Assembly: GCF_024345575.1 (NCBI RefSeq)
Contig: NZ_JAGQBJ010000003.1
Coordinates: 186,001-250,000 of the forward strand
Source: Cyanobium sp. Morenito 9A2
GTDB lineage: Bacteria > Cyanobacteriota > Cyanobacteriia > PCC-6307 > Cyanobiaceae
Reading direction: 5' to 3'
Length of the DNA stretch: 64,000 nucleotides
Shown here: positions 1 to 64,000 of the stretch, piece after piece
How positions within the stretch are numbered: position 1 is the first letter of the stretch
How the letters are laid out: each line of letters opens with the position of its first letter
Translations under genes and position numbers: made by a program
Notes under the pieces: generated by a model
Seen by the model: the letters and a program-made list of their open reading frames with translations, nothing else
Told to the model about the DNA's origin: nothing
Database searches by the model: none

Positions 1-425
1 CAGAACTGCACCCCGCTGACGCCATCGCGCTCGAGCGTGTGGGCACCCATGCGCCGCCAGATGTGGTGATGGTTGCCCTCGCTGAACAGGTGGTGATCCA
101 CCTCGCCCATCCATTCCTGCCTGAAGGCCCAGGGGTCGTGCTGCTCGTGCTCGATGCCACCACGCCGCACCCAGAGCCGGTAGGTGCTGCCGGGATCGGC
201 CTCCAGAGCGGTTTCGAAGAGCCAGGGGTGGCTCGGATTGGCGAGGGGCAGCCGCTGGCCGGCCAGCAGGAGCTCCACCCGTTCGGCCTCGGGCATCCAG
301 ACGCGCACCACCCAGGAACCATCCCCCAAGGGGTGGGGGCCCAGGAGGGCGAACGGGTCATCGTGGCGGCACTCCGCCAGCCGCTGTGCCTCCTCCGCGA
401 TCGAATCGAGCCGGCTGAGGACCAT
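1..425 (-). CDS. glgB: 1,4-alpha-glucan branching enzyme, N-terminal part (runs off the window)
   Basis: GlgB makes the alpha-1,6 branches of glycogen in the cytoplasm. Only about the first 141 residues are present; the gene continues past base 1. The segment [13 protein letters not shown], then [15 protein letters not shown] and the later DPWAF are typical of the N-terminal carbohydrate-binding (CBM48-like) region; the catalytic GH13 barrel lies outside. The ATG at 425 is chosen because it leaves a short leader before CRHDDPF, as in related proteins; no clear ribosome binding site is seen and a start slightly upstream is possible. It follows the DUF3887-like gene by 46 bases on the same strand. 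Its partner glgA lies far away at 49437. Confidence 0.9.
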
Positions 426-471
426 GGAGGGGAGATTGTCGATGGTTGAGGTTAGGTGCAGGTGGTGGGCC

Positions 472-1209
472 TCACGGCGTGTCGATGGGGAAATCGATGC
501 CCACGATTCGGTTTTGCCCGTCGAAGATCACGAACAGGTTGTCGGTGAGCTTGGCGAAGCGGGTGGTGACCAGCACCAGCTGCTGATCACCACCCGCATG
601 GGCCACCACCGTTCCCTTGATCTGCTGGAACGGGCCCACCCGCCGCTCCAATCCCCGCCAGCGGGCCTGGATCACGGCCGGGGTCAGTTCCTCCTGCAGG
701 CGGATCGAGAGGCGGCTGCGGGCGGTCACCACTTGTCCCTCGGCCAGTTCGGCGACAAAGCTTCGGGCCAGTTGTTCGATCGGCAACTGGGTGCTGTCGA
801 AGCGCCAGGCCACCAGTTGGCCCTCAGCGTCGATCACCAGGGTGAGCGGCCGGCGTTGGTCACCGGCCAACAGTTCGGCCCTGATGGTGCTGTCATCGGC
901 GCCGCTGAACACTTCAAGGATTCGAACGCTCCGAATGGGCGGCACCTGGTTCAGCCGCGCCTGGATCGCCGGCAGGGAGGTGAATCGGCGCACATCAGGC
1001 GCCAGACTGGCAAACACCGCCTCGCCGTTGCGCTGGCGCAGGGCCTCCAGCAAGATTTCAGCGCGCGTTCGCGAGGCCGCTTCTCCGAGGGCCGTTGGCC
1101 CGCCTTGGGCACCGGAAGGTGGCGCCATCGCGAGCAGCGCTCCACCGCCCAGGCTCAACCCCAGCGCCAGGGTCAGAACGGGACGAACCAGGGCAGCGGG
1201 GCGGATCAC
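472..1209 (-). CDS. Secreted DUF3887-like protein
   Basis: A 245-residue protein. The start is the GTG at 1209, which overlaps the stop of the upstream hydrolase gene by 4 bases (GTGA) and immediately precedes a signal peptide (hydrophobic run [17 protein letters not shown], cleavage probably near PSGAQG). The mature part repeats a small alpha+beta pattern: a helix ([20 protein letters not shown]) followed by strands ending FDSTQ, then a second unit ending VGIDFPID. This resembles DUF3887, a domain often found with alpha/beta hydrolases, which fits the upstream CocE-type gene. It probably acts in the periplasm with that hydrolase; the role is unknown. Translation is likely coupled to the upstream gene. 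Confidence 0.75.
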
Positions 1210-2804
1210 AGCGGGGCGGCATTGCTTGGGGCCAGTGTGCCGGAACCCATGGCTTCGATCATCAGCTGCGCCGAATCCAGCCTCAGCACGAGGGTGATCA
1301 CACGGTGCGTCGGACCGCCCCACCCCCTGGGAAGCTCTGCTGTGCCGGGGTTGACAGCGATCTGGGGCCAGGCGGCGGCGGCCAGTGACAGCCGCAACCG
1401 ATCGCCGGCGGCCAGGGTGAGCAGCAGGGGCTGAAGCTCCAAGCGCCGCCGCTCGCGCCGTAGGCACGCGGGCCCCAGGAAGCGGCCCACTCCCGTGGAC
1501 AGTTGCTCCACCGCTGCACCGCCGCCGCGCAGCACCGAGAGGGCAGCGCAGAGATCGAAGCCGGGCTGATCGGCCTCCAGTTCCAGCTCCAGCACCGGTC
1601 GGCCCAGCAGCTCCAACGGCTCTTCAAGCGGTGCGCTCGTGAAGCAGGCCCCATCGCTGCGCTGGTCCAGTTCGCGGCGGTCCACGGCCCCGGCGTCCAG
1701 GCCGAGGTGGCCGCCCCGGCCGGGGCGCGGGCGCCAGGGGTCGTGGACAAAGCACACCTCCCCGCCACCGCTGGTCTGGCTGATCAAACAGCCCTCCTCT
1801 GGATCGATCGCCGCCCGACCGTTGGAGCTCAGGCCCCAGGGACCGCCACGGGCCTGGGCCGGTTCGCGCTCCCGCCAGAGCCCAACGCCCAGATCGAACA
1901 GGCGTTCGCGGGGTTCCTTCGGCGGCGGCCGATCGCGCAGGTGCCGATCGAAAAAGGCCAGCTGCAGGGCATCGATGCCGCCACCCCAGTCCAGGTGGGT
2001 CCAGGGGCCGAGGCGTAACCATGGCGTGCCCCCCAGCGCCCGGGAGCGGGACCAGAGGTCGAGCACGCCTTCGAGGTAGGGATCGTGCCAACCGCCGGCC
2101 AGCAACATCGGTCGCTGCAGCAGAGCGGCCGGAGGGCTGTGGACCCTCCAGCCCTTGGCGGTGAGCGGGTCCTGGCGGAACCACTCCAGCACCATCGATC
2201 CAGGGTCGAGGCGCGCCAGCAGCTCCAGGCCCTCGTGGAGAAAACGTCCCGATTCCAGGCTGCGACGGATCTCCCACCAACCCGCCCCATCCCCGCATCG
2301 GCGGCAGTGCTCGGCCGCCAGTTGCAGACCCCAGCCCAGCCCCAATCCCCAGCGATGGGCTCCACCGGAGCTGGCCCAGTGCAGCCGCTCGTCGAGGCCC
2401 GCCATCGCCGGGGCAAGGCAATCGGCCTGCGCGGCAGCCCCACGGCCCAGGAGCTGTGTCAGGCCTTGGTAGGAGAAGCCGTAGCTGCCGAGGCGCCCGT
2501 CGGCATAGGGAAGAGTGCGCGCCCAGGCCAGGGTCCAGCTGCTGTCGGCCTCCTCCTGGGCAAAGCCCCCAAACGTGCCGCCCGACTCGCCACAGCCGCG
2601 CACATCCTGGACTACCACGGCGTAGCCCTGGGCGGCGTACCAGCGGGGGTGGGCGTAGGTGGGGGTGGAGGCGATCGCGCGGCCGTAGGGCTGGCGCATC
2701 AGCAACACGGGCCAGCGGCCAGGGGCGTCGGGCTTCCAGACCCGAGCGACCAGTTCAACCCCGTCGGGGCAGGTCAGCCGTTCCTCAACGGCGCTGACCT
2801 CCAC
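1206..2804 (-). CDS. CocE/NonD family hydrolase (X-Pro dipeptidyl-peptidase-like)
   Basis: A 532-residue alpha/beta hydrolase of the CocE/NonD family, whose members are serine acylases or esterases. The oxyanion-side motif QDVRGCGESGG is at residues 66-76 and the nucleophile elbow GSYGFSYQG places the catalytic serine at about 111. WHDPYLEG and GPWTHLDW supply the likely Asp and His. The C-terminal third is the jelly-roll domain usual for this family. No signal peptide is seen. The GTG start at 2804 follows directly on the stop codon of the upstream gene, and the end overlaps the DUF3887-like gene by 4 bases, so the group is probably one operon. The natural substrate is unknown. Confidence 0.88.
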   Translation of the reverse strand: MEVSAVEERLTCPDGVELVARVWKPDAPGRWPVLLMRQPYGRAIASTPTYAHPRWYAAQGYAVVVQDVRGCGESGGTFGGFAQEEADSSWTLAWARTLPYADGRLGSYGFSYQGLTQLLGRGAAAQADCLAPAMAGLDERLHWASSGGAHRWGLGLGWGLQLAAEHCRRCGDGAGWWEIRRSLESGRFLHEGLELLARLDPGSMVLEWFRQDPLTAKGWRVHSPPAALLQRPMLLAGGWHDPYLEGVLDLWSRSRALGGTPWLRLGPWTHLDWGGGIDALQLAFFDRHLRDRPPPKEPRERLFDLGVGLWREREPAQARGGPWGLSSNGRAAIDPEEGCLISQTSGGGEVCFVHDPWRPRPGRGGHLGLDAGAVDRRELDQRSDGACFTSAPLEEPLELLGRPVLELELEADQPGFDLCAALSVLRGGGAAVEQLSTGVGRFLGPACLRRERRRLELQPLLLTLAAGDRLRLSLAAAAWPQIAVNPGTAELPRGWGGPTHRVITLVLRLDSAQLMIEAMGSGTLAPSNAAPL

Positions 2805-3131
2805 TCAGCGCACGTCGGGGCAGTGAAGACCAACCACGTAGGTGGTGAGGATTTCGGCTTCGGTGGCGTTCAGACCCTGGCTCTTCGACACCATCGACAC
2901 CGCCTGGGGAGACGTGGAGGCCACTCCCTTGGCATTGAGGGCCCGCAGTTCCCCGCAGATGTTGCGGGCGATCTGAGGGTTCTGCTTGACCCTTTCGAGC
3001 AAGGGAGAGGCGGCCAGGGCCTGGGGGGCAAGGTCGAGCATGAGCACGAGCAGGCTGACAAAGCCCAAGCGGTGGCCAAGGGTCGATCCCGGAGTCCTTC
3101 CCCCAGGAGTAAGACGTTTGACGGTTGACAT
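2805..3131 (-). CDS. Small secreted protein of unknown function
   Basis: A 108-residue protein starting at ATG 3131. It begins with a basic leader and a hydrophobic stretch (GFVSLLVLMLDLAPQALA) that looks like a Sec signal peptide, leaving about 70 mature residues. Two cysteines (NICGEL and GLHCPDV) could form a disulfide outside the cytoplasm. No known domain is recognised. Its stop codon is immediately followed by the start of the CocE-type gene, so the two are probably co-transcribed. Confidence 0.7.
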   Translation of the reverse strand: MSTVKRLTPGGRTPGSTLGHRLGFVSLLVLMLDLAPQALAASPLLERVKQNPQIARNICGELRALNAKGVASTSPQAVSMVSKSQGLNATEAEILTTYVVGLHCPDVR

Positions 3132-3198
3132 CGGCCCTCCCTCCAAGGCTGATGGTTCCATTTGAAAGACCTGGCTACCGGCTTCGTGGTGTTTGGGG

Positions 3199-3591
3199 TC
3201 AGTTCCCCGGGCGACCGGTGATTCGGCGGGCCCGTTGGATCCAACCCAGCACCGTGGCTCGTGTGAGGCCCGTTGCGCCCTGGCCGAGCAGACTTCGCTC
3301 CAGGCGCCCCAGTTGCACCAGCAACCGCTCCGGTGTTGCTTCCGCCAGGGCCTGGCCCGTGGCGATCCCCCCGTGCAACAGCAGGGCCGCCTCGGCGGGG
3401 GCCAACTCCAGCTCCACCACCAGCCGCGCCTGGCCGCGCAGGCGCCGGAGCCGTTGCTCCGAGGCGGAGCCGGAGGCCGCCAGTCCCCGCAGCTGAGCGT
3501 CGCTGAGTGCAGCGATGGCAGGCCAATCATCAATTCCCGCCGCACTGAGGCGCAAGGCTTCAGAGCGGAAATGGGCTGGCAGTTTCAGCAT
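3199..3591 (-). CDS. Helix-hairpin-helix / DUF4332-like protein
   Basis: A 130-residue all-helical protein. Two segments, LSDAQLRGLAASGSASEQRL and a later ATPERLLVQLGRLERSL, resemble the paired helix-hairpin-helix units of DUF4332-type proteins, which may bind DNA or proteins without sequence specificity. It has no signal peptide and no membrane span. It lies 15 bases downstream of ycf51 on the same strand. The family assignment rests on pattern only and the function is unknown. Confidence 0.55.
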   Translation of the reverse strand: MLKLPAHFRSEALRLSAAGIDDWPAIAALSDAQLRGLAASGSASEQRLRRLRGQARLVVELELAPAEAALLLHGGIATGQALAEATPERLLVQLGRLERSLLGQGATGLTRATVLGWIQRARRITGRPGN

Positions 3592-3606
3592 GGAACACCG
3601 TTACGT

Positions 3607-4089
3607 TCAGGCTCCATGGGGGGTGAGTGTCACCTCCACCGTGCCATCGGCGAGCTGCCGGACCGCCTCGGCGAGCACCACCGGACGGCCCAGGCCTGGC
3701 TCCACGGCTTCGATGCGACGTAACCGCACGCGCACCAGGCCAGTGCCGTTGTTGCGGGCGTTGCCGTGCAGGTTGCGGGCCACCTGCTCCACGGTCGGGG
3801 CGAACGCGGCGGGCTCCAGCTGATCCGGTGCCGTTGCCACCACCAAATCGGTGCCGTTGTCGAACACCACGGGCACGGAGACGGCTCCGGGAATGGCCAC
3901 CCGGGGGCTGTAGCTGATCGCGAAGGCGACACACGAGAACGCCAAGAGCAGGGTGAAGCTGGTAACCCCCACCAGGCGGAAGCGGATCCCCCAGCGGGCG
4001 ACGAAGGAGCCCACGGTGAGCAGCGTCAGCCCCCCTCCGGCGACCCCCAGCCACTGGCCTGCGGTGATCAGCAGTGGGTCGGCTTGCAT
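3607..4089 (-). CDS. ycf51: Ycf51-like (DUF2518) membrane protein
   Basis: A 160-residue protein with two N-terminal membrane spans (about residues 9-28 and 37-60) linked by RWGIRFRLVG, a strongly conserved segment of the cyanobacterial and plastid Ycf51/DUF2518 family. The remainder (after PGAVSVPVVFDNG) is a soluble domain. The family is restricted to oxygenic phototrophs and has no established biochemical role; a link to photosynthetic membranes is inferred from its distribution. The ATG at 4089 is followed directly by the hydrophobic N-terminus. The gene is divergent from tamB across 65 bases that contain an AT-rich island (TTATATT at 4115) which could serve as a -10 element. Confidence 0.8.
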   Translation of the reverse strand: MQADPLLITAGQWLGVAGGGLTLLTVGSFVARWGIRFRLVGVTSFTLLLAFSCVAFAISYSPRVAIPGAVSVPVVFDNGTDLVVATAPDQLEPAAFAPTVEQVARNLHGNARNNGTGLVRVRLRRIEAVEPGLGRPVVLAEAVRQLADGTVEVTLTPHGA

Positions 4090-4154
4090 GGGCTGGCGCA
4101 GCGGAGTGAGCCCCTTATATTGCGCCCACCTCAGACGCTGATCGCCACGGTCCG

Positions 4155-7100
4155 ATGGGGTTGAAGGGGGACGGATCGTCTGGGGACGCAGCGAGTCGGG
4201 CTTCCCGTCGCCTCCTGCTCCCTCTGGTCCTCGCCGCCGCCGGCTTGGGTGCGGCCTGGTGGGGTGCCGATCTCCTGGCCTCCCGCCTCTACAACTTCTG
4301 GCGCCCGAGGATCGAGCGCCCGGTGAGCCGCGCCCTGGGGCATCCGCTGGTCCTGGGGCCCTACGAAGGGATCCGCCCCTGGGGTCTTGTGGTGGGCCCG
4401 AGCCGCGTTCTACCGGGCGCCAACGATGCCTCCAGTGTCCAGGCCCAGCGGCTGATTGTTCGTTTTGAGCCCTTCGAAAGCCTGCGCCAGGGGCTGCCGG
4501 TGCTGGCCTTGCGCCTCGAGGGCGCCTCGGCGGACCTGCGGCGTAACGCCCGGGGGCGCTACTGGGTGCTCGGCCCTACGGACCCACACCAGTCGCCCCC
4601 TCCCCTGGCCCTGGCCCTGGCCCTGGCCGAACCGGCGGCCGTGCGGGTGGAGCCTGCCGGTGTGTCTGCCCGTCTGGGCGGTCAACTCGATCTGAACCTC
4701 CACCGGCGCAGTCTCGACATCCGTGGCCGTGCGGCCCTCTCGGATCGCGGTGTTCTGCAGTTCGCTGGCGGTGGTTCCTGGGCGCGCCGCGACTGGCGCG
4801 CCCGCCTGCGCTTCCAGCGGATCGCTCTGCCAGCGGTCGCTCGCCTGCTGCCCTGGACCCAGGTCCGTTCATTGACGGGCGGATTGAGTGGTCGTCTGGG
4901 CGGGGAGCTTGTCCTGAGCGGCCGTGGGATGGAGCCCCGGTGCGCTGGCCAGGCCCGCATCGACGATCTGGTGCTTCGGGCCCCGGCCCTGGGGCCGGAA
5001 GGCTTGCGCGCGGCTCCGATGGATCTGAGCTGCGCCGGCGCCACCATCAGCGTGGCGCGCACTCCCTGGCGCCTAGGGGACTGGACCGGCTCCGCGGATT
5101 TGACCGGCCCCTGGCGGCACCCCAGCGTGCGCCTCGAGGCCCAGCAGGCTCCATCGGCTCCACGGCCCCTGGCCCCACATCCCATCAAGCTCCGCGCCCA
5201 GCTCGATCTCGATGGACGTCGGGGTTTCCGCCTGGCCCTGCGGCAGTTGCAGGTGCGCTCCGGCGCTGCTTCAGCCCTGGCCCGGGGCGAGCTGTTGCCT
5301 AGGCTCAACGTCAGAACCCAACAGCTGGCGCTCAGCCCTGATCTCTGGCGGCGCAGCGGCTGGGGCCCGGTGCTCCTGGGCACGGGGACCACGGTTTCAG
5401 GATCGGCGACGGCCACGGGCCGGCTGGCTCAACCCCAGCTGCGTGCGCAGTTGCTGCACCCGCGCACGCCTCTGCTGGATCGGGTGGCCCTTGATCTGGC
5501 CTGGAGCAACGGCTTGCTCAGGATCGTTGAGCTGCGCGGCACGGGCTTGCGCGCCCACGGCACGTTGCCCCTGGGCTGGGGCCGTGGGTCCCAGCGCCCG
5601 GTAGCGCCCAGGGGCGCCGGGGGGCTGAGGCTGGGGCAGGTGGATCTGTCGGTGGATCTGCGACGGTTTGCCCTCTCCCGGCTGAGTCCGCTTCTGGGAA
5701 CCGGTCTCAAGGGGCAACTGCGGGCCTCGGGCCACCTTCGTGGCCCGTTGAACCAGCTGCGTCCGGATCTGGCCCTGCGGGTGGAGGCGCCCGGCGCGGG
5801 TCCCTTACGGGTGTGGCAGACCTGGGCCGGCACACTCAGTTCACACGCCGGCGGCGGCGGTGCCCTCGCCCTCACCCAGGAAGGCTCGGGTGGTGCGGCG
5901 CGGATTTCGGCCCTCCTTGATCCCCGCTGGCTGCCGGGGGATGTGCAGCTCTTGCGTGGTGCCGGTCGCCTGCGCTTCCTGGGCCGTCCCCGTCGCTACC
6001 GCTGGGATGCCCAGGCTTTTCCTTTGGAGGGGCTCAATCTCGCCCTGGGCCCGAGGGCGCGCCTCCAGCCTCTGGGCGGCCAACTGTCGGGTCAGGGGGT
6101 GCTGGAGCTGCAGCCGCTGCTGATGGAAGGTCGTGTCCGGGTGGCCTCCCCGTCGGTGGCGGGCCTCGCCCTTCAGCGGCTCACCGCCACGGGGCGTTTC
6201 CACGATCGTCGCTACACCCTCACGGGTCAGGCTCTGCCCGTGGGGGGGGGGAATGTGGATGTGCAGATCCGCGGCGAACGCGGTGGGTCCTTCTGGAGCC
6301 GTTTCGAGGGGCGCCAGTTGGCGGACCCCTTCTTCGTTCAGCTGGCCGAGGCCTGGCCGGTCTGGCGCGGGGAGCCCGAGGCGGAGCGCGGCCGTGCCAG
6401 CGATCTGGGCGACCTGATGATCGACACCTTGGGCGGCACGATCGCCGATCAGTTGACGGCCCTCGATCAGGCCAAGAATCAGTTGGCGCTGGTTGAGCAG
6501 CGGCTGGGGGGACGGCCGCGGGGCGCCAGCCTGGAACGGCTCAAGGGTCTGGTGGACGCTGATCTCACCCTCTCAGGGGCGTCGATTCAGCAGCTCAGCC
6601 TCGACCTGGCCGCCAAGGGGCACCTCTGGCTCGATGGGGCTGACCAGGACAAGGCCTTGGGCCTGGAGCCCTTCGTGGCGCGCCTGCAGGGTCCGTTGGC
6701 CGCCGGCCCCGGTCGCTTCAGCCTGGAGCACCTGCCCCTCAGCCTGTTGGTGCTGGCCACCCCGGTGCCGGCGGAACTCAGCGGCGGCCTCAGCTTGAAG
6801 GGTCGCTACCGCCTGGGGGGCGCTGCGCCCAGCCTCGATCTCGACCTGGCCCTGGACAACGCCCGCTACCGCGGCCAGGCCCTGCGCCTGAACCGCGGAC
6901 AGGTGCTGTTGGCCACCGACGCCTTGAACGTGGACCTCTCGCTCACCGTCGGTGCGGCGCGCAACAGCGTCGATCTGGGTGGCCGCGTCCCTCTCGATCC
7001 CACCGCCCAGGGACTGCAGCTGCGCCTGGCCAGCCGTGGCGATGGCATCACCTTTCTGAGCGCTCTGGGCGGCGAAGCGCTCCAGTGGCGCCAGGGCAGC

Positions 7101-8651
7101 GCCGATCTGCAGTTGCTCGTGCGTGGCAGCCTGCTCAATCCGCTGGCCAATGGCTTCGTGCGACTGCAGGACGGGGAGCTGGCGCTGGCGGGCCAGCTCG
7201 TACGTGATCTGGAGGCCACGGTGCTCTTCGACTTCCAGGAGCTCGACGTTCAGCAGTTCCAGGCACGGGTGGGGGAAACGGGCACCCTGAGCGCCGCCGG
7301 CAGGCTCAGCCTGTTCTCCCCTGAGGAGCAGGCGAATCCGCTGAAGCTCAAGCTGAACAAGGCTCGTTTCAGTCAGCCTCGGATCACGGCCCAGGCCGAC
7401 GGTGACCTCAGGATCGCCGGCAGCCTCTTGCGGCCGGTCTTCAGTGGCGAGATTCAGCTGAGCAAGGGCTCGGTGAACATTCGCCCTGGCCAACTGGCGA
7501 CGGTGGCTTCCGACCCCGGCGCCTCTGGATCTCGGTCGCCAGCCACGGCCACGGGGTCCGTCACAGCCCCGGGCTCTGCAACAGGAACGGCCCCGGCTAC
7601 GGCCGCCGGTGCTGTGCTTGCCGGCTCGACCCTGGCGGGTGGCGCGGCGGTGCGCCCGGTGAGCGTCAGTCAGTTGCTGGAGGAGAAGTGGAACTTCCAA
7701 CAGCCCCTGGTGCTGCTCGGTCCGGAGGTGCCCAGCGCCGGAGCCGAGGCGGCGAGTGCCAGTGTGCCCAACCTGCCCTTCCTCGAGCTCGATCGTCTGC
7801 GGGTGCGCCTCGGGCCCGACCTGCGGGTGGTGGTTCCCAACGTGCTCAACTTCAACACCGCTGGCCTGCTCACTCTCAATGGCCCTGTGGATGCCTCCCT
7901 GCGGGCCACCGGTGTGGTGCGTCTCAAGAGCGGACGGCTGGGGCTGTTCACCACCAACTTCAGCCTCGATCCCGATGCCCCGAACGTGGCCGTGTTCACG
8001 CCATCGTTGGGGCTGGTTCCCTACCTCGACATCGCCCTGCGCACACGCGTCTCCGACAGTCTTGGCGGGTCATTCGGGAGGGATCGCACCTCCATCTATG
8101 ACTTCAACCAGACCGCCCCCACCTCCGCCCTCGATCAACTCAACCTGGTGAAAGTGGTGGTCAAGGTGAGCGGTCCTGCCGACCGGATCGGCGAATCGAT
8201 CGAGCTGCGCAGCACCCCGCCGCTCTCGCGCGAACGGCTGGTGGCCCTGATCGGTGGCAACTCCCTGGCCGGCCTCGCCGGGGGCAACGCAGGCGCCGCC
8301 CTGGCCACGGTGCTCGGCCAGTCGCTGCTGTCTCCGATCGTGGGATCCCTCTCCGATGCCTTTGGTCAGCGGTTCAGTTTCGCCCTCTATCCCACCTTCG
8401 TGGCTCCGACTGCGGAGCAGCCCGATCCCAGCCGCACCAGACGGGTGCCCTCCCAACTGGTGCTCGGCTCCGAGATCGGCCTCGATCTCAGTGAGCGCTT
8501 CAACCTCTCGGTGCTGGCGGCCCCCAACCGCAGCGATGTGCCCCCCCAGGTGACCCTTCGCTACCAGGCCAGTGAGAAGCTTGGTCTGCAGGGGTCGGTG
8601 GACACTGAAGGCCGTTGGAAGACCCAGGTGCAGTTGTTCCTGCGCTTCTGA
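4155..8651 (+). CDS. tamB: TamB-like translocation and assembly module protein (DUF490)
   Basis: A 1498-residue inner-membrane-anchored AsmA/TamB-family protein. TamB proteins bridge the two membranes of the envelope and are implicated in lipid transport to, or protein assembly in, the outer membrane. One membrane helix lies at about residues 18-36, followed by a very long beta-rich repetitive region, and the DUF490 C-terminus occupies roughly the last 430 residues (ending in alternating strands, QVQLFLRF). A low-complexity Ala/Gly/Ser/Thr linker sits at about residues 1115-1160. The start ATG at 4155 precedes a basic, serine-rich leader. Length and architecture match cyanobacterial homologues. 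It is divergent from ycf51 and followed 50 bases later by the ROK kinase. Confidence 0.9.
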   Translation: MGLKGDGSSGDAASRASRRLLLPLVLAAAGLGAAWWGADLLASRLYNFWRPRIERPVSRALGHPLVLGPYEGIRPWGLVVGPSRVLPGANDASSVQAQRLIVRFEPFESLRQGLPVLALRLEGASADLRRNARGRYWVLGPTDPHQSPPPLALALALAEPAAVRVEPAGVSARLGGQLDLNLHRRSLDIRGRAALSDRGVLQFAGGGSWARRDWRARLRFQRIALPAVARLLPWTQVRSLTGGLSGRLGGELVLSGRGMEPRCAGQARIDDLVLRAPALGPEGLRAAPMDLSCAGATISVARTPWRLGDWTGSADLTGPWRHPSVRLEAQQAPSAPRPLAPHPIKLRAQLDLDGRRGFRLALRQLQVRSGAASALARGELLPRLNVRTQQLALSPDLWRRSGWGPVLLGTGTTVSGSATATGRLAQPQLRAQLLHPRTPLLDRVALDLAWSNGLLRIVELRGTGLRAHGTLPLGWGRGSQRPVAPRGAGGLRLGQVDLSVDLRRFALSRLSPLLGTGLKGQLRASGHLRGPLNQLRPDLALRVEAPGAGPLRVWQTWAGTLSSHAGGGGALALTQEGSGGAARISALLDPRWLPGDVQLLRGAGRLRFLGRPRRYRWDAQAFPLEGLNLALGPRARLQPLGGQLSGQGVLELQPLLMEGRVRVASPSVAGLALQRLTATGRFHDRRYTLTGQALPVGGGNVDVQIRGERGGSFWSRFEGRQLADPFFVQLAEAWPVWRGEPEAERGRASDLGDLMIDTLGGTIADQLTALDQAKNQLALVEQRLGGRPRGASLERLKGLVDADLTLSGASIQQLSLDLAAKGHLWLDGADQDKALGLEPFVARLQGPLAAGPGRFSLEHLPLSLLVLATPVPAELSGGLSLKGRYRLGGAAPSLDLDLALDNARYRGQALRLNRGQVLLATDALNVDLSLTVGAARNSVDLGGRVPLDPTAQGLQLRLASRGDGITFLSALGGEALQWRQGSADLQLLVRGSLLNPLANGFVRLQDGELALAGQLVRDLEATVLFDFQELDVQQFQARVGETGTLSAAGRLSLFSPEEQANPLKLKLNKARFSQPRITAQADGDLRIAGSLLRPVFSGEIQLSKGSVNIRPGQLATVASDPGASGSRSPATATGSVTAPGSATGTAPATAAGAVLAGSTLAGGAAVRPVSVSQLLEEKWNFQQPLVLLGPEVPSAGAEAASASVPNLPFLELDRLRVRLGPDLRVVVPNVLNFNTAGLLTLNGPVDASLRATGVVRLKSGRLGLFTTNFSLDPDAPNVAVFTPSLGLVPYLDIALRTRVSDSLGGSFGRDRTSIYDFNQTAPTSALDQLNLVKVVVKVSGPADRIGESIELRSTPPLSRERLVALIGGNSLAGLAGGNAGAALATVLGQSLLSPIVGSLSDAFGQRFSFALYPTFVAPTAEQPDPSRTRRVPSQLVLGSEIGLDLSERFNLSVLAAPNRSDVPPQVTLRYQASEKLGLQGSVDTEGRWKTQVQLFLRF

Positions 8652-8701
8652 TTGGCTCAGCCGATGTTGCCCCGCCCCGGTCCTGTGATTCGGACGGCCC
8701 C

Positions 8702-9604
8702 ATGAACCAGCTGATCGGTGTTGACCTGGGGGGCACGGCGATCAAGTTCGGCCGCTTCGACAGCTGCGGCCATGGCCTGGCTCAAGTGGAGCTCCCCACC
8801 CCGCAGCCCTCGGTGCCCGGTGCCGTCACCATGGCGATCGCCGCAGGGGTGGAGAAGATTGATCCGGAACATCTGGCGCCCTGGGTGGGCATTGGCCTGC
8901 CGGGGCCGACGGATCGTGAGGGCCGGGTGGCGCGGATCGCCATCAACCTGGAGGGTTGGCGGGAGGTCCCCCTGGCGGCCTGGCTGGAGCCGCGCCTGGG
9001 GCGCCGGGTCACCCTGGCCAATGACGCCAACTGTGCCCTGCTGGGGGAGGCCTGGCTCGGCGCCGCCCACGGGGTGGCGAGCGTGCTGCTGCTCACCCTG
9101 GGTACGGGGGTGGGCGGTGGTGTGTTGATCGAGGGGAAGCTGTACACCGGTCCGGGGGGCGCGGCGGCCGAGCCGGGGCTGATCAGCGTTGATCCCGATG
9201 GCCCCCCCTGCCGCAGCGGCAACCGGGGTTCCCTGGAGCAGTTCTGCAGCATCGCTGGCCTGGCGCGGCTCAGCCCTTTCGGTCCCGAAGAACTCAGCCG
9301 CCGTGCCGCCGCCGGCGATCCGGAGGCCCTGGAGGTGTGGTGCCAGTACGGCCGTTGGCTGGGCATTGGCCTGAGCTCCCTCCTCTATGTCCTTACTCCG
9401 GAGCTGGTGCTCCTGGGGGGGGGGCTGAGCGCGGCCAGTCGCCATTTCCTGCCGAGTGTCTGGGCGGAGGTGGAGCGGCGGGTGCTGGCGGTCAGCCGCG
9501 AGGGTCTGCGCATCGAGCCCTGCGCCCTTGGCAACGGTGCCGGACGGCTGGGGGCCGCCTGGCTGGCGCGTGATCGCTTCGGGGCCATCGGTGGCTTGGG
9601 ATGA
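8702..9604 (+). CDS. ROK family sugar kinase (glucokinase-like)
   Basis: A 300-residue ROK-family protein; such kinases phosphorylate glucose or similar hexoses with ATP in the cytoplasm. The N-terminal phosphate loop is GVDLGGTAIKFG, and NDANCALLGEAWLGAA and TLGTGVGGGVLIEGKLY are the sugar- and ATP-site segments. The zinc motif normally written CxCGxxGCxE is altered here to CRSGNRGSLEQ, so only one of its cysteines remains. The ATG at 8702 is used rather than the longer frame because the phosphate loop begins within a few residues. A second, unrelated-subfamily glucokinase lies at 23485-24501. The proA gene starts 13 bases downstream, so co-transcription is likely. Confidence 0.85.
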   Translation: MNQLIGVDLGGTAIKFGRFDSCGHGLAQVELPTPQPSVPGAVTMAIAAGVEKIDPEHLAPWVGIGLPGPTDREGRVARIAINLEGWREVPLAAWLEPRLGRRVTLANDANCALLGEAWLGAAHGVASVLLLTLGTGVGGGVLIEGKLYTGPGGAAAEPGLISVDPDGPPCRSGNRGSLEQFCSIAGLARLSPFGPEELSRRAAAGDPEALEVWCQYGRWLGIGLSSLLYVLTPELVLLGGGLSAASRHFLPSVWAEVERRVLAVSREGLRIEPCALGNGAGRLGAAWLARDRFGAIGGLG

Positions 9605-9617
9605 TGAAGCCTGAGCA

Positions 9618-10934
9618 ATGGACCAGGCTTTGAGTGTTCCAGATCCGACCCCTGAGCTGCTGCAACGGGCCGCGGCCGTGCGCCGTGCGGCGCTTGAGCT
9701 GGGCCGCTTGGACAACGGGGCACGGCGGCGGGCGGTGGAGGCCATGGCCGAGGCCCTGGAGGCGGAATCCGAGGTGATTGTGGCCGCGAATCGCCAGGAT
9801 CTCGAGAGCGCTGAAGCAGAGGGGCTGGCCCCTGCCCTGGCGGCCCGCCTCAGGTTGGATGGCCCCAAAGTGGCGAGCGCCGTCGAGGGTGTGCGCCAGG
9901 TGGCTCAGCTGGAAGACCCGCTGGGGCGCCGCCAGCTGCACACCGAGCTTGATCGCGGCCTTGAGCTTGAGCGGATCACCGTGCCCCTGGGGGTCGTGGG
10001 GGTGATCTTCGAGGCCCGACCCGATGCGGTGATCCAGATCGCTTCGCTGGCGGTGCGCTCCGGCAATGGCGCGATCCTCAAGGGGGGCCGGGAGGCCAAC
10101 GCCAGTTGCAGGGCGATCCATGGCGCCCTGCGCCGGGGGCTGGCGGCCAGTGCGGTAGGGCCTGAGGTCCTGGAACTGCTCACCTCCCGGGAGGAGAGCC
10201 TGGCGCTGCTCAGGCTCGACGGTCTGGTGGATCTGATCATTCCCCGGGGTTCCAATGCCCTGGTGCGCTTCATCCAGGACCACACGCGCATTCCCGTGCT
10301 CGGCCACGCCGACGGGATCTGCCATCTGTACGTGGATCGGGAGGTGGATGGGGCCCAGGCGGTGCGCATCGCCGTTGACAGCAAGACTCACTACCCAGCC
10401 GCCTGCAATGCGATTGAAACCCTGTTGGTCCATCGCCAGGCGGTGGCGACGTTTTTGCCGGCCGCCATCGCGGCCCTGCGGGCGGCGGGGGTGGAGTTGC
10501 GCGGCGACGCCGAAGCCCAGGCCGCCGGCGTCCCGATGGCGGCCTGCGATGCCGACTGGGACACGGAGTACGGCGATTTGATCCTGGCGGTCAAGGTGGT
10601 CAGTGGCCTGGAGGAGGCGCTCGAGCACATCGCCCGCCACGGCTCCCGCCACACCGACGCCATCTGCACCAGTGACCCTGAGCGGGCCGAGCGTTTTCTG
10701 GCCAGCGTCGATAGTGCCGGTGTGTATCACAACTGCTCCACGCGTTTCGCCGATGGCTTCCGCTACGGCTTCGGCGCCGAGGTGGGCATCAGCACGCAGA
10801 CCCTGCCGCCCCGGGGACCCGTGGGCCTCGAGGGGCTGGTCACCTACCGCTACCGGCTCAGGGGCCACGGTCAGATTGCCGCTGACTATGGAAGCGGTGG
10901 TCGCCCGTATAGCCACCGGCCCCTGCCCCTGTGA
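9618..10934 (+). CDS. proA: Gamma-glutamyl phosphate reductase
   Basis: ProA reduces gamma-glutamyl phosphate to glutamate-5-semialdehyde with NADPH, the second step of proline synthesis. The 438-residue length is usual. [14 protein letters not shown] is the family signature, [12 protein letters not shown] lines the nucleotide site, and [15 protein letters not shown] holds the catalytic cysteine. The C-terminal segment with [11 protein letters not shown] and RGPVGLEGL is also typical. It is followed by folB with a 4-base GTGA overlap. The pathway partner proB is not in the window. Confidence 0.97.
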
Positions 10935-11329
10935 ACGCCGAACCCCCGGTGCTGGATGCCATCCACGTGCGCGGACTGCGGCTGTGGGCCCATGTGGGGG
11001 TGCTGGAGGCCGAGCGGGAGCTGGGGCAGTGGTTTGAGCTGGGGTTCAGCCTCTGGGCCGACCTGGGCGCCGCTGGCTGCCGCGACGATCTTTCGCTCAG
11101 CTACGACTACGCCCAGGCCATCGCGGCGCTCCAGACCCTGGCGGGCGCTCTGCGCTGCCTCACCCTGGAGCACTTCGCCGAGCGGGCGTTGGATGAACTG
11201 GAGCGGCTCTACGGCCCGCTGCCCCTGCGGGTGCAGGTGATCAAGTGTCGGGCGCCGGTGAGCGGTTTTGATGGCTCGGTGGCGGTGGAGCGCTGGCGCC
11301 ATGCCGAGGGGCGGCCGTCGCTGGGATGA
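10931..11329 (+). CDS. folB: Dihydroneopterin aldolase
   Basis: FolB converts 7,8-dihydroneopterin to 6-hydroxymethyl-dihydropterin and glycolaldehyde in folate synthesis. The protein has 132 residues, close to the usual 120. The N-terminal segment [20 protein letters not shown] resembles the family start (I..LR....GV...E), [11 protein letters not shown] matches the conserved tyrosine region, and [12 protein letters not shown] is the conserved helix. It starts at a GTG that overlaps the proA stop, and its own stop overlaps the lipase start by 4 bases, so translation of the three genes is probably coupled. Confidence 0.9.
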
Positions 11330-11922
11330 CCGGCGTCCCCCCCCTGGTGCTGGTCCACGGGCTCTGGGACACGCCACGTCTGTTCGATCCCCTGAGCCGC
11401 GCCCTTGCGGGCGAGCGGGACCGGCTTCTGGTTCCCTTCCTGCCCCACAGCTTCGGGGCGCGGCGCATGATCCCCCTGGCCGAGGAGCTGGGTCGCGCCA
11501 TCGACACCGCCTACGGCCCGGAGCAGATGGTGGATCTGCTGGGTTTCTCGATGGGGGGTGTGATCGGCCGCTGCTGGATCCAGCTCCTCGGGGGACACCA
11601 CCGCACCCGCCGCTTCATCAGTGTGGCCAGCCCCCAGCAGGGAACGCTCCTGGCCCAGGTCTGTCCCTCCTGGCTGCTGGGCGGCATCGCCGAGCTCAAG
11701 ATGGGCAGCCCGTTGATTCAACGGTTGAACGAGGATGTGCGTTCACTCGCCTCGGTGGAGTGCCTCAGTTTGTTCACGCCCATCGATCAGGTGGTGGTAC
11801 CAGGCTGGCGAGGGGTGTTGCCGGTGGGCAAGAGCCGCTCCCTGCCGGCGACCCTGCACCAGTTCGTCCTCAGGGATCCCCGTTGCCTCGCCGTGCTCCG
11901 GCGGGAACTTCTCCGACCATGA
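11326..11922 (+). CDS. Lipase-like alpha/beta hydrolase
   Basis: A 198-residue soluble alpha/beta hydrolase similar to the short triacylglycerol-lipase or acyltransferase-like proteins common in cyanobacteria. VLVHGLWDTP is the oxyanion segment near residue 9, GFSMGGVIGR is the nucleophile elbow with the catalytic serine at about 74, FTPIDQVV gives a candidate Asp and LHQFVL a candidate His. It has no signal peptide. Its ATG overlaps the folB stop by 4 bases. The substrate is unknown; a role in lipid or ester turnover is inferred from the fold only. Confidence 0.8.
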   Translation: MTGVPPLVLVHGLWDTPRLFDPLSRALAGERDRLLVPFLPHSFGARRMIPLAEELGRAIDTAYGPEQMVDLLGFSMGGVIGRCWIQLLGGHHRTRRFISVASPQQGTLLAQVCPSWLLGGIAELKMGSPLIQRLNEDVRSLASVECLSLFTPIDQVVVPGWRGVLPVGKSRSLPATLHQFVLRDPRCLAVLRRELLRP

Positions 11923-11980
11923 GTGGCCCTCCCGGCGGCGGCATGGGGACGTCTTCCCGCCAGCAAATGGGGTCGTGGTG

Positions 11981-12517
11981 ATGATCCAAAACTATCTGTT
12001 TAGTCTGCTGATCCAAAACTATCTGCTTTGTCTGCTGATCGGTCTTTCGGTGGCCTCGGCCCATGGCTTCGCGCTGGCGTCCCATCGTTTCGGCCTAAGG
12101 CGCATTCTGGTGTTTCTGTTGCTAGATGCCGCCATCATTGCCATTGCCCTGGCCCTGACGCGCCTCTACTTGCTGGTGACGTTGACGACTCAGTTCCATC
12201 AGGATCTTTTTTCGCAGGATTTCCTCTCGATCGCCTTCATGGGACGGCTTCCCTTGCTGCTCTTCTTTGCCACCGCCACCCCTTACCTCGGCGATGCCAT
12301 CGCCATCGGTCTGATCACCTGGGAGCACCTCAGGCTGCTGAATCACCTGATCGCTGGACTGGGTCTGCCCCCATTGCCGGTGATTCTCTTCACCTTTCCC
12401 CCGATGGCGCTGTTTCTCAGCGTGGTGGTGCTGTTGCAGCGCTACCGCTGGGACCGGATCCGGAGCCTTGTGCTGGCCAGGGCCGAGATCCACCCCCCTC
12501 CGGTCCAGGGCGTATGA
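11981..12517 (+). CDS. Multi-span membrane protein of unknown function
   Basis: A 178-residue protein starting at ATG 11981. It has about four hydrophobic helices (starting near residues 4, 42, 84 and 130), separated by short polar loops, and a polar tail. No family is recognised. The first 18 residues after the methionine are a direct duplication of nine residues (IQNYLFSLL then IQNYLLCLL), encoded by a 27-bp tandem repeat. The gene overlaps the following membrane hydrolase gene by 4 bases (ATGA), which argues that the two products work together. No ribosome binding site is obvious upstream, so the exact start is uncertain. Confidence 0.7.
   Translation: MIQNYLFSLLIQNYLLCLLIGLSVASAHGFALASHRFGLRRILVFLLLDAAIIAIALALTRLYLLVTLTTQFHQDLFSQDFLSIAFMGRLPLLLFFATATPYLGDAIAIGLITWEHLRLLNHLIAGLGLPPLPVILFTFPPMALFLSVVVLLQRYRWDRIRSLVLARAEIHPPPVQGV
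11984..12037 (+). repeat. 27-bp tandem duplication inside the membrane protein gene
   Basis: Two adjacent 27-base copies, 11984-12010 and 12011-12037, both beginning ATCCAAAACTATCTG and ending GTCTGCTG, differ at only two positions. They encode IQNYLFSLL and IQNYLLCLL at the start of the first membrane helix. The near identity suggests a recent in-frame duplication or a slippage site. Confidence 0.95.
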
Positions 12518-13614
12518 GGGGAACTGGTGTTCGTGCCTCGCGGCGCCCGGCCCAGTCCGGGCGTCTGCTGCTGGCTGTCCTGGTTCTGATTTCGGTGCTG
12601 GTCTGGCTCGCTGTCGATCGGCTCGAGGTCAGCCATCGCCACCGTGCTGTATACCCCTTTGTGCATCAGGATCTGCTGCCCCTTGTGCTGGTCTCCTTGT
12701 TGCTGGCCGTCACCGCGACGGGCCTGCTGTCGTTCACCTCCAGCCTTGGCTTCTGGACGGGCTGGCTGGGGGAGTTGAGGGATCCTCTGACGCTGTTCCA
12801 GGCTCCCGCAGCCGGTGCCGCTGGAGGCTCTGATCATGTGCACGCCTATGTGATTTATCTGGATGGCATTCATACCCGGGAGGAAACGCATCCACGCCTG
12901 ATCACCCAGTTCCTGCAGATGTTGGTGCGAAAAATGGGGCCTGGGGTCGAGCTGATCACGAATGTGGAGCCCTATGTGGTGATGGCGGATGGACTGAATG
13001 CGTCCAGGATCTCTGGATGGATGTGGAGAAGGCTGTTCTTTTTCTCTGAGTATCACGACAGCAGCCCTGTGAGATGGCTCTGCTCCTTTCTTGTCCAATC
13101 TTACAATCTACTTCGCGTGGCGATCTCCAGTGATAGGCGATATGGAATTATCTACAACTACGAAATCGCACTGGCCATCGCTACCCAGCTGGAAAAGGCC
13201 GGCTTTCGTCCTGGAGGAATGGCCAGAATCATCCTACTCGGTTATAGTGGTGGTGGTCAGATCGCGATCGGAGTCTCTGACTATCTTGCACGGATCTGTG
13301 GCCAGTCGATTCTCATCATCACCTTGGCGGGTGTCTTCAGTGGCAGCCAGTCTCTCCGTTCCGTCGACCGCTTGGTCTGCCTGCAAGGAAGTGCCGATGT
13401 TCTCAGTGGCCGCGTGAATCAGCTGCTCTTCCCAGGACGTTCGAGCCTCCTGGCCCATTCCTGCTGGAACAGGGCCCTGCGTTCCGGCAAGGTGGAACGG
13501 CTCGAGATTGCTCGCATGGGTCATTGCGGCCGGCGCGGCCCGTTCGGGGATTTCAGCGAGCAGCTCACCAGCCGGATCGCCGTTCGAATTCTCACCTGGG
13601 CAGGGGCCGCCTGA
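12514..13614 (+). CDS. Membrane-anchored serine hydrolase-like protein
   Basis: A 366-residue protein with two N-terminal membrane helices (about 18-35 and 54-75) and a C-terminal alpha/beta-hydrolase-like domain. GYSGGGQIAIG gives a nucleophile elbow with Ser245; QGSADVLSG (Asp295) and MGHCGRRGPF (His337) are placed correctly to complete a triad. A conserved-looking segment YLDGIHTREETHP (about 115-127) precedes it. The ATG start overlaps the upstream membrane gene by 4 bases. From about 13080 onward the DNA is visibly richer in A and T, with codons such as TAT, AAT and GGA, than the flanking genes. Its 3' end overlaps the convergent MFS gene by 23 bases. The substrate is unknown. Confidence 0.72.
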   Translation: MRGTGVRASRRPAQSGRLLLAVLVLISVLVWLAVDRLEVSHRHRAVYPFVHQDLLPLVLVSLLLAVTATGLLSFTSSLGFWTGWLGELRDPLTLFQAPAAGAAGGSDHVHAYVIYLDGIHTREETHPRLITQFLQMLVRKMGPGVELITNVEPYVVMADGLNASRISGWMWRRLFFFSEYHDSSPVRWLCSFLVQSYNLLRVAISSDRRYGIIYNYEIALAIATQLEKAGFRPGGMARIILLGYSGGGQIAIGVSDYLARICGQSILIITLAGVFSGSQSLRSVDRLVCLQGSADVLSGRVNQLLFPGRSSLLAHSCWNRALRSGKVERLEIARMGHCGRRGPFGDFSEQLTSRIAVRILTWAGAA

Positions 13615-14818
13615 GTTCCTCGCTGCCCCTCACCAGGAGCAGAACCAGCAACGAGGCTCCCAGCACCAGAATCGTCGCCAGGAAGGAGGCGCCGGGATTG
13701 AGGCGGTCGTAGATCAGGCCCACCAGCGGCGGCCCGAGACAGCTGCCGAGATTCTGGATCGATTGCACCATCCCCATGCCGCTACCGGTGGCCTTGGGGT
13801 CGCTGACGCCCACCACGATCGAGCGGATCGAGGGGGCGGCCATCCCCAGGGACAGACAGATCAGGGTGACTCCCGCCGTGACCGGAACCGCCGCTCGACC
13901 GGGGCTGGCCAGCAGCAACAACAGGCAGCCGAGCGCCGCCACACCATGGGAGAGGACCAGCGTGGCCCGATCCCCGAGGCGACGGCTGAGCCGACCGATC
14001 ACTCCGAGTTGCTGCACCACCGTCACCGCGCCGGCGATCGTGAAGGCGAAGCCGGTCTGGTGCGGGCTCCAGCCCAGTACTTTGGCCATGTAGAAGCTGA
14101 TGATCCCCAACAGTCCGTAGCCGGCCAGAGAGAGCAGGCCGAAGGCGAGCGATGAACCGGCGAGCCCGCCCTGCTGGAACGGTCTGAGAGCGGTGCGCAG
14201 TCCGGCCACCAGCCCCTGGCGGGAGAGTGGTAAGCGCGCAACCCCGCCAGGGAGCGCCGGGTTGGTCTCGCGAAGATCGAACCAGGCGAAGAGCAGATTC
14301 AGCAGCAGCGTGAGGGTGGCGAAAAGGATTGGAACCCGCAGGCCGAGGCCGGCCAGCACACCGCCGAGCCCAGGGCCGATCACGATGGCGATCGCGCTGG
14401 CCATGGCGATCAGGCCAAAGGACTGGGTCTGCTGTTCGCTGGGGGTGATGTCGGCGATCACCGAAGCGGCGGTGGAGGCCGTGCCGCCGCCGAGGCCGTC
14501 GATCATCCGCCCCGTGAACATCAGCGGCAGGTTGGGAGCGAAGCCGAAGACCGACATCCCGACGACACCGAGGCCCAGGGAGCTCAGCATCACCGGTCGA
14601 CGGCCGACCATGTCGCTGAGGTGACCGGCGAACGGTGTGATGACGAGTGAAGTGAGGGTGTAGCTGGAGAGCAGCAGGCCCATGACCAGGCCACTGGTGT
14701 GGAACTGCAGCAGCAGGTAGGGCAGCAGCGGAATGATCAGGCACCGGGCCAGGCGATCGTTCAGCAGCGCCAGAAACACGACCAGCAGCAGGCGTCGATC
14801 CCGGACTGTCTCCTTCAT
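13592..14818 (-). CDS. MFS transporter (DHA1/TetA-like exporter)
   Basis: A 408-residue, 12-helix major facilitator of the drug:H+ antiporter type. The loop after helix 2 reads GHLSDMVGRRPVM, the classical MFS motif A, and the fifth helix carries the glycine-rich antiporter signature (AIAIVIGPGLGGVLAG). The N-terminus (LALLNDRLARCLIIPLLPYLL) is typical of the family. It is probably the last gene of a unit with the ATP-grasp and COQ4-like genes (gaps of 15 and 45 bases), so it may export their product; that is inference. Its end overlaps the convergent hydrolase gene. Confidence 0.88.
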   Translation of the reverse strand: MKETVRDRRLLLVVFLALLNDRLARCLIIPLLPYLLLQFHTSGLVMGLLLSSYTLTSLVITPFAGHLSDMVGRRPVMLSSLGLGVVGMSVFGFAPNLPLMFTGRMIDGLGGGTASTAASVIADITPSEQQTQSFGLIAMASAIAIVIGPGLGGVLAGLGLRVPILFATLTLLLNLLFAWFDLRETNPALPGGVARLPLSRQGLVAGLRTALRPFQQGGLAGSSLAFGLLSLAGYGLLGIISFYMAKVLGWSPHQTGFAFTIAGAVTVVQQLGVIGRLSRRLGDRATLVLSHGVAALGCLLLLLASPGRAAVPVTAGVTLICLSLGMAAPSIRSIVVGVSDPKATGSGMGMVQSIQNLGSCLGPPLVGLIYDRLNPGASFLATILVLGASLLVLLLVRGSEELRRPLPR

Positions 14819-14863
14819 CAGCCCTCGAGCGGCTGCGGGCGCCGGAAGATGGGCATGGGTTGG

Positions 14864-15535
14864 TTACACCGAATAGGGTTCATAGCGAGCCGTCCGCAGG
14901 CCCACCCCGGCGCGAAGCTCATCGAGATCGCTGCCCCAGTGCTCTTCCCAGCGAACGGCCAGCATCGGGGTGTCCGTCGCGGCGATCTCGATTCCGGCTT
15001 CGATGGCACGCAGCAGCGGCTCGATCGGCGCTCCCAGGCCCATGGCGTGAAGCACTCCGGCGGCCACGATCAGGATCGAGAGAGGGCTGTAAATCTGACA
15101 GAGCTGAAAGGCCTGCAGCCCCAGTTCGCCGGCAAGGTCCGTGCCGAAGCCGGTCATCACATGCCAGATGTCATGGGTCTGGCGCACCCTCAGGTCCAGA
15201 TAGGTGCCCTTTCCGATCACCTCGATCACCTCGAAGAAGTCCGGGTCGAAGCCGGCGGAGAGCAGCGACGACGCATAGGCATGGCCCAGGGTCCCCGGCG
15301 GATGCAGCAGCAGCGTGGTGAGGCTCGGTCGTTGCGGTTGGTAGCGCTCGTCCGCCAGTTGCTGGATGCCGGGCTGGGCGAGCATGTGCTCCACGTTTTT
15401 CATCGAGATCGCCTGATGGCTCAGGCCTCGCTGGATCTCGAACACGGAGGTGGTGGCACGGGGATCCTGAACGAAGTGCATGAAGCCCTTCAACGTCTCC
15501 AGCAGTTCCAGTTTCAGTTCACTGTTGATTTCCAT
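14864..15535 (-). CDS. COQ4-family protein
   Basis: A 223-residue homologue of COQ4, a protein of ubiquinone synthesis in eukaryotes. The zinc motif HDxxHx11E is intact: His121, Asp122, His125 and Glu137 in HDIWHVMTGFGTD...GE. Cyanobacteria do not make ubiquinone, so here the fold is likely used on another prenyl-quinone, a lipid or a small aromatic acid. The gene sits 15 bases downstream of the ATP-grasp gene and 45 bases upstream of the MFS gene, all on the minus strand. Family assignment is firm; the reaction is unknown. Confidence 0.85.
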   Translation of the reverse strand: MEINSELKLELLETLKGFMHFVQDPRATTSVFEIQRGLSHQAISMKNVEHMLAQPGIQQLADERYQPQRPSLTTLLLHPPGTLGHAYASSLLSAGFDPDFFEVIEVIGKGTYLDLRVRQTHDIWHVMTGFGTDLAGELGLQAFQLCQIYSPLSILIVAAGVLHAMGLGAPIEPLLRAIEAGIEIAATDTPMLAVRWEEHWGSDLDELRAGVGLRTARYEPYSV

Positions 15536-15550
15536 TGGTTCAGATCGGCC

Positions 15551-16744
15551 TCAACGGGGCTCGCAGGCCAGATCATGGAAGAAGTGCTCGGCTACGGAAA
15601 CCCCCAGCTGCCGGGCCTCCGCGGTGAGGGTGGCGATCATGGCCATGAAATCGACGATGGGCCAGGGGTCCAGGGGGTCGAACAGAACATCCCGGCTGAG
15701 AAGGGCTTGCCAGAGCTTCGGGTCGAACCAGCGTTGCGGTGAGGCGCGAACCGCCTGGAGCAGCTGCAGGTGATTGACCGCACCTGACGATGGCCCCAGG
15801 GGTGCCGGCGCGTCCCCTCCGCTCCCGCTGCCGCTCAGCAGGGCGGCGAATCCAGGGCGCCGCTCGAACAGGTGAAGGCCGCTGGTGCCCCGGGGATTGC
15901 ATTCGATGCACTGGAGGCCATCGCCCGTGCGCAGGAAGTCGAGACCGTACTGGCCGTCGTAGCTGAGGCTGGCGAAAAGGGTGCGGGCGAAGGCCAGGCT
16001 TTCACCGGCTTCCACGGGCAGGTAGACGGCGCTGGCCCCGAGCCCCTGGCGGGCCTGGCTGCCGGTGATGAAGTCCATGTGGTAGTCCCCGTGGGCCACC
16101 ACCTCACCCTGACGGCAGATCCCGTAGCTGGAGATCAGCTCCCCGCTGATCCGTTGCTGCACCACCCAGGGTTCCTCCGGGCTGGGATCGACAGTCTCCA
16201 GCGCTGATGCGGACGGTCTGATCAGCACCGAACTGGCGAAGCGGGAGAACACCGGCTTGAGCACCACGTCTTCATCCAGGGCCGCCCAGGCCGAGCGCAG
16301 GTCCGCCGCCGACTCCGCCAGCATCGTTGCAGGAACCGGCAGATTCAGGCTCTGACAATGGGCGATGAAGCGCATTTTGTCGTCCAGCAGGGCCAGCAGC
16401 TCCAACGGCGCGACGGCGAGCCGCGCGGCTGGCAACCTTGCCTGCAGCTCCTCCCGCCGCCTGGCGATCACGAATCCCTCCTCGTAGATCGGCAGCACCA
16501 GGGTCACGCCATGGTCCCGGCCGATGGAGGCCAGGGCGCCGATGAACGCCTCGGGTTGGTCCCTGGGGGAGGGGGTCGAGATCCAGTGGTTGACGCTGCG
16601 GGAGCGGCTCAGCGGCGTGAGGGGCAGAGAATCGGTGCCGATCACGGTCCAGCCGGCGCGTCTGAGGATCCGCGCCGCGGCCAGGGAGGCCGGCATGCGA
16701 CCGGCTGTGATCAGGGCCACACCAACGCGGGCGGAGGCTCCCAT
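15551..16744 (-). CDS. ATP-grasp ligase-like enzyme
   Basis: A 397-residue ATP-grasp protein of the carbamoyl-phosphate-synthase/PylC-like type; these enzymes use ATP to activate a carboxylate and join it to an amine or other nucleophile. The preATP domain (VALITAGRMPASLAAARIL, residues 9-27) is followed by LLDDKMRF (119-126), the ATP-binding VVLKPVFSR (Lys163) and the metal ligands in GLDF (Asp269) and ECNPRG (Glu281, Asn283). The end (about 320-397) is a small helical extension. It heads the ATP-grasp > COQ4-like > MFS unit and is divergent from the flavoprotein gene across about 160 bases. Substrates are unknown. Confidence 0.85.
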   Translation of the reverse strand: MGASARVGVALITAGRMPASLAAARILRRAGWTVIGTDSLPLTPLSRSRSVNHWISTPSPRDQPEAFIGALASIGRDHGVTLVLPIYEEGFVIARRREELQARLPAARLAVAPLELLALLDDKMRFIAHCQSLNLPVPATMLAESAADLRSAWAALDEDVVLKPVFSRFASSVLIRPSASALETVDPSPEEPWVVQQRISGELISSYGICRQGEVVAHGDYHMDFITGSQARQGLGASAVYLPVEAGESLAFARTLFASLSYDGQYGLDFLRTGDGLQCIECNPRGTSGLHLFERRPGFAALLSGSGSGGDAPAPLGPSSGAVNHLQLLQAVRASPQRWFDPKLWQALLSRDVLFDPLDPWPIVDFMAMIATLTAEARQLGVSVAEHFFHDLACEPR

Positions 16745-16905
16745 GCGATCCCGCGGGTTTTACTGTGGGAATGATGGCCGCTGGGGCCCGTTGTCGCAAC
16801 GCCAATCCAGGGTCCTGTTCGCAGGGCTCCAGTCCAGTGCTGCGGTGCAGCGGAGATCGGGCGCGAATCTGGGAGGATCGTGAGTGGATCGCTCGGCCCG
16901 CTGCC
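16745..16905. promoter_or_regulatory. Divergent intergenic region of the ATP-grasp and flavoprotein genes
   Basis: About 160 bases separate the two divergent starts and must hold both promoters. No convincing -35/-10 pair or operator palindrome was found; the only AT-rich patch is TTTTACTG near 16759. An in-frame ATG at 16765 could lengthen the flavoprotein by 47 residues, in which case the shared promoter region would shrink to about 20 bases, which argues against it. Confidence 0.4.
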
Positions 16906-18522
16906 GTGAACGAGTCAGCGGGACACCGCGCGAAGAGTGCAGGATCCGGCCCCAGTTCCGGCTCCTACGGCGACAGCGCTCTGGATGTGGCCATCGTTGG
17001 CGCGGGTGTGGCCGGTACGTTCACCGCCTGGAGGCTGAAGGTCGACCGCCCCGAGCTCTCGGTGGCTCTGTTTGAGGCCTCCCCAAGGCTGGGGGGCCGG
17101 CTCTACTCCCAGCACCTGCCGGACGCCCGCGGGGTGCCGATCGAGCACGGCGGCATGCGATTCAGCCGGCAGCACCGCCTGCTGGCCGCCCTGGTCGAGC
17201 ATCTGGGGCTGCCGACCCGGCCGTTCGTCTCCGTTCTGGAGGGTCGCAATCCCCTCTATCTGCGCGGGGTGCGTACCTCCCTTCAGGGACTGGCCCATGG
17301 GGAAACGGTTCCCTATGCGCTCCCCCCGGAGCTGACGAACCAAGATCCCGCCGGGATCATCCCCTTCGGCGTGGCGACGTTTCTCTCCTCCCAGGGCCTG
17401 CCGCTCACCAGCCGCGTCGGGCTGCTCGAGCAGCTGGCTCGGGCGGATTACAGCGGGCGCGCGTTCGCGGACCTGAGCTTCCTCGACTTCCTGCGCCAGG
17501 TCTGTACCCCGGAGATGCTGGCTTACTACAACGATGTTCACGGGTATTGGGTCGACACCCACAACGACGTCAGTGCTGCGGAATTGATGAAGGGCTTCCT
17601 GCCTTTCATCAGCGATGCCGAGACCCTGACGCTCAGCGAGGGCATGGACAGCCTGCCGCGGACGCTGGGCGCGCGCGCCGCAGATCGCGGCTGCCCGCTG
17701 CATCTCGGTTGTGCCTTGGAATCGATCCGTCTCGAGCACGACAGGGAGGGTTGCCCCTGGTTCGAGATCGGCATGGGGAGCTCCGCAGGGCGGCGGCGGC
17801 ACAGGGCCCGTGCGCTGGTCCTGGCCCTGCCGCCGAACCGGCTTCGCGTCATCGATGGTCTTCTGGAGCTGGCGCCCTCCCTGGCGCCGCTGCTCAATCG
17901 GGTCGTCGAGATCGCCGCGATCAAGACCCATTTCGTCTACGCCGAACCCTGGTGGCGGCAGCTCGGCATCGTTGCTGGTGAGGGGCGCACGGACCTGCCG
18001 CTGCGGCAGTGCCTCTACATGGGCTCAGCTGACGCCGGCCAGCCTGCCGATGGCCCCGGATGGGCGGTGCTGCTCGCCTCCTACACCGATTCCCAGGCCA
18101 CGGAGTTCTGGCGGCGGCAGCAGGCGAAGGGCGAGTCCTTCGACAGGCGGCGGGGCCATCCTGAGGATCGATCGCTGGGCTGCTCCGCTCCCCATTTCGA
18201 TCACCTGAGTGCGATGTTGGCGGAGTTGCATGGGCGGGAGCTTCCTGATCCCGTCTGGGCCAGTTCCTGTGACTGGAACTGTCAACCCTCCGGTGTGGCC
18301 ACCCATGCCTGGCGCTCCGGCAGCGACAGTGCGGAACTGGCACCGCGCATTCGCCAGCCGCTGCCTGGCCTGCCGCTGTACATCACCGGCGAGGCCTTCT
18401 CCCAGGAGCAGGGATGGGTCAACGGAGCGCTGCGATCGGCGGAAGCGCTGCTGCGCTCGGCTTTCCAACTGCCGTCTCCGCCGTGGTGTCCGGCGGATGC
18501 CCCCCTGGATCCACTGCCCTGA
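16906..18522 (+). CDS. Flavin amine oxidase (L-amino-acid-oxidase-like)
   Basis: A 538-residue FAD protein. The dinucleotide fold VAIVGAGVAGTF is at about 28-39, the second motif RLGGRLY at 61-67 and HGGMRFS at 81-87; the GMRFS-type motif marks L-amino-acid oxidases and related flavoproteins rather than phytoene desaturases. The closing FAD segment GEAFSQEQGWVNGAL lies near residue 500. The GTG at 16906 is chosen because upstream residues from ATG 16765 look non-conserved and cysteine- and arginine-rich; the start is therefore uncertain. It is divergent from the ATP-grasp unit and ends two bases from the convergent prlC. It probably oxidises an amine or amino acid used or made by the neighbours. 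Confidence 0.8.
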   Translation: MNESAGHRAKSAGSGPSSGSYGDSALDVAIVGAGVAGTFTAWRLKVDRPELSVALFEASPRLGGRLYSQHLPDARGVPIEHGGMRFSRQHRLLAALVEHLGLPTRPFVSVLEGRNPLYLRGVRTSLQGLAHGETVPYALPPELTNQDPAGIIPFGVATFLSSQGLPLTSRVGLLEQLARADYSGRAFADLSFLDFLRQVCTPEMLAYYNDVHGYWVDTHNDVSAAELMKGFLPFISDAETLTLSEGMDSLPRTLGARAADRGCPLHLGCALESIRLEHDREGCPWFEIGMGSSAGRRRHRARALVLALPPNRLRVIDGLLELAPSLAPLLNRVVEIAAIKTHFVYAEPWWRQLGIVAGEGRTDLPLRQCLYMGSADAGQPADGPGWAVLLASYTDSQATEFWRRQQAKGESFDRRRGHPEDRSLGCSAPHFDHLSAMLAELHGRELPDPVWASSCDWNCQPSGVATHAWRSGSDSAELAPRIRQPLPGLPLYITGEAFSQEQGWVNGALRSAEALLRSAFQLPSPPWCPADAPLDPLP

Positions 18523-18523
18523 G

Positions 18524-20686
18524 TCAGCTCAGCAGCAGCCCCGAATGGCGGATCAGCGCCTCCGCTGAGGGCTCACGGCCCCGGAAGTCGGCGAACACCT
18601 CTGCAGGGCTGCGGCTGCCACCGAGGCTGAGCACCGTCTCGCGGAACCGTCGTCCGGTGGCGCGGATCTCGTCGTCGTTCTCCAGGCCCAGCTCCTCGAA
18701 GGCGCTGAAGGCATCGGCGCTGAGCACCTCGGCCCACTTGTAGGAGTAGTAGCCGGCGGCATAGCCCCCGGCGAAGATGTGGCCGAAGGAGCAGAGACTG
18801 GCGTCTTCCGGGATCAGGGGCAGCACCGTGGAGCTGAGGGCGATCTCCCGACGCAGATCCTCGGGGCTGCGGTCGCTGCCGCTCTGCCATTGGCTGTGAA
18901 GCCGCAGGTCGGTGAGGGCAAAGAACACCTGGCGCAGGGTGGCGCAACCACCCATGAAGGTGCGGGCGGCCTTGAGCTTGCGGAAGACGTCTTCTGGCAG
19001 GGGCTCATCCGTTTGCCAATGGCGGGCCATGCCCAGCAGGGTGGCGCGGTCGTAGCACCAGTTCTCCATGAACTGGCTGGGCAGCTCGACCGCATCCCAT
19101 TCCACGTTGTTGATGCCCGCCGCCTGGGGCCGCTCGACGGTGGTGAGCATGTGCTGAAGCCCATGGCCGAACTCGTGGAAGAGGGTCTCCACCTCCTCAA
19201 AGGTCATCAGGCTGGGGGTGTCTCCCACCGGCGGGCTCTGGTTGCAGATCAGGTAGGCCACCGGCAGCACCGGCGTGCCATCCGGGGCAAGCGAGCGCCC
19301 CAGGCAATCGTCCATCCAGGCGCCGCCCCGCTTGCTGCCGGGCCGGCTGTAGGGATCCAGGTAGAAGGCCGCCATTGGCGTGTTCGTGGCCGCATCGCTG
19401 ACCCGGAAGTAGCGCACATCTCCCTGCCAGATCGGGGCTTCGCCATCGGCGGACTCGATCTGGAGGCCGAAGAGCCTGCCGCAGAGGGCAAACAGCCCAT
19501 CGAGCACCCGAGGCAGCGGGAACCAGGGCCGCAGCGCTTCGCTGTCGAGATCGAAGCTGCGCTGACGCAGCCTCTCGGCCCAGTGACTGACATCCCAGGG
19601 CTTGAGATCGCTGGCCTCCGGCGCGCCTTCGGCGGCCGCCAGGGCAGCGAGGGCCTTGAGCTCAACGTTGGCCACCGGCAGGGCTGCGACGCGCAGCTGT
19701 TCCAGTAACGCCTCCACGGAGGCCACCGAGTCGGCCATCTTCGAGGCCAGGCTCACCTCGGCCCAGTTGGCGTAACCCAGGCGCTGGGCCTGGAGTTGAC
19801 GCAGCTCCAGAATTCGCTCGAGCACGGGGCTGTTGTCGTGCTCGCCGCTGGCGGCCCGGCTCACATGGGCCTTGTAGGCCTGCTCGCGCAGGTCGCGCCG
19901 CCGGCTGTACTTGAGAAAAGGACCGAAGCGTGGGAAGTCCAGCCCCAGGCGCCAGGGGCCGGTCTCGGCCGTGGCCTCGCTGCCGCCCGTAGCGGTGTCA
20001 CCGGCCTCGCGGGCGGCCTGGGCCAGCAGCTCCAGAAGACTGGCGGGTAGGCCCTCCACCTCTTCAGGCGTGCGCAGGGTGAGCGACCAGCCGTTGGTGG
20101 CATCCAGCAACTGATTGCCGAAGCGGGTGGAGAGCTCCGCCAGCTCCTGGTTGGCGGCATTGAAGGCCTCCTGCTCTTCGCCCTTGAGCCCCACGCCGCG
20201 CAGGCGCATGTCCCGCAGTTCCGCCTCCAGGATGCGACGCCGGGTGCCATCGAGGGGCTCTTCGCTGTCTTGAAGTTTGAGCAGTGCCAGGGCCAGGTAG
20301 ATGGCCCGGCTCTGGCCGAGACGGTTGCCGAAGCGCACCACGGCCGGCTGCTGGCGCTGGTGCGCTTCCCGCAGTTCGCTGGAGTTGCAGACCCCATTGA
20401 GGTGGCTGACGACCCCCCAGCTCCAGCGCAGCCGTTCACCGATGCGATGGAGTGGATCGAACACGTCGTGCCAGTCCAGGACCTCCTGGCCCTCCATCCG
20501 GGTGTCGAGGCTCTCCTCCAGGGCGGTGAGATCGGCGTCGAGACCCTCCAGCAGCAGGGGGACGCCCTCATTCACCTGGGTGGTGGAGATGGCGCTGAAG
20601 TCGGGCAGTCCGTGGCCTTTCAGCAGCGGTGCGGCGGTCGCCTCTGGGGCGGCGCAGGGAACGGAGATATCGGAACTGGAGATCAT
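18524..20686 (-). CDS. prlC: Oligopeptidase A (M3 family zinc metallopeptidase)
   Basis: A 720-residue cytoplasmic M3-family oligopeptidase, which trims short peptides including signal-peptide fragments. The zinc-binding motif HEFGH is at 504-508 within VETLFHEFGHGLQHM, with the third ligand region AVELPSQFMENW following. GGYAAGYYSYKWAEVLSADAF near the end is a strongly conserved substrate-site segment. The ATG at 20686 (MISSSD) is preferred over a longer frame that would add 19 residues without similarity. It lies downstream of ndhD on the same strand with 86 bases between. Confidence 0.93.
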   Translation of the reverse strand: MISSSDISVPCAAPEATAAPLLKGHGLPDFSAISTTQVNEGVPLLLEGLDADLTALEESLDTRMEGQEVLDWHDVFDPLHRIGERLRWSWGVVSHLNGVCNSSELREAHQRQQPAVVRFGNRLGQSRAIYLALALLKLQDSEEPLDGTRRRILEAELRDMRLRGVGLKGEEQEAFNAANQELAELSTRFGNQLLDATNGWSLTLRTPEEVEGLPASLLELLAQAAREAGDTATGGSEATAETGPWRLGLDFPRFGPFLKYSRRRDLREQAYKAHVSRAASGEHDNSPVLERILELRQLQAQRLGYANWAEVSLASKMADSVASVEALLEQLRVAALPVANVELKALAALAAAEGAPEASDLKPWDVSHWAERLRQRSFDLDSEALRPWFPLPRVLDGLFALCGRLFGLQIESADGEAPIWQGDVRYFRVSDAATNTPMAAFYLDPYSRPGSKRGGAWMDDCLGRSLAPDGTPVLPVAYLICNQSPPVGDTPSLMTFEEVETLFHEFGHGLQHMLTTVERPQAAGINNVEWDAVELPSQFMENWCYDRATLLGMARHWQTDEPLPEDVFRKLKAARTFMGGCATLRQVFFALTDLRLHSQWQSGSDRSPEDLRREIALSSTVLPLIPEDASLCSFGHIFAGGYAAGYYSYKWAEVLSADAFSAFEELGLENDDEIRATGRRFRETVLSLGGSRSPAEVFADFRGREPSAEALIRHSGLLLS

Positions 20687-20772
20687 CGCTGCAAGCCTCG
20701 GGCTGATCTGCTGCCGGGGAAGCGGCCAGCCGGTTTGCCCCATTCCAGCGGAGCGTCAGCACTCCCCGTGGT

Positions 20773-22350
20773 TCAGCCCAGGGCGGAGATCCGGCCGAGG
20801 GCGATCTGGGCATGACTGGCCAGGTCTCCGGCCAGGGCGGTGGTGGAGGCCTCATAGATGTCGATGGCCACCCGGGGCCAGAAGCCGATCACCAGGGTGG
20901 GCACCAGCAGGCTGAGCCCGATCACCAGTTCGCGGGGATTCATGTCACCCACCACCGCCAGCGCAGGAATCCTGGGGCCGAAGAAGACCCGCCGGCACAT
21001 CGAGAGCAGGTAGATCGGGGTGAGCACCAGGCCGATTGCCGCCAGCAGCACGGTGATCACGCGGAATCCCGTGGTGAAGCCGGCGTTGCTGGTGACCCCA
21101 AGAAAGATCGTGATTTCACTGATGAAACCACTCATGCCGGGTAGGGCTAGGGAGGCCAGGGAACTGGTGAGGAAGAAGGCAAAGGTGATCGGCAGCACCT
21201 TCGCCAGTCCCCCCATGTTGGGAATCGAGAGGGTCTTGGTGCGCTCGTAGAACACTCCGGTCACGAAGAACATGGCCGCGGCGATCAGGCCATGGCTGAT
21301 CATCTGCAACATCGCCCCACTGAGGCCGAGGCTGTCCACGGCCCCGATGCCCAGGAGCACAAAGCCCATGTGGCTCACCGAACTGCAGGCAATGCGGCGT
21401 TTCACATTGTCCTGGGCGAAGGCATTGAGCGCTCCGTAGATGATGTTGACGATGCCGAGCACAATCAGGGCTGGCGCCAGCACCACATGGGCGTCGGGAA
21501 GCATCTGCACGTTGAAGCGCAGCAGGGCATAGCCCCCCATCTTCAGCAGCACCCCGGCCAGCAACATCGACACCGGGGCGTTGGCTTCGCCGTGGGCATC
21601 GGGCAGCCAGGTGTGCAACGGGAAGATGGGCAGCTTGACGCCGAAGCCCACCAGGAATCCGAGATAACAGAGAATTCCGAAACTGCCGGCGTAGGAGCGT
21701 TGGCTCAGTTCCTGAAGGTTGAGGGTGAAGGTGTCACCGCCGAGCGCCAGGGCCAGACCGCTGATCAGGATCAACAGCGAGGCGGTGGCTGTGTAGAGAA
21801 TGAATTTTGTGGCGGCGTACTGCCGTGCCTGGCCGCCCCAGATGGCGATCAACAGATAGACCGGCACCAGTTCCAGTTCCCAGGCGAGGAAAAAGAGCAG
21901 GAAGTCCTGGGAGAGGAACACCAGTGACTGGGCCGAGGCCTGGAGCAGCAGCAGACCGAAATAGAGCTGGGTCTTGCGGTTGATGTTCCAGCTCGCGGCC
22001 ACCGCCAGCAGGGTGACCAGGCCGCTGAGCACAACGAGGGGGGTGGAGAGACCATCGGCCCCCAGGGACCACTCCAGCCCCAGCAGCGGCACCCACGGCA
22101 GGCGTTCCACCAGTTGCAGGCCGCTGGTGCCGCCGTCGTACTCCTGGCTGAACACCCAGAGCATGAGCAGCAGGTCGGCCAGCAGCACCACCAGGGCGAC
22201 GGTGCGTGGGCCGCGAGGATCGGTGCCATCTCCCGGCAGGAAGGGCATCAACAGGGCACCTCCCGCCGGCAAGAGCGCGATCAGGCTGAGCCAGGGGAAG
22301 CTGGAGCCAAAGAGGCTGGACGCGGCCGACAGGGGCAGATTGGCGTCCAT
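20773..22350 (-). CDS. ndhD: NAD(P)H-quinone oxidoreductase subunit 4 (NdhD, NDH-1)
   Basis: NdhD is a proton-pumping antiporter-like subunit of the thylakoid NDH-1 complex, used in respiration and cyclic electron flow. The 525-residue protein has about 14 hydrophobic helices. [16 protein letters not shown] carries the conserved charged glutamate in a membrane helix, and [18 protein letters not shown] and [12 protein letters not shown] are signature segments. Overall similarity is to the NdhD1/D2 type of the respiratory NDH-1L form rather than the CO2-uptake paralogues; that subclass call is tentative. It follows thrB on the same strand after a 115-base gap holding a long palindrome. Confidence 0.95.
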
Positions 22351-22426
22351 GCAGCGGGGTTACGGGTGGAGGTGAGGCCCAACCACACAGGCCAGGTCAG
22401 GACGGGCCGAATGTATCAGTTGGCTG

Positions 22427-22458
22427 GCAATAGTTGAGTACAACTACTCAGCTATTGC
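22427..22458. promoter_or_regulatory. Long AT-rich palindrome between thrB and ndhD
   Basis: GCAATAGTTGAGTA (22427-22440) and TACTCAGCTATTGC (22445-22458) form a 14-bp inverted repeat with one T-G mismatch around the loop CAAC. It lies 8 bases beyond the thrB stop and about 75 bases before the ndhD start. It is strikingly AT-rich for this genome. No T tract follows on the minus strand, so it is not a standard terminator; it could be an operator for ndhD or an mRNA end-stabilising hairpin. Confidence 0.5.
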
Positions 22459-22465
22459 GATTGGC

Positions 22466-23431
22466 TCAGGGCGCCGTGGGGCCGTGCCGGTGGGGGGCGG
22501 GCGCCCAGCGGCTTCCAGCATGATGCAGGCTCAGCACCGAGGCGCGGGAGGCCACCCCTTCGCTCTCCCAGGCGCGCACCATCGCCCGGCTGACGACCTC
22601 GGCCGTGCCGCGGGGGGCGAGGGCCAGCAGGCTCGGACCGGCGCCGCTGATCACGCAGCCCCAGGCCCCTGCCTTGATCGCCGCCTCGCGCACCTGCCGT
22701 CCCCCCTGGATCAAACCCCAGCGGAACGGCTCGTGCAGTTTGTCGTGCATGCCGTCGGCGATCAGGTCGCCGTTCCCCGTGCGCAGACCCTGCAACAGCA
22801 GCGTGAGCGAGCCCAGGTTGGTGACCGCATCGGAGATCGCAATCACCTTGGGCATCACCCGCCGGGCCTCGCTGGTGGACAGGCGAATCGTGGGGATCGC
22901 CACCACCGCCATCACCTCCTCGGACCACTCGCAGCGCACAACCCTCCAGCGGTGCGAGGCCGCCTTGGCGGTCATGCAGAGGCCGCCGAGCAGCGAGGGC
23001 ACCACGTTGTCGGGGTGGCCCTCGATGTCAATCGCCAGTTCCAGAAGCTTTTCCTTGCTGAGGGGTTCGCCCACCAGGGCATTGGCCCCGATCAATCCGG
23101 CCACGATCGCCGTGGCGCTGCTGCCCAGCCCCCGGGCTGGCGGCACCCCCAGGCGCACCCGCGCTTCAAGGGCCACGGGCATTTCGCCCGCCTCCTTCCA
23201 GACCCTCTGGGCCGAGCGATAAACGAGGTTGTCGGGGCCACCGCGCAGGTGGGAGCCTTCACTCCCTTCGATGATCAGGTCAAAGTGCTCTCCATGGCCT
23301 TCGATGCAGCGCAGCTCGAAGTGGTTGTTGAGATCGAGGGCGGCTCCGAGACAATCGAATCCCGGCCCGATGTTCGCGGTGGTGGCTGGAACATCCACGA
23401 CGACCCCCTGGCCGATCTGGGGCCGGGTCAT
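22466..23431 (-). CDS. thrB: Homoserine kinase
   Basis: ThrB phosphorylates homoserine with ATP, the penultimate step of threonine synthesis. The 321-residue GHMP-family protein has VDVPATTANIGPGFDCLGAAL at the start, the phosphate loop PPARGLGSSATAIVAG in the middle and the C-terminal glycine motif CVISGAGPSLLAL. Length is normal, with a short proline/histidine-rich tail. It starts at ATG 23431 and lies 53 bases downstream of glk. Co-occurrence with thrS nearby is typical picocyanobacterial gene order rather than a functional operon. Confidence 0.96.
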   Translation of the reverse strand: MTRPQIGQGVVVDVPATTANIGPGFDCLGAALDLNNHFELRCIEGHGEHFDLIIEGSEGSHLRGGPDNLVYRSAQRVWKEAGEMPVALEARVRLGVPPARGLGSSATAIVAGLIGANALVGEPLSKEKLLELAIDIEGHPDNVVPSLLGGLCMTAKAASHRWRVVRCEWSEEVMAVVAIPTIRLSTSEARRVMPKVIAISDAVTNLGSLTLLLQGLRTGNGDLIADGMHDKLHEPFRWGLIQGGRQVREAAIKAGAWGCVISGAGPSLLALAPRGTAEVVSRAMVRAWESEGVASRASVLSLHHAGSRWAPAPHRHGPTAP

Positions 23432-23484
23432 GACCTATGTGCTGTTCGAGACAGTGTCCCACCCTCCGGGGCCCAGGGACGACG

Positions 23485-24501
23485 TCAGCCCAGCAGAGTT
23501 CGGGCCCGGCAGGCGGCGCTGAACAGCCCAGCCTCTGGATCGATCAGCGCCCGCACGGGGATGGTTTCCAGCACGGCACTGAGGCGTCCCTTGGCCAGGA
23601 AGGGTCCGAGGAAGGCCCGCGAGCGCAGATGGGGTAAGAGCTTTCCTGCCGTGCCCCCCCCAAGCCAGAGCCCACCGCGGCAGAGGGTTTGCAGGGCGAG
23701 ATCCCCGGCCGCCGAGCCATAGGCCCCCAGCCAGAGGTTCAGGGCCTCGCTGGCCAGGGGATCTCCTGAGATGGCGGCCGCTGCCACGGCCGCCGGAAGA
23801 TCCTGCGCCTGCTGGGCCGGATCGGCGGGGGCCAGCGGATGGCGGCCCTGGAACTGGCGGGAGGCCACGAACCAGCGGAACACCAGACCGAGACCGGTGC
23901 CGCTGACGACACGTTCGAGCGAGAGCCGCTCCAGGCCCAGCTCGGCCTGCAACCAGCGCTTCAGTTCCCATTCCTGCGGGCTGCGGGCGGCGAATTCGCC
24001 ATGGCCCGCCTCGCTGGCCAGGGCCAGGAGACCCTGGGGGCCCTGGGCGCCGATGGCGACCCCCAGGCCGGTGCCCGCACCCAGGATCGCCACGGGGGCT
24101 CCCGCCACCACCAGGCCCGAGCGCAGGTCGACCTGTTGGTGGTCCGCCAGATGGGGCAGGCCATGGATCAGCACGGCGAAATCGTTCACCAGTTCCAGGC
24201 GCTCGATTCCGGTGCTCTGGGCCAGCGCCGCCTCCTCCAGGTCCCAGGGCAGGTTGGTGAGCTTCACTTTGCCCGCCTGGACTGGACCGGCGATCGCCAG
24301 GCAGCCCGCCCGTGGTTGGGCCAGATGGGGATGGAGCCGAGCTGCCTGGTGCAGGAAGTGGTTCACCAGGACGGCGAAGTCGCCCCAGTCCGCGGAGCGG
24401 TAGCGCTCGGCGTGCCACGCTTCGAGCCCCTCCGGGCCGCTGGTGTAGAGCGCCAGAAGCGTCTTGGTGCCGCCGACGTCGCCGGCCAGGAGGGTGGTCA
24501 T
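23485..24501 (-). CDS. glk: Glucokinase (Glk family)
   Basis: A 338-residue non-ROK glucokinase that makes glucose-6-phosphate from glucose and ATP. AGDVGGTKTLLALY is the phosphate-1 loop, CLAIAGPV and TNLPWDL are the sugar-site segments, LVNDFAVL supplies the catalytic aspartate and ILGAGTGLGVAI is the second phosphate loop. SEAGHGEFA is also conserved. The ATG at 24501 is preferred over an in-frame GTG four codons upstream because it directly precedes the loop. It follows thrS by 49 bases. Together with the ROK kinase at 8702 the window encodes two hexose kinases of different subfamilies. Confidence 0.93.
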   Translation of the reverse strand: MTTLLAGDVGGTKTLLALYTSGPEGLEAWHAERYRSADWGDFAVLVNHFLHQAARLHPHLAQPRAGCLAIAGPVQAGKVKLTNLPWDLEEAALAQSTGIERLELVNDFAVLIHGLPHLADHQQVDLRSGLVVAGAPVAILGAGTGLGVAIGAQGPQGLLALASEAGHGEFAARSPQEWELKRWLQAELGLERLSLERVVSGTGLGLVFRWFVASRQFQGRHPLAPADPAQQAQDLPAAVAAAAISGDPLASEALNLWLGAYGSAAGDLALQTLCRGGLWLGGGTAGKLLPHLRSRAFLGPFLAKGRLSAVLETIPVRALIDPEAGLFSAACRARTLLG

Positions 24502-24550
24502 GGTGGGCTGCACGAGGGGCTCAGGCCGATCGGGATTCAGGCGGGCCGCC

Positions 24551-26428
24551 TCAGGAGGCGGTCGCCAGATCGAGACCAGGGGCTCGCTGGCCGTTGGCGC
24601 TGGCGGCGGCGGCGATCAGATCAGCCACCGCCACCGTGCCCAGGTCCCCCTGGCGGCGGCTGCGCAGGTTGACGCTGCCCGATTCAGCTTCAGCGGCGCC
24701 AAGGACCCCGAGCAGAGGAATCTTCTGCTGCTCGCCGTTGCGGATCAGCTTGCCCAAGCGCTCGCCACTGCGATCGAGGCTGGCGCGCACACCGGCGGCC
24801 TTGAGCCTGGCCAGCACGGATTCGGCAAAGCCGAGCACCTCATCGGTGACCGGGAGGAGTCGCACCTGCTCGGGCGCCAGCCAGAAAGGAAAATCCCCGG
24901 CGTAGTTCTCGACCAGGATTCCGAAGAATCGCTCCAGGGAGCCGAAGATCGCCCGGTGGATCATGATCGGCTGGGCCCGGTTGCCATCGGCGGCCACATA
25001 CTCAAGAGCGAAGCGTTCGGGCAGGTTGAAATCCAGCTGGATCGTGGAGCATTGCCACATCCGGCCGATGGCATCCTCGATCTTGATGTCGATCTTGGGG
25101 CCATAGAAGGCGCCGCCTCCCTCATCGATCTTGTAGTTCCAGCCCTTGCGCTCAAGGGCATCGACCAGGCCCTGGGTGGCCAGCTCCCAGACGGCATCCT
25201 CCCCGATCGACTTCGCCGGACGGGTGGAGAGATTCACCTCGTAGGAGTGGAAATCGAAGGTGGAGAGGATCGTCTCAGTGAGGTTGAGCACCCCGAGGAT
25301 CTCATCGCTGATCTGCTCCGGCAGGCAGAAGATGTGGGCGTCGTCCTGGGTGAAGCCGCGCACGCGCATCAGCCCGTGCATCACCCCCGGGCGCTCATAG
25401 CGGTACACCGTGCCCAGTTCGGCCCAGCGGATCGGCAGTTCCCGGTAGGAACGCAGGGTGTTGGCGTAGGTGAGCACATGGAACGGGCAGTTCATCGGAC
25501 GGAGCTGGAACTGACGCTCGTCCACGTCCATCGGGCCGAACATGCTCTCTTTGTAGAAATCCAGGTGGCCGGAGGTCTTCCAGAGGCTGAGGTCGGCCAC
25601 ATGGGGGGTGTAGAGCAGCTCGTAGCCGGCGGCGAAGTGAGCTTCGCGCCAGAACTCCTCGATCAGAAGGCGCATGCGGGCACCCCGTGGGTGCCAGAAC
25701 ACCAGGCCAGCGCCGGCCTCGTCTTCGATCGAGAACAGATCGAGATCCGTGCCCAGACGGCGGTGGTCCCGCCTCAGGGCCTCTTCCTTGCGGCGCTTGT
25801 GCTCGGCCAGCTGTTCGGGGGTTTCCCAGGCGGTGCCATAGATCCGCTGGAGCTGGGCCTTGGTCTCATCGCCGCGCCAGTAGGCACCGGCCACGCTTTC
25901 AAGCTCGAAGGCTTTGGGGTTGAGCTCACCCGTGTGGGCCACGTGGGGGCCGGCGCAGAGATCCCACCACTCAGACCCAAGGGTGTAGAGAGTGATCGGT
26001 TCCTTGAGACCGGCCAGGATCTCCAGTTTGTAGGGCTCGTTCTGGGCGCTGATCCGGCGCTCGGCCTCCTCCCTGCTCACCTCGAGGCGCTCCAGGGGGA
26101 GCCGCCGCCCGATGATCTTGCCCATCTCCTTCTTGATGGCCTTGAGATCAGCCTCGGTGAAGGGTTCGGGGTTGTCGAAGTCGTAGTAGAAACCTGTTTC
26201 GGTCCAGGGGCCGATGGTGACCTGGGCCCTGGGGAAGAGCGTTTGCACCGCCATCGCCAGCACGTGGCTCATGGAGTGACGGATGCGCAACAGCTGCGCA
26301 CTTTCGCTGGTTTTGGGCAGTTGGATCGCCTGGGGATCAATGCTGGCCGGCAGGTGGGCGCTGGGTTGCCGTTCTGGAACCGTCCCTGCCACCACTGCTG
26401 ACACGTTCACATCCCCGGGGGGAGCCAT
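24551..26428 (-). CDS. thrS: Threonyl-tRNA synthetase
   Basis: ThrS charges tRNA-Thr. The 625-residue protein keeps the N2 editing domain (HSMSH with the HxxxH motif at about residues 50-54, and DLCAGPHV) and the class II catalytic core (motif 2 TVYRYERPGVMHGLMRVRGFTQDD; zinc ligands in RPMNCPFH and later histidines; motif 3 GSLERFFGIL) plus an anticodon-binding end. The N-terminal TGS (ubiquitin-like) domain of the E. coli enzyme is missing: only about 45 residues precede the editing domain. The start ATG is at 26428. It is divergent from the DUF2752 gene by 35 bases. Confidence 0.96.
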   Translation of the reverse strand: MAPPGDVNVSAVVAGTVPERQPSAHLPASIDPQAIQLPKTSESAQLLRIRHSMSHVLAMAVQTLFPRAQVTIGPWTETGFYYDFDNPEPFTEADLKAIKKEMGKIIGRRLPLERLEVSREEAERRISAQNEPYKLEILAGLKEPITLYTLGSEWWDLCAGPHVAHTGELNPKAFELESVAGAYWRGDETKAQLQRIYGTAWETPEQLAEHKRRKEEALRRDHRRLGTDLDLFSIEDEAGAGLVFWHPRGARMRLLIEEFWREAHFAAGYELLYTPHVADLSLWKTSGHLDFYKESMFGPMDVDERQFQLRPMNCPFHVLTYANTLRSYRELPIRWAELGTVYRYERPGVMHGLMRVRGFTQDDAHIFCLPEQISDEILGVLNLTETILSTFDFHSYEVNLSTRPAKSIGEDAVWELATQGLVDALERKGWNYKIDEGGGAFYGPKIDIKIEDAIGRMWQCSTIQLDFNLPERFALEYVAADGNRAQPIMIHRAIFGSLERFFGILVENYAGDFPFWLAPEQVRLLPVTDEVLGFAESVLARLKAAGVRASLDRSGERLGKLIRNGEQQKIPLLGVLGAAEAESGSVNLRSRRQGDLGTVAVADLIAAAASANGQRAPGLDLATAS

Positions 26429-26463
26429 TGTAAGAGCCTGTTCCTTTCCGTTCTGGCCCGCGC

Positions 26464-26886
26464 TTGAGCCCAGCCGTTGCCCCCCAGCGCCGCCGTCCTG
26501 CCCCGGGCTTCCGTCAGCTCGGGTGGAGCGCGTTGGCTGTGATGGTGGCCTTGGCCGCGCGCAGCCGCGGGTTGCCGTTGCCCCTGCCCGGCTGTCCCCT
26601 GAGGGCGCTCACCGGAATCCCCTGTCCCACCTGCTTCTTGACCCGTTCAGTCCTGGCATCCCTGCACGGGGATCTGGGTGAGGCGCTGGAGCTGCATCTG
26701 TTTGGCCCGCCGCTGGTGGCCGGCGGGCTCTGGCTGGCCCTGGTCCAGGGGGTGCTGGGCCGTCCACTGCCCCGCTGGTCCTGGGGCCGGCTTGGGCTGG
26801 CGTTGGCCCTGGGCCTGCTGATCTATTGGCTGGTGCGGCTGCTGGGAAGCCATGGTTTCGAGCTGCTGTCCTTTCCCGCAGGTTGA
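26464..26886 (+). CDS. DUF2752 membrane protein
   Basis: A 140-residue small membrane protein. The DUF2752 signature is visible as GCPLRALTGIPCPTCFLTRS (residues 43-62), with three cysteines that could bind metal or a cofactor, flanked by hydrophobic helices at about 20-35 and, after the signature, 80-98 and 108-127. The start used is a TTG at 26464; in-frame TTG, GTG and ATG codons about 25 residues further on are alternatives, so the N-terminus is uncertain. It is divergent from thrS. The function of DUF2752 proteins is not established. Confidence 0.72.
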   Translation: MSPAVAPQRRRPAPGFRQLGWSALAVMVALAARSRGLPLPLPGCPLRALTGIPCPTCFLTRSVLASLHGDLGEALELHLFGPPLVAGGLWLALVQGVLGRPLPRWSWGRLGLALALGLLIYWLVRLLGSHGFELLSFPAG

Positions 26887-26929
26887 TCTCTATGGCCTGG
26901 TGTTGCCTACGGGATCGCCCGGTCGGCGC

Positions 26930-27574
26930 TCAGCTGGTGGCGCGGATCTGCTCCAGGTTGCTGGCATAGAACCGGGCCAGTTCGTCCCCGCGATGGACGG
27001 GTTGGCCGTAGACGCTGGCGCCGGAGCGGTTAGGGAAGGAGGCCCAGGTGGGGGCCAGGCGTGCCATCAGATCGGGGGTGAGTCGGCCGCGGTCGATCGC
27101 GCCCAGGGCACCGCTGCGATCCACCAGGTAGAGGGCCGCCTGGTCTTGGTTGGCGGGCCCAAAGCCCTTGAGCTTCAAGGATCCCGCGGCGGCGTTCCAG
27201 GTGTCGGGCATGAACTGGTAGGCACCGGCGGCGGCACTGGCGTAGCCCCGCACCACCACGCGGTCGGGGTGGGCCTTGAGACAGGACACCAGCTCACCGC
27301 CGTAGAGCATGCGATAGCCCTTGGCACTCCCGCGGCTCCAGGTTCCCTCGGCATAGCGGATGGTGTTGAGCAGGGCTTTGCGCTCCGGGGTGACCACATA
27401 GGGCGCCAACCAACGGGCTGGTGCAGGTCGCTGGGCCACCAACGCTGCCGTGGGCTTGGCCATGGGGCCCAGCGGCGCCTGGCGCTCCGATCGGGCCGCC
27501 GACACCAGGGGGCCCAGTACCAGGGGGGCCAGCAGCAGAGCTGCGGGCCCAGACAACTTGGGGAACAGACGCAT
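26930..27574 (-). CDS. Secreted GH104/lambda-lysozyme-like muramidase
   Basis: A 214-residue protein with a signal peptide (MRLFPK followed by a hydrophobic run to LVSAARS). The domain contains NTIRYAEGTW with the catalytic-type glutamate, GYRMLYGG, and ASAAAGAYQFMPDTWN, which together match glycoside hydrolase family 104 peptidoglycan lytic enzymes related to phage lambda lysozyme. The ATG at 27574 is chosen because it starts the signal peptide; an ATG 31 codons upstream would bury it. No other phage genes are nearby, so it is probably a host cell-wall enzyme in the periplasm. It lies about 300 bases downstream of trpS. Confidence 0.82.
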   Translation of the reverse strand: MRLFPKLSGPAALLLAPLVLGPLVSAARSERQAPLGPMAKPTAALVAQRPAPARWLAPYVVTPERKALLNTIRYAEGTWSRGSAKGYRMLYGGELVSCLKAHPDRVVVRGYASAAAGAYQFMPDTWNAAAGSLKLKGFGPANQDQAALYLVDRSGALGAIDRGRLTPDLMARLAPTWASFPNRSGASVYGQPVHRGDELARFYASNLEQIRATS

Positions 27575-27873
27575 GGGCAACAACAGGCACGCAGCGGTGT
27601 GCAAACGCTGACGGTTGGCGGTACCCGAGGGCGAGACCGCCTCAACCGAACTGGACAAATGCGACACGCTGTGCGGGTGTCAAGCCCTTCAGGGCCGGAC
27701 CCGTGCAAGACCATTGGGACGACAGGGGCCTGGGTGCTTCATGGGCGCCAAGAATCCACCGCACCCCCAGGTGTCTGTTCAGGCTGAACCATCAGTGGCG
27801 CTGATCAGTGGCGCTGGGCGCGATCAGGACCCCAGGGGTGGCGCGAGCCCGAAAAAGCCGCCGGTTGTGCGAA
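27575..27873. other. Intergenic region between trpS and the lysozyme-like gene
   Basis: About 300 bases without a supported gene. It holds the trpS terminator at its right edge and a 13-base tandem repeat (ATCAGTGGCGCTG at 27791-27803 and 27804-27816). The lysozyme-like gene must have its promoter here, but none was recognised. No tRNA-like fold or small protein gene with a ribosome binding site was found on either strand. Confidence 0.6.
27791..27816 (+). repeat. 13-bp perfect tandem repeat
   Basis: ATCAGTGGCGCTG occurs twice head to tail in the non-coding region between trpS and the lysozyme-like gene. It may be a slippage product or a binding site; nothing else supports a function. Confidence 0.85.
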
Positions 27874-27882
27874 TCAGGCGGC
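27852..27882 (-). terminator. Intrinsic terminator of trpS, overlapping the stop codon
   Basis: Reading the minus strand, GCCGCC at the very end of trpS (27882-27877) pairs with GGCGGC (27862-27857) across a 14-base loop that includes the TGA stop, and is followed at once by five T residues (27856-27852). This is a classical stem plus U tract, with its 5' arm inside the coding sequence. Confidence 0.65.
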
Positions 27883-28887
27883 GGGCAGGAAGCCCAGGGC
27901 CTTGCGCACGCGCTCCAGGGTGGCCACGGCCACCGTGCTGGCTCGCTCCCGGCCTTGGCGCAGCACCTGATCGATGAAACCCGCTTCCGTTTCCAGGGAG
28001 CGATAGCGCTCCTGCACCGGACGCAGCGCTTCCACCACAACGTCAGCCAGAAGGGGTTTGAAGGCCCCCCAGCCCATGGCGCCACAGTCAACCGAGGCCT
28101 GCTCGCGGCTGAGGCCAGCCAGGAGGGCGTAGAGCCCCAGGAGGTTGTCGGCCTCGGGGCGCTCCGGGTGGTCAAAGGCCAGGCCCATCACCGGATCGGT
28201 CTTGGCGCGTTTGATCTTCTTGACAATCAGTTCGGGCGGATCCAGCAGGTTGATGCGAGAGCCCTCGTTGGGGTCGCTCTTGCTCATCTTGCTGCGCCCG
28301 TCGCTGAGGCTCATCACCCGGGCGCCGGCCTTGAGGATCAAGGGGTTGGGCACTTTGAGCAGGGGCGCGTCTTCGGGGGCGAAACGACTGTTGATGCGTT
28401 GCTGGGCGATGTCGCGGGCCAATTCCAGGTGCTGCTTCTGGTCTTCCCCCACCGGCACCAGGTCGGCGTCGTAGAGAAGAATGTCGGCGGCCATCAGCAC
28501 CGGGTAATCCAGAAGGCCCACCGACACGTTGTCGCCCTGCTTGATCGCTTTCTCCTTGAACTGGATCATCCGCTCCAGCCAGTTCAGGGGCGTCACGCAG
28601 TTGAGCAGCCAGCACAGCTCGCTGTGGGCACTCACGTGGCTCTGGGCGAACACCGTCGAGCGGTCAGGGTCGATGCCGCAGGCCAGGTACAGGGCGGCCG
28701 TGCGCCGGGTGTCCGCCGCCAACACCGCTGGATCGTGGGGCACGGTGATCGCGTGCAGATCGACGACACAGAAAAAGGTGTCGTGGTCTTGTTGCAGCTC
28801 CACCCAGTTGCGGATCGCCCCCAGCCAGTTGCCGAGATGAAGGGCTCCGGTGGGTTGGACACCGGAGAGAACCCTGGGCCGTGCCAT
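27874..28887 (-). CDS. trpS: Tryptophanyl-tRNA synthetase
   Basis: TrpS charges tRNA-Trp. The 337-residue class I enzyme has RVLSGVQPTGALHLGNWLGA at the start (HIGH-type site as HLGN) and the KMSKS loop in RSKMSKSDPNEG at about residue 195. Length is usual for bacterial TrpRS. The ATG at 28887 is used; an upstream in-frame extension lacks similarity. Its start lies 4 bases after the stop of the upstream unknown gene, which suggests co-transcription, and an intrinsic terminator overlaps its end. Confidence 0.97.
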   Translation of the reverse strand: MARPRVLSGVQPTGALHLGNWLGAIRNWVELQQDHDTFFCVVDLHAITVPHDPAVLAADTRRTAALYLACGIDPDRSTVFAQSHVSAHSELCWLLNCVTPLNWLERMIQFKEKAIKQGDNVSVGLLDYPVLMAADILLYDADLVPVGEDQKQHLELARDIAQQRINSRFAPEDAPLLKVPNPLILKAGARVMSLSDGRSKMSKSDPNEGSRINLLDPPELIVKKIKRAKTDPVMGLAFDHPERPEADNLLGLYALLAGLSREQASVDCGAMGWGAFKPLLADVVVEALRPVQERYRSLETEAGFIDQVLRQGRERASTVAVATLERVRKALGFLPAA

Positions 28888-28891
28888 CCGC

Positions 28892-29536
28892 TCAGCCCTC
28901 GTTGGGGCTCTCGGCTTCGCTGCTGATCGGCTCAGCGGCTGAATCGGCAGGGGGCTGGTCGGCCTCAAGCTGTTCTGCTTCGGGCTGTTCTGCTGGCGGC
29001 TGGGGCGGCTCGCTTACCGGGGCCGGGCGGCTGGGCCGCGCAAAAGGATTGGGCTTCGAGGAGGGGCGCTCACCCCGACCTTCGCCGCCGCGCTCGCTGC
29101 GGGGAGCGCGGCGTTGGCCGCCTTCGGGCCGACCGCCACTACCACCACCGGCATTCAGGCCACCACCGCCAGCGCGGTGCTGGGCCACCAGCGCGTCGAG
29201 TTGGCCCTGTTCCAGCAACTGAGCCACCGTGCGGATCGAGAGGCCGAGTGCCGCCACGGTGGAGCGCAGTTGGAAGGCCTCCTGAACGACCTGGGCGGCG
29301 CGCAGTTCGTTGTCGCTTAAACGGATGCGGAAGCCACCGGGTTCCCGCCCGGACCCCCCACGCTCGCCGCCGCGGGCCCCGCCGCGCTCACCACTTCCCC
29401 TTTCGCCGGAACTGCGCTCAATGACCTTGCGCTCGCCGGCCACGCGGCCGTGGCCAGTTGGTTCGGCCTCCTGGCCGCCGGGCTCATGCCCTTCATTCCC
29501 TTCCTGGGCTTGGATGGAACTCATCTCGTCGGCCAT
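28892..29536 (-). CDS. Low-complexity protein with a central helical core, unknown function
   Basis: A 214-residue protein. Only the middle (about 70-120, RIRLSDNELRAAQVVQEAF to QLDALVAQ) looks folded and helical. The flanks are disordered: an Arg/Gly/Glu/Ser-rich stretch before it and a Gly/Arg-rich then Pro/Glu/Ala-rich tail after it. RG-rich tails often bind RNA; that is only suggestive here. It starts at ATG 29536 (a second ATG lies four codons in) and sits directly upstream of trpS. Confidence 0.65.
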   Translation of the reverse strand: MADEMSSIQAQEGNEGHEPGGQEAEPTGHGRVAGERKVIERSSGERGSGERGGARGGERGGSGREPGGFRIRLSDNELRAAQVVQEAFQLRSTVAALGLSIRTVAQLLEQGQLDALVAQHRAGGGGLNAGGGSGGRPEGGQRRAPRSERGGEGRGERPSSKPNPFARPSRPAPVSEPPQPPAEQPEAEQLEADQPPADSAAEPISSEAESPNEG

Positions 29537-29551
29537 TGCCGCAACCTGGAC

Positions 29552-30079
29552 TCAGGCGCAAGTGTGACGCATGGGGGTCGAAGCCTGACGGAGCCAATGG
29601 AGGTGATGGCACTCCCCAGGGCCTGGTCGCGCCAGCACGATCAGGGGCATGGCCGCCCCCTCCGGCGCCTCGAACGTCTGGCGGTAGGCGGCCAGCAGGG
29701 CGAGGTAGCGCTCCAGGGTCCAGCCCTGGTGGCCCCGGTCCTGGGCTCGCCAATAGCGCAGCAAGGCCTCCTGACAGGCCTGGCGACCGAATTCATCCCA
29801 GCAGCGCTCCTCCGCCGCGAGCATCCCGAGGCCTTCGGCCCGGAGCGCACGGAAATGCACCAGTTCCGGAGCCTCGGCGCTGGCATCGGGAGGAAACCGT
29901 TGGGCAAGCTCCGCCACCGCCACCACCTCCAGCCGCAGCCAGCAGCGATTCAGCAACAGCACCGGCAAGGCGCCATGGAAGCGCTCGGAACCCTCCACCA
30001 GAGCCCATTGCTCCCTTGCCTTGTGGCGCTGGCGCTCGAGGGGAAGCAGCGATCCGCTGATGATCAAAGGCTCAGCCAT
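29552..30079 (-). CDS. Hypothetical protein
   Basis: A 175-residue soluble protein from ATG 30079 (an upstream GTG would add ten residues). It is mainly helical in its second half (WDEFGRQACQEALLRYW, TLERYLALLAAYRQTF), with a hydrophobic strand region LPVLLLNRCWLRLEVVAVAEL in the first half and a histidine pair (CHHLHWL) near the end. No known domain is recognised. Its start is divergent from the DUF697 gene, across the 250-base region that holds the hairpin structure. Confidence 0.6.
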   Translation of the reverse strand: MAEPLIISGSLLPLERQRHKAREQWALVEGSERFHGALPVLLLNRCWLRLEVVAVAELAQRFPPDASAEAPELVHFRALRAEGLGMLAAEERCWDEFGRQACQEALLRYWRAQDRGHQGWTLERYLALLAAYRQTFEAPEGAAMPLIVLARPGPGECHHLHWLRQASTPMRHTCA

Positions 30080-30187
30080 GGTCCCCCGCGGGGCCAGCGG
30101 CACCACCAAGGCCGGTGCCTGCAGGAGAATCCTGGGCGATTTCCGCCTGATCGGCCGTGCAGAGATGGCTTGCCCCCCCCGTTGAGT

Positions 30188-30237
30188 TGGGCCATGGGCG
30201 GATGGGCAACCGCAAGGTTCGCCCAGCCTATGGCCCA
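30188..30237 (+). ncRNA. Candidate structured RNA element with GNRA tetraloop
   Basis: TGGGCCAT (30188-30195) pairs perfectly with ATGGCCCA (30230-30237). Inside, TGGGCAACC (30203-30211) pairs with GGTT-C-GCCCA (30216-30225, one bulged C) closed by the tetraloop GCAA. The two stems are separated by an internal loop (GGGCGGA against GCCT). It lies about 95 bases before the start of the DUF697 gene, so it may be a leader element of that gene or a small RNA. The structure is inferred from one sequence only. Confidence 0.35.
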
Positions 30238-30330
30238 GGTTCGATCCCAGTGGTGATGGTGTCAGTGCAGGCGCACGTCTGGGCAGCCCCCAGGAGCTGA
30301 GCTAAAGATGCAGCGATCTGCGGCCTGTCC

Positions 30331-31707
30331 TTGACGTCTCCTGCCGCCCCCCTGACTCCCGTACTGGCCCCACCCTTGTCGCGCCTGCCCCGCTGGTGGC
30401 CGCTGGCCGGGGCGCTGGCAGGGGGCTGGGTGGTCACCGATGCCGTCCACCTACCCCTTACAGCAGTGCTGCCGCTCGGGGCAGTTGCGGCCGGCTGGTG
30501 GCTGCTTTCCGGGCGCCGCCCGACGCCCCGGTTGCCGATGCCGCGCACGAGCGCGGCCTGGATCGAGCGTTGCGAGCGTTTGCTCGAGCAGTTCAGCCGG
30601 CTGGAGGCCGGGGACCATCCCGGCCTGGATGATCACCGCTGCGAACTCATGGGGCTGCGCCAACGGCAGCAGCGCAGCGCCCTGGAGGTGGCTTTGGTGG
30701 GCTTGGAAGTTCCGAACGCGGCGTTGATGGCTGCCCTGGCCAGCGCCCTCAAGGGATCCATGCCGATTCGCCTCCACAGCACCGCGCCCCTGGCTCGAGC
30801 CAGTGCCCACTGGCTCTGGCCGGCCGCCTGTCTTCAGTGCGATCAACTCCTCTACCGCCTGAGCCTGCCCTTGCAGGCCGCCGACCTGCGTTGGCTCGAG
30901 TCGCTGCCCGCTGGACAACCCTTGGGGCTGCTGGTGGAGCTCGGGGCCAACGACATCGCTGGGTCGCTGCACCAGGAATTGCTCGCCCAATTGCCTGAGG
31001 GTCTGGGCAGGCACCTGTTGATTTGGGACGGCGAAGCGCCGTCCCTTGAGGCCGCACTGCAGCCCCTGCGCCGCCGTCTGGGAGAACCGGGACGCTGCCA
31101 GCTGGAAGCGACGCAACTCCGCTGCCTGCGTCAGTTCCACGCCCGGCTGCAGGCCGATCTCGAAACGGTGCGGCGGCGGCGCTGGAAGCAACTGCAGCAG
31201 CGCACCCAATGGGTGGTGGCCGCGGGTGTTTTCGCAGCGCCGCTCCCCAGCGTCGATCTGCTGGTGCTCGGCATCGCCAATGGCTTGATGCTCAAGGAGA
31301 TGGCCGAACTCTGGGATTGCCCTTGGACGGGCGACCAGCTCAGGGAGACCGCCCTGGAGCTGGGTAAGGCGGCACTGGCCCTGGGCCTGGTGGAGTGGAG
31401 CACCCAGGCGCTGGCCGGCCTGATCAAGTTGCACGGCGCCACCTGGCTGGTAGGTGGGGCGATCCAGGCCCTGAGCGCCGCCTATCTCACCCGGGTGGTG
31501 AGCCATGCGATGGCGGATGTGCTGGCGCTTTCGGTGGGGGTGGAGGCGACGGATCTTGAACAGGTGCGGCGCCAGGCACCGCTGTTGGTGGCCCGGGCGG
31601 CCGAGACCGAGAAGCTCGATTGGGTGGCTTTCCTGCAGCAGGGCCGCACCTGGTGGCAGCAACAAGGAGCCGGCGCTGCGGGCACGATGGCCCCAGGCCG
31701 CGCCTGA
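30331..31707 (+). CDS. DUF697-type membrane protein with degenerate GTPase-like domain
   Basis: A 458-residue protein. The N-terminus has two hydrophobic segments (about 23-40 and 43-60). The middle (about 115-270) has the alternating pattern of a small GTPase fold, but where a phosphate loop is expected it reads VALVGLEVPNAALMAAL, without GxxxxGKS. The C-terminal part (about 290-420) contains hydrophobic helices VVAAGVFAAPLPSVDLLVLGIANGLMLKEMAELW, typical of DUF697/YcjF-like proteins. The start is a TTG at 30331 and is uncertain. It precedes psbA by 192 bases. Its role is unknown; related proteins are membrane-associated. Confidence 0.7.
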   Translation: MTSPAAPLTPVLAPPLSRLPRWWPLAGALAGGWVVTDAVHLPLTAVLPLGAVAAGWWLLSGRRPTPRLPMPRTSAAWIERCERLLEQFSRLEAGDHPGLDDHRCELMGLRQRQQRSALEVALVGLEVPNAALMAALASALKGSMPIRLHSTAPLARASAHWLWPAACLQCDQLLYRLSLPLQAADLRWLESLPAGQPLGLLVELGANDIAGSLHQELLAQLPEGLGRHLLIWDGEAPSLEAALQPLRRRLGEPGRCQLEATQLRCLRQFHARLQADLETVRRRRWKQLQQRTQWVVAAGVFAAPLPSVDLLVLGIANGLMLKEMAELWDCPWTGDQLRETALELGKAALALGLVEWSTQALAGLIKLHGATWLVGGAIQALSAAYLTRVVSHAMADVLALSVGVEATDLEQVRRQAPLLVARAAETEKLDWVAFLQQGRTWWQQQGAGAAGTMAPGRA

Positions 31708-31899
31708 GGGAGGCACCGCTTACGAGAGTGAAGTTTTATAAAGATGGCCGCAGTTCCCGTGAACTTGTTTGAAGCGATCGGAAGTTTCATTTTGTTGGCG
31801 CCTGACCTCCATGGGTGCTCCTTAGCCTTGATGTGCCGGATAACTCTGCCTTTTCGGGGGCACTGAGCGTTCGGCTTCCATCCCGTCCTCATTGGTTCC

Positions 31900-32976
31900 A
31901 TGACCACCGCTATTCGCAGCGGCCGTTCAGGAAGCTGGGCAAGCTTCTGTGAGTGGGTCACCTCCACCGACAACCGCATTTATGTGGGTTGGTTCGGCGT
32001 GTTGATGATCCCTTGCCTTCTGGCGGCCACCACCTGCTTCATCGTTGCCTTCATCGCCGCTCCCCCCGTCGACATCGACGGCATCCGTGAGCCCGTTGCC
32101 GGCAGCCTGCTCTTCGGCAACAACATCATTTCCGGCGCCGTTGTTCCCTCCAGCAACGCCATCGGCCTGCACTTCTACCCGATCTGGGAAGCCGCCAGCC
32201 TTGATGAGTGGCTCTACAACGGTGGTCCCTACCAGTTGGTGGTGTTCCACTTCCTGATCGGCATCTCCTGCTACATGGGCCGCCAGTGGGAGCTCAGCTA
32301 CCGCCTCGGCATGCGCCCCTGGATCTGTGTGGCCTACTCGGCCCCGCTGTCGGCGGCCTTTGCCGTGTTCCTGATCTACCCCCTGGGTCAAGGCTCCTTC
32401 TCCGATGGCATGCCCCTGGGCATCTCCGGCACCTTCAACTTCATGTTGGTGTTCCAGGCGGAGCACAACATCCTGATGCACCCGTTCCACATGCTCGGCG
32501 TGGCTGGTGTGTTCGGTGGCAGCCTGTTCTCGGCCATGCACGGCTCGCTCGTCACCAGCTCCCTGGTGCGTGAGACGACCGAAAGCGAGTCTCAGAACTA
32601 CGGCTACAAGTTCGGCCAGGAAGAGGAGACCTACAACATCGTGGCCGCCCACGGCTACTTCGGTCGCCTGATCTTCCAGTACGCCTCGTTCAACAACAGC
32701 CGCAGCCTGCACTTCTTCCTGGCGGCCTGGCCGGTGGTGGGGATCTGGTTCACCGCCCTTGGCGTGAGCACGATGGCCTTCAACCTGAACGGTTTCAACT
32801 TCAACCAGTCGATCCTCGATGGCCAAGGCCGCGTGATCAACACCTGGGCTGATGTGGTGAACCGCGCTGGTCTGGGCATGGAAGTGATGCACGAGCGCAA
32901 CGCCCACAACTTCCCGCTTGATCTGGCCACCAGCCAGGCCCTGCCCGTGGCGCTGATCGCTCCTGCGATCGGCTGA
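31900..32976 (+). CDS. psbA: Photosystem II D1 protein (Gln130 type)
   Basis: D1 is a core reaction-centre subunit of photosystem II, binding P680 chlorophylls, pheophytin, QB and most of the Mn4CaO5 ligands. The 358-residue protein has five membrane helices and near-invariant segments such as [31 protein letters not shown] and [12 protein letters not shown]. The residue equivalent to position 130 is Gln ([11 protein letters not shown]; Gln129 here because the N-terminus is one residue short), the low-light D1:1 type rather than the Glu130 high-light type. CtpA is expected to cut after LDLA, removing 15 residues. No clear ribosome binding site precedes the ATG. It is followed by two hairpins and the manganese transporter genes. 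Confidence 0.99.
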
Positions 32977-32989
32977 TCATCGGCTCCAT

Positions 32990-33013
32990 CGGATCGCCCA
33001 AGACGGCGATCCG
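32990..33013 (+). other. First 3' hairpin of psbA
   Basis: CGGATCGCC (32990-32998) and GGCGATCCG (33005-33013) form a perfect 9-bp stem with the loop CAAGAC, 13 bases after the psbA stop. No T tract follows, so it is more likely to stabilise the mRNA end than to terminate by itself. Confidence 0.6.
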
Positions 33014-33019
33014 GCCCCC

Positions 33020-33052
33020 AGCCCCTCTCCCAGCGGAGGGGGGCTTTCCTCT
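33020..33052 (+). terminator. Intrinsic terminator of psbA
   Basis: AGCCCCTCTCC (33020-33030) pairs with GGAGGGGGGCT (33035-33045) over 11 bp with one G-U wobble and the loop CAGC, followed by the pyrimidine run TTCCTCT. It lies only 11 bases before the mntC start codon. Confidence 0.75.
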
Positions 33053-33063
33053 AGCGTTCGCCC

Positions 33064-34017
33064 ATGGTTAGGCGGCATGCATCGGGCCCCAGGACGGCCT
33101 TCAACCGACTTGCCGCCGTGCTCCTCTCAGTCGGACTCGGGGGGTGTCAGTGGGGCGCCGACCGGCCACCGCAGCTCCCGGGCTTAAGGGGTCAGGAGAG
33201 GCCCCTGGTGCTCACCACCTTCAGCGTGCTTGCCGATATGGCCCGTGCGGTGGCGGGTGATCGCCTTCGGGTGGAATCGATCACCAAGATCGGGGCTGAA
33301 ATCCATGGCTATGAGCCCACGCCGAGTGACATCAAGCGCAGCACGGGCGCGGTGCTGATCCTGGAGAACGGCCTGGAACTGGAGCGCTGGGTGCGGCGTT
33401 TCACCGACAACATGCCCGGTGTTCCCCATGTCACCCTCACCGACGGGATCACGCCGCTGCCCATCGCTGAGGATGCCTACCGGGGCAGGGCCAACCCCCA
33501 CGCCTGGATGTCCCCACGCCTGGCCGAGCGCTACGTGGAGAACATCCGCAGCGCCTTCACTCGCCTCGATCCCGCCGGCGCGGCCGAGTACCGCCGCAAC
33601 GCCGAGACCTACCGCGCCCAGCTCCGCCGGCTTGACCTGGAGTTGCGTGCTTCCCTGGCCCGCATTCCGTCCAGGCGGCGCGTGCTGGCCACCTGTGAGG
33701 GGGCGTTCTCTTACCTGGCCCGCGACTATGGGCTCCAGGAGGCTTACCTCTGGCCGGTGAATGCCGAGTCCCAGGTGACGCCGCAGCGCATGGCTCGGCT
33801 GGTTGACCTGGTCCGAAAGCGGGGGGTTCCGGCCGTGTTCTGTGAGACGACGGTGAGTGACAAGGCCCAGCGCCAGGTGGCTGAGGAGAGCGGCAGCCGT
33901 TTCGGCGGTGCGTTCTTCGTTGACTCACTCTCTCTTCCTGGTGGTGCGGCACCGACGCTGCTGAGGTTGCAACGGCACAATGCCCGGCTCCTGGTGGACG
34001 GCTTGAAGGGAGAATGA
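33064..34017 (+). CDS. mntC: Manganese ABC transporter substrate-binding lipoprotein
   Basis: A 317-residue cluster A-I metal-binding lipoprotein, which captures Mn2+ in the periplasm for uptake. The lipobox is GLGGC with the lipidated Cys28. The ligands align with those known for Synechocystis MntC (His89, His154, Glu220, Asp295) as His81, His146, Glu212 and Asp287, and the regulatory disulfide pair of that protein (Cys219, Cys268) is present as Cys211 and Cys260. This favours Mn over Zn. The ATG at 33064 lies 11 bases after the psbA terminator, so its promoter must overlap that region or expression depends on readthrough. Four bases separate it from mntA. Confidence 0.92.
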   Translation: MVRRHASGPRTAFNRLAAVLLSVGLGGCQWGADRPPQLPGLRGQERPLVLTTFSVLADMARAVAGDRLRVESITKIGAEIHGYEPTPSDIKRSTGAVLILENGLELERWVRRFTDNMPGVPHVTLTDGITPLPIAEDAYRGRANPHAWMSPRLAERYVENIRSAFTRLDPAGAAEYRRNAETYRAQLRRLDLELRASLARIPSRRRVLATCEGAFSYLARDYGLQEAYLWPVNAESQVTPQRMARLVDLVRKRGVPAVFCETTVSDKAQRQVAEESGSRFGGAFFVDSLSLPGGAAPTLLRLQRHNARLLVDGLKGE

Positions 34018-34021
34018 AGCC

Positions 34022-34813
34022 ATGGCAGCACGTGGCCCCGATCTCCTCCACCGCCCACTCGATCGGATCGTCGTACAGGGCCTCTGCGTGGCTTACCACG
34101 GTGTGGTCGCTCTCCATGACGCTTCGCTGCGGGTGAGTGCCGGCACGATCGGCGCGCTGGTCGGCATGAATGGGGCGGGTAAATCCACGCTCTTCAAGGC
34201 GCTGATGGGCTTTGTGCGCCCGTCCCGCGGGAGCATCTCGATCAATGATCTGCCGCTCAATGAGGCGCTTCGTCAACAGGCGGTGGCCTATATGCCGCAG
34301 ATGGAAAGTGTCGACTGGAACTTTCCTGTGAGCGTTGCCGAAGTGGTGATGATGGGTCGTTACGGGGGCATGAATCTGCTGCGCAGGCCCCGCCGCCATG
34401 ATCATCAGTCCGTGCGCACCAGCCTGGAGCAGGTGGACCTCTGGGACCTGCGCGAGCGCCAGATTGGCGAACTCTCCGGTGGCCAGCGCAAGCGCGCTTT
34501 CCTGGCCCGCGCCTTGGCCCAAGGGGCCTCAGTGATGCTGCTCGACGAACCCTTCAACGGCGTGGACATTCACACCGAAAAACTCATGGTTCAACTCTTC
34601 CAGCGCTTCCGCCAAGAAGGCCGCACCCTGCTGATTTCCACCCATGACCTGGCCCATGTCACGGGCTTTTGTGATCAGGTGGTGCTGATCAACAAAACCA
34701 TCCTGGTGTACGGCGAAACCTCCGCGGTGTTCACCCGTGAGAATCTGGCCCGCACCTTTGGCGGCGACCCGTTGGCGGCCGTCGAGCGCGCACGGCCGCA
34801 GAAGGAGTCTTGA
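34022..34813 (+). CDS. mntA: Manganese ABC transporter ATP-binding protein
   Basis: A 263-residue ABC ATPase that powers Mn2+ import at the cytoplasmic membrane. Walker A is GMNGAGKST, the signature is LSGGQRKRAFLARAL, Walker B is VMLLDEPFNGVD and the H-loop is STHDLAHV. It starts 4 bases after mntC and its stop shares one base with the mntB start (TGATG). The C-terminal tail is usual for MntA/ZnuC proteins. Confidence 0.93.
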   Translation: MAARGPDLLHRPLDRIVVQGLCVAYHGVVALHDASLRVSAGTIGALVGMNGAGKSTLFKALMGFVRPSRGSISINDLPLNEALRQQAVAYMPQMESVDWNFPVSVAEVVMMGRYGGMNLLRRPRRHDHQSVRTSLEQVDLWDLRERQIGELSGGQRKRAFLARALAQGASVMLLDEPFNGVDIHTEKLMVQLFQRFRQEGRTLLISTHDLAHVTGFCDQVVLINKTILVYGETSAVFTRENLARTFGGDPLAAVERARPQKES

Positions 34814-35664
34814 TGGATTCGCTGATCTGGCTGATCGAACCGCTGCAGCACCCGTTCATGGTGCGGGCCCTGCTGGTGAGCGCTCTGGTGGCGGCCGTCT
34901 GCGGATTTCTCTCCTGCTTCATGACCCTCAAGGGCTGGGCCCTCATGGGAGATGCCGTTTCCCATGCGGTGATGCCGGGGGTGGTGATCGCCTATGCGCT
35001 CAACCTGCCCTTTGCCCTGGGTGCCTTCGTTTTTGGGGTTGGATCGGTGATCGTGATCGGTTTCATCAAGCAGACCTCTCGCATCAAGGAAGACACGGTG
35101 ATCGGTCTGGTTTTCACAGGCTTCTTCGCCCTGGGCCTGCTTTTGGTTTCCAAGGTGCGCAGCACGATCGACCTCACCCACATTCTGTTTGGCAATGTTC
35201 TGGGGATCAGTTCATCCGACATTGCCCAAACCCTGCTGATCAGCGCTGGGGTCTTGGCGCTGCTGCTGGTGTTCCGTCGTGACCTGATCCTGTTCTGCTT
35301 TGATCCCACCCATGCGCGCTCCATCGGGCTCCACACGGGTGCCCTGCACTACCTTCTGCTTTCGTTGCTCTCCTTGGCGGCGGTGGCTGGGTTGCAGACG
35401 GTGGGAATCATCCTGGTGGTGGCCATGCTCGTCACCCCTGGGGCGACAGCGTTTTTGCTCACGGACCGCTTTGATCGCATGAGTTGGATTGCGATCGCCT
35501 CGGCGGTGCTCGCCAGCTTGATCGGGGTCTATTGGAGCTACTGGATGGATGCCTCCACCGCCGGCTGCATCGTGCTCGTTCAGACAGGGTTGTTCGTGCT
35601 CAGTTATCTGTTCGCTCCACGCCACGGGCTCTTCGCCCAGTGGCGCCAGAGCCGGGCGCGATGA
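34813..35664 (+). CDS. mntB: Manganese ABC transporter permease
   Basis: A 283-residue ABC-3 family permease with about eight or nine membrane helices; it forms the Mn2+ channel with MntA. The segment MTLKGWALMGDAVSHAVMPGVVIAYAL is the strongly conserved coupling region. The ATG at 34813 overlaps the mntA stop by one base; a TTG directly before it is less likely. Its end overlaps the DUF4336 gene by 4 bases (ATGA), so that gene is expected to be co-translated with the transporter. Confidence 0.93.
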   Translation: MDSLIWLIEPLQHPFMVRALLVSALVAAVCGFLSCFMTLKGWALMGDAVSHAVMPGVVIAYALNLPFALGAFVFGVGSVIVIGFIKQTSRIKEDTVIGLVFTGFFALGLLLVSKVRSTIDLTHILFGNVLGISSSDIAQTLLISAGVLALLLVFRRDLILFCFDPTHARSIGLHTGALHYLLLSLLSLAAVAGLQTVGIILVVAMLVTPGATAFLLTDRFDRMSWIAIASAVLASLIGVYWSYWMDASTAGCIVLVQTGLFVLSYLFAPRHGLFAQWRQSRAR

Positions 35665-36839
35665 GCGCCCGGCGCGAGCAGCGTTGGCCTTGGTGGCCCC
35701 TGCTGCCGCTCTATCCCTACGGACGACGGCGTACCTTGGTCAGGGAGCTGATCCCTGGGCAGGTCTGGAGTTTCGAGCAGCTCCTTGGTCTGTACTACGT
35801 GGCTGTGCCGATCCGGATGACCGTGCTCAAGCTGCGCCAGGGCTTGATGCTTTACGCCCCCGTGGCACCCACCGCCGAGGTGCGGGAGGCCCTGAGGGAA
35901 CTGGAACAGCGCCATGGTCCCGTGCTCACGATCGTGCTGCCCACCACCTCCGGCCTGGAGCACAAGTTGCCGGTACCTGCGATGGTGAGGGCGTTTCCGG
36001 CGGCCACGCTCTGGGTGGCGCCGCAGCAGTGGAGCTTTCCACTGCGGCTCCCACTCCCTTGGCTTGGCTTCCCCACCCGCCGCACCCGGGTGCTGATCGA
36101 GCAGGGGCTGCCCCACGGCGATGAGCTCGACTGGCGCGCCCTCGGCCCCCTCGATCTGGGCATTGGCTCGTTCGGTGAGGTGGCCTGCTGCCACCGCGCC
36201 AGTGGTGCCCTGCTGCTCACCGATGCCCTGTTCGCGATAGAGGAGCAGCCGCCGGAGATTTTTACCGCTGATCCCACTCCCCTGCTCTTTCATGCCCGTG
36301 AGCGCGGTGAGGAGCCGTTGGGTGATGGCCCTGAGCAGCGGCGCCAGGGCTGGTGGCGGTTGGTGCTGTTCGCCACCTACCTGCGCCCGCCGGGCTTGGA
36401 GGTGCTGAATCTGCTGGAAACCTGCCGTGGCGCGCTGCGGCCGGGTCTGAGGGATACCCGAAGCCACTTCGGCCTCTACCCCTTCCGCTGGAGCAACGGC
36501 TGGCAGGAGGCGTTTCTGGCGTTGTTGGGACCAGGCGGTGAAGCCCGCCTGCAGGTGGCACCGGTGGTGGAGCGGCTGGTGTTTCCCCGTCAGCGGGGCG
36601 TGCTGGCGGCTTGGCTGAGGGAGCTCGCTGGGCTCCAGGATCTGCGCTGGGTAATCCCGGCCCACCACGCCGCTCCGCTGCCCTGCGCGGGGCCACAGCT
36701 GCTGACGCTGGCCGAGCAGATTGAAACCAGCGCCTGTCCCCAGGCTGGAGCCTGGACGTTTCTGCGGGAGCTGGATGAGCGGATCATTGCTCTGGGCCTG
36801 GTACCTGCCACGCCCAGAGACCGCTCAAAGGTCAGCTGA
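35661..36839 (+). CDS. DUF4336 protein
   Basis: A 392-residue protein of the DUF4336 family, which shows a metallo-beta-lactamase-like fold but usually lacks the full metal site. Recognisable segments are the start WPWWPLLPLYPYGRRRTL, the central LPTTSGLEHKLPVPAMVRAFPAATLWVAPQQWSFP and, near the end, WVIPAHHAAPL. The family is widespread in phototrophs without known function. It is translationally coupled to mntB (4-base overlap), so a link to manganese handling is possible but only inferred from position. It ends 11 bases from the convergent DUF760 gene. Confidence 0.8.
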   Translation: MSARREQRWPWWPLLPLYPYGRRRTLVRELIPGQVWSFEQLLGLYYVAVPIRMTVLKLRQGLMLYAPVAPTAEVREALRELEQRHGPVLTIVLPTTSGLEHKLPVPAMVRAFPAATLWVAPQQWSFPLRLPLPWLGFPTRRTRVLIEQGLPHGDELDWRALGPLDLGIGSFGEVACCHRASGALLLTDALFAIEEQPPEIFTADPTPLLFHARERGEEPLGDGPEQRRQGWWRLVLFATYLRPPGLEVLNLLETCRGALRPGLRDTRSHFGLYPFRWSNGWQEAFLALLGPGGEARLQVAPVVERLVFPRQRGVLAAWLRELAGLQDLRWVIPAHHAAPLPCAGPQLLTLAEQIETSACPQAGAWTFLRELDERIIALGLVPATPRDRSKVS

Positions 36840-36850
36840 TTCGCTCCGGC

Positions 36851-37219
36851 TTAGAGCTCCAGCTCGCCGGGATCTGCCTCAAGACCACCGTCCCCGAAAA
36901 GACTTGCCTCCAGCTCCATGCGCTGCTCCATCTGGCGCAAGAAGTACCCTGTCATCATCGCCGAGGCGAGCAGCCCAGCCAGGTTGTCGCGGCTGGCCTG
37001 GATTTTCACTTCAAACTGCTCGCCGGGCAGCAGGCCCAACAGGCCTTGGACGTTGTGGCGAATGATGTCCTGGATGTCACCACTGGCGGAGCGGGCCACC
37101 CGTTGCAGCACGTCGGGAGACTGGTCTTGCAGGTACTGAATCAGCGAGTTGCTGCTGATGGCTTCACTGTCCGTGGCCAGGAACTCCGGGTTGAACATCT
37201 CCGGTGTTTTCTGCAGCAC
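36851..37219 (-). CDS. DUF760 protein
   Basis: A 122-residue protein of the DUF760 family, found in cyanobacteria and plastids. NSLIQYLQDQSPDVLQRVARSAS and IIRHNVQGLLGLLPGEQFEVKIQ are the conserved segments, followed by SRDNLAGLLASAMMTGYFLRQMEQRMELEASL. The tail is acidic. The start is either the GTG at 37219 or the ATG at 37198 (MFNPEF); the latter matches usual family starts but has GGAG immediately adjacent, too close to act as a ribosome binding site. It lies 9 bases after lepB. The function is not established. Confidence 0.78.
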   Translation of the reverse strand: MLQKTPEMFNPEFLATDSEAISSNSLIQYLQDQSPDVLQRVARSASGDIQDIIRHNVQGLLGLLPGEQFEVKIQASRDNLAGLLASAMMTGYFLRQMEQRMELEASLFGDGGLEADPGELEL

Positions 37220-37228
37220 ACATCCAGA

Positions 37229-37840
37229 CTACCGCAGGGTAACGGCCGGTTTCAGTGGGCTGGAGCGGGAGATTCCCAAGGTCCCGAGGCGATCGAGGGG
37301 CCAGTAGCGCAGCACCGCCGTGCCGATCACATGGTCCATGGCCAACGGTCCCCAGAGGTGGGAATCGAGGCTGGCATTGCGGTTGTCACCGAGCACCAGC
37401 AGCTGGTCGTCGGGCACGGTCAGAGGCGGCAACTGGTACGCCATCGGCGCGCTGATCCAGGGCTCCTCCACCGCTTCGCCATTGCGCAACAACTGGCCCT
37501 GGCGCACCTCGATCACATCGCCCGCCACGCCCACCACGCGTTTGATCAGGGCCGCTCCAGGGTCGTAGCCTGCCCGCAGCAGGGGTTCAGGGGGGCTGAA
37601 CACCACGATCGTGTCGATGGGCAACGGCCCCCCAAGCCGCGGCCGCAGTTTCTCCACCAGGATCCGGTCCTGGAGCTGCAAGCCCGGCAGCATGGATCCA
37701 GAGGGAATCCAGCGCGGCTCGATCACCCACGTCCGCAGCAGCAGCGCCACCGTGACCCAGAGCAGGAGCGAGAGCAACTGGCGGCGCCAGCCGATGCGGG
37801 CCTCGTCCTTTGTGGTCGTGCCAGGGGCGGAATCGGTCAT
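37229..37840 (-). CDS. lepB: Signal peptidase I
   Basis: LepB cleaves signal peptides of exported proteins at the outer face of the membrane. The 203-residue protein has one membrane helix (about 20-38), then the catalytic Ser49 in IPSGSMLPGL and the general-base Lys100 in ALIKRVVGVAGD; GDNRNASLDSHLWGPL is the conserved C-terminal box. The ATG at 37840 is chosen because the basic leader and helix follow within 20 residues; the long upstream open frame has no similarity. It is divergent from menD by 79 bases. Confidence 0.95.
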   Translation of the reverse strand: MTDSAPGTTTKDEARIGWRRQLLSLLLWVTVALLLRTWVIEPRWIPSGSMLPGLQLQDRILVEKLRPRLGGPLPIDTIVVFSPPEPLLRAGYDPGAALIKRVVGVAGDVIEVRQGQLLRNGEAVEEPWISAPMAYQLPPLTVPDDQLLVLGDNRNASLDSHLWGPLAMDHVIGTAVLRYWPLDRLGTLGISRSSPLKPAVTLR

Positions 37841-37919
37841 CAACGGCAGCGCTGGGCCATGGAGACGAGGCCGTTCAGCATGATCGGCACATCCTGACCA
37901 ACCGAGGGCCGAGCTGACC

Positions 37920-39815
37920 GTGTCCCCGATCCCCACCGGCTCCCCCCCGGCAGCAGAGGCGAACCTGCGGGCCGCCCTCACCCTGCTGCGGGCGCTGCGG
38001 GGCTGCGGATTGCGCCAGTTGGTGCTCTGCCCAGGCAGTCGTTCCGGTCCCCTGGCCGTGGCGGCGGCGCTGCTGGAGCCCTCGGGCTTGGTGTTAAGTA
38101 CGGCCCTCGATGAACGCTCCGCTGCTTTCTTTGCCCTGGGCCTGGGTCGGGGCGATGGCGTGGCGGCGGCGGTGGTGACCACCTCGGGCACGGCCGTGGC
38201 CAACCTGCTGCCGGCGGCGGTGGAGGCGGATTACTCCGCCATACCGCTGCTGTTGCTCACGGCCGATCGGCCCGTCCAGCTCAAGGGCAAGGGTGCCAAC
38301 CAGACCGTGAACCAGGAGCAGTTCTTGAGCCGTTCCTGTCGGCGTCTGCTCCAGGGGCATCCGAGCGGTTTGTCGGCGATGGAACCGGAGGCGATCGGGC
38401 TGCTGGCCTGCTCCGCCTGGGAGGCCGCCCAGGGCCTGGATCCACTGCGCCCCGCCGGACCTGTCCACCTGAACCTGCCCTTCGCTGAACCCCTCCACCT
38501 GGGCGCTGAGGGGTTGATCGCCCTGGCTGGGGAACTGCAGCGCCTGGTGCCCACGCCACCGGGGTGCGCCGGGCTGGATCAGCCACCGCCTGCAGCGCAG
38601 CGGCGCGGCGCCCTGGCCCTTGCCCAGGCCAGAGAGCTGTCCACGGAATTGCGCTTCGATCTCGATGCCCCCGGTGTGATCGTGGCGGGTCCGTGGCGAG
38701 GGGATCGGGCCGGTTTTTCGGCCTTCACCCGCACCCTGGCTCTCTGGTGCCGTCGCACCGGCTGGCCACTGCTGGCCGATGGCCTCTCCTGGTTGCGAGG
38801 ACGGCCGGGGCTGGAGGCGATCGGCGGCTACGACCTGTTCCTCGACGACCTCGGTGCCGTGCCGCCGGTGGATCAGGTGCTGCGGCTGGGGCCCTTGCCC
38901 GCCAGCCGGCGTCTGCAACGCTGGCTCAGTGCCACGCAGGGCCTGCAGCTGTTGATCAGCGAAGGCGATGACCGCCCCCTCGATCCCCTCGGCACGGCCC
39001 AGCGCCAGTGGGGTTGCGGACTGGTGGCTTGGAGCGAATCCTTGTCTGATCAGCTTGCAGCCGACTCGCCAGCCCCCTCCAGCCTGGAGCAAGGGGCCCA
39101 GTGGCGGGCGATCGAGGCCCGCACCCAGCAAGGGCTCGATCAGTGCCTGAGCCCTGGCGGCCCGTCAGGCCCAACCCCGCTGAGCGAACCGGCCGTGGCC
39201 CGTCAGCTCAGCCGCTGGCTGCCGGAGGGGGTGGCACTGATGCTCGCGAGTAGCAGTCCCGTGCGCGACTGGGAGAGCTTCGCCGACCCCTTGGCGCCGC
39301 CGCGTCGCCTCTACGGCTTCCGGGGTGCCTCCGGCATCGATGGCACCCTGTCGCTGGCCTGCGGGCTGGCCCAGAGCGAGGGGAGCCTGGTGCTGCTCAC
39401 GGGCGATCTGGCCCTGCTCCATGACGCCAACGGCTGGCTCTGGCAGCGCCAGCTGCGCGGGCGCCTCACCGTGGTGCTGATCCAGAACGGCGGCGGTGGC
39501 ATCTTTGAGCAACTGACGATCCGCCCTGGGGCGGCGGCCGAGCCCTGGCTGGATTTCGAGCGTCTGTTCGCCATGCCCCAACCCGTGGATCCCCTCGATC
39601 TGGCGGCGGCCCATGGGGTGCCGGTCCGGCGATTGAGCGCGTTGGGCGACCTGGGGCAGGCCCTGACCTGGGCGGAGCCCTTCCCCCTGGCGGTGATCGA
39701 ATTGCGCACCGATCGCCGCAGCGATGCCGCCCTGCGGCAGCACCTGCGCCAGAGCCTGCTTCAAGGGCTGTTCGGGCCTGATCGCAGAATGAATCCCCCC
39801 ATCCCCCCCCGTTGA
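37920..39815 (+). CDS. menD: SEPHCHC synthase (MenD)
   Basis: MenD is a thiamine diphosphate enzyme joining 2-oxoglutarate to isochorismate, the first committed step to phylloquinone, the photosystem I electron carrier in cyanobacteria. The 631-residue protein carries [33 protein letters not shown] (cofactor-activating Glu) and the C-terminal diphosphate/metal site [14 protein letters not shown] followed by [10 protein letters not shown]. The start is a GTG at 37920. Its stop overlaps the menB ATG by one base, so the two are translationally coupled. Confidence 0.95.
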
Positions 39816-40657
39816 TGCCTGATCCGGTGCGCTGGACCTCCGCCGCCTCCTACACGGACATCGTGTTCGAGCTGTCTGGCGATGGCCTGGCCCGCATCGC
39901 CATCAACCGCCCGGAGCGCCGCAACGCCTTTCGGCCGCGGACGGTGCAGGAGCTCTGCGACGCCTTCTCGCGGGTGCGCGATGACCCCTCCGTCGGCGTC
40001 GTGCTCTTCACCGGGGCCGGACCGGCGCTCGATGGGGTGCATGCCTTCTGCTCCGGCGGCGATCAGAGCGTCCGTGGCGACGGTGGCTACGTGGATGAGC
40101 AGGGCTTGCCGCGCCTCAACGTGCTTGATCTGCAGCGTTTGATCCGCAGCCTGCCCAAGGTGGTGATCGCCTTGGTGGCGGGCTACGCGATCGGCGGCGG
40201 CCAGGTGCTGCACCTGCTCTGTGATCTGAGCCTGGCGGCGGAGAACGCGGTGTTCGGCCAGACGGGGCCGCGGGTGGGCAGCTTTGATGGCGGTTTCGGG
40301 GCGGGCTACCTGGCCCGGGTGGTGGGCCAGCGCAAGGCCCGGGAAATCTGGTTCCTCTGCCGTCGCTACGACGCCCATGAGGCCCTGTCCATGGGGCTTG
40401 TGAATGCCGTGGTGCCCCTGGAGAAACTGGAAGCGGAGGGCGTGCGCTGGGCCCGGGAGGTGCTGCAGCACAGCCCCACGGCGATCCGCTGCCTGAAGGC
40501 GGCCTTCAACGCTGAAACCGATGGACTGGCGGGGATCCAGGAGCTGGCGGGCCAGGCCACCCATCTATTCTACCGGACCGAGGAGGGGCAGGAGGGACGC
40601 AATGCCTTCCTCGAAAAACGCGATCCGGATTTCAGCGGAAGCCCCTGGTTGCCCTAG
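39815..40657 (+). CDS. menB: 1,4-dihydroxy-2-naphthoyl-CoA synthase
   Basis: MenB closes the naphthoquinone ring from o-succinylbenzoyl-CoA, later in the same phylloquinone pathway. The 280-residue crotonase-fold protein has [14 protein letters not shown], the oxyanion segment FCSGGDQ and the family-typical [38 protein letters not shown]. The ATG at 39815 overlaps the menD stop (TGATG); a TTG just upstream is less likely. A nine-cytosine run at 39802-39810 precedes the start within the end of menD. Its 3' end overlaps the convergent kinase gene by 4 bases. Confidence 0.96.
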
Positions 40658-43002
40658 GTGATCGCCTTGTTCAAGGCGCCGTGGGCCCGCAGGATCGCCG
40701 CGTGGAATGCGTCCGCATCGATCGGTTTGCTGAGGAAGTCGTTCATGCCGCTCTCGAGAGCAGCACTGCGATCGCTCGGCAACGCATCGGCCGTCAGCGC
40801 CACGATCCAGGGGCGATCGCCCCGGCCGCACTGGGATCGGATCCTCCGCGTGGCTTCGTGCCCATCGAGCCGGGGCATCTGCACATCCATGAGGATGATG
40901 TCGGGATCAAGGCTGGCCTGCAGCGCCACTGCTTTCTCACCATCGAAGGCGAATTGCACCCCGTAGCCCAGGCGTTGGAAGAGCAATTCGCAGACGCGTC
41001 GGTTCACAGCATTGTCTTCGGCCACCAGGATGCTCATCGGGTGACGGCGGGCAAACTCCGCGTTGATCTCATTAGAAGGTCCTGGGGCCTCAGGAGCGGT
41101 TGGTTCCGTTTCTTGGGTGGCCCTGAGCAGCTCAGGCAACAGCACGCTCGGCTTGATCGGTTTGGTCAGGGTCGCGAAGACACCCGGGGCCTCGAGCCGC
41201 TCCCCCACCATCGTGAGGAGAATCAGCGGCAGAGAGGACCCACGCGGCTGCCCATGGATGGCAGCGGCCAGGGCCGGTCCGTCCATGTCAGCCAGGCGCC
41301 GGTCGATCAGGACAAGGTCAACGTGGTGGCGCTCCAGCAGGGCCAGGGCCTCGGCCCCGGAACTGGCGAACAGCGTCGGCAGGCCCCAGCTGGCGGTGTA
41401 GAGCTCAAGGATCCGCCGGTTCAGCGGCTGGTCCATCACCGCCAGCATCCGTTGCCCCGCCAGGGGATGGGTGCTCCTGCCACTGTCAGCGCTCAGGAGG
41501 GCGTCTGAGAGGGTGGGGACTTGGCAGGAGGGGGCGAGCGTACGAACCGTGCAGCGAAAGGAGGTTCCCTGCCGGGTGGATGAGACGAGTCGGAGATCGC
41601 CGCCCATGGCCTGGGAGAGGCGTTGGCTGATGACCAGACCAAGGCCGGTCCCGCCATGGAGACGGGTGGTGGAGGCATCCATCTGGGTGAACGGCTTGAA
41701 CAGCCGCTCCCGCCGTTCGGTAGGAATGCCCGGCCCGGTGTCAGTGATGGTGAACGCCAGAGTGAAGCTGCCGTCCGCCTGCCGACTCACCCGTTCGGCG
41801 TGCAGCACGACCTCACCTTCGCTGGTGAACTTGATCGCGTTACCCACGAGATTGAGCAGGATCTGGCGCAGCCGGGTGGGATCGATCACCACCTTTGAGG
41901 GCATGTCCGGCTCCAGCAACAGGGCCAGTTCCAGTCCCTTGGCTTGGGCCAGGGTCGCGCTGATGTCGAGCACGTCTTCGAGCAAGGTGGCCAAGGGGAT
42001 GGTGCGCTGCTCAAGTTCGATCCTGCCGGCTTCGATTTTGGAGAAATCGAGCACGTCATTGAGGATGGTCAGCAGCGTTTCGCCCGAGCGCTGCACGGTT
42101 TGAAGGCATTCCCTTTGGTTGGCCGTGAGCTGGGTGTCGAGCACGAGCCCGGTGAGGCCGAGCACTCCGTTGAGCGGGGTGCGGATTTCATGGCTGACGG
42201 TCGCCAGGAAGGTGTCCTTGGCTCGGTTGGCTGACTCGGCCGCCGCAGCGGCCGCCTCGGCCAGGGTGCGGGCGTGGGCCATGTCGCTGATGGCACTGGC
42301 CTCGGCTTGGCGGGAGCGGAAGTTGTCGTAGCCGGCGGCAACGGAGAGGGCCGCACTTCCCACCAGGGAGACCAGCAGCGTGAGCCGCAGGGGACGCAGC
42401 AGGTTGTCGAGGCTGGTGAGTGACATGTCGATACCAACGATGCCCGCCTCTGGATCGTCCTTGGACAGGGGGGCGAAGGCGCTCAGGAAGGTGCCCCATT
42501 TGTCGGTGTAGGGAGCGGTGCTGACCTGGGTCTCGCCCGTGCGGGCCGCCTCGCGGGCAGCGGCCGGGGCGTCGTCGTAGAGCTCGCCCGGTTTGGCAAC
42601 GGGGGTCGCATCGCCCTGGTTCTTGATGTAGTAGGAGCTGTCGACCGTGAACTGAAGGCCTAGGCCGGAGGGGACCAGGGCGTAGGCGTAATAGATCTCC
42701 GGAACGGCCCGCCGCAGCTTCAGCAACGGTTCGACGGCACGGCGATAGTCGGCGCTGCCACCTTGCGACGACTGATTGAATCGTGATTGAAGCGATGGAT
42801 CCATCATCGCGGCAGCGGCCTCTGCCATGGCCCGCAGATTCATCCGCGACTGCTCCCGCAGGGAGTGGCTCGAAGCAAGGTATGTGAAGGTGAGGGCGCT
42901 GGCTGCCACCAGGAAAATGCGCGCTCCCGTCAAGACGGAGTCTCGCCAGATGTGGGGAGCTAAGGCGGCCCCTTCGGCAACAGGTGAAGCCGAACGTTTC
43001 AA
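40654..43002 (-). CDS. Transmembrane hybrid histidine kinase with two receiver domains
   Basis: A 782-residue sensor kinase. Membrane helix 1 (about 25-43), an extracytoplasmic sensor region of about 155 residues (dCache/CHASE-like, with [12 protein letters not shown]), helix 2 (about 205-224), then HisKA with His271 ([10 protein letters not shown]), HATPase (N box LVGNAIKF at 385-392; DTGPGIP; GTGLGL), receiver 1 (about 517-625, Asp567) and receiver 2 (about 657-775, Asp706). Receiver 1 has a reduced acidic pocket (VMDQ) and may be a weak acceptor. The start is a TTG at 43002 with no clear ribosome binding site. It is divergent from the first STAS gene, suggesting it feeds the adjoining signalling island. 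Confidence 0.88.
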
Positions 43003-43158
43003 CGTAGATCGAGACCGTGTGAAGCTAACCCTAGCTGTCGCTGTGGTGGCTCGGCCGCCCAGGATCCCTGCGACGAAAGAGCCTGATGCCAGTCCTGGCG
43101 GTCCCCAGCGACCAGGGGCTGCGGGGCTGGCACGGACGCGTCACGTGCGCTGCTTAGG

Positions 43159-43521
43159 ATGGATCTGACTTGTGCCGACGACTTCAAGGTGGCAGACCAA
43201 TCAGCCCCGCCCCATGATGATGTTTCCACGAAGGTGATTGCTCTCTCCGGGGTTTTGGATGCCTTGATGGGCAAGGCGCTTCGCGATGACGTCAACACAG
43301 CTCTGGGGCAGGGTTTCAGGACGATCCTTATAGATTTTCAAGCGGGAACCTACATCGATAGCAATGGATTCGGTGCCTTGATTGCCTGCCTTAAGAAAAC
43401 CAAGGAAGCGGGGGTACGTTTGAGCTTGCGAGGGCTGAACAGCCAGGTCAGATTGGTGATGGAGATGACCGGAACGGATCGCATTTTTGATGTTTTTAAC
43501 CAGGCTGGCCCAACGGTTTAA
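43159..43521 (+). CDS. STAS-domain protein (anti-sigma factor antagonist-like)
   Basis: A 120-residue single STAS domain. Such proteins bind or release a partner according to serine phosphorylation. The phosphorylation-site motif is TYIDSNGFGAL with Ser68 after the aspartate; the next position is Asn rather than Ser or Thr. The end MEMTGTDRIFDVF is nearly the same as in the second STAS protein at 43696. The ATG at 43159 is used. The upstream 156 bases are shared with the divergent kinase. An RsbU-like phosphatase that could act on it lies at 44039-45232. Confidence 0.85.
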   Translation: MDLTCADDFKVADQSAPPHDDVSTKVIALSGVLDALMGKALRDDVNTALGQGFRTILIDFQAGTYIDSNGFGALIACLKKTKEAGVRLSLRGLNSQVRLVMEMTGTDRIFDVFNQAGPTV

Positions 43522-43695
43522 GTCCATCCAGTTTTGATGTCATCCTTTGCACGATTTCAGGAGGTTTGAGAGTCTGGCTTACCTTTCTCATTCGGCACAT
43601 GAGGTGCGTGGAGGCGGCCCTGGCAGGCACCCCTGCTGTTCACATTCAAGGGTTTCGGTAGAATCAGCTTTAACTCCAGTTCCCACGATCACGCC
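43522..43695. promoter_or_regulatory. Region between the two STAS genes
   Basis: The 174 bases between the STAS genes are unusually AT-rich for this genome and probably carry a separate promoter for the second gene. The best -10 candidate is TAGAAT at 43660-43665, about 35 bases before the start codon; no good -35 box is placed correctly. No terminator hairpin was seen after the first gene. Confidence 0.35.
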
Positions 43696-44025
43696 ATGGC
43701 TTCTGCCCTTGTCTGCCTTGAGCCCGTTGGCCTTCTCGACGCAGTGGCAGGGGAGGGCCTGAGGGAGGAGGCCGTGGCGGCCCTGGAGAGCGGCGCCATG
43801 GTTGTGGCGATCGATTGCCGGGCCATCAGCCTGATGGATAGCAGCGGCTTCGGTTCCCTGGTGGTCTGTCTCAAGAAAGCCCGCGAATCTTCGGCTCAGT
43901 TTGTTCTGATTGCGCCCACGCCACAGATGAGTCTTGTGCTTCAGATGACGGGCACAGACCGCATCTTCACCATCGTGGCGGAGCCCAAAGACATCGTTCT
44001 GCCGTTGCAGGCTGCGAAGGAATGA
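43696..44025 (+). CDS. STAS-domain protein (second copy)
   Basis: A 109-residue STAS domain paralogous to the one at 43159. The site motif is LMDSSGFGSL with Ser49/Ser50 after Asp48, a complete DSSG motif unlike the DSNG of the first copy. LKKARESSAQFVLIAPTPQMSLVLQMTGTDRIF continues the fold. The ATG is at 43696 with no clear ribosome binding site. It ends 13 bases from the convergent phosphatase gene, its likely functional partner. Confidence 0.85.
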   Translation: MASALVCLEPVGLLDAVAGEGLREEAVAALESGAMVVAIDCRAISLMDSSGFGSLVVCLKKARESSAQFVLIAPTPQMSLVLQMTGTDRIFTIVAEPKDIVLPLQAAKE

Positions 44026-44038
44026 TCCGGTCTGTCCT

Positions 44039-45232
44039 TCAGTCCTGATCAGGCTGCAGGTGGGAAAAACGAATCTGCATTAACGAGACGTCGTCGTTGA
44101 ATGTGGGGGAACCGCTGAGCTGGCGGATCTCCGCCAGCAAGGCCGGCAGAGCTGGAGGCTCTGGCAGCGACGTTGCCAGAAGATGATTCTTGAATTGATC
44201 CAAATCCCAGGTAACTCTCTGATTGTCGCTGGGTAGACACTCGTAGATACCATCGGTGTAGAGATAAATCAACGATCCAGGCAGAATGGATTGCACCTGC
44301 TCCAGATACGTGACTTCTTCGAAGAGACCGATGGGCATGCCGTTGGTCTTCAGCTGTTGAATTGATTCGCCAGTTTCTGCTTGACCAGGGAGCAAGAAAC
44401 AGGGTGGATGGCCGGCGCTGGCATAGGTCAGGTTGCGCGTCGTCGGCCGATAGACGCCGTACCAGATGGTGAAGTATTGCTCGTTCTGCTGCCCCATCTG
44501 AAAGAAGGCATTGAGGTTTTCCAGCACCTGGGCTGGATGGCAGCGGATGCTGCTGTCGATGGCATTGGAACGCAGCAAGTTGTGGATCGAAATGGATGGC
44601 AAGGCCGCCGCCAGCCCATGGCCGGAAACATCGAGCATGTAAACGACGAAATGATCCTGATCCAGCCAATAGAAGTCGTAGCAGTCGCCCCCCAGCCGTT
44701 GGGAGGGCAGGAACAGGCTCTCGATGCTGATCGGCCCTTTGAGGGAACTGGGCAGAATCGAGCTCACATAGTCGGCAGCGCGGGACATTTCCTCCTCCAG
44801 CTGTCGCTTCTGTCGCTCCAGATCCAGGCTCAGTTCACGCAGACTTTGGTTGCTCTCATAGAGCCTCATCCCAGCGCGCACCCGAGCCGTGAGCTCGGCC
44901 GCCTCCACCGGCTTGGTGAGGAAATCGTCGGCGCCGGCGTCGAGGCCCATGACCTGGTCCTTCACCTCGGATCGGGAGGTGAGCAGGATGAAAAAGATGG
45001 CACTGAGCTGGGGATCGGCCTTGAAGTGGCGGCACACCTCCAGCCCGTCCATGCCCTCCATGTTCCAATCGCAGAGCACCAGATGGGGAGCGTGCTCCCG
45101 GGCCATCGCCAGGCCCGTGCGCCCATCGGAGGCCAGCAGCACCTCGGCCCCTTCCCGCTTCAGCACCCGTTGGAGCACGAGCTGAAGAATCCGGTCATCG
45201 TCGATCAGCAGCAGCCGCATCGGGCCGCTCAT
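44039..45232 (-). CDS. Response regulator with PP2C (RsbU/SpoIIE-type) phosphatase output
   Basis: A 397-residue protein: receiver domain (1-120, phosphoacceptor Asp55 in LVLCDWNMEGMDG, TKPVE lysine), a coiled coil (about 125-155, LRELSLDLERQKRQLEEE) and a SpoIIE/PP2C phosphatase domain. Metal ligands are visible in RLGGDCYDFYWLD, LDVSGHG, LYTDGIYE and FNDDVS. By family knowledge it would dephosphorylate STAS proteins when its receiver is phosphorylated. It overlaps the HPt gene by 4 bases and is convergent with the STAS genes, which supports a signal path kinase > HPt > receiver-phosphatase > STAS. Confidence 0.92.
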   Translation of the reverse strand: MSGPMRLLLIDDDRILQLVLQRVLKREGAEVLLASDGRTGLAMAREHAPHLVLCDWNMEGMDGLEVCRHFKADPQLSAIFFILLTSRSEVKDQVMGLDAGADDFLTKPVEAAELTARVRAGMRLYESNQSLRELSLDLERQKRQLEEEMSRAADYVSSILPSSLKGPISIESLFLPSQRLGGDCYDFYWLDQDHFVVYMLDVSGHGLAAALPSISIHNLLRSNAIDSSIRCHPAQVLENLNAFFQMGQQNEQYFTIWYGVYRPTTRNLTYASAGHPPCFLLPGQAETGESIQQLKTNGMPIGLFEEVTYLEQVQSILPGSLIYLYTDGIYECLPSDNQRVTWDLDQFKNHLLATSLPEPPALPALLAEIRQLSGSPTFNDDVSLMQIRFSHLQPDQD

Positions 45233-45600
45233 GGGTGGTCCAGGCGCTGTTGCAAGGCGCTGATGACCCGCTGGCCCTCTTTGACGACGGCCTCTATCGG
45301 GATCTGGGCCGCGGTCCCCTCGGGCTGGTGGCCGCAGGCCAGCTCCACCTGCTGGCAGAGCTCCGCCAGCCGCAGGGCCCCGAGCGTGGCACTGGGGGAG
45401 CGCAGGGCATGGGCCGAGCGGCCTAGAGCTTTGGCGTCGCCCGCCGCCTGGTGCTGGCGGATCGCCTGAAGCAGTGCCTCGCCATCCTCGAGATACATCG
45501 TGACCAACTCCTCAATCATCACGCCAGCGTCCTCACCGCCCAGGGCGAGCAGCTCGCCCCAGGCCTGGGGGTCGATGGGGGGGGAGGTTTCGCTCGTCAA
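45229..45600 (-). CDS. Histidine phosphotransfer (HPt) protein
   Basis: A 123-residue four-helix HPt protein. The phosphorylation site is His64 in RSAHALRSPSATLGALRLAEL; the lysine often found three or so residues after the histidine is replaced by arginine. It would shuttle phosphate between the receiver of the hybrid kinase encoded 12 bases upstream and the receiver of the PP2C protein encoded directly downstream with a 4-base overlap. Length and helical pattern match free-standing HPt proteins. Confidence 0.87.
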   Translation of the reverse strand: MTSETSPPIDPQAWGELLALGGEDAGVMIEELVTMYLEDGEALLQAIRQHQAAGDAKALGRSAHALRSPSATLGALRLAELCQQVELACGHQPEGTAAQIPIEAVVKEGQRVISALQQRLDHP

Positions 45601-45612
45601 GGATTCAGAGGA

Positions 45613-47307
45613 TCAATGGATCGCACTGGAGGTCTGCGGGTCACCGCCGGAACGCTGGCTTCTCAGCCACAGGTCATAGCGCCCCAGGGTCGCCTCCAGG
45701 TCGCGACGTCGCACGGGCTTGCTGAGAAAGTCGTTCATGCCGGCGTCGAGGCAGGCCTGCTTCTGATCAGCGAAGGCCAGGGCCGTCAGCGCCACGATGT
45801 AGGGCTGAGGCCCCGATCGCCGCCGCACGGAGTGGGTGGCTTCCAGGCCATCGATGCTGGGCATCTGCAGGTCCATGAGCACCAGATCGATGTCCCCTCG
45901 CCCGACGCGCTCGATCGCCGCCTGGCCATCGTCCACGAAGTCGGCAGACAGTCCTAGCTGGTTGAGCAGAAGTTCAAGCACCCGTTGGTTGATGCGGTTG
46001 TCTTCTGCCACCAGGATTCGTGGCGGCTGGTCCAAGGCTCCGCCCGTCGGGGCCGCTCCCCCCTTGGGCCAGCCCGGCGCCCCATCGCCGGGTTCCATCG
46101 CCTTTGGGGGAGCCTCCAACGGAAGGCTTGGCCTCAGGGGCAGCTCCACTCGCAGGCGCGTGCCCTCGCCGAGGCGGCTGCTGACCTCGATCGAGCCGCC
46201 CATGAGATGGCAGAGCCTATGGCAGATGCTCAGGCCCAAGCCGCTGCCCTGTACCTGCCGGCTGGCTCCGTCCGCCTGGGTGTAGGCCTCAAAAATGTGG
46301 GGGAGAAAATCAGAGGCGATTCCGGGGCCGCTGTCCTCCACCTCAATCTCGAGCCGTGGGCTGCCGTCGGGGCGCGAGGTGATGCGGACGCTGAGGCGCA
46401 CAAAGCCCCTCTGGGTGAACTTGATCGCGTTGTTGAGCAGGTTCAGGACCACCTGACGCAGGCGCATGTCGTCCCCGAGGATCAGCTCGGGCACTTCAGG
46501 ATCGACCAGGGCTTCAAACGTCAGTCCTTTGCCGCTCGCCAGGGGGCGAAGCATGCCGCAGCATTCCTCCACCAGAGAGCGCAGCGACAAGCGTTCCGTG
46601 CTCAGCAGGATCTCTTCGGATTGGATCTTGGAGAGATCGAGGATGTTGTTGATCAGTTCCAGGAGCAGTTCGCCGCTGGTGTGGATCGTGTCGACCAGTT
46701 CGCTTTGGTGGCCATCGAGAGCGGTGCCCAGGAGCAGGTCGGTCATGCCGATGACCGCATTCATCGGCGTGCGGATTTCGTGGCTGACATTGGCCAGGAA
46801 CCGTCCCATCGCCCCCTGGGCCGCCAACGCCTGGTCGCGGGCCTGAAGCAGCTCCTCGGTGCGACTTTGAACCTCCTGTTCCAGGTTGTCGCGGGCCCAG
46901 CGCAACTCGTCTTGAACCTTGGTGATTGCACTCAGATCCCGGAACACAAACACCAGCGAGGGGGTCGGCTTCACCAGCACCGGTGACCAGGTCACCTCCA
47001 GCACCCGCCGGGGCTTGATTGAGGAAAGATCCCAGCGGGAGCAGCCCGCGCCATTGACGGCCCGCGCGATCAGGTCATCGCGCTCGTCCGGCCGGCCGTT
47101 GATGAAGCGGCTGGGCAGCAGCACCGGCAGGGGACGGCCGAGGCTGGCCAAGCGGGGGCGATCAACCAGGTGGTCAAACGCCCGGTTGGTCCACTCGACG
47201 ATGCCGTCGTTGTTGGTGAGCGCCAGCGCATCCTCAACGCAGCTCAGGGCCGCATCGAGTCGCCCCAGGGTGCTGCGCAGCTGATCGTTGAGGGCGGCCT
47301 GGCTCAA
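45613..47307 (-). CDS. PAS-containing hybrid histidine kinase
   Basis: A 564-residue cytoplasmic kinase: PAS domain (about 20-130, ALALTNNDGIVEWTNRAFDHLV), coiled coil (130-165), HisKA with His176 (SHEIRTPMNAVIG), HATPase (LLNNAIKF; DSGPGI; GSGLGL) and a receiver (about 429-545, Asp479 in LVLMDLQMP). There is no membrane segment. The start is a TTG at 47307, chosen because GGAG at 47318-47315 gives a ribosome binding site with 7-base spacing and the upstream PAS gene stops 5 bases before it; longer versions would overlap that gene in another frame. It probably phosphorylates the HPt protein encoded next. Confidence 0.88.
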   Translation of the reverse strand: MSQAALNDQLRSTLGRLDAALSCVEDALALTNNDGIVEWTNRAFDHLVDRPRLASLGRPLPVLLPSRFINGRPDERDDLIARAVNGAGCSRWDLSSIKPRRVLEVTWSPVLVKPTPSLVFVFRDLSAITKVQDELRWARDNLEQEVQSRTEELLQARDQALAAQGAMGRFLANVSHEIRTPMNAVIGMTDLLLGTALDGHQSELVDTIHTSGELLLELINNILDLSKIQSEEILLSTERLSLRSLVEECCGMLRPLASGKGLTFEALVDPEVPELILGDDMRLRQVVLNLLNNAIKFTQRGFVRLSVRITSRPDGSPRLEIEVEDSGPGIASDFLPHIFEAYTQADGASRQVQGSGLGLSICHRLCHLMGGSIEVSSRLGEGTRLRVELPLRPSLPLEAPPKAMEPGDGAPGWPKGGAAPTGGALDQPPRILVAEDNRINQRVLELLLNQLGLSADFVDDGQAAIERVGRGDIDLVLMDLQMPSIDGLEATHSVRRRSGPQPYIVALTALAFADQKQACLDAGMNDFLSKPVRRRDLEATLGRYDLWLRSQRSGGDPQTSSAIH

Positions 47308-47311
47308 GCGC

Positions 47312-47662
47312 TCACTCCAGGGGCCGCAGGGTGGCGGCGAAGCTCCAGATCTCGCCGTGGCGTTCAGCCACGATGAAGTGCTCCGATTCAAGTTCGCTGG
47401 CGTCTTTGCAGACGGTTTTGAGTTTCAAGGGATGGTTGAGGATTTCCGAGTCGCCACTGCCCATCTGAAAACGCGAAAAGCCCAGGTGATGGGCGTCGCG
47501 AAAGAAGGAGGGAAGGATCAGCCCCAGCGACTGGCCCAAGAGGTCGTCGGCGCTCCAGCCATACACCTCGCTGAAGCGAGGGTTGATCTCTTCGATGAGT
47601 CCCTCCTGATCGGCGCGCACGAACGGCAGTTCCTGGCTGCGCAGGTCTTCGATCGAAAGCAT
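47312..47662 (-). CDS. Stand-alone PAS-domain protein
   Basis: A 116-residue protein that is a single PAS domain: FVRADQEGLIEEINPRFSEVYGW, then LLGQSLGLILPSFFRDAHHLGFSRF and the strand-rich end. Its start is ATG 47662. It has no output domain, so it probably senses or relays through contact with the kinase encoded 5 bases downstream; the two may have arisen by splitting of one multi-PAS kinase. The bound ligand, if any, is unknown. Confidence 0.82.
   Translation of the reverse strand: MLSIEDLRSQELPFVRADQEGLIEEINPRFSEVYGWSADDLLGQSLGLILPSFFRDAHHLGFSRFQMGSGDSEILNHPLKLKTVCKDASELESEHFIVAERHGEIWSFAATLRPLE
47315..47318 (-). promoter_or_regulatory. Ribosome binding site deciding the kinase TTG start
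   Basis: GGAG on the minus strand lies 7 bases before the TTG at 47307 and within the last codons of the PAS gene. It is the best start signal in the area and supports a non-ATG start for the hybrid kinase. Confidence 0.55.
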
Positions 47663-47701
47663 GGCGATGGGGGTTCATCGGTGCTGATTTTAAGGACGGT
47701 G

Positions 47702-48682
47702 CTACAGCACTTCCACACCATTGGCCCGGGCCAGGCAGAGAGCGTTGTCGGTGCGAATCAGCAGATCGCTGAAGCTCTGATCGGTTGGTCGCAGCTGACT
47801 CACGCCGATGCGCAGGCGGGTTGGTGGTCTGGTGCCCTCGGACCCTGCGCCGATGGGCACCAGCTGGCTCAAAAGCGTTTCCGCCACCTGCCGTGCCTGG
47901 TCAGCGGTGCTGTTCACCAGCGTCAGGCCGAATTCAAGCGGCCCCAGGCGGCCGAGCAGATCGGCCTTGCCGCTGGCCGCGCCGCAGCATGCGGCGATCT
48001 CCCGCAGGAGCTCCGCCCGCTCGATCCCGGCGAGATCAACAAATGGGGAGTGCGCCGGCGGGTCGATCAGCAACGTGAGCAGGGACAGGGATTGATCGGT
48101 GCGGCGGGCCCGTTCCAGTTCCTTCTGCGCCAGCAGCTGAAAGGAGGCGCGGTTGAACAGGCCTGTTTGAACGTCACAGGCGGCTTCCTGGCGCAGCTCC
48201 AGTTCGCGGATCACCTGCTGGGCCAGCATCTCCAGCACCCGATGCTGCTGGGACTCCAGCTGGTGGGGTGTGCGGTCGATCACGCAGAGGGTGCCCAGGT
48301 GTTGACCCACCGCCGTCCTGAGGGGGACTCCTGCATAAAAGCGGATCTTGGGCTCGCCCGTCACCAGCGGATTGGTGGCGAAGCGGTCATCGGCTGCGGC
48401 ATCGGGCACCACCATCACCCCATCACCACAGATGGCGTGGGCGCAGAACGCCATCTCCCGGGGGGTTTCGGTGGCCTCCAACCCCACTCGGCTGAGAAAC
48501 CATTGCCGGTTCCGATCCACGAGGGAGATCAGCGCGATCGGGGTTTGAATGATCTCCGCCGCCAGCTTGACGATCCGATCGAGATTCGGATCTGACGTGC
48601 CATCCAGCAGCAGGCTGCGCTCCAGGGAGCGGAGCCTGTCCTCCTCCCCAACGGGGAGGGGGTAGTCGGGATAGGGCGGCAT
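47702..48682 (-). CDS. GAF protein with degenerate GGDEF domain
   Basis: A 326-residue protein. A GAF domain (about 10-155) contains LISLVDRNRQWFLSRVGL, REMAFCAHAI and FYAGVPLRT...LGTLCVID, the form common in cyanobacterial sensors. The second half begins like a GGDEF domain (DVQTGLFNRASFQLL) but the metal site is lost (LLIDPPAHSP) and the signature reads RLGPLEF instead of GGDEF, so cyclic di-GMP synthesis is unlikely. The ATG at 48682 is preferred over a GTG 11 codons upstream. It is the first gene of the minus-strand signalling run and is divergent from the L,D-transpeptidase gene. Confidence 0.85.
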   Translation of the reverse strand: MPPYPDYPLPVGEEDRLRSLERSLLLDGTSDPNLDRIVKLAAEIIQTPIALISLVDRNRQWFLSRVGLEATETPREMAFCAHAICGDGVMVVPDAAADDRFATNPLVTGEPKIRFYAGVPLRTAVGQHLGTLCVIDRTPHQLESQQHRVLEMLAQQVIRELELRQEAACDVQTGLFNRASFQLLAQKELERARRTDQSLSLLTLLIDPPAHSPFVDLAGIERAELLREIAACCGAASGKADLLGRLGPLEFGLTLVNSTADQARQVAETLLSQLVPIGAGSEGTRPPTRLRIGVSQLRPTDQSFSDLLIRTDNALCLARANGVEVL

Positions 48683-48758
48683 GCTGATGGCCTGACTTTT
48701 CAGATTAACGGCCACCCCACAGGCCCCATACGATCGGAAGGATCCCGACCGTTCGATC

Positions 48759-49385
48759 GTGAAGCCGACTGCGGGACCAGGACGCTGCTGGGGAAGTCAC
48801 CTTCGGCGCAGCAGCCTGGGGGCGCTGCTCCTGCTGGCCGCTGCCTGGGCCTCCCCCAAGGCGCTGGGCGACCCTGGCCAACCCGCCAAGACCCACCAGG
48901 CGATGGCCCATCCCCTCTCCGTTCTGCCCCCGGTCCTGCAGGTGCAGAGCGGCCTTCATCTGGTGCTCGATCGCCGCCGGCGCCGGTTGCTGGTGATCCA
49001 CTCGGGTGCCCTGCTGCGGCAGTTTCCTGTGGCGGTGGGCATGCCGGGCTGGGAGACCCCTGCAGGGAACTTCAGCATTCTTGACATGCGCACCGATCCG
49101 GTCTGGGAACATCCCACCACGGGGAAGCGCATGGCGTCCGGTGCCCAGAATCCCCTGGGCAGCCGCTGGATCGGTTTCCACGTCGATTGCAACGGCCGCA
49201 AGGCCTCCGATGGCGACCAGGTGCTCGACATCAAGGGCTGCGTCAGTGCCGGCTTCCACGGCACCCCCCACCGCTGGACCGTGGGCCGCGCCGTCTCCCA
49301 TGGTTGCGTGCGCCTCTACGACGAGGATGTGCGCGCTCTGTTCGCGATGGTGAGCGTCGGGACACCGGTGACCGTGCTGCCCTGA
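48759..49385 (+). CDS. Secreted L,D-transpeptidase (YkuD family)
   Basis: A 208-residue enzyme that makes 3-3 cross-links or attaches proteins in peptidoglycan. A signal peptide is visible (RRSSLGALLLLAAAWASPKALG). The YkuD domain (about 60-207) carries the catalytic site HGTPHRWTVGRAVSHGCVRL with His167, Ser180, His181, Gly182, Cys183 and Arg185. The start is a GTG at 48759. It is divergent from the GAF gene by 76 bases and followed by glgA. A short GAGCCC/GGGCTC inverted repeat covers its stop codon but lacks a T tract. Confidence 0.92.
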   Translation: MKPTAGPGRCWGSHLRRSSLGALLLLAAAWASPKALGDPGQPAKTHQAMAHPLSVLPPVLQVQSGLHLVLDRRRRRLLVIHSGALLRQFPVAVGMPGWETPAGNFSILDMRTDPVWEHPTTGKRMASGAQNPLGSRWIGFHVDCNGRKASDGDQVLDIKGCVSAGFHGTPHRWTVGRAVSHGCVRLYDEDVRALFAMVSVGTPVTVLP

Positions 49386-49436
49386 GCCCAGCCGGGCAGG
49401 GCTCCTAAAGTCGCTCCGCTCTGGACGGTCGGCCGA

Positions 49437-51023
49437 ATGCGGGTGCTCTTTGCTGCGGCTGAATGCGCCCCGATGGTCAAGGTGGGGGGCATGGGCGATG
49501 TGGTCGGCTCGCTGCCCCCGGCCCTGGCCGCCCTCGGCCACGACGTGCGCCTGATCCTGCCGGGCTATGGCCGCCTGTGGAGTCGCCTGACGATTTCCCC
49601 TGATCCGATCTGGCGTGGCCACACCATGGGCACGAATTTCGCGATCTACGAAACCCGCCACCCGAGCAACGGCCTGACGATTTATCTGGTGGGCCATCCG
49701 GTTTTCGATCCCGAGCGCATCTACGGCGGCGAGGACGAAGACTGGCGCTTCACCTTCTTTGCCAGTGCCGTGGCGGAATTCGCCTGGCATCACTGGAAAC
49801 CGGAGGTGCTCCATTGCCATGACTGGCACACGGGCATGATCCCCGTGTGGATGCACCAGGACCCGGAGATCAGCACGGTCTTCACCATCCACAACCTCCA
49901 GTACCAGGGGCCCTGGCGCTGGAAGCTCGAGCGCATGACCTGGTGCCCCTGGTACATGCAGGGGGACCACACCATGGCCGCCGCCCTGCTCTATGCCGAC
50001 CGGGTCAACGCCGTCTCGCCCACCTACGCCCAGGAGATCCGCACCGCCGAGTACGGCGAACGGGTCGACGGGCTGCTCAACTTCATCAGCGGCAAGCTGC
50101 GCGGCATCCTCAACGGCATCGACAACGGGGACTGGAACCCCGCCACCGACGCCAGCCTGCCCGCAGGTTTTTCCCCCACCGACCTGGGCGGCAAAGCCGT
50201 CTGCAAGTCCGCCCTGCAGGAGCGCATGGGGCTCACGGTCAATCCCACCACCTTCCTGCTGGGGTTGGTGAGCCGCCTGGTGGACCAGAAGGGGGTGGAC
50301 CTGCTGTTGCAGGTGGCGGACCGGGTGCTGGCCTACACCGACAGCCAGATCGTGGTGCTGGGAACGGGTGATCGTCACTTCGAGTCGGGATTGTGGCAAC
50401 TGGCGGCGCGCCATCCGGGGCGCTTCGCGGTCTTCCTCACCTATGACGATGCCCTCTCGCGCCTGATCTACGCCGGCAGCGATGCCTTCTTGATGCCCAG
50501 CCGCTTCGAGCCCTGCGGCATCAGTCAGCTGCTGGCCATGCGCTACGGCTCGATCCCGGTGGTGCGGCGGGTGGGGGGCCTGGTGGACACCGTGCCCCCC
50601 CACGACCCCGCCCACCACAGCGGCACGGGCTTCTGCTTCGATCGCTACGACCCGCTGGATTTCTACACGGCGATCGTGCGGGCCTGGGAGGCCTACCGCC
50701 ATCCAGACAGCTGGGCGGACCTGCAGCGCCGCGCCATGACCGCCGACCACAGCTGGGGCCGTTCTGCCCTCGAGTACGACCGCCTGTACCGGGAGGTGCG
50801 TGGTGTGAAGGAGCCGACCCCCTCGGCCCAGGACGTGGAAGCCTTCTCCCTCGGGCAAGACGCCGATCCCAGTCTTCAGCCCTCAGCGGATCCGAGCCAT
50901 CAACTCAAAGCTGGCCCATCACCCAACCAGGGGACCGGCGCTGAGCCCTCTGCCGTTTCGGCCTCCCCCATGGGGGTGTCCCGCAACCCCCTGGCGCGGT
51001 TGCTGCGGCGGCCCCAGGGATGA
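49437..51023 (+). CDS. glgA: Glycogen synthase
   Basis: GlgA extends glycogen from ADP-glucose. The 528-residue GT5 protein has [17 protein letters not shown] at the ADP-glucose site (KVGG in place of the more usual KTGG), [13 protein letters not shown], the second-domain [16 protein letters not shown] and the catalytic [19 protein letters not shown]. About 65 residues at the end (after [12 protein letters not shown]) are a low-complexity Ser/Pro/Ala/Gln tail not needed for the fold. The ATG is at 49437. The partner glgB begins at the left edge of the window. Confidence 0.96.
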
Positions 51024-51059
51024 GACGAGCGTGCCGCGTGCCGCGCTGAGCGTCGCTTG

Positions 51060-51803
51060 ATGAATGTTTCGAAGGGGCGGGCCCCGGAGAACCCCCATGG
51101 AGGTTCCGCTCTTCCCAGTCTCTATGTGAGTCCCTGGAAGCTCCTGGCTGAGGATGCGAGGGCGGTGCTGGCCAGTCTGGGACTGCGGGCCCGGGAACTG
51201 TGGCGGCGGAATGGTTCGGCCGAGCTGCCCCTGCCGATGGTCTGGCCCCGGGCGCTGGCGAGCCTGTTCTGGCCGCTGGTGCTGGTGGGTGTGCTCCTGC
51301 TGGTGGGCGCTGGGGTCAGCCGCTGGCACGGCCGGGCGGCGGGGTCCGTGGCCGTGGTGCCGCTGCCAGTTCCGAGCCAACCTCTGGTGGAAGCCAGTGC
51401 TGGCTCGGAACTGGCTGTCGTGCCATCCGGGGGTGAATCCCTGGCGCTGGCGAGCAGCGCCGTCCCCCCCCTGGATGAATCGCAGGCTGAGGCCGAAGCG
51501 CTGGAGGCCAACCCCTTGCCGGAACTGGCCCTCGATCCGCTGATGGAGCTCCTGGCGCCTGGCGATGGACCGCCGTTGCTGGTCGCCGCCAGGCCCCAGC
51601 CCGAGCGCTCGCGCTTGGTGTTGGAGCTGAACGCGGCCTTTCTGGCGTTGCCCCCCCCCGCGCGTCAGCTTCAGGCGGATCGTTGGCGGGAGCAGGCGGC
51701 GGTTCTCGGTTTCGAGGAGCTTGACCTGAGGGATGGCCGTGGCCGGATGCTGGGACGCCAGGCACGGGTGGGGACCGGCATGATTCTGCTGTCGTACGGC
51801 TGA
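51060..51803 (+). CDS. Single-span membrane protein of unknown function
   Basis: A 247-residue protein with one membrane helix (LFWPLVLVGVLLLVGAGV, about 70-87), a short cytoplasmic N-terminus and, beyond the helix, a disordered Ala/Pro/Ser/Glu-rich stretch followed by a small folded C-terminus (RSRLVLELNAAFLAL to ILLSYG). No domain is recognised. The ATG at 51060 is preferred to the TTG directly before it. It sits 14 bases upstream of murF, so an envelope role is possible by context only. Confidence 0.65.
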   Translation: MNVSKGRAPENPHGGSALPSLYVSPWKLLAEDARAVLASLGLRARELWRRNGSAELPLPMVWPRALASLFWPLVLVGVLLLVGAGVSRWHGRAAGSVAVVPLPVPSQPLVEASAGSELAVVPSGGESLALASSAVPPLDESQAEAEALEANPLPELALDPLMELLAPGDGPPLLVAARPQPERSRLVLELNAAFLALPPPARQLQADRWREQAAVLGFEELDLRDGRGRMLGRQARVGTGMILLSYG

Positions 51804-51817
51804 AGGGGCCTGGGGAG

Positions 51818-53203
51818 ATGCGGTTGGCGCGCCTGGTGGAGCTGTGGGGACCGCCGCTGGGCGGAGCCGATCTGGACCCGGCGGAGACGCTGGGGCCCGT
51901 GGGCACCGACAGCCGCGCCCTCAGGCCCGGCAGTCTGTTCGTGCCGCTGGTGGGGGAGCGCTTCGATGGCCATCGCTTCCTGGCTCAGGCGCTTGAGCGC
52001 GGAGCCCGGGCGGCGGTGGTGGAGGCCTCACGGCTCGCGGAGGTGCCCGCGGGTCTGCCCGTCTGGGCCGTGGCCGACACCCTGGCGGCTTACCAGCAAC
52101 TGGGAACCCTGCGCCGCCAGGAGCTGGGGGCTCCCGTGGTGGCGGTGACCGGTTCGGCCGGCAAGACCACGACACGCGAATTGCTGCGCTCGGCCCTCGC
52201 CCCCCTCGGCTTGGTGCTGGCCAGCGCGGGCAACGAAAACAACGACGTGGGCGTGCCGCACACGTTGCTCAGGGCCACCGGCGCCGAGGCGGCGGTGGTG
52301 GTGGAGATGGGCATGCGCGGCCGGGGGGAGATCGAGCGGCTCAGCCGCTGCGCCCAGCCCGACATCGCCGTGATCACGAACATCGGTACGGCCCACATCG
52401 GCCGGCTCGGCAGCCGCGAGGCGATTGCCTCCGCCAAATGCGAGATCGTCACGGGGCTTCCAGCCAGCGCTTTGGTGGTGGTTCCGGCGGGGGACCCCCT
52501 GCTGGAGGAGGCTCTGGGAGCGGTTTGGGCCGGCCGGGTGCGGCGGGTGGCCCTGGCCAGCGATGGTCCCTTCGATCCAGCCCAGCCGGCGGCCGATGCC
52601 CTGGGCCAGCTGGAGGCCGATGGCGAGCACCTGAGCCTGGGGGGGCACCGTTACCGGCTGCCATTGCCGGGGGCCCACAACGCCCGCAACCTGCTGCTCG
52701 CCCTAGTGGTGGCCCTTGAGTTGGGGGTGGCCCCCCTAGCGCTCGCTACTTTGCGGGTGGACCTGCCCGGAGGGCGCAGCGCCCGCCTGGAGGTGGGCGG
52801 CGTCCATCTGCTTGATGAGACGTACAACGCCTCTCCGGAAGCCACCGAGGCGGCCCTGCGGCTGCTCGCCCAGCAGCGGGGGCGACGCTTTGCGGTCCTC
52901 GGCACGATGCTCGAACTCGGGGAGCAGAGCCTGGAGCTCCATGGCGCCATCGGCGCCTTGGCAGCGGAGCTGGGCCTTGATGGCCTGGTGGTGGTGGATG
53001 GGGGCGCCGAGGGCGAAGCGATGGCGGCGGCGGCGGCGGCGGTGTCCCTGCTGGAGCGGGTGGCTGAACCAGCCGCCGCCGCCGGGCCCCTTCAGGACTG
53101 GCTGCGGCCGGGGGACACCGTGCTGCTCAAGGCGAGCCGGGGGGTGGCGCTGGAGCGGCTGATCCCCCTGCTGATGCAGCAGCTCCAGACCAGTCCTCCC
53201 TGA
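51818..53203 (+). CDS. murF: UDP-N-acetylmuramoyl-tripeptide--D-alanyl-D-alanine ligase
   Basis: MurF adds D-Ala-D-Ala to complete the peptidoglycan precursor. The 461-residue Mur ligase has [22 protein letters not shown] in the first domain, the phosphate loop [25 protein letters not shown] and the C-terminal [10 protein letters not shown] and VLGTMLELG segments. An alanine-rich patch ([10 protein letters not shown]) lies near residue 405. The last 77 bases are overlapped by the convergent glmU reading frame. Confidence 0.95.
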
Positions 53204-54524
53204 CCACCTGGTTCGCCCGACCCACGGCCAGGGCGCCGGAAGGCACATCCCTGGTGAGGGTGGAGCCCGCTCCGACGGTCACGTTCTCCCCGAGCGTGAT
53301 CGGCGCCACCAACACCGAATTGGCGCCGGTCTTGCTGCCGGCGCCGATCACGGTGCGGTGCTTGCGCACACCGTCGTAGTTGGCCGTGATCGTTCCGGCC
53401 CCGACATTGACGTTGACCCCCAGATCGGCATCACCGATGTAGCTGAGGTGATTCACCTTGCATTCATCGGCCAAGACGCTGTTTTTGACCTCCACGAAAT
53501 TGCCCACCCGACAGCGCTCACCCAGCACGGTGCCCGGTCGAAGCTGGGCGTAGGGGCCGATGGCACAGCCTTCGCCGACGCTGGCCCGGCGCACCACCGA
53601 ATAGAGCACCTCCACGGCCGCCCCCAGGGTGCTGTCCTCCACCAGGCTGCCCGGGCCCAGACGGCAGCCATCCCCCACGCTGGTGGTTCCGCGCAGGTGG
53701 GTCTGGGGCTCGATCACCACATCGCGGCCGAAGCGGCTGCCTTCGCTGAGGGTGCAGCTGGCGGGATCGATGAAGGTGACCCCCTGCTCCATCCAGTGGC
53801 GCCGGAGCCGTTCCTGCAGCACCGCTTCGCACTGGGCCAGATGAAGGCGGTCGTTGATGCCCAGAATCTCGTCGGGGTCGGCTACTTCCAGATGGGTGGC
53901 GTGGCCCAGCAGGGCCACGGTGTCGGTGAGGTAGAGCTCCCCCTGGTCGTTGTCGCTGCGGAGCCGGGGCAACACTTTGGCCAGGCGCTGCCAATCGAAA
54001 AGGTAGATTCCGGCGTTGATCAGGTTGTTGCGGCGCTGGTCGTCGCTGCAGTCACGGTGCTCGATGATGCCGCTGACTCCGCCGCCCCCATCGCTGAAGA
54101 CGCGGCCGTAACCGCTCGGGTTGGCCAGGCGGGCGCTGAGCAGGGTGACTGCCGCGCCGCTGCGGCGATGCTGGTCCAGGAGTTTATCCAGGGTGGCGGC
54201 CCGCAGCAGCGGCACATCGCCATTGAGCACTAGCAGATCACCCTCGAAGCCGGCCAACGGCGCCAGCAGCTGCTGCACCGCATGGCCCGTGCCCTGTTGG
54301 GGTTGCTGCAAAACGAACTCCAGTCCCGCCACCGCCGCCAGGGAGGCCTCCACCCGCTCCGCCTGGTGCCCCACGATCAGCAACTGGCGCGCGGGGGCCA
54401 GGCCCCGGCAGCAGGCCAGCACGCGCTCCACGAGGGTGGCGCCCGCCAGGGGCTGCAGCACCTTGGGGAGCTGGCTCTTCATGCGGGTTCCCTTCCCGGC
54501 GGCCAGCACGGCGACGGCGAGCAT
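53127..54524 (-). CDS. glmU: Bifunctional UDP-GlcNAc pyrophosphorylase / GlcN-1-P acetyltransferase
   Basis: GlmU makes UDP-GlcNAc for peptidoglycan and lipopolysaccharide. The 465-residue protein has the nucleotidyltransferase start [23 protein letters not shown], Gln/Gly sites in [11 protein letters not shown] and [10 protein letters not shown], then a left-handed beta-helix of hexapeptide repeats with the acetyltransferase site [15 protein letters not shown]. The usual end is near [11 protein letters not shown]; here a further 18-19 Ala/Gly/Pro-rich residues follow, and this tail lies opposite the end of murF. The start is ATG 54524. Confidence 0.95.
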
Positions 54525-54551
54525 GGAACCCCTGCAAGGAACGGCCGGAAT

Positions 54552-55490
54552 CTACCGGTGGACCGGGCGCTCCTTGCCGAACCAGCGCCGGCGCCAGGCG
54601 GAGGTGCTCCCAGCGCTCGACTGCCCCTGGGCCATGGCCCGAGCCCGCAGAACCCCCTCGGCGCTGGCCGAGCCGGTCGGGTCGCCGTAGGGCTCTGCGG
54701 CCCGGGTGAGCAGGTGCTCCCGCTCCATCAGGCTCAACGGCCGCAGGACACGGCCTGGCTGCAACGGGCTGGGGCTGGCGGCGGTGCCCCAGGACCAGGG
54801 GGTCGTCCCCTTTGGCGAAGCAGCCCCCAGGGGTTCGGGCGGTGGCGTGATGGATGCCAGTTGCAGGCCCGAGCGCAGCAGGGTCTGGCGCACGGCGGCG
54901 GCGGAGCTGTAGGTGAGCAGGCGCCCTTCCGGGGCCAGCAGCCGCGCCAGGGCCCCCAGAAACTCCAGGCTCCAAAGCTGGGGGCAGCGGCGGGGGGAGA
55001 ACGCATCCAGCAGCACCAGATCCCACTGGCCGCTGAGCGTCTCAGGCAATTGTCCGAGACGCTGACGCGCATCTCCCCAGAGCACCTGGGCTCGGCCAAG
55101 GCCATCGCTCCATTGACCCTGGTGGTGGAGGGCCTCCAGCCGGGCGGCAACGGCCGCAGTCCAACTGAGCTGAAAATCCGGCTGCGCCAGGGCCAGGGCC
55201 AGGGGCTGCGGATCCAGCTCCAGCCCGAACCAGTTCAGGACCAGTCCCCGCGCTTCGGCCGCCTCGAAGAGGGCGCCGGCGTTGGTGCCCAGCCCAAGGC
55301 CCACATCCAGCACCAGCAGACGGCCACCCGGGGAATAACGACTCAGCTCCGCCGGGGCGATGAACTTCTCCTCGGCCTCTCGCCGTGCCCCGTGCTCGCT
55401 GTGGAAACCCTCCTGGAACTCGGCGCTGTAGAGGCTGAAGCTGCCGTCGGCGGTGCGCCGGGGCTCAAGCCTGGAGGCGGGCGAGGTCAT
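54552..55490 (-). CDS. MnmC-like SAM-dependent methyltransferase (DUF752)
   Basis: A 312-residue protein matching the methyltransferase half of MnmC, which finishes 5-methylaminomethyl modification at the tRNA wobble uridine. [31 protein letters not shown] is the family start, [15 protein letters not shown] the SAM-binding loop and [19 protein letters not shown] the catalytic segment. The FAD-dependent oxidase half of the E. coli protein is absent, as is common in cyanobacteria, so the substrate step may differ. The end is low-complexity. Its start overlaps the end of aroA by 26 bases. Confidence 0.85.
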
Positions 55491-56772
55491 CCCAGAAGCC
55501 AGGGTAGGAGACCGCCGCCGCGCCGCTGCGGTGCAGGTGGGAGGGGCCGGAGGCGATCTGGGCGGCCACCGCCAGGCTCATCGCCACCCGGTGGTCGGTT
55601 TCACTGTCGAGCGCGGCGCCCCTGAGCGGCAGCCCACCGGTGATCGTGAGTCCATCGGGGTGCTCATCCAACTGGGCACCCATGGCCCGGAGCTGGCGCG
55701 CCATCACCGCCAGTCGGTCGGTTTCCTTCACCCGCAGTTCCTCAGCCTCGCGGATCGTCGAGATCCCCTCGGCGACGCAGGCGGCCACCGCCAGCACCGG
55801 GATCTCATCGACAAGGCGCGGAATCAGATCGCCTTCGATCGCAAAGGCCTTCAAGGGGCCATGCAGCACCCGCAGATCCCCTACCGGTTCGCCGGCCATC
55901 TCGCGGGCCTGGAGAATCTCGATGCGCGCCCCCATCTGCTCGAGCACCTCAAGCACCCCTGTGCGGGTGGGGTTGAGCCCCACGTTCTCCACCGTCAGGT
56001 CTGCGCCGGGGGTGATCGCGCCGGCCACGAGCCAGAAGGCCGCCGAACTGATGTCTCCCGGCACCACCACCCGCTGGCCGCGCAGCACCCCGCCCGGCCG
56101 CACGACCACGGTGCGGTTGCCCTCACCGCCCACCTCCAGGTCAGCGCCGAAAGCGCGCAGCATCCGCTCGCTGTGGTCGCGGGAGCGGGCCGGTTCGATC
56201 ACGGTGGTGGGCCCCTCGGCCGTGAGGGCCGCCAGCAGGAGCGCCGATTTCACCTGGGCCGAGGCCACCGGGGTGGTCACGGTGGCGCCGTGGAGCCGGC
56301 GGCCCTGGATCGCCAGGGGGGCGTAGTTGCCGCCGGCGCGGCCGGCGATCGTGGCCCCCATCGCCGCCAGGGGGGTGGCCACCCGCGCCATGGGCCGCCG
56401 GCGCAGGGAGTCGTCGCCGTTGAGCACGAAGTGGCGTCCATTGCGGCCCGCCAGCAGCCCCAGCAGCAGGCGCATGGTGGTGCCGGAGTTGCCGCAGTCG
56501 AGGATCGATTCGGGTTCCCGGAGCCCATCGAGACCCACCCCGTGCACCAGCACCGGTTCGCCTGCCACGATCGGGCCCACCTCCACGCCCATGGCCCGCA
56601 GGCAGGCGGCGGTGCTCAGGGGGTCTTCGGCGGGCAGCAGTCCCTCGATCCGGGTTTCGCCTTCGGCGATCGCTCCGAAGAGCAGGGCCCGGTGGGAGAT
56701 CGATTTATCCCCCGGCACGCGCACGGATCCCCGCAGGCTGCGAGCGGTGGTTGATCCCAGCTCGAGGGTCAT
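55465..56772 (-). CDS. aroA: 3-phosphoshikimate 1-carboxyvinyltransferase (EPSP synthase)
   Basis: AroA joins phosphoenolpyruvate to shikimate-3-phosphate on the way to chorismate. The 435-residue protein has [39 protein letters not shown] and [16 protein letters not shown], and near the end [10 protein letters not shown] and [12 protein letters not shown]. These forms resemble class II enzymes rather than the E. coli class I type. The start is ATG 56772; the end overlaps the MnmC-like gene by 26 bases in another frame. Chorismate also feeds menD and the UbiD step in this window. Confidence 0.96.
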
Positions 56773-56814
56773 GGACAGCTGATGGGCACAGGAAACGAGC
56801 CTACGCAGGGGCGT

Positions 56815-57297
56815 TCAGCCCACCATCAGGCCGCCGTCCTCCCGCAGGCATTCCTGCCAGCTGCGCAGGTCAAAGAGCAACTCTTCGAGGCTGAGGGCCT
56901 CCAGCTCCCGCTCCAGGGCCCGACTCAGCCGCCGTTGCAGCGCCGAAAGCACCCGATCACCGGCGATGGCCTCGCTGGGGATTTCTGGGAGCTGGATCTC
57001 AGGCTCTGAGCTGATGGCCTGGGTCCGCTCGACCCCCTGTGGCCCTACCTGTTCCACCGCCGCCAGGATCGCCGCCAGGCGCGTGTCCCGGGCGCTCTGG
57101 GCCAGCCGGTAGCCGCCGCTGCGCCCGCGACGGGCCTCCACCAGTTGGGCGCGGCGCAGCTGGAGCAACAGCTGCTCCAACATGGGTGCCGGCAGCTGCT
57201 GGGCCTGGGCCAGCTGGTTCACCGATTGCCAGCGCTGGGGGTCGCGGGCCAGCTCAACCAGGGCCTTGATCGCGTAGAGGGTGCGCTTGCGCAGCAT
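56815..57297 (-). CDS. Rrf2 family transcription regulator
   Basis: A 160-residue Rrf2-type regulator. The winged helix-turn-helix occupies about residues 6-65 (TLYAIKALVELA, SVNQLAQAQQLPAPMLEQLLLQLRRAQLVEARRGRSGGYRLA). The three cysteines that hold an iron-sulfur cluster in IscR/NsrR-like members are missing from the expected region (after VGPQGVERTQ). The C-terminal extension (about 105-160) is helical. It starts 9 bases after the UbiD-type gene, so it may be co-transcribed with it. Target genes are unknown. Confidence 0.85.
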   Translation of the reverse strand: MLRKRTLYAIKALVELARDPQRWQSVNQLAQAQQLPAPMLEQLLLQLRRAQLVEARRGRSGGYRLAQSARDTRLAAILAAVEQVGPQGVERTQAISSEPEIQLPEIPSEAIAGDRVLSALQRRLSRALERELEALSLEELLFDLRSWQECLREDGGLMVG

Positions 57298-57306
57298 CTG
57301 TTCCGC

Positions 57307-58869
57307 TCAGGTCCGGGCCGCGAGCCGCTCCAGCACGTGCTCAAGGGCGTAGCCAAACAGGGCTGGATCGGGCTCGATGCCATCGAGATCGGCGAGCCCC
57401 AGCTCGGCCCAGCGGCCGTCGATGTGCGCCTCCAGTTCAGGGGAGCGCGCCAGCGCTTCGCCCCAGTCGTGGCGCTTCTCAGGGCCAATTTTGGTGGTGG
57501 CATCGATCGCCAGACGGCCCCCCAGGCCCAGGCGCTCACTGGCGAAATCGAGCGAATCGAAGGGGGTGTCCTCGAGCACGAAGAGATCGCGCTGGGGATC
57601 CACCTGGGCGCTGATCGCCCAGATCACCTGACGCGGATCGCGGATGGCGATGCTCCTGTCGACCACGACCACGAACTTGGTGTAGGTGAACTGGGGCAGG
57701 GCGCTCCAGAAGGCCATCGCCGCCCGCTTGGCCTGGCCCGGGTAGGCCTTGTCGATCGAGAGGATCGCCAGCTTGTAGCTCAGCCCCTCCATCGGCAGGA
57801 AGAAATCGACGATCTCCGGGATCTGCTGGCGCAGGATCGGCGTGTAGAGCCGGTTCAGGGCGATCGCCAGCATCGCCTCTTCCTTGGGGGGCCGGCCGCT
57901 GAAGGTGGTGAGAAAGATCGGCTGCCGCCGCTGGGTGACGCAGTGGAAGCGCACGAGCGGTGAGAGTTCGGCGCCGCCGTAGAAGCCCATGTGGTCGCCG
58001 CAGGGCCCATCCGGGAGCTGCTCCCCGGGGGTGATCGTGCCCTCCAGCACCACTTCGCTGTGGGAGGGCACCTCCAGGTCCAGGGTCTTGCACTTCGCCA
58101 GCCGCACCCCCTCGCCGGCATAGAGCCCGGCGAACAGCCATTCCGAGAGCTGCACGGGGATCGGCGTGGCCGCCGCCATCACCAGCAGCGGGTGCACTCC
58201 GATCGCCACCGCCACCTCCAGCTTTTTCCCGAGCGCCGCCGCCTTGCGCAGGTGGCGGGCGCCGCCCCGCACCGAGAGCCAGTGCACGGTCATCGTCTGG
58301 GCTGACTGGCGCTGCAGCCGGTAGACCCCCACGTTGGGCACGCCGGTTTCGGGGTCCTTGGTGATCACCAGCCCCAGGGTGATCACACCGCCGGCATCGC
58401 CGGGCCAGGGGCGCAGCAGCGGCAGGGCGTCGAGATTCACCTGCTCCCCCTTGAACACCTGCTGATGGCAGGGGGGGGTGAGGTCCCGGTCGGGGCGGGA
58501 GCGGATCAGATCCCAGAGCACCCCGCCGAAACGGGCGGCTTCCTTGAGGCCCTTGGGCGGTTTGGGTTGCTGGAGCAGGGCGAGGCGGCTGCCGAGCTCC
58601 TCAAGCTCCTCGGGCCGCTCCATGCCCATCGACCAGAGCACGCGTTCCACCGTGCCCAGCAGGTTCACCGCCACGGGCATCGATGAGCCGACCACGTTTT
58701 CGAACAGCAGTGCCGGCCCACCGCGGGCCAGGACGCGGTCAGCGATGGCGGCCAGTTCCAGGTCCGGGTCCACCGGCGCCGTGATCCGCCGCAGTTGTCC
58801 GCGCCCCTCGATCAGCTCCAGGAACCCGCGCAGGTCGCGGCTCGGACGCCGCGTCCATGGCCCATCCAT
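57307..58869 (-). CDS. UbiD family decarboxylase
   Basis: A 520-residue UbiD-type decarboxylase using prenylated FMN. RDLRGFLELIEGRGQLRRI begins the family core; NVGVYRLQRQSAQTMTVHWL is the cofactor/metal region with the invariant arginines, and GEQLPDGPCGDHMGFYGG and the later EIVDFFLPMEG are conserved. In cyanobacteria the UbiD homologue decarboxylates the 4-hydroxybenzoate-derived precursor of plastoquinone, which is the most likely role. The ATG at 58869 is used because the upstream in-frame extension (about 60 residues) has no similarity. It is divergent from the NADH dehydrogenase gene. Confidence 0.9.
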   Translation of the reverse strand: MDGPWTRRPSRDLRGFLELIEGRGQLRRITAPVDPDLELAAIADRVLARGGPALLFENVVGSSMPVAVNLLGTVERVLWSMGMERPEELEELGSRLALLQQPKPPKGLKEAARFGGVLWDLIRSRPDRDLTPPCHQQVFKGEQVNLDALPLLRPWPGDAGGVITLGLVITKDPETGVPNVGVYRLQRQSAQTMTVHWLSVRGGARHLRKAAALGKKLEVAVAIGVHPLLVMAAATPIPVQLSEWLFAGLYAGEGVRLAKCKTLDLEVPSHSEVVLEGTITPGEQLPDGPCGDHMGFYGGAELSPLVRFHCVTQRRQPIFLTTFSGRPPKEEAMLAIALNRLYTPILRQQIPEIVDFFLPMEGLSYKLAILSIDKAYPGQAKRAAMAFWSALPQFTYTKFVVVVDRSIAIRDPRQVIWAISAQVDPQRDLFVLEDTPFDSLDFASERLGLGGRLAIDATTKIGPEKRHDWGEALARSPELEAHIDGRWAELGLADLDGIEPDPALFGYALEHVLERLAART

Positions 58870-58989
58870 TCCTGTACCACCAGTGCTTCCCACTGTGACG
58901 CACCCGCGCCGGCTGGCGCGAGATGGCTCCCGGCTGCCCTTCGCGGGGAACCCCGATAGGGTGCCTGCCAAGAGCGGCTGAGAGTAAGG
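58870..58989. promoter_or_regulatory. Divergent region with two small hairpins
   Basis: The 120 bases between the UbiD-type gene and the NADH dehydrogenase gene contain CAGTG-CTTCC-CACTG (58881-58895) and CGCGCC-GGCT-GGCGCG (58905-58920). Either could be an operator for the divergent pair. No clear promoter boxes were found. Confidence 0.35.
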
Positions 58990-60333
58990 ATGGCCCCCGA
59001 GCGGTTCTTTCTGGAACTGGAGCCACCGCTGGAGAGCCTGCGTCAGCGGCCCCATGTGGTGATCGTGGGGGGCGGCTTCGCCGGGCTCGCCGCCTGCCGC
59101 GCCCTGGCCGGAGCCGACCTGCGGGTCACCCTGATCGACCGGCGCAACTTCAATCTTTTCCAGCCCCTGCTCTATCAGGTGTCCACCGGGCTGATCTCCC
59201 CCAGCGATGTGGCCTCACCCCTGCGGCTGCTGGTGGGCCGTCAGGCCAATCTCCAGGTGCTGCTCGGGGAGGTGGACCACCTCGATGTGGACCGGCGCCG
59301 GATCGGCTTCGAGGGCAGCGATTTCGCCTACGACCACCTGATCCTGGCGGCGGGCTCCGGCAGCACCTACTTCGGTCATCCCGAGTGGGCGGAGTTGGCC
59401 CCCTCGATGAAGACCCTCGAGGACGCTGAGGAGATCCGGCGCCGGCTTCTGCTGGTGATGGAGGAGGCCGAGCGCACCCCCGATTCCGAAAGGCGCCGCC
59501 ATCTGCAGGCGGTGGTGATCGTCGGCGGTGGGCCCACGGGCTGCGAGCTGGCCGGCTCGGTCTCCGACCTGATGCGCCACAGCCTCGAGCGCGATTTCAA
59601 GCAGCTCGATCCCGCCGACACCACAATCACCCTGGTGGACCCCGGCGATCGGCTGTTGCGGGCGCTGGATCCCCAGCTCTCCGCCGCCGCCGCCCAGGCG
59701 CTGGAGGCGGCCGGTGTGCGCCTGCTGCTGGGGGGACGGGTGCGGACGATCGAAGCAGGTCGCCTGAGCGTGACCAGCGCCGAGGGGGAGCAGGTGCTCG
59801 AGGCCGCCACGATCTGCTGGACCGCCGGCGTGCGCGCTTCCCCCCTGGGGGGGGAGCTGGCCCGCGCCAGCAGCTGCCGCCTCGACCGCGGCGGGCGGGT
59901 GGAGGTGGAGCCCGATTTCTCGATCCCCGGCCATCCGGAGATTCGTGTGATCGGCGATCTCTGTGCCTATGCTCACACACCCGATGGCCGCCCCCTGCCG
60001 GGGATGGCCGCACCGGCGGTGCAGATGGGGGCCTGGGTGGCCCGGGACCTGCGCGGCCGCCTGGAGGGATGGACCCCGAAGCCCTTCCGCTTCTTCGATC
60101 CCGGCAGCATGGCGGTGCTCGGTCCCGGCCGGGCGGTGGCCGACCTGCGTGGGCTGACCTTCTCGGGCCCGCTGGCCTGGCTGCTCTGGGGGCTGGCCCA
60201 CCTGGCCTTCATGCCCGACCCCGAGAACCGCCTCTTGCTGCTGCTCAAGTGGTTGTGGGTCATCGGCACCCGCCAGCGCAGTGCCCTGGTGATCGGCCAG
60301 CCCCAGGCGCCCGCCGCCGTCACCGAACCCTGA
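58990..60333 (+). CDS. Type II NADH dehydrogenase (NDH-2)
   Basis: A 447-residue FAD protein that oxidises NADH and reduces quinone without pumping protons. VVIVGGGFAGLAACRALA (22-39) binds FAD, NFNLFQPLLYQVSTGLISPSDVA is the family signature, VVIVGGGPTGCELAGS (about 178-193) binds NADH, and VIGDLCAYAH with GMAAPAVQMG closes the FAD site. The C-terminus (LAWLLWGLAHLAFMP and LLLLKWLWVI) is amphipathic or hydrophobic and probably docks on the membrane. The ATG at 58990 follows the weak ribosome site TAAGG. Its substrates link it to the quinone genes nearby. Confidence 0.92.
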   Translation: MAPERFFLELEPPLESLRQRPHVVIVGGGFAGLAACRALAGADLRVTLIDRRNFNLFQPLLYQVSTGLISPSDVASPLRLLVGRQANLQVLLGEVDHLDVDRRRIGFEGSDFAYDHLILAAGSGSTYFGHPEWAELAPSMKTLEDAEEIRRRLLLVMEEAERTPDSERRRHLQAVVIVGGGPTGCELAGSVSDLMRHSLERDFKQLDPADTTITLVDPGDRLLRALDPQLSAAAAQALEAAGVRLLLGGRVRTIEAGRLSVTSAEGEQVLEAATICWTAGVRASPLGGELARASSCRLDRGGRVEVEPDFSIPGHPEIRVIGDLCAYAHTPDGRPLPGMAAPAVQMGAWVARDLRGRLEGWTPKPFRFFDPGSMAVLGPGRAVADLRGLTFSGPLAWLLWGLAHLAFMPDPENRLLLLLKWLWVIGTRQRSALVIGQPQAPAAVTEP

Positions 60334-60348
60334 GGCGGACCGCCCCTG

Positions 60349-61188
60349 TCAGAGGCCGGGACTGCTCTGCATGATGCCGCCGTCGGCGAACACGGTGGTG
60401 GCGGTGATGTAGCTGGCGAAGTCGCTGGCGAGGAACGCCACGACGGCGGCGATCTCCTCGGGCTGGGCCATGCGGCCCAGGGGGATCGCCGCATTGAGCT
60501 TGGCCAGCAGTTGCGGGTCGTTGATCGTGGCGTCGTTGATCGGGGTGGCCACCGCGCCAGGGCCCACGTTCACCACCGTGATGCCGTGGGGGGCCAGCTC
60601 CAGGGCGGCCGTGCGGGTGAGCATGCGCACCCCGCCCTTGGCGGCGCAATAGGGGGTGTTGCCGGGCATCGGCCAGTCCTCGTGCACCGAGGAGATGTTG
60701 ATGATGCGTCCCCCTCCCCCCTGGGCGATCATCTGCTTTGCGGCGTACTGGGTGGCGAAGAACACCGCCCGCAGATTCACATCCAGCACCCTGTCGAACT
60801 GCTCCGGGGTGGTCTCGAGGATCGAGGTGCGCGTTTCGATGCCGGCGTTGTTGACGATCACATCCAGGCGGCCGTAGCGATCGACGGTGGCCTGCACGAG
60901 CCGCTGGAGATCCTCGAGCTTGGCGACATCGGCCTGGACTCCGAAGCTGCTGCCGCCGAAGGCACCAATCTCCCGTTCCAGTTCCTCGGTGGCCTCGGGA
61001 TGGGAGCGGTAGTCGATCACCACCTGGGCGCCGCGGTGGGCGAGGGCTTCCACGATCGCCTTGCCGATGCCGCTGTTGCCCCCGGTGACGATCGCCACCT
61101 TGCCCTCCAGGAGCTGAGCCAGGGTGCGGGCGGCCTCCGGGTTGGTGCTTCTGGCCTCGGTGCTGCGGACCACGACAAGGGGAGCCAC
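60349..61188 (-). CDS. Short-chain dehydrogenase/reductase (glucose 1-dehydrogenase-like)
   Basis: A 279-residue classical SDR. VAIVTGGNSGIGKAIVEAL (about 31-49) is the cofactor fold, NNAGIETRTS the structural motif, and the catalytic set is in INISSVHEDW (Ser) and YCAAKGG (Tyr, Lys). Overall pattern is close to glucose 1-dehydrogenase-type SDRs; the actual substrate is unknown. About 30 residues precede the core. It is divergent from the EamA transporter gene across 54 bases containing paired CCTAGG sites, so the two are probably co-regulated. Confidence 0.9.
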   Translation of the reverse strand: MAPLVVVRSTEARSTNPEAARTLAQLLEGKVAIVTGGNSGIGKAIVEALAHRGAQVVIDYRSHPEATEELEREIGAFGGSSFGVQADVAKLEDLQRLVQATVDRYGRLDVIVNNAGIETRTSILETTPEQFDRVLDVNLRAVFFATQYAAKQMIAQGGGGRIINISSVHEDWPMPGNTPYCAAKGGVRMLTRTAALELAPHGITVVNVGPGAVATPINDATINDPQLLAKLNAAIPLGRMAQPEEIAAVVAFLASDFASYITATTVFADGGIMQSSPGL

Positions 61189-61195
61189 TGGGCAA

Positions 61196-61236
61196 ACCCT
61201 AGGCGCCCAGACGGATCCTGGCTCCGTGCCTAGGGT
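61196..61236. promoter_or_regulatory. Paired CCTAGG inverted repeat, candidate operator
   Basis: ACCCTAGGC (61196-61204) and GCCTAGGGT (61228-61236) form a perfect 9-base inverted repeat. Each arm holds the palindrome CCTAGG, and the two centres are 31 bp apart, close to three helical turns. It fills most of the 54-base divergent region between the SDR and EamA genes, a good position for a dimeric repressor controlling both. The binding protein is unknown. Confidence 0.5.
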
Positions 61237-61242
61237 GCGCTG

Positions 61243-62193
61243 GTGACGATTCCCCCACCAGCGCCCGTGGCATCGCCCGCGCTCGAACCCCGGCCCGAGT
61301 CCATCGCCCTCGGTGCTTCATTGCTGGTGCTCGCTTTCCTCGCCAACACCGCCCAGAGCGCCTTCGGCCGGGCTCTTGAAGCCGGCATGGGGGCGCCGGT
61401 GTTCACCTGGCTGACCTTCATGGTCGCCCTGGTGCTCGTGCTGCCTGCGCTGTTGCTGCGTGGTGGCCGCGATCTGACCACCACTGTGCTGCCGCTCCAT
61501 CTGCTGCGCAGCCTCACGGGCCTGGCGGGCTTCTTCCTGTTCATCACCGCCGCCCGGCTGGTGAACCTGGTGAACGCCAACGTTCTGCTCAACACCACCC
61601 CCCTGTTCCTGCCCCTGCTGGGATTTCTGGTCTTCGGCCGGAGGGTGCCGGCGGGTCTGTGGGCCTGCCTGGGGCTGGGCTTCGCCGGGATGGTGGTGGT
61701 GGTGCAGCCCAACGCGACCCTGCTCACCCGGCCGGGGGATCTGCTCGGGCTGGCGGCCGGCCTGGTCTGCGCCGTGGAATTCCTGGCGGTGAAGCGGCTC
61801 GACCGCAGCGAAGCTCCCCTCACCCAGATGGTTTACTTCCTGGTGTTCGGCAGCCTCGGCTCCACCCTGGCCGTGCTCGGGCCCCTGCGCCCACCAGGGC
61901 CGGGGTTCCTGGGCCTCGGTGGCCTCACGGCGGAGCAGGCCGCCCTGGTGGTGGCCTCCGGCGCCTGCCTGGTGGCGTTCCAGTTCCTGCTGATCAAGGC
62001 CTACGCCCACGCCGACCCCAGCGCCATCGGCGCCTTCCAGTACTCCTCGGTGGTGTTCGCCGGCCTGATCGGATGGGTTGCCTTCGCCCAGCGCCCGAAC
62101 CTGGCGGTTTGGCTCGGCACCGCCCTGATCTGCCTCGGCGGTGGCCTCAGCATCGTGCTGCAGCGCCCCAACGCGCCCCTTCCCGGTCCGTGA
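61243..62193 (+). CDS. EamA/DMT family transporter
   Basis: A 316-residue drug/metabolite transporter with ten predicted membrane helices in two EamA halves (about 22-150 and 165-305). FITAARLVNLVNANVLLNTTPLFLPLLGFLVFGRRVP is the typical end of the first half and YSSVVFAGLIGWVAF is in the second. The start is a GTG at 61243 and its stop overlaps the VOC gene by 4 bases (GTGA). It could export or import a small metabolite acted on by the neighbouring oxidoreductases; the substrate is unknown. Confidence 0.88.
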   Translation: MTIPPPAPVASPALEPRPESIALGASLLVLAFLANTAQSAFGRALEAGMGAPVFTWLTFMVALVLVLPALLLRGGRDLTTTVLPLHLLRSLTGLAGFFLFITAARLVNLVNANVLLNTTPLFLPLLGFLVFGRRVPAGLWACLGLGFAGMVVVVQPNATLLTRPGDLLGLAAGLVCAVEFLAVKRLDRSEAPLTQMVYFLVFGSLGSTLAVLGPLRPPGPGFLGLGGLTAEQAALVVASGACLVAFQFLLIKAYAHADPSAIGAFQYSSVVFAGLIGWVAFAQRPNLAVWLGTALICLGGGLSIVLQRPNAPLPGP

Positions 62194-63212
62194 GCGTTCC
62201 TCCCTCCACGCCGGCGATCGAGAGCGTCGGCTTCACCACCGCCGATGCCCACCGCTGCGCAGCCTTCCTCTGCGGCCGGCTGGGCTTCCAGCAGGAGGGT
62301 CGGTGCACGATCCTGGGGGGCCCCTACGCAGAACTGATCGGCCTGGCGGGCGCCCACCTGCGGCTCGTGCGGCTGCGGCTGGGGGCCGAGCGGATCGAGC
62401 TCACCGAGGTGATCGACCCTGGCCCGCACCAGCGCCGCGGCCGGCCAATCGCCGCCGAGGCCCGCAGCTGCGATCTGAGTTTTCAGCACCTCTGCCTGGT
62501 GGTCTCCGACCTGGTGGTCGCCCACGGGGCCGTGGCGCCCCTGATCGCCTCCGGGGAGCTGCGCTCGATTTCCTCCGCCCCCCAGCGGTTGCCGTCCTGG
62601 AATGTCGCGGCCGCCGGCATCGAGGCCTTCAAGTTCCGCGATCCGGAGGGCCATGCCCTTGAGCTGCTCCAGTTCCCCCCCGGCAAGGGGGATCCCCGCT
62701 GGCAACGGCCGGCGGCGGACCCCGACTCCCCCTGGCTCGGCATCGACCACAGCGCCATCGCCATCGGCGACAGCGAGGTCAGCCAACGCTTCTACGTCGA
62801 GGGGCTTGGGCTGCGCCGGGGGGTCGAGGGACTCAACAGCGGCGTGGAGCAGGAGCGCCTCGATGGCCTGGCCGGCGCGCGGGTGCGCATCGTTCCCCTG
62901 CGTTGCCGGCAGGGCCCCGGCCTCGAGGGGCTCCAGTACCTGGAGCCGTCGGGTGGCCGGCCGATTCCTGCTGATCTCGGCGCCCAGGACCTCGACCACT
63001 GGCAGATCCGCTTGGTGGTCGATGACCTGGAGGCGATCCGTGGGCGGTTGATCTCCCTGGCACTGCTGGGCGACCTGCCCCCGAGCACCGTGGTCGACCT
63101 GGAGGGTGCCGGCCTGGGATTCCGGCGCGCGCTGCAGCTGCGCGATCCCGACGGCCATCGGATTCAGCTGGTGCAGCGAAGCGAGGCAGCCGCCCCCGCC
63201 GCTTCTCCCTAG
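62190..63212 (+). CDS. Protein with two VOC (glyoxalase-fold) domains
   Basis: A 340-residue protein made of four beta-alpha-beta modules, that is two vicinal-oxygen-chelate domains (about 8-165 and 180-330). Domain 1 has QHLCLVVSD and RDPEGHALELLQF, giving His and Glu metal ligands; domain 2 has GIDHSAIAIGD and RDPDGHRIQLVQ, where the glutamate is replaced by glutamine. Such proteins include glyoxalases, dioxygenases and isomerases. The GTG start overlaps the transporter stop. The reaction is unknown, but coupling to the transporter suggests a shared substrate path. Confidence 0.82.
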   Translation: MSVPPSTPAIESVGFTTADAHRCAAFLCGRLGFQQEGRCTILGGPYAELIGLAGAHLRLVRLRLGAERIELTEVIDPGPHQRRGRPIAAEARSCDLSFQHLCLVVSDLVVAHGAVAPLIASGELRSISSAPQRLPSWNVAAAGIEAFKFRDPEGHALELLQFPPGKGDPRWQRPAADPDSPWLGIDHSAIAIGDSEVSQRFYVEGLGLRRGVEGLNSGVEQERLDGLAGARVRIVPLRCRQGPGLEGLQYLEPSGGRPIPADLGAQDLDHWQIRLVVDDLEAIRGRLISLALLGDLPPSTVVDLEGAGLGFRRALQLRDPDGHRIQLVQRSEAAAPAASP

Positions 63213-63253
63213 CCTGCGCGCAGCTCGACCGGGTTCGCACCGGCGCTGAGGCC

Positions 63254-63751
63254 ATGGCCAGTGGGTTGCTGGATCTTCTTGTGCCCCCCCCGGTCGGCGG
63301 CACCGGGGCCGTCGCCTTGCTGCTGCTGCGGCTGTTTGTGGGTGTGGCCTTCCTGCGCCATGGCTGGCCGAAGCTGCGCCATCTGCAGGTGTGGTCCGCG
63401 GCGCTGAAGACCCCCGTCTGGCTCTGTTTCCTCTCGGCGTTTTCGATGTGGGCCGGCGGTCTGGCGCTGCTGCCCGGTCTGCTCACCCCCCTGGCGGCCC
63501 TGGCGATTCTGGTGTCGATGGCCTACGCGCTGGTGCTGGAGATCCGCTCGGGATTTCCCTTCATCGCCCCCGATCCCTACCTGATTCCCGCGGGGGATTA
63601 CGCCGGACCGATGGGGGTGGGGGAGCCCCCCAGCTGGGAGAAGGCGGCGATGTATGTGGTGATGGCGCTGGTGCTGATCGCCGCAGGCGGTGGGGCTCTT
63701 TCCCTGGATGGCGCCTGGGTGAGGCCGCTGCTGCAGGGCTGGCTCGGCTGA
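63254..63751 (+). CDS. DoxX family membrane protein
   Basis: A 165-residue DoxX-type protein with four membrane helices. LLLLRLFVGVAFLRHGWPKLRHL is the family start, followed by FLSAFSMWAGGLALLPGLLTPLAALAILVSM and a last helix at about 130-150. DoxX proteins are linked to redox reactions of quinones or thiosulfate, usually as partners of an oxidoreductase. The loop between helices 3 and 4 is long (about 95-127, Pro/Gly-rich). It lies tail to tail with a GMC oxidoreductase gene, a plausible partner. Confidence 0.85.
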   Translation: MASGLLDLLVPPPVGGTGAVALLLLRLFVGVAFLRHGWPKLRHLQVWSAALKTPVWLCFLSAFSMWAGGLALLPGLLTPLAALAILVSMAYALVLEIRSGFPFIAPDPYLIPAGDYAGPMGVGEPPSWEKAAMYVVMALVLIAAGGGALSLDGAWVRPLLQGWLG

Positions 63752-63770
63752 GAGGCCCTCGGCCCGACGC

Positions 63771-64000
63771 TCAGCGACCCAGGCGCCCCTTGAGGTGCTC
63801 ACCCACCCGCAGGGCGTTGGCGATCGCGGTGAGCGAGGGATTCACGGCGCCGATGCTCGGGAAGAAGCTCGTGTCAACCACATAGAGGTTGTCGAGGTCG
63901 TGGGCCTTGCAGTGCAGATCGAGCACCGAGCTGGCCGGATCGGTGCCGAAGCGGCAGGTGCCCGCCTGGTGGCCCACGGCGGCGATCGCCATCGTGCTGC
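63771..64000 (-). CDS. GMC oxidoreductase, C-terminal end (runs off the window)
   Basis: The last 75 or so residues of a glucose-methanol-choline family flavoprotein. VGHQAGTCRFGTDP contains the catalytic histidine, NLYVVDTSFFPSIGAVNPSLTAIANALR contains the second active-site residue (Asn) and the FAD-contacting end. The rest lies beyond base 64000, so substrate class cannot be judged. It is convergent with the DoxX gene (19 bases apart). Confidence 0.88.
   Translation of the reverse strand, partial: STMAIAAVGHQAGTCRFGTDPASSVLDLHCKAHDLDNLYVVDTSFFPSIGAVNPSLTAIANALRVGEHLKGRLGR

Follow-up and report, generated by a model that had tools for sequence, protein, structure and literature searches.

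A compact block of ATP-grasp, COQ4-like, MFS and amino-acid-oxidase-like genes in Cyanobium sp. Morenito 9A2, a possible specialised-metabolite pathway

In the 64,000-nucleotide stretch of Cyanobium sp. Morenito 9A2 DNA analysed here (the window), open reading frames place genes for an MFS transporter, a COQ4-like protein and an ATP-grasp ligase together on the minus strand, with a divergent flavoprotein gene on the plus strand (Table 1). The first-pass annotation had described three close minus-strand genes divergent from an FAD oxidase, and the arrangement is as it claimed, each frame having a Pfam match above cut-off. Since the MFS and COQ4-like genes lie 45 bp apart and the COQ4-like and ATP-grasp genes 15 bp apart, it is plausible that these three form a single minus-strand transcription unit. 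A search of 13500-18700 revealed no sigma-70-like site, and the divergent control region showed no consensus promoter, a result that says little. The G+C content of the block (0.672) equals that of the window (0.676), so that composition gives no sign of the block having arrived as a foreign unit; by gene, it is 0.628 for COQ4 and 0.672-0.683 for the other three. Pfam and NCBIfam gave no match to a PKS, NRPS or RiPP core gene, a prenyltransferase or a KAS III among the block proteins.

Table 1. Features of the four-gene block and its immediate flank, in window positions
Feature	Position	Strand	Evidence
Flanking membrane protein	11981..12517	+	Relative at G030 locus
Flanking hydrolase-like protein	12514..13614	+	Relative at G030 locus
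MFS transporter, 408 aa	13592..14818	-	PF07690 (MFS_1) 1.9e-56
COQ4-like protein, 223 aa	14864..15535	-	PF05019 (Coq4) 7.4e-21
ATP-grasp ligase, 397 aa	15551..16744	-	PF02655 (ATP-grasp_3) 4.4e-07
Divergent control region, ATP-grasp/oxidase, upper limit of gap	16745..16905		Sequence
FAD-dependent L-amino-acid-oxidase-like protein, open frame 585 aa	16765..18522	+	PF01593 (Amino_oxidase) 4.4e-28

The ATP-grasp protein matches PF02655 with 30.5 bits (cut-off 23.2), and scores 224.4 bits against the NCBIfam equivalog PRK06849 (NF005315), under the cut-off of 406. Its AlphaFold model (pLDDT 91.1) has an ATP-grasp fold, with structural matches to 2pn1, PurT and PylC, and residues K123, K163, E281, N283 and R285 are invariant across 39 aligned sequences. 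We examined 97 loci of relatives, comprising 80 of 408 confirmed relatives and 17 hand-picked from further matches; 96 are distinct, the ATP-grasp sequences of L042 and L098 being identical. KAS III is encoded near 80 of the 97, within 2 kb in 67, and many are also near OleD-like and F390-synthetase-related genes. Compared with PRK06849-type proteins from such clusters (KAS III, OleD-like SDR, MBL, F390-synthetase-related), the block member is 28-40% identical and has the conserved residues intact, but it falls below the NCBIfam cut-off, has no KAS III in its block and carries a 6-residue insertion. Two of the 39 aligned sequences have this insertion, the block protein and that of locus L080, and the two pair with an SH-aLRT of 99. 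By sequence we class the protein as PRK06849-like but as a distinct subgroup marked by the insertion, so far seen in two genomes, Morenito 9A2 and a Synechococcaceae MAG (CANCJV010000005.1). In the MAG, the L080 protein, the highest-scoring relative (39% identical), lies among polyketide-type genes: it adjoins an MFS gene, an ACP-FkbH protein and a KS-KR-ACP-thioester-reductase PKS. The two loci thus share the ATP-grasp gene followed by an MFS gene, but the MAG cluster has PKS and FkbH genes and, in the 17 kb seen, no oxidase, no COQ4 and no relative of the window MFS.

The COQ4-like protein passes the curated cut-off of PF05019 (74.9 versus 22.9 bits), and its PDB relatives include 3msq (4.8e-30) and 6e12, which is Alr8543 (9.1e-14). 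The intact HDxxHx11E metal motif noticed previously is borne out by HDIWHVMTGFGTDLAGE. Domain, motif and structurally solved relatives all agree with the COQ4/Alr8543 family; what differs is the setting of the block copy beside ATP-grasp and oxidase genes. Proteins of this kind are found well beyond the locus. The Morenito 9A2 genome encodes six, five besides the block member, and a relative of the latter at E<=1e-20 is present in 62 of 386 phylum-sample genomes, its own counted; it is 28-42% identical to the other copies in that sample. To our knowledge, cyanobacteria do not make ubiquinone. The suggestion that the COQ4 fold is used here outside ubiquinone synthesis is sound in substance, but the situation is widespread in cyanobacteria and not peculiar to this locus; with its defined set of partners, the four-gene block offers a testable handle on the work of the fold outside quinone synthesis.

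Animal COQ4 is described, in the part of the source available, as a Zn-dependent decarboxylase that depends on the HDxxHx11E motif (PMC7615680). For Alr8543, a similarly partial text records geranylgeranyl monophosphate in an entry since made obsolete, whereas 6e12 contains oleic acid together with two Mg ions (PMC9774615). Coq4 has also been noted inside a singleton Synechococcus RiPP/polyketide cluster (PMC10783134, excerpt). This cluster resembles ours in having a Coq4-annotated gene in a predicted picocyanobacterial biosynthetic setting, but has lanthipeptide precursors and polyketide-type domains, and the excerpted description, on which the comparison is based, names neither ATP-grasp nor oxidase. 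In the open-access literature that we searched, we saw no paper that gives COQ4 a defined part in specialised metabolism.

The flavoprotein passes PF01593 with 99.2 bits (cut-off 19.8), and the GMRFS-type motif ascribed to it reads GGMRFS. Its best PDB relative is 8t8a (9e-53, aligned residues 72-585), an L-arginine oxidase (PMC11694665, seen in part). Since this similarity begins at residue 72, a GTG at 16906 is a possible start, and the true start may lie anywhere from 16765 to about 16906. The likeness to 8t8a and to the L-lysine oxidase 7eih/7eii extends over residues 72-585, with Rossmann and GGMR motifs and a C-terminal GWVNGAL region, but the side-chain-recognition residues are not matched. 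In the available part of PMC11694665, this recognition is assigned to Glu493 of the arginine oxidase and to Glu383 of the lysine oxidase, the counterpart of Gln350; in an alignment read by eye, the block oxidase has Ile in place of Gln350 and Ala in place of Glu493. These substitutions make arginine oxidase an unlikely identity. Against a lysine oxidase only the Ile counts, because that enzyme, too, has Ala in place of Glu493. Four relatives, 29-35% identical, were found in cyanobacteria of the phylum sample, and two of them are near RiPP-type genes: one (L218) lies in a cluster with leader peptide, YcaO and ThcOx-type genes, and the other (L221) adjoins a TPP enzyme and is followed, at a distance of about 4-6 kb, by genes for PqqD and Asn synthase.

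The best NCBIfam model for the MFS protein is the Tet(A/B/C) efflux family NF012174, at 157.9 bits, far under the cut-off of 475, which rules out a Tet(A)-type tetracycline exporter. A second match in the genome is 39% identical, and the transporter family is present in 156 of 201 family genomes, its own counted. Sequence comparison places the protein as a diverged extra copy of this family-wide transporter, presumed to act as an exporter. Among family genomes, the ATP-grasp protein (1 of 252) and the oxidase (1 of 251) occur solely in Morenito 9A2 itself. Neither is thus a core gene, and for these two the occurrence rules out the housekeeping explanation that the first-pass annotation had named as its own counter-case. 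For the MFS gene, related to so common a transporter, a housekeeping role is not fully rejected.

In six of eight relatives, the same-genus G001 among them, the flanking lipase and peptidase genes are 36-61 bp apart, measured between the ends of protein matches. A seventh, G030, has additional, different genes between the two; for G006, the eighth, the gap is unspanned, the lipase not being found near the peptidase. None of the four genes is at this site in the seven spanned relatives, nor in the part seen of the eighth. The membrane protein and hydrolase next to the block gave no Pfam match at E<=0.1. Relatives of both are present at the G030 locus (41% over 306 aa for the hydrolase, 31% over 147 aa for the membrane protein) without the four genes; the pair was accordingly dropped as island members and is probably not part of the set. 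Gene calls in the G030 gap and at some other loci come from a simple ORF caller and partly from translations read by eye.

We found no second instance of the four-gene set in the 97 ATP-grasp loci, 18 COQ4 loci (a selection from the COQ4 matches) and four oxidase loci, which sample the genomes and do not cover them all; a contig edge cuts several loci short. At 1e-4 the ATP-grasp loci gave no match to the oxidase, with one partial match at 0.001 (L116), and weak MFS matches occurred in two (L154 and L057). COQ4 was found in three (L105, L143 and L157), all of one Bdellovibrionota-type lineage with a common gene order in which COQ4 and a KAS III operon are divergently oriented; this adjacency represents at most one independent event and may be due to chance. 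The COQ4 loci had neither ATP-grasp nor oxidase, and the oxidase loci had no COQ4, ATP-grasp or window MFS. The neighbourhood check proposed in the first-pass annotation therefore found no COQ4 beside ATP-grasp and oxidase in the loci sampled, and as far as sampled the four genes are neighbours nowhere else, one of the two outcomes that it had set down as refuting its reading.

We infer a link between the four genes, and regard it as an even call whether they constitute a small pathway, specific to the lineage, that makes a specialised metabolite. In such a pathway, the flavoprotein would act on an L-amino acid, either free or as a residue within an intermediate, and oxidise it to an imine or 2-oxo acid; a lipophilic intermediate would lose a carboxyl group to the COQ4-like metalloprotein, or else be held by it; the ATP-grasp enzyme would spend ATP on coupling a carboxylate with an amine; and the MFS protein would export the product. 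The gene families and intact key residues suggest such a scheme, and it is supported by the compact order, the absence of the block from the site in relatives and the rarity of the ATP-grasp and oxidase genes. Further support comes from the biosynthetic contexts of relatives, with L080 among PKS-FkbH genes and L218 and L221 near RiPP-type genes, and from the partial accounts of animal COQ4 as a decarboxylase with the same motif (PMC7615680) and of Coq4 in a Synechococcus cluster (PMC10783134). It is weakened by the lack of a second genome with the set among those sampled, and of a PKS, NRPS or RiPP core gene. The earlier idea of a pathway to a small amino-acid-derived compound is partly supported, by a compact block in which two genes are non-core and have some relatives with natural-product connections, but the set recurs in no other genome examined. 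A bolder version is doubtful: it makes a COQ4-fold metalloprotein the recruited decarboxylase of a minimal pathway that needs no carrier, where the oxidase and the new ATP-grasp subgroup serve to make and export an amino-acid-derived amide.

A serious rival, though on balance an unlikely one, is that the gap between the two convergent flanking genes is prone to insertion and has gathered unrelated genes that work apart: a COQ4 copy on its own, an MFS duplicate, an ATP-grasp enzyme and a scavenging oxidase. The other genes in the G030 gap make stepwise collection possible, and six COQ4 copies in the genome make a chance COQ4 neighbour likelier. Outside this locus, COQ4 relatives come without the other partners, the MFS gene is one found family-wide, here in a diverged copy, and the uneven G+C of the genes, in a block that matches the window, reveals no common foreign origin. 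Against this, the minus-strand genes are closely spaced on one strand, the ATP-grasp and oxidase genes are extremely rare among family genomes, and the seven spanned relatives lack all four genes from the gap, with no partial stage.

It is improbable that the main function of the locus lies in the oxidase, as a scavenger of nitrogen or a producer of hydrogen peroxide, while the MFS protein transports amino acids or drugs and the other genes are incidental. The closest solved structure is indeed an L-arginine oxidase, and the portion of PMC11694665 available mentions such an enzyme from Synechococcus elongatus. However, Ile and Ala at positions 350 and 493 in the by-eye alignment do not suggest a basic substrate, the ATP-grasp ligase is left without a role, and two of the four cyanobacterial relatives are near RiPP-type genes. 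Least probable, in our estimate, is a quinone or lipid task for the COQ4-like protein, such as lipid binding or plastoquinone-type ring decarboxylation, in a block that modifies a lipid or prenylated compound. The Alr8543 ligands in the partial text of PMC9774615, geranylgeranyl monophosphate (obsolete entry) and oleic acid (6e12), are consistent with this, and KAS III near most ATP-grasp relatives, together with the OleD-like and F390-synthetase-related genes near many, suggests acyl substrates; yet the block has neither prenyltransferase nor KAS III, and the genome has five further COQ4 copies that could fill this role.

There was no tRNA within the window, and a PHROGs scan of the ATP-grasp, oxidase, COQ4 and hydrolase proteins gave no match. 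Plasmid relatives were all distant, with a best listed identity of 36% for the ATP-grasp protein and likewise for the oxidase.

The four genes lie where the first-pass annotation had placed them, and Pfam backs the family of each. Within the minus-strand trio the gaps are short, with 45 bp between the MFS and COQ4-like genes and 15 bp between the COQ4-like and ATP-grasp genes. The start of the divergent flavoprotein is uncertain, because similarity to its best solved relative sets in only at residue 72 of the open frame; an in-frame GTG is present at 16906.

Coordinates of the four genes and of the genes flanking the region
Feature	Position	Strand	Remark
MFS	13592-14818	-	Pfam family match above cut-off
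COQ4-like	14864-15535	-	Pfam family match above cut-off
ATP-grasp	15551-16744	-	Pfam family match above cut-off
FAD flavoprotein (oxidase)	16765-18522	+	Open frame; Pfam family match above cut-off
Lipase	11326-11922		Flank of region
M3 peptidase	18524-20743		Flank of region

The host genome is cyanobacterial (3.10 Mb, 26 contigs). The place of the block was compared by a DNA search of 9000-22300 in eight relatives, followed by BLAST on the fetched DNA. The lipase and M3 peptidase genes proved to be near neighbours in the relatives, and in six of the eight (G001, which is of the same genus, G019, G024, G031, G033 and G036) they are separated by just 36-61 bp, measured between the ends of the protein matches. 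In G030, relatives of two window proteins, the membrane protein (31%) and the hydrolase-like protein (41%), lie in the gap together with further genes predicted by a simple gene caller, and BLAST found none of the four block genes there. None of the four was found in the ~2.4 kb past the peptidase of G006, where the lipase was absent from the fetched stretches and the gap is thus unspanned. Since the lipase-peptidase gap lacks them in the relatives where it was spanned, the four genes form a discrete block between the hydrolase and the peptidase. The block may have arisen by one insertion event or several, or the relatives may instead have lost it. Its G+C content (0.672) equals that of the window (0.676) and is lowest in COQ4 (0.628); there is no tRNA within the window and, by Pfam, no transposase among the block's genes. 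The membrane and hydrolase-like proteins occupy 11981-13614 of the window and have no Pfam match; in G030 their relatives form a pair after the lipase gene (L209:4290-5962).

Two of the genes are rare in the family. A profile built from two ATP-grasp sequences, those of the window and of L080 (a locus in a Synechococcaceae MAG, CANCJV010000005.1), matched one genome among the family's 252 (E<=1e-30), and the single protein matched 1 of 60 relatives at 1e-20; both times this was the window's own genome, as it was for the oxidase (1/251 family genomes at 1e-20). Among 386 genomes sampled across the phylum, own included, relatives were present in 53 for the ATP-grasp protein (1e-10), 62 for COQ4 (1e-20) and 5 for the oxidase (1e-30). 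ATP-grasp and COQ4 matches were both present in 19 other genomes of this sample; comparison of match positions placed them within 300 kb on one contig in none of the 19, and on different contigs, where adjacency is possible, in 10. At 1e-50, 156 of the 201 family genomes, the window's among them, have an MFS relative. Among the matches listed there are two MFS copies in the window genome and one in each of the others, which makes the gene in the window an additional, diverged copy.

A small pathway, each chemical step of which we infer, would most simply account for all four genes: an amino acid would be oxidised, decarboxylation and an ATP-driven ligation would follow, and the product would be exported. 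Because no second instance of the gene set was found, we give this account, which the first-pass annotation had proposed in outline, no better than an even chance. Alternatively, unrelated genes might have gathered at an insertion-prone gap, which we consider rather unlikely.

For the oxidation step of the putative pathway, the best solved relative of the flavoprotein is 8t8a (9e-53), the L-arginine oxidase of Pseudomonas (PMC11694665). That report describes Glu493 as important for substrate choice, with Ala518 of an ancestral lysine oxidase as its counterpart, and equates Gln350 with Glu383, a substrate side-chain contact in the ancestral enzyme. Counted along the alignment, positions 350 and 493 are taken up in the window oxidase by Ile and Ala, from which one would not expect a basic amino acid as the substrate. 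In the surroundings of the four other oxidase relatives of the phylum sample there was no MFS, COQ4 or ATP-grasp match at 1e-4; RiPP-type settings occur in or near two of them, L218 and L221. The L218 relative is adjoined by a nitrile-hydratase-leader-like peptide and by YcaO and ThcOx-type oxidase genes, and this cyanobacterial locus (L218:7045-12853), in which the flavoprotein lies between the peptide and the other two, is a RiPP-type cluster. In L221 (8226-15814) a TPP-dependent enzyme is encoded immediately after the oxidase relative, and Asn-synthase and PqqD genes follow ~4-6 kb downstream. This order is in keeping with oxidise-then-decarboxylate chemistry and, by analogy, the COQ4-type protein could replace the TPP-dependent enzyme's decarboxylating role in the block.

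The metal motif of the COQ4-like protein is intact, as had been claimed. Animal COQ4 is a Zn-dependent decarboxylase whose product was not detected in motif double mutants (PMC7615680). Nostoc Alr8543, which likewise uses this motif to bind metal, has a solved structure containing lipid-like ligands (PMC9774615). Among solved structures the window protein is closest to 3msq. The genome holds five other COQ4 copies, all elsewhere; next to these, none of the other window proteins used as queries had a match. One copy adjoins two Rieske-type oxygenase genes (L010:8066-10915); by eye its motif reads HDxxHx11D, with D for E, and an exact motif search gave none. The 18 loci around COQ4 relatives contained no ATP-grasp or oxidase match and, in one case, a weak MFS match. 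COQ4 does adjoin an ATP-grasp cluster in three Bdellovibrionota-type loci, representing one lineage. In the open-licence literature we found no paper on COQ4 with an ATP-grasp biosynthetic cluster or on the Coq4 family with a natural product; the one report found there that ties Coq4 to a biosynthetic cluster of a picocyanobacterium concerns marine Synechococcus, where Coq4 is noted in a singleton cluster alongside lanthipeptide precursor genes and polyketide-type domains (PMC10783134).

The predicted structure of the ATP-grasp protein (pLDDT 91.1) indicates an ATP-grasp fold, which is evidence of fold and not of substrate. Its leading structural matches include 2pn1, PurT, PurK and PylC; the Foldseek list also contains two L-amino-acid ligases, 4wd3 (rank 17) and 3vot (rank 34). 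The best sequence match is that of L080, with which it pairs at an SH-aLRT of 99 (in a 98-row quick tree without bootstrap, and with long end branches in both) and shares a 6-residue insertion found in these two alone among 39 aligned rows. The L080 gene adjoins an MFS gene, an ACP-FkbH protein and a compact PKS composed of KS, KR, ACP and thioester reductase domains (L080:2210-13479). The genome of L080 has four COQ4 matches, none inside the locus, and no good oxidase match, only one short piece (E 9.4e-5). No paper on ATP-grasp with FkbH in cyanobacteria was found in the open-licence literature.

Finally, we surveyed 97 ATP-grasp loci, 80 kept of 408 relatives from a scan with an eight-sequence alignment and 17 from the phylum sample. 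Matches at 1e-8 in the fetched DNA were found to KAS III in 80 loci (within 2 kb of the ATP-grasp gene in 67), to an OleD-like SDR in 74, to an MBL-fold protein, named from its translation, in 71 and to an F390-synthetase-related protein in 51; L080 has none of the four. This set is a widespread cluster, other in kind than the block, for which no paper was found in the open-licence literature. The loci with PRK06849-type ATP-grasp genes (L042-L058, L080-L159), mostly near genes of these four kinds, come from Bacillota, Chloroflexota, Planctomycetota, Pseudomonadota and cyanobacteria.
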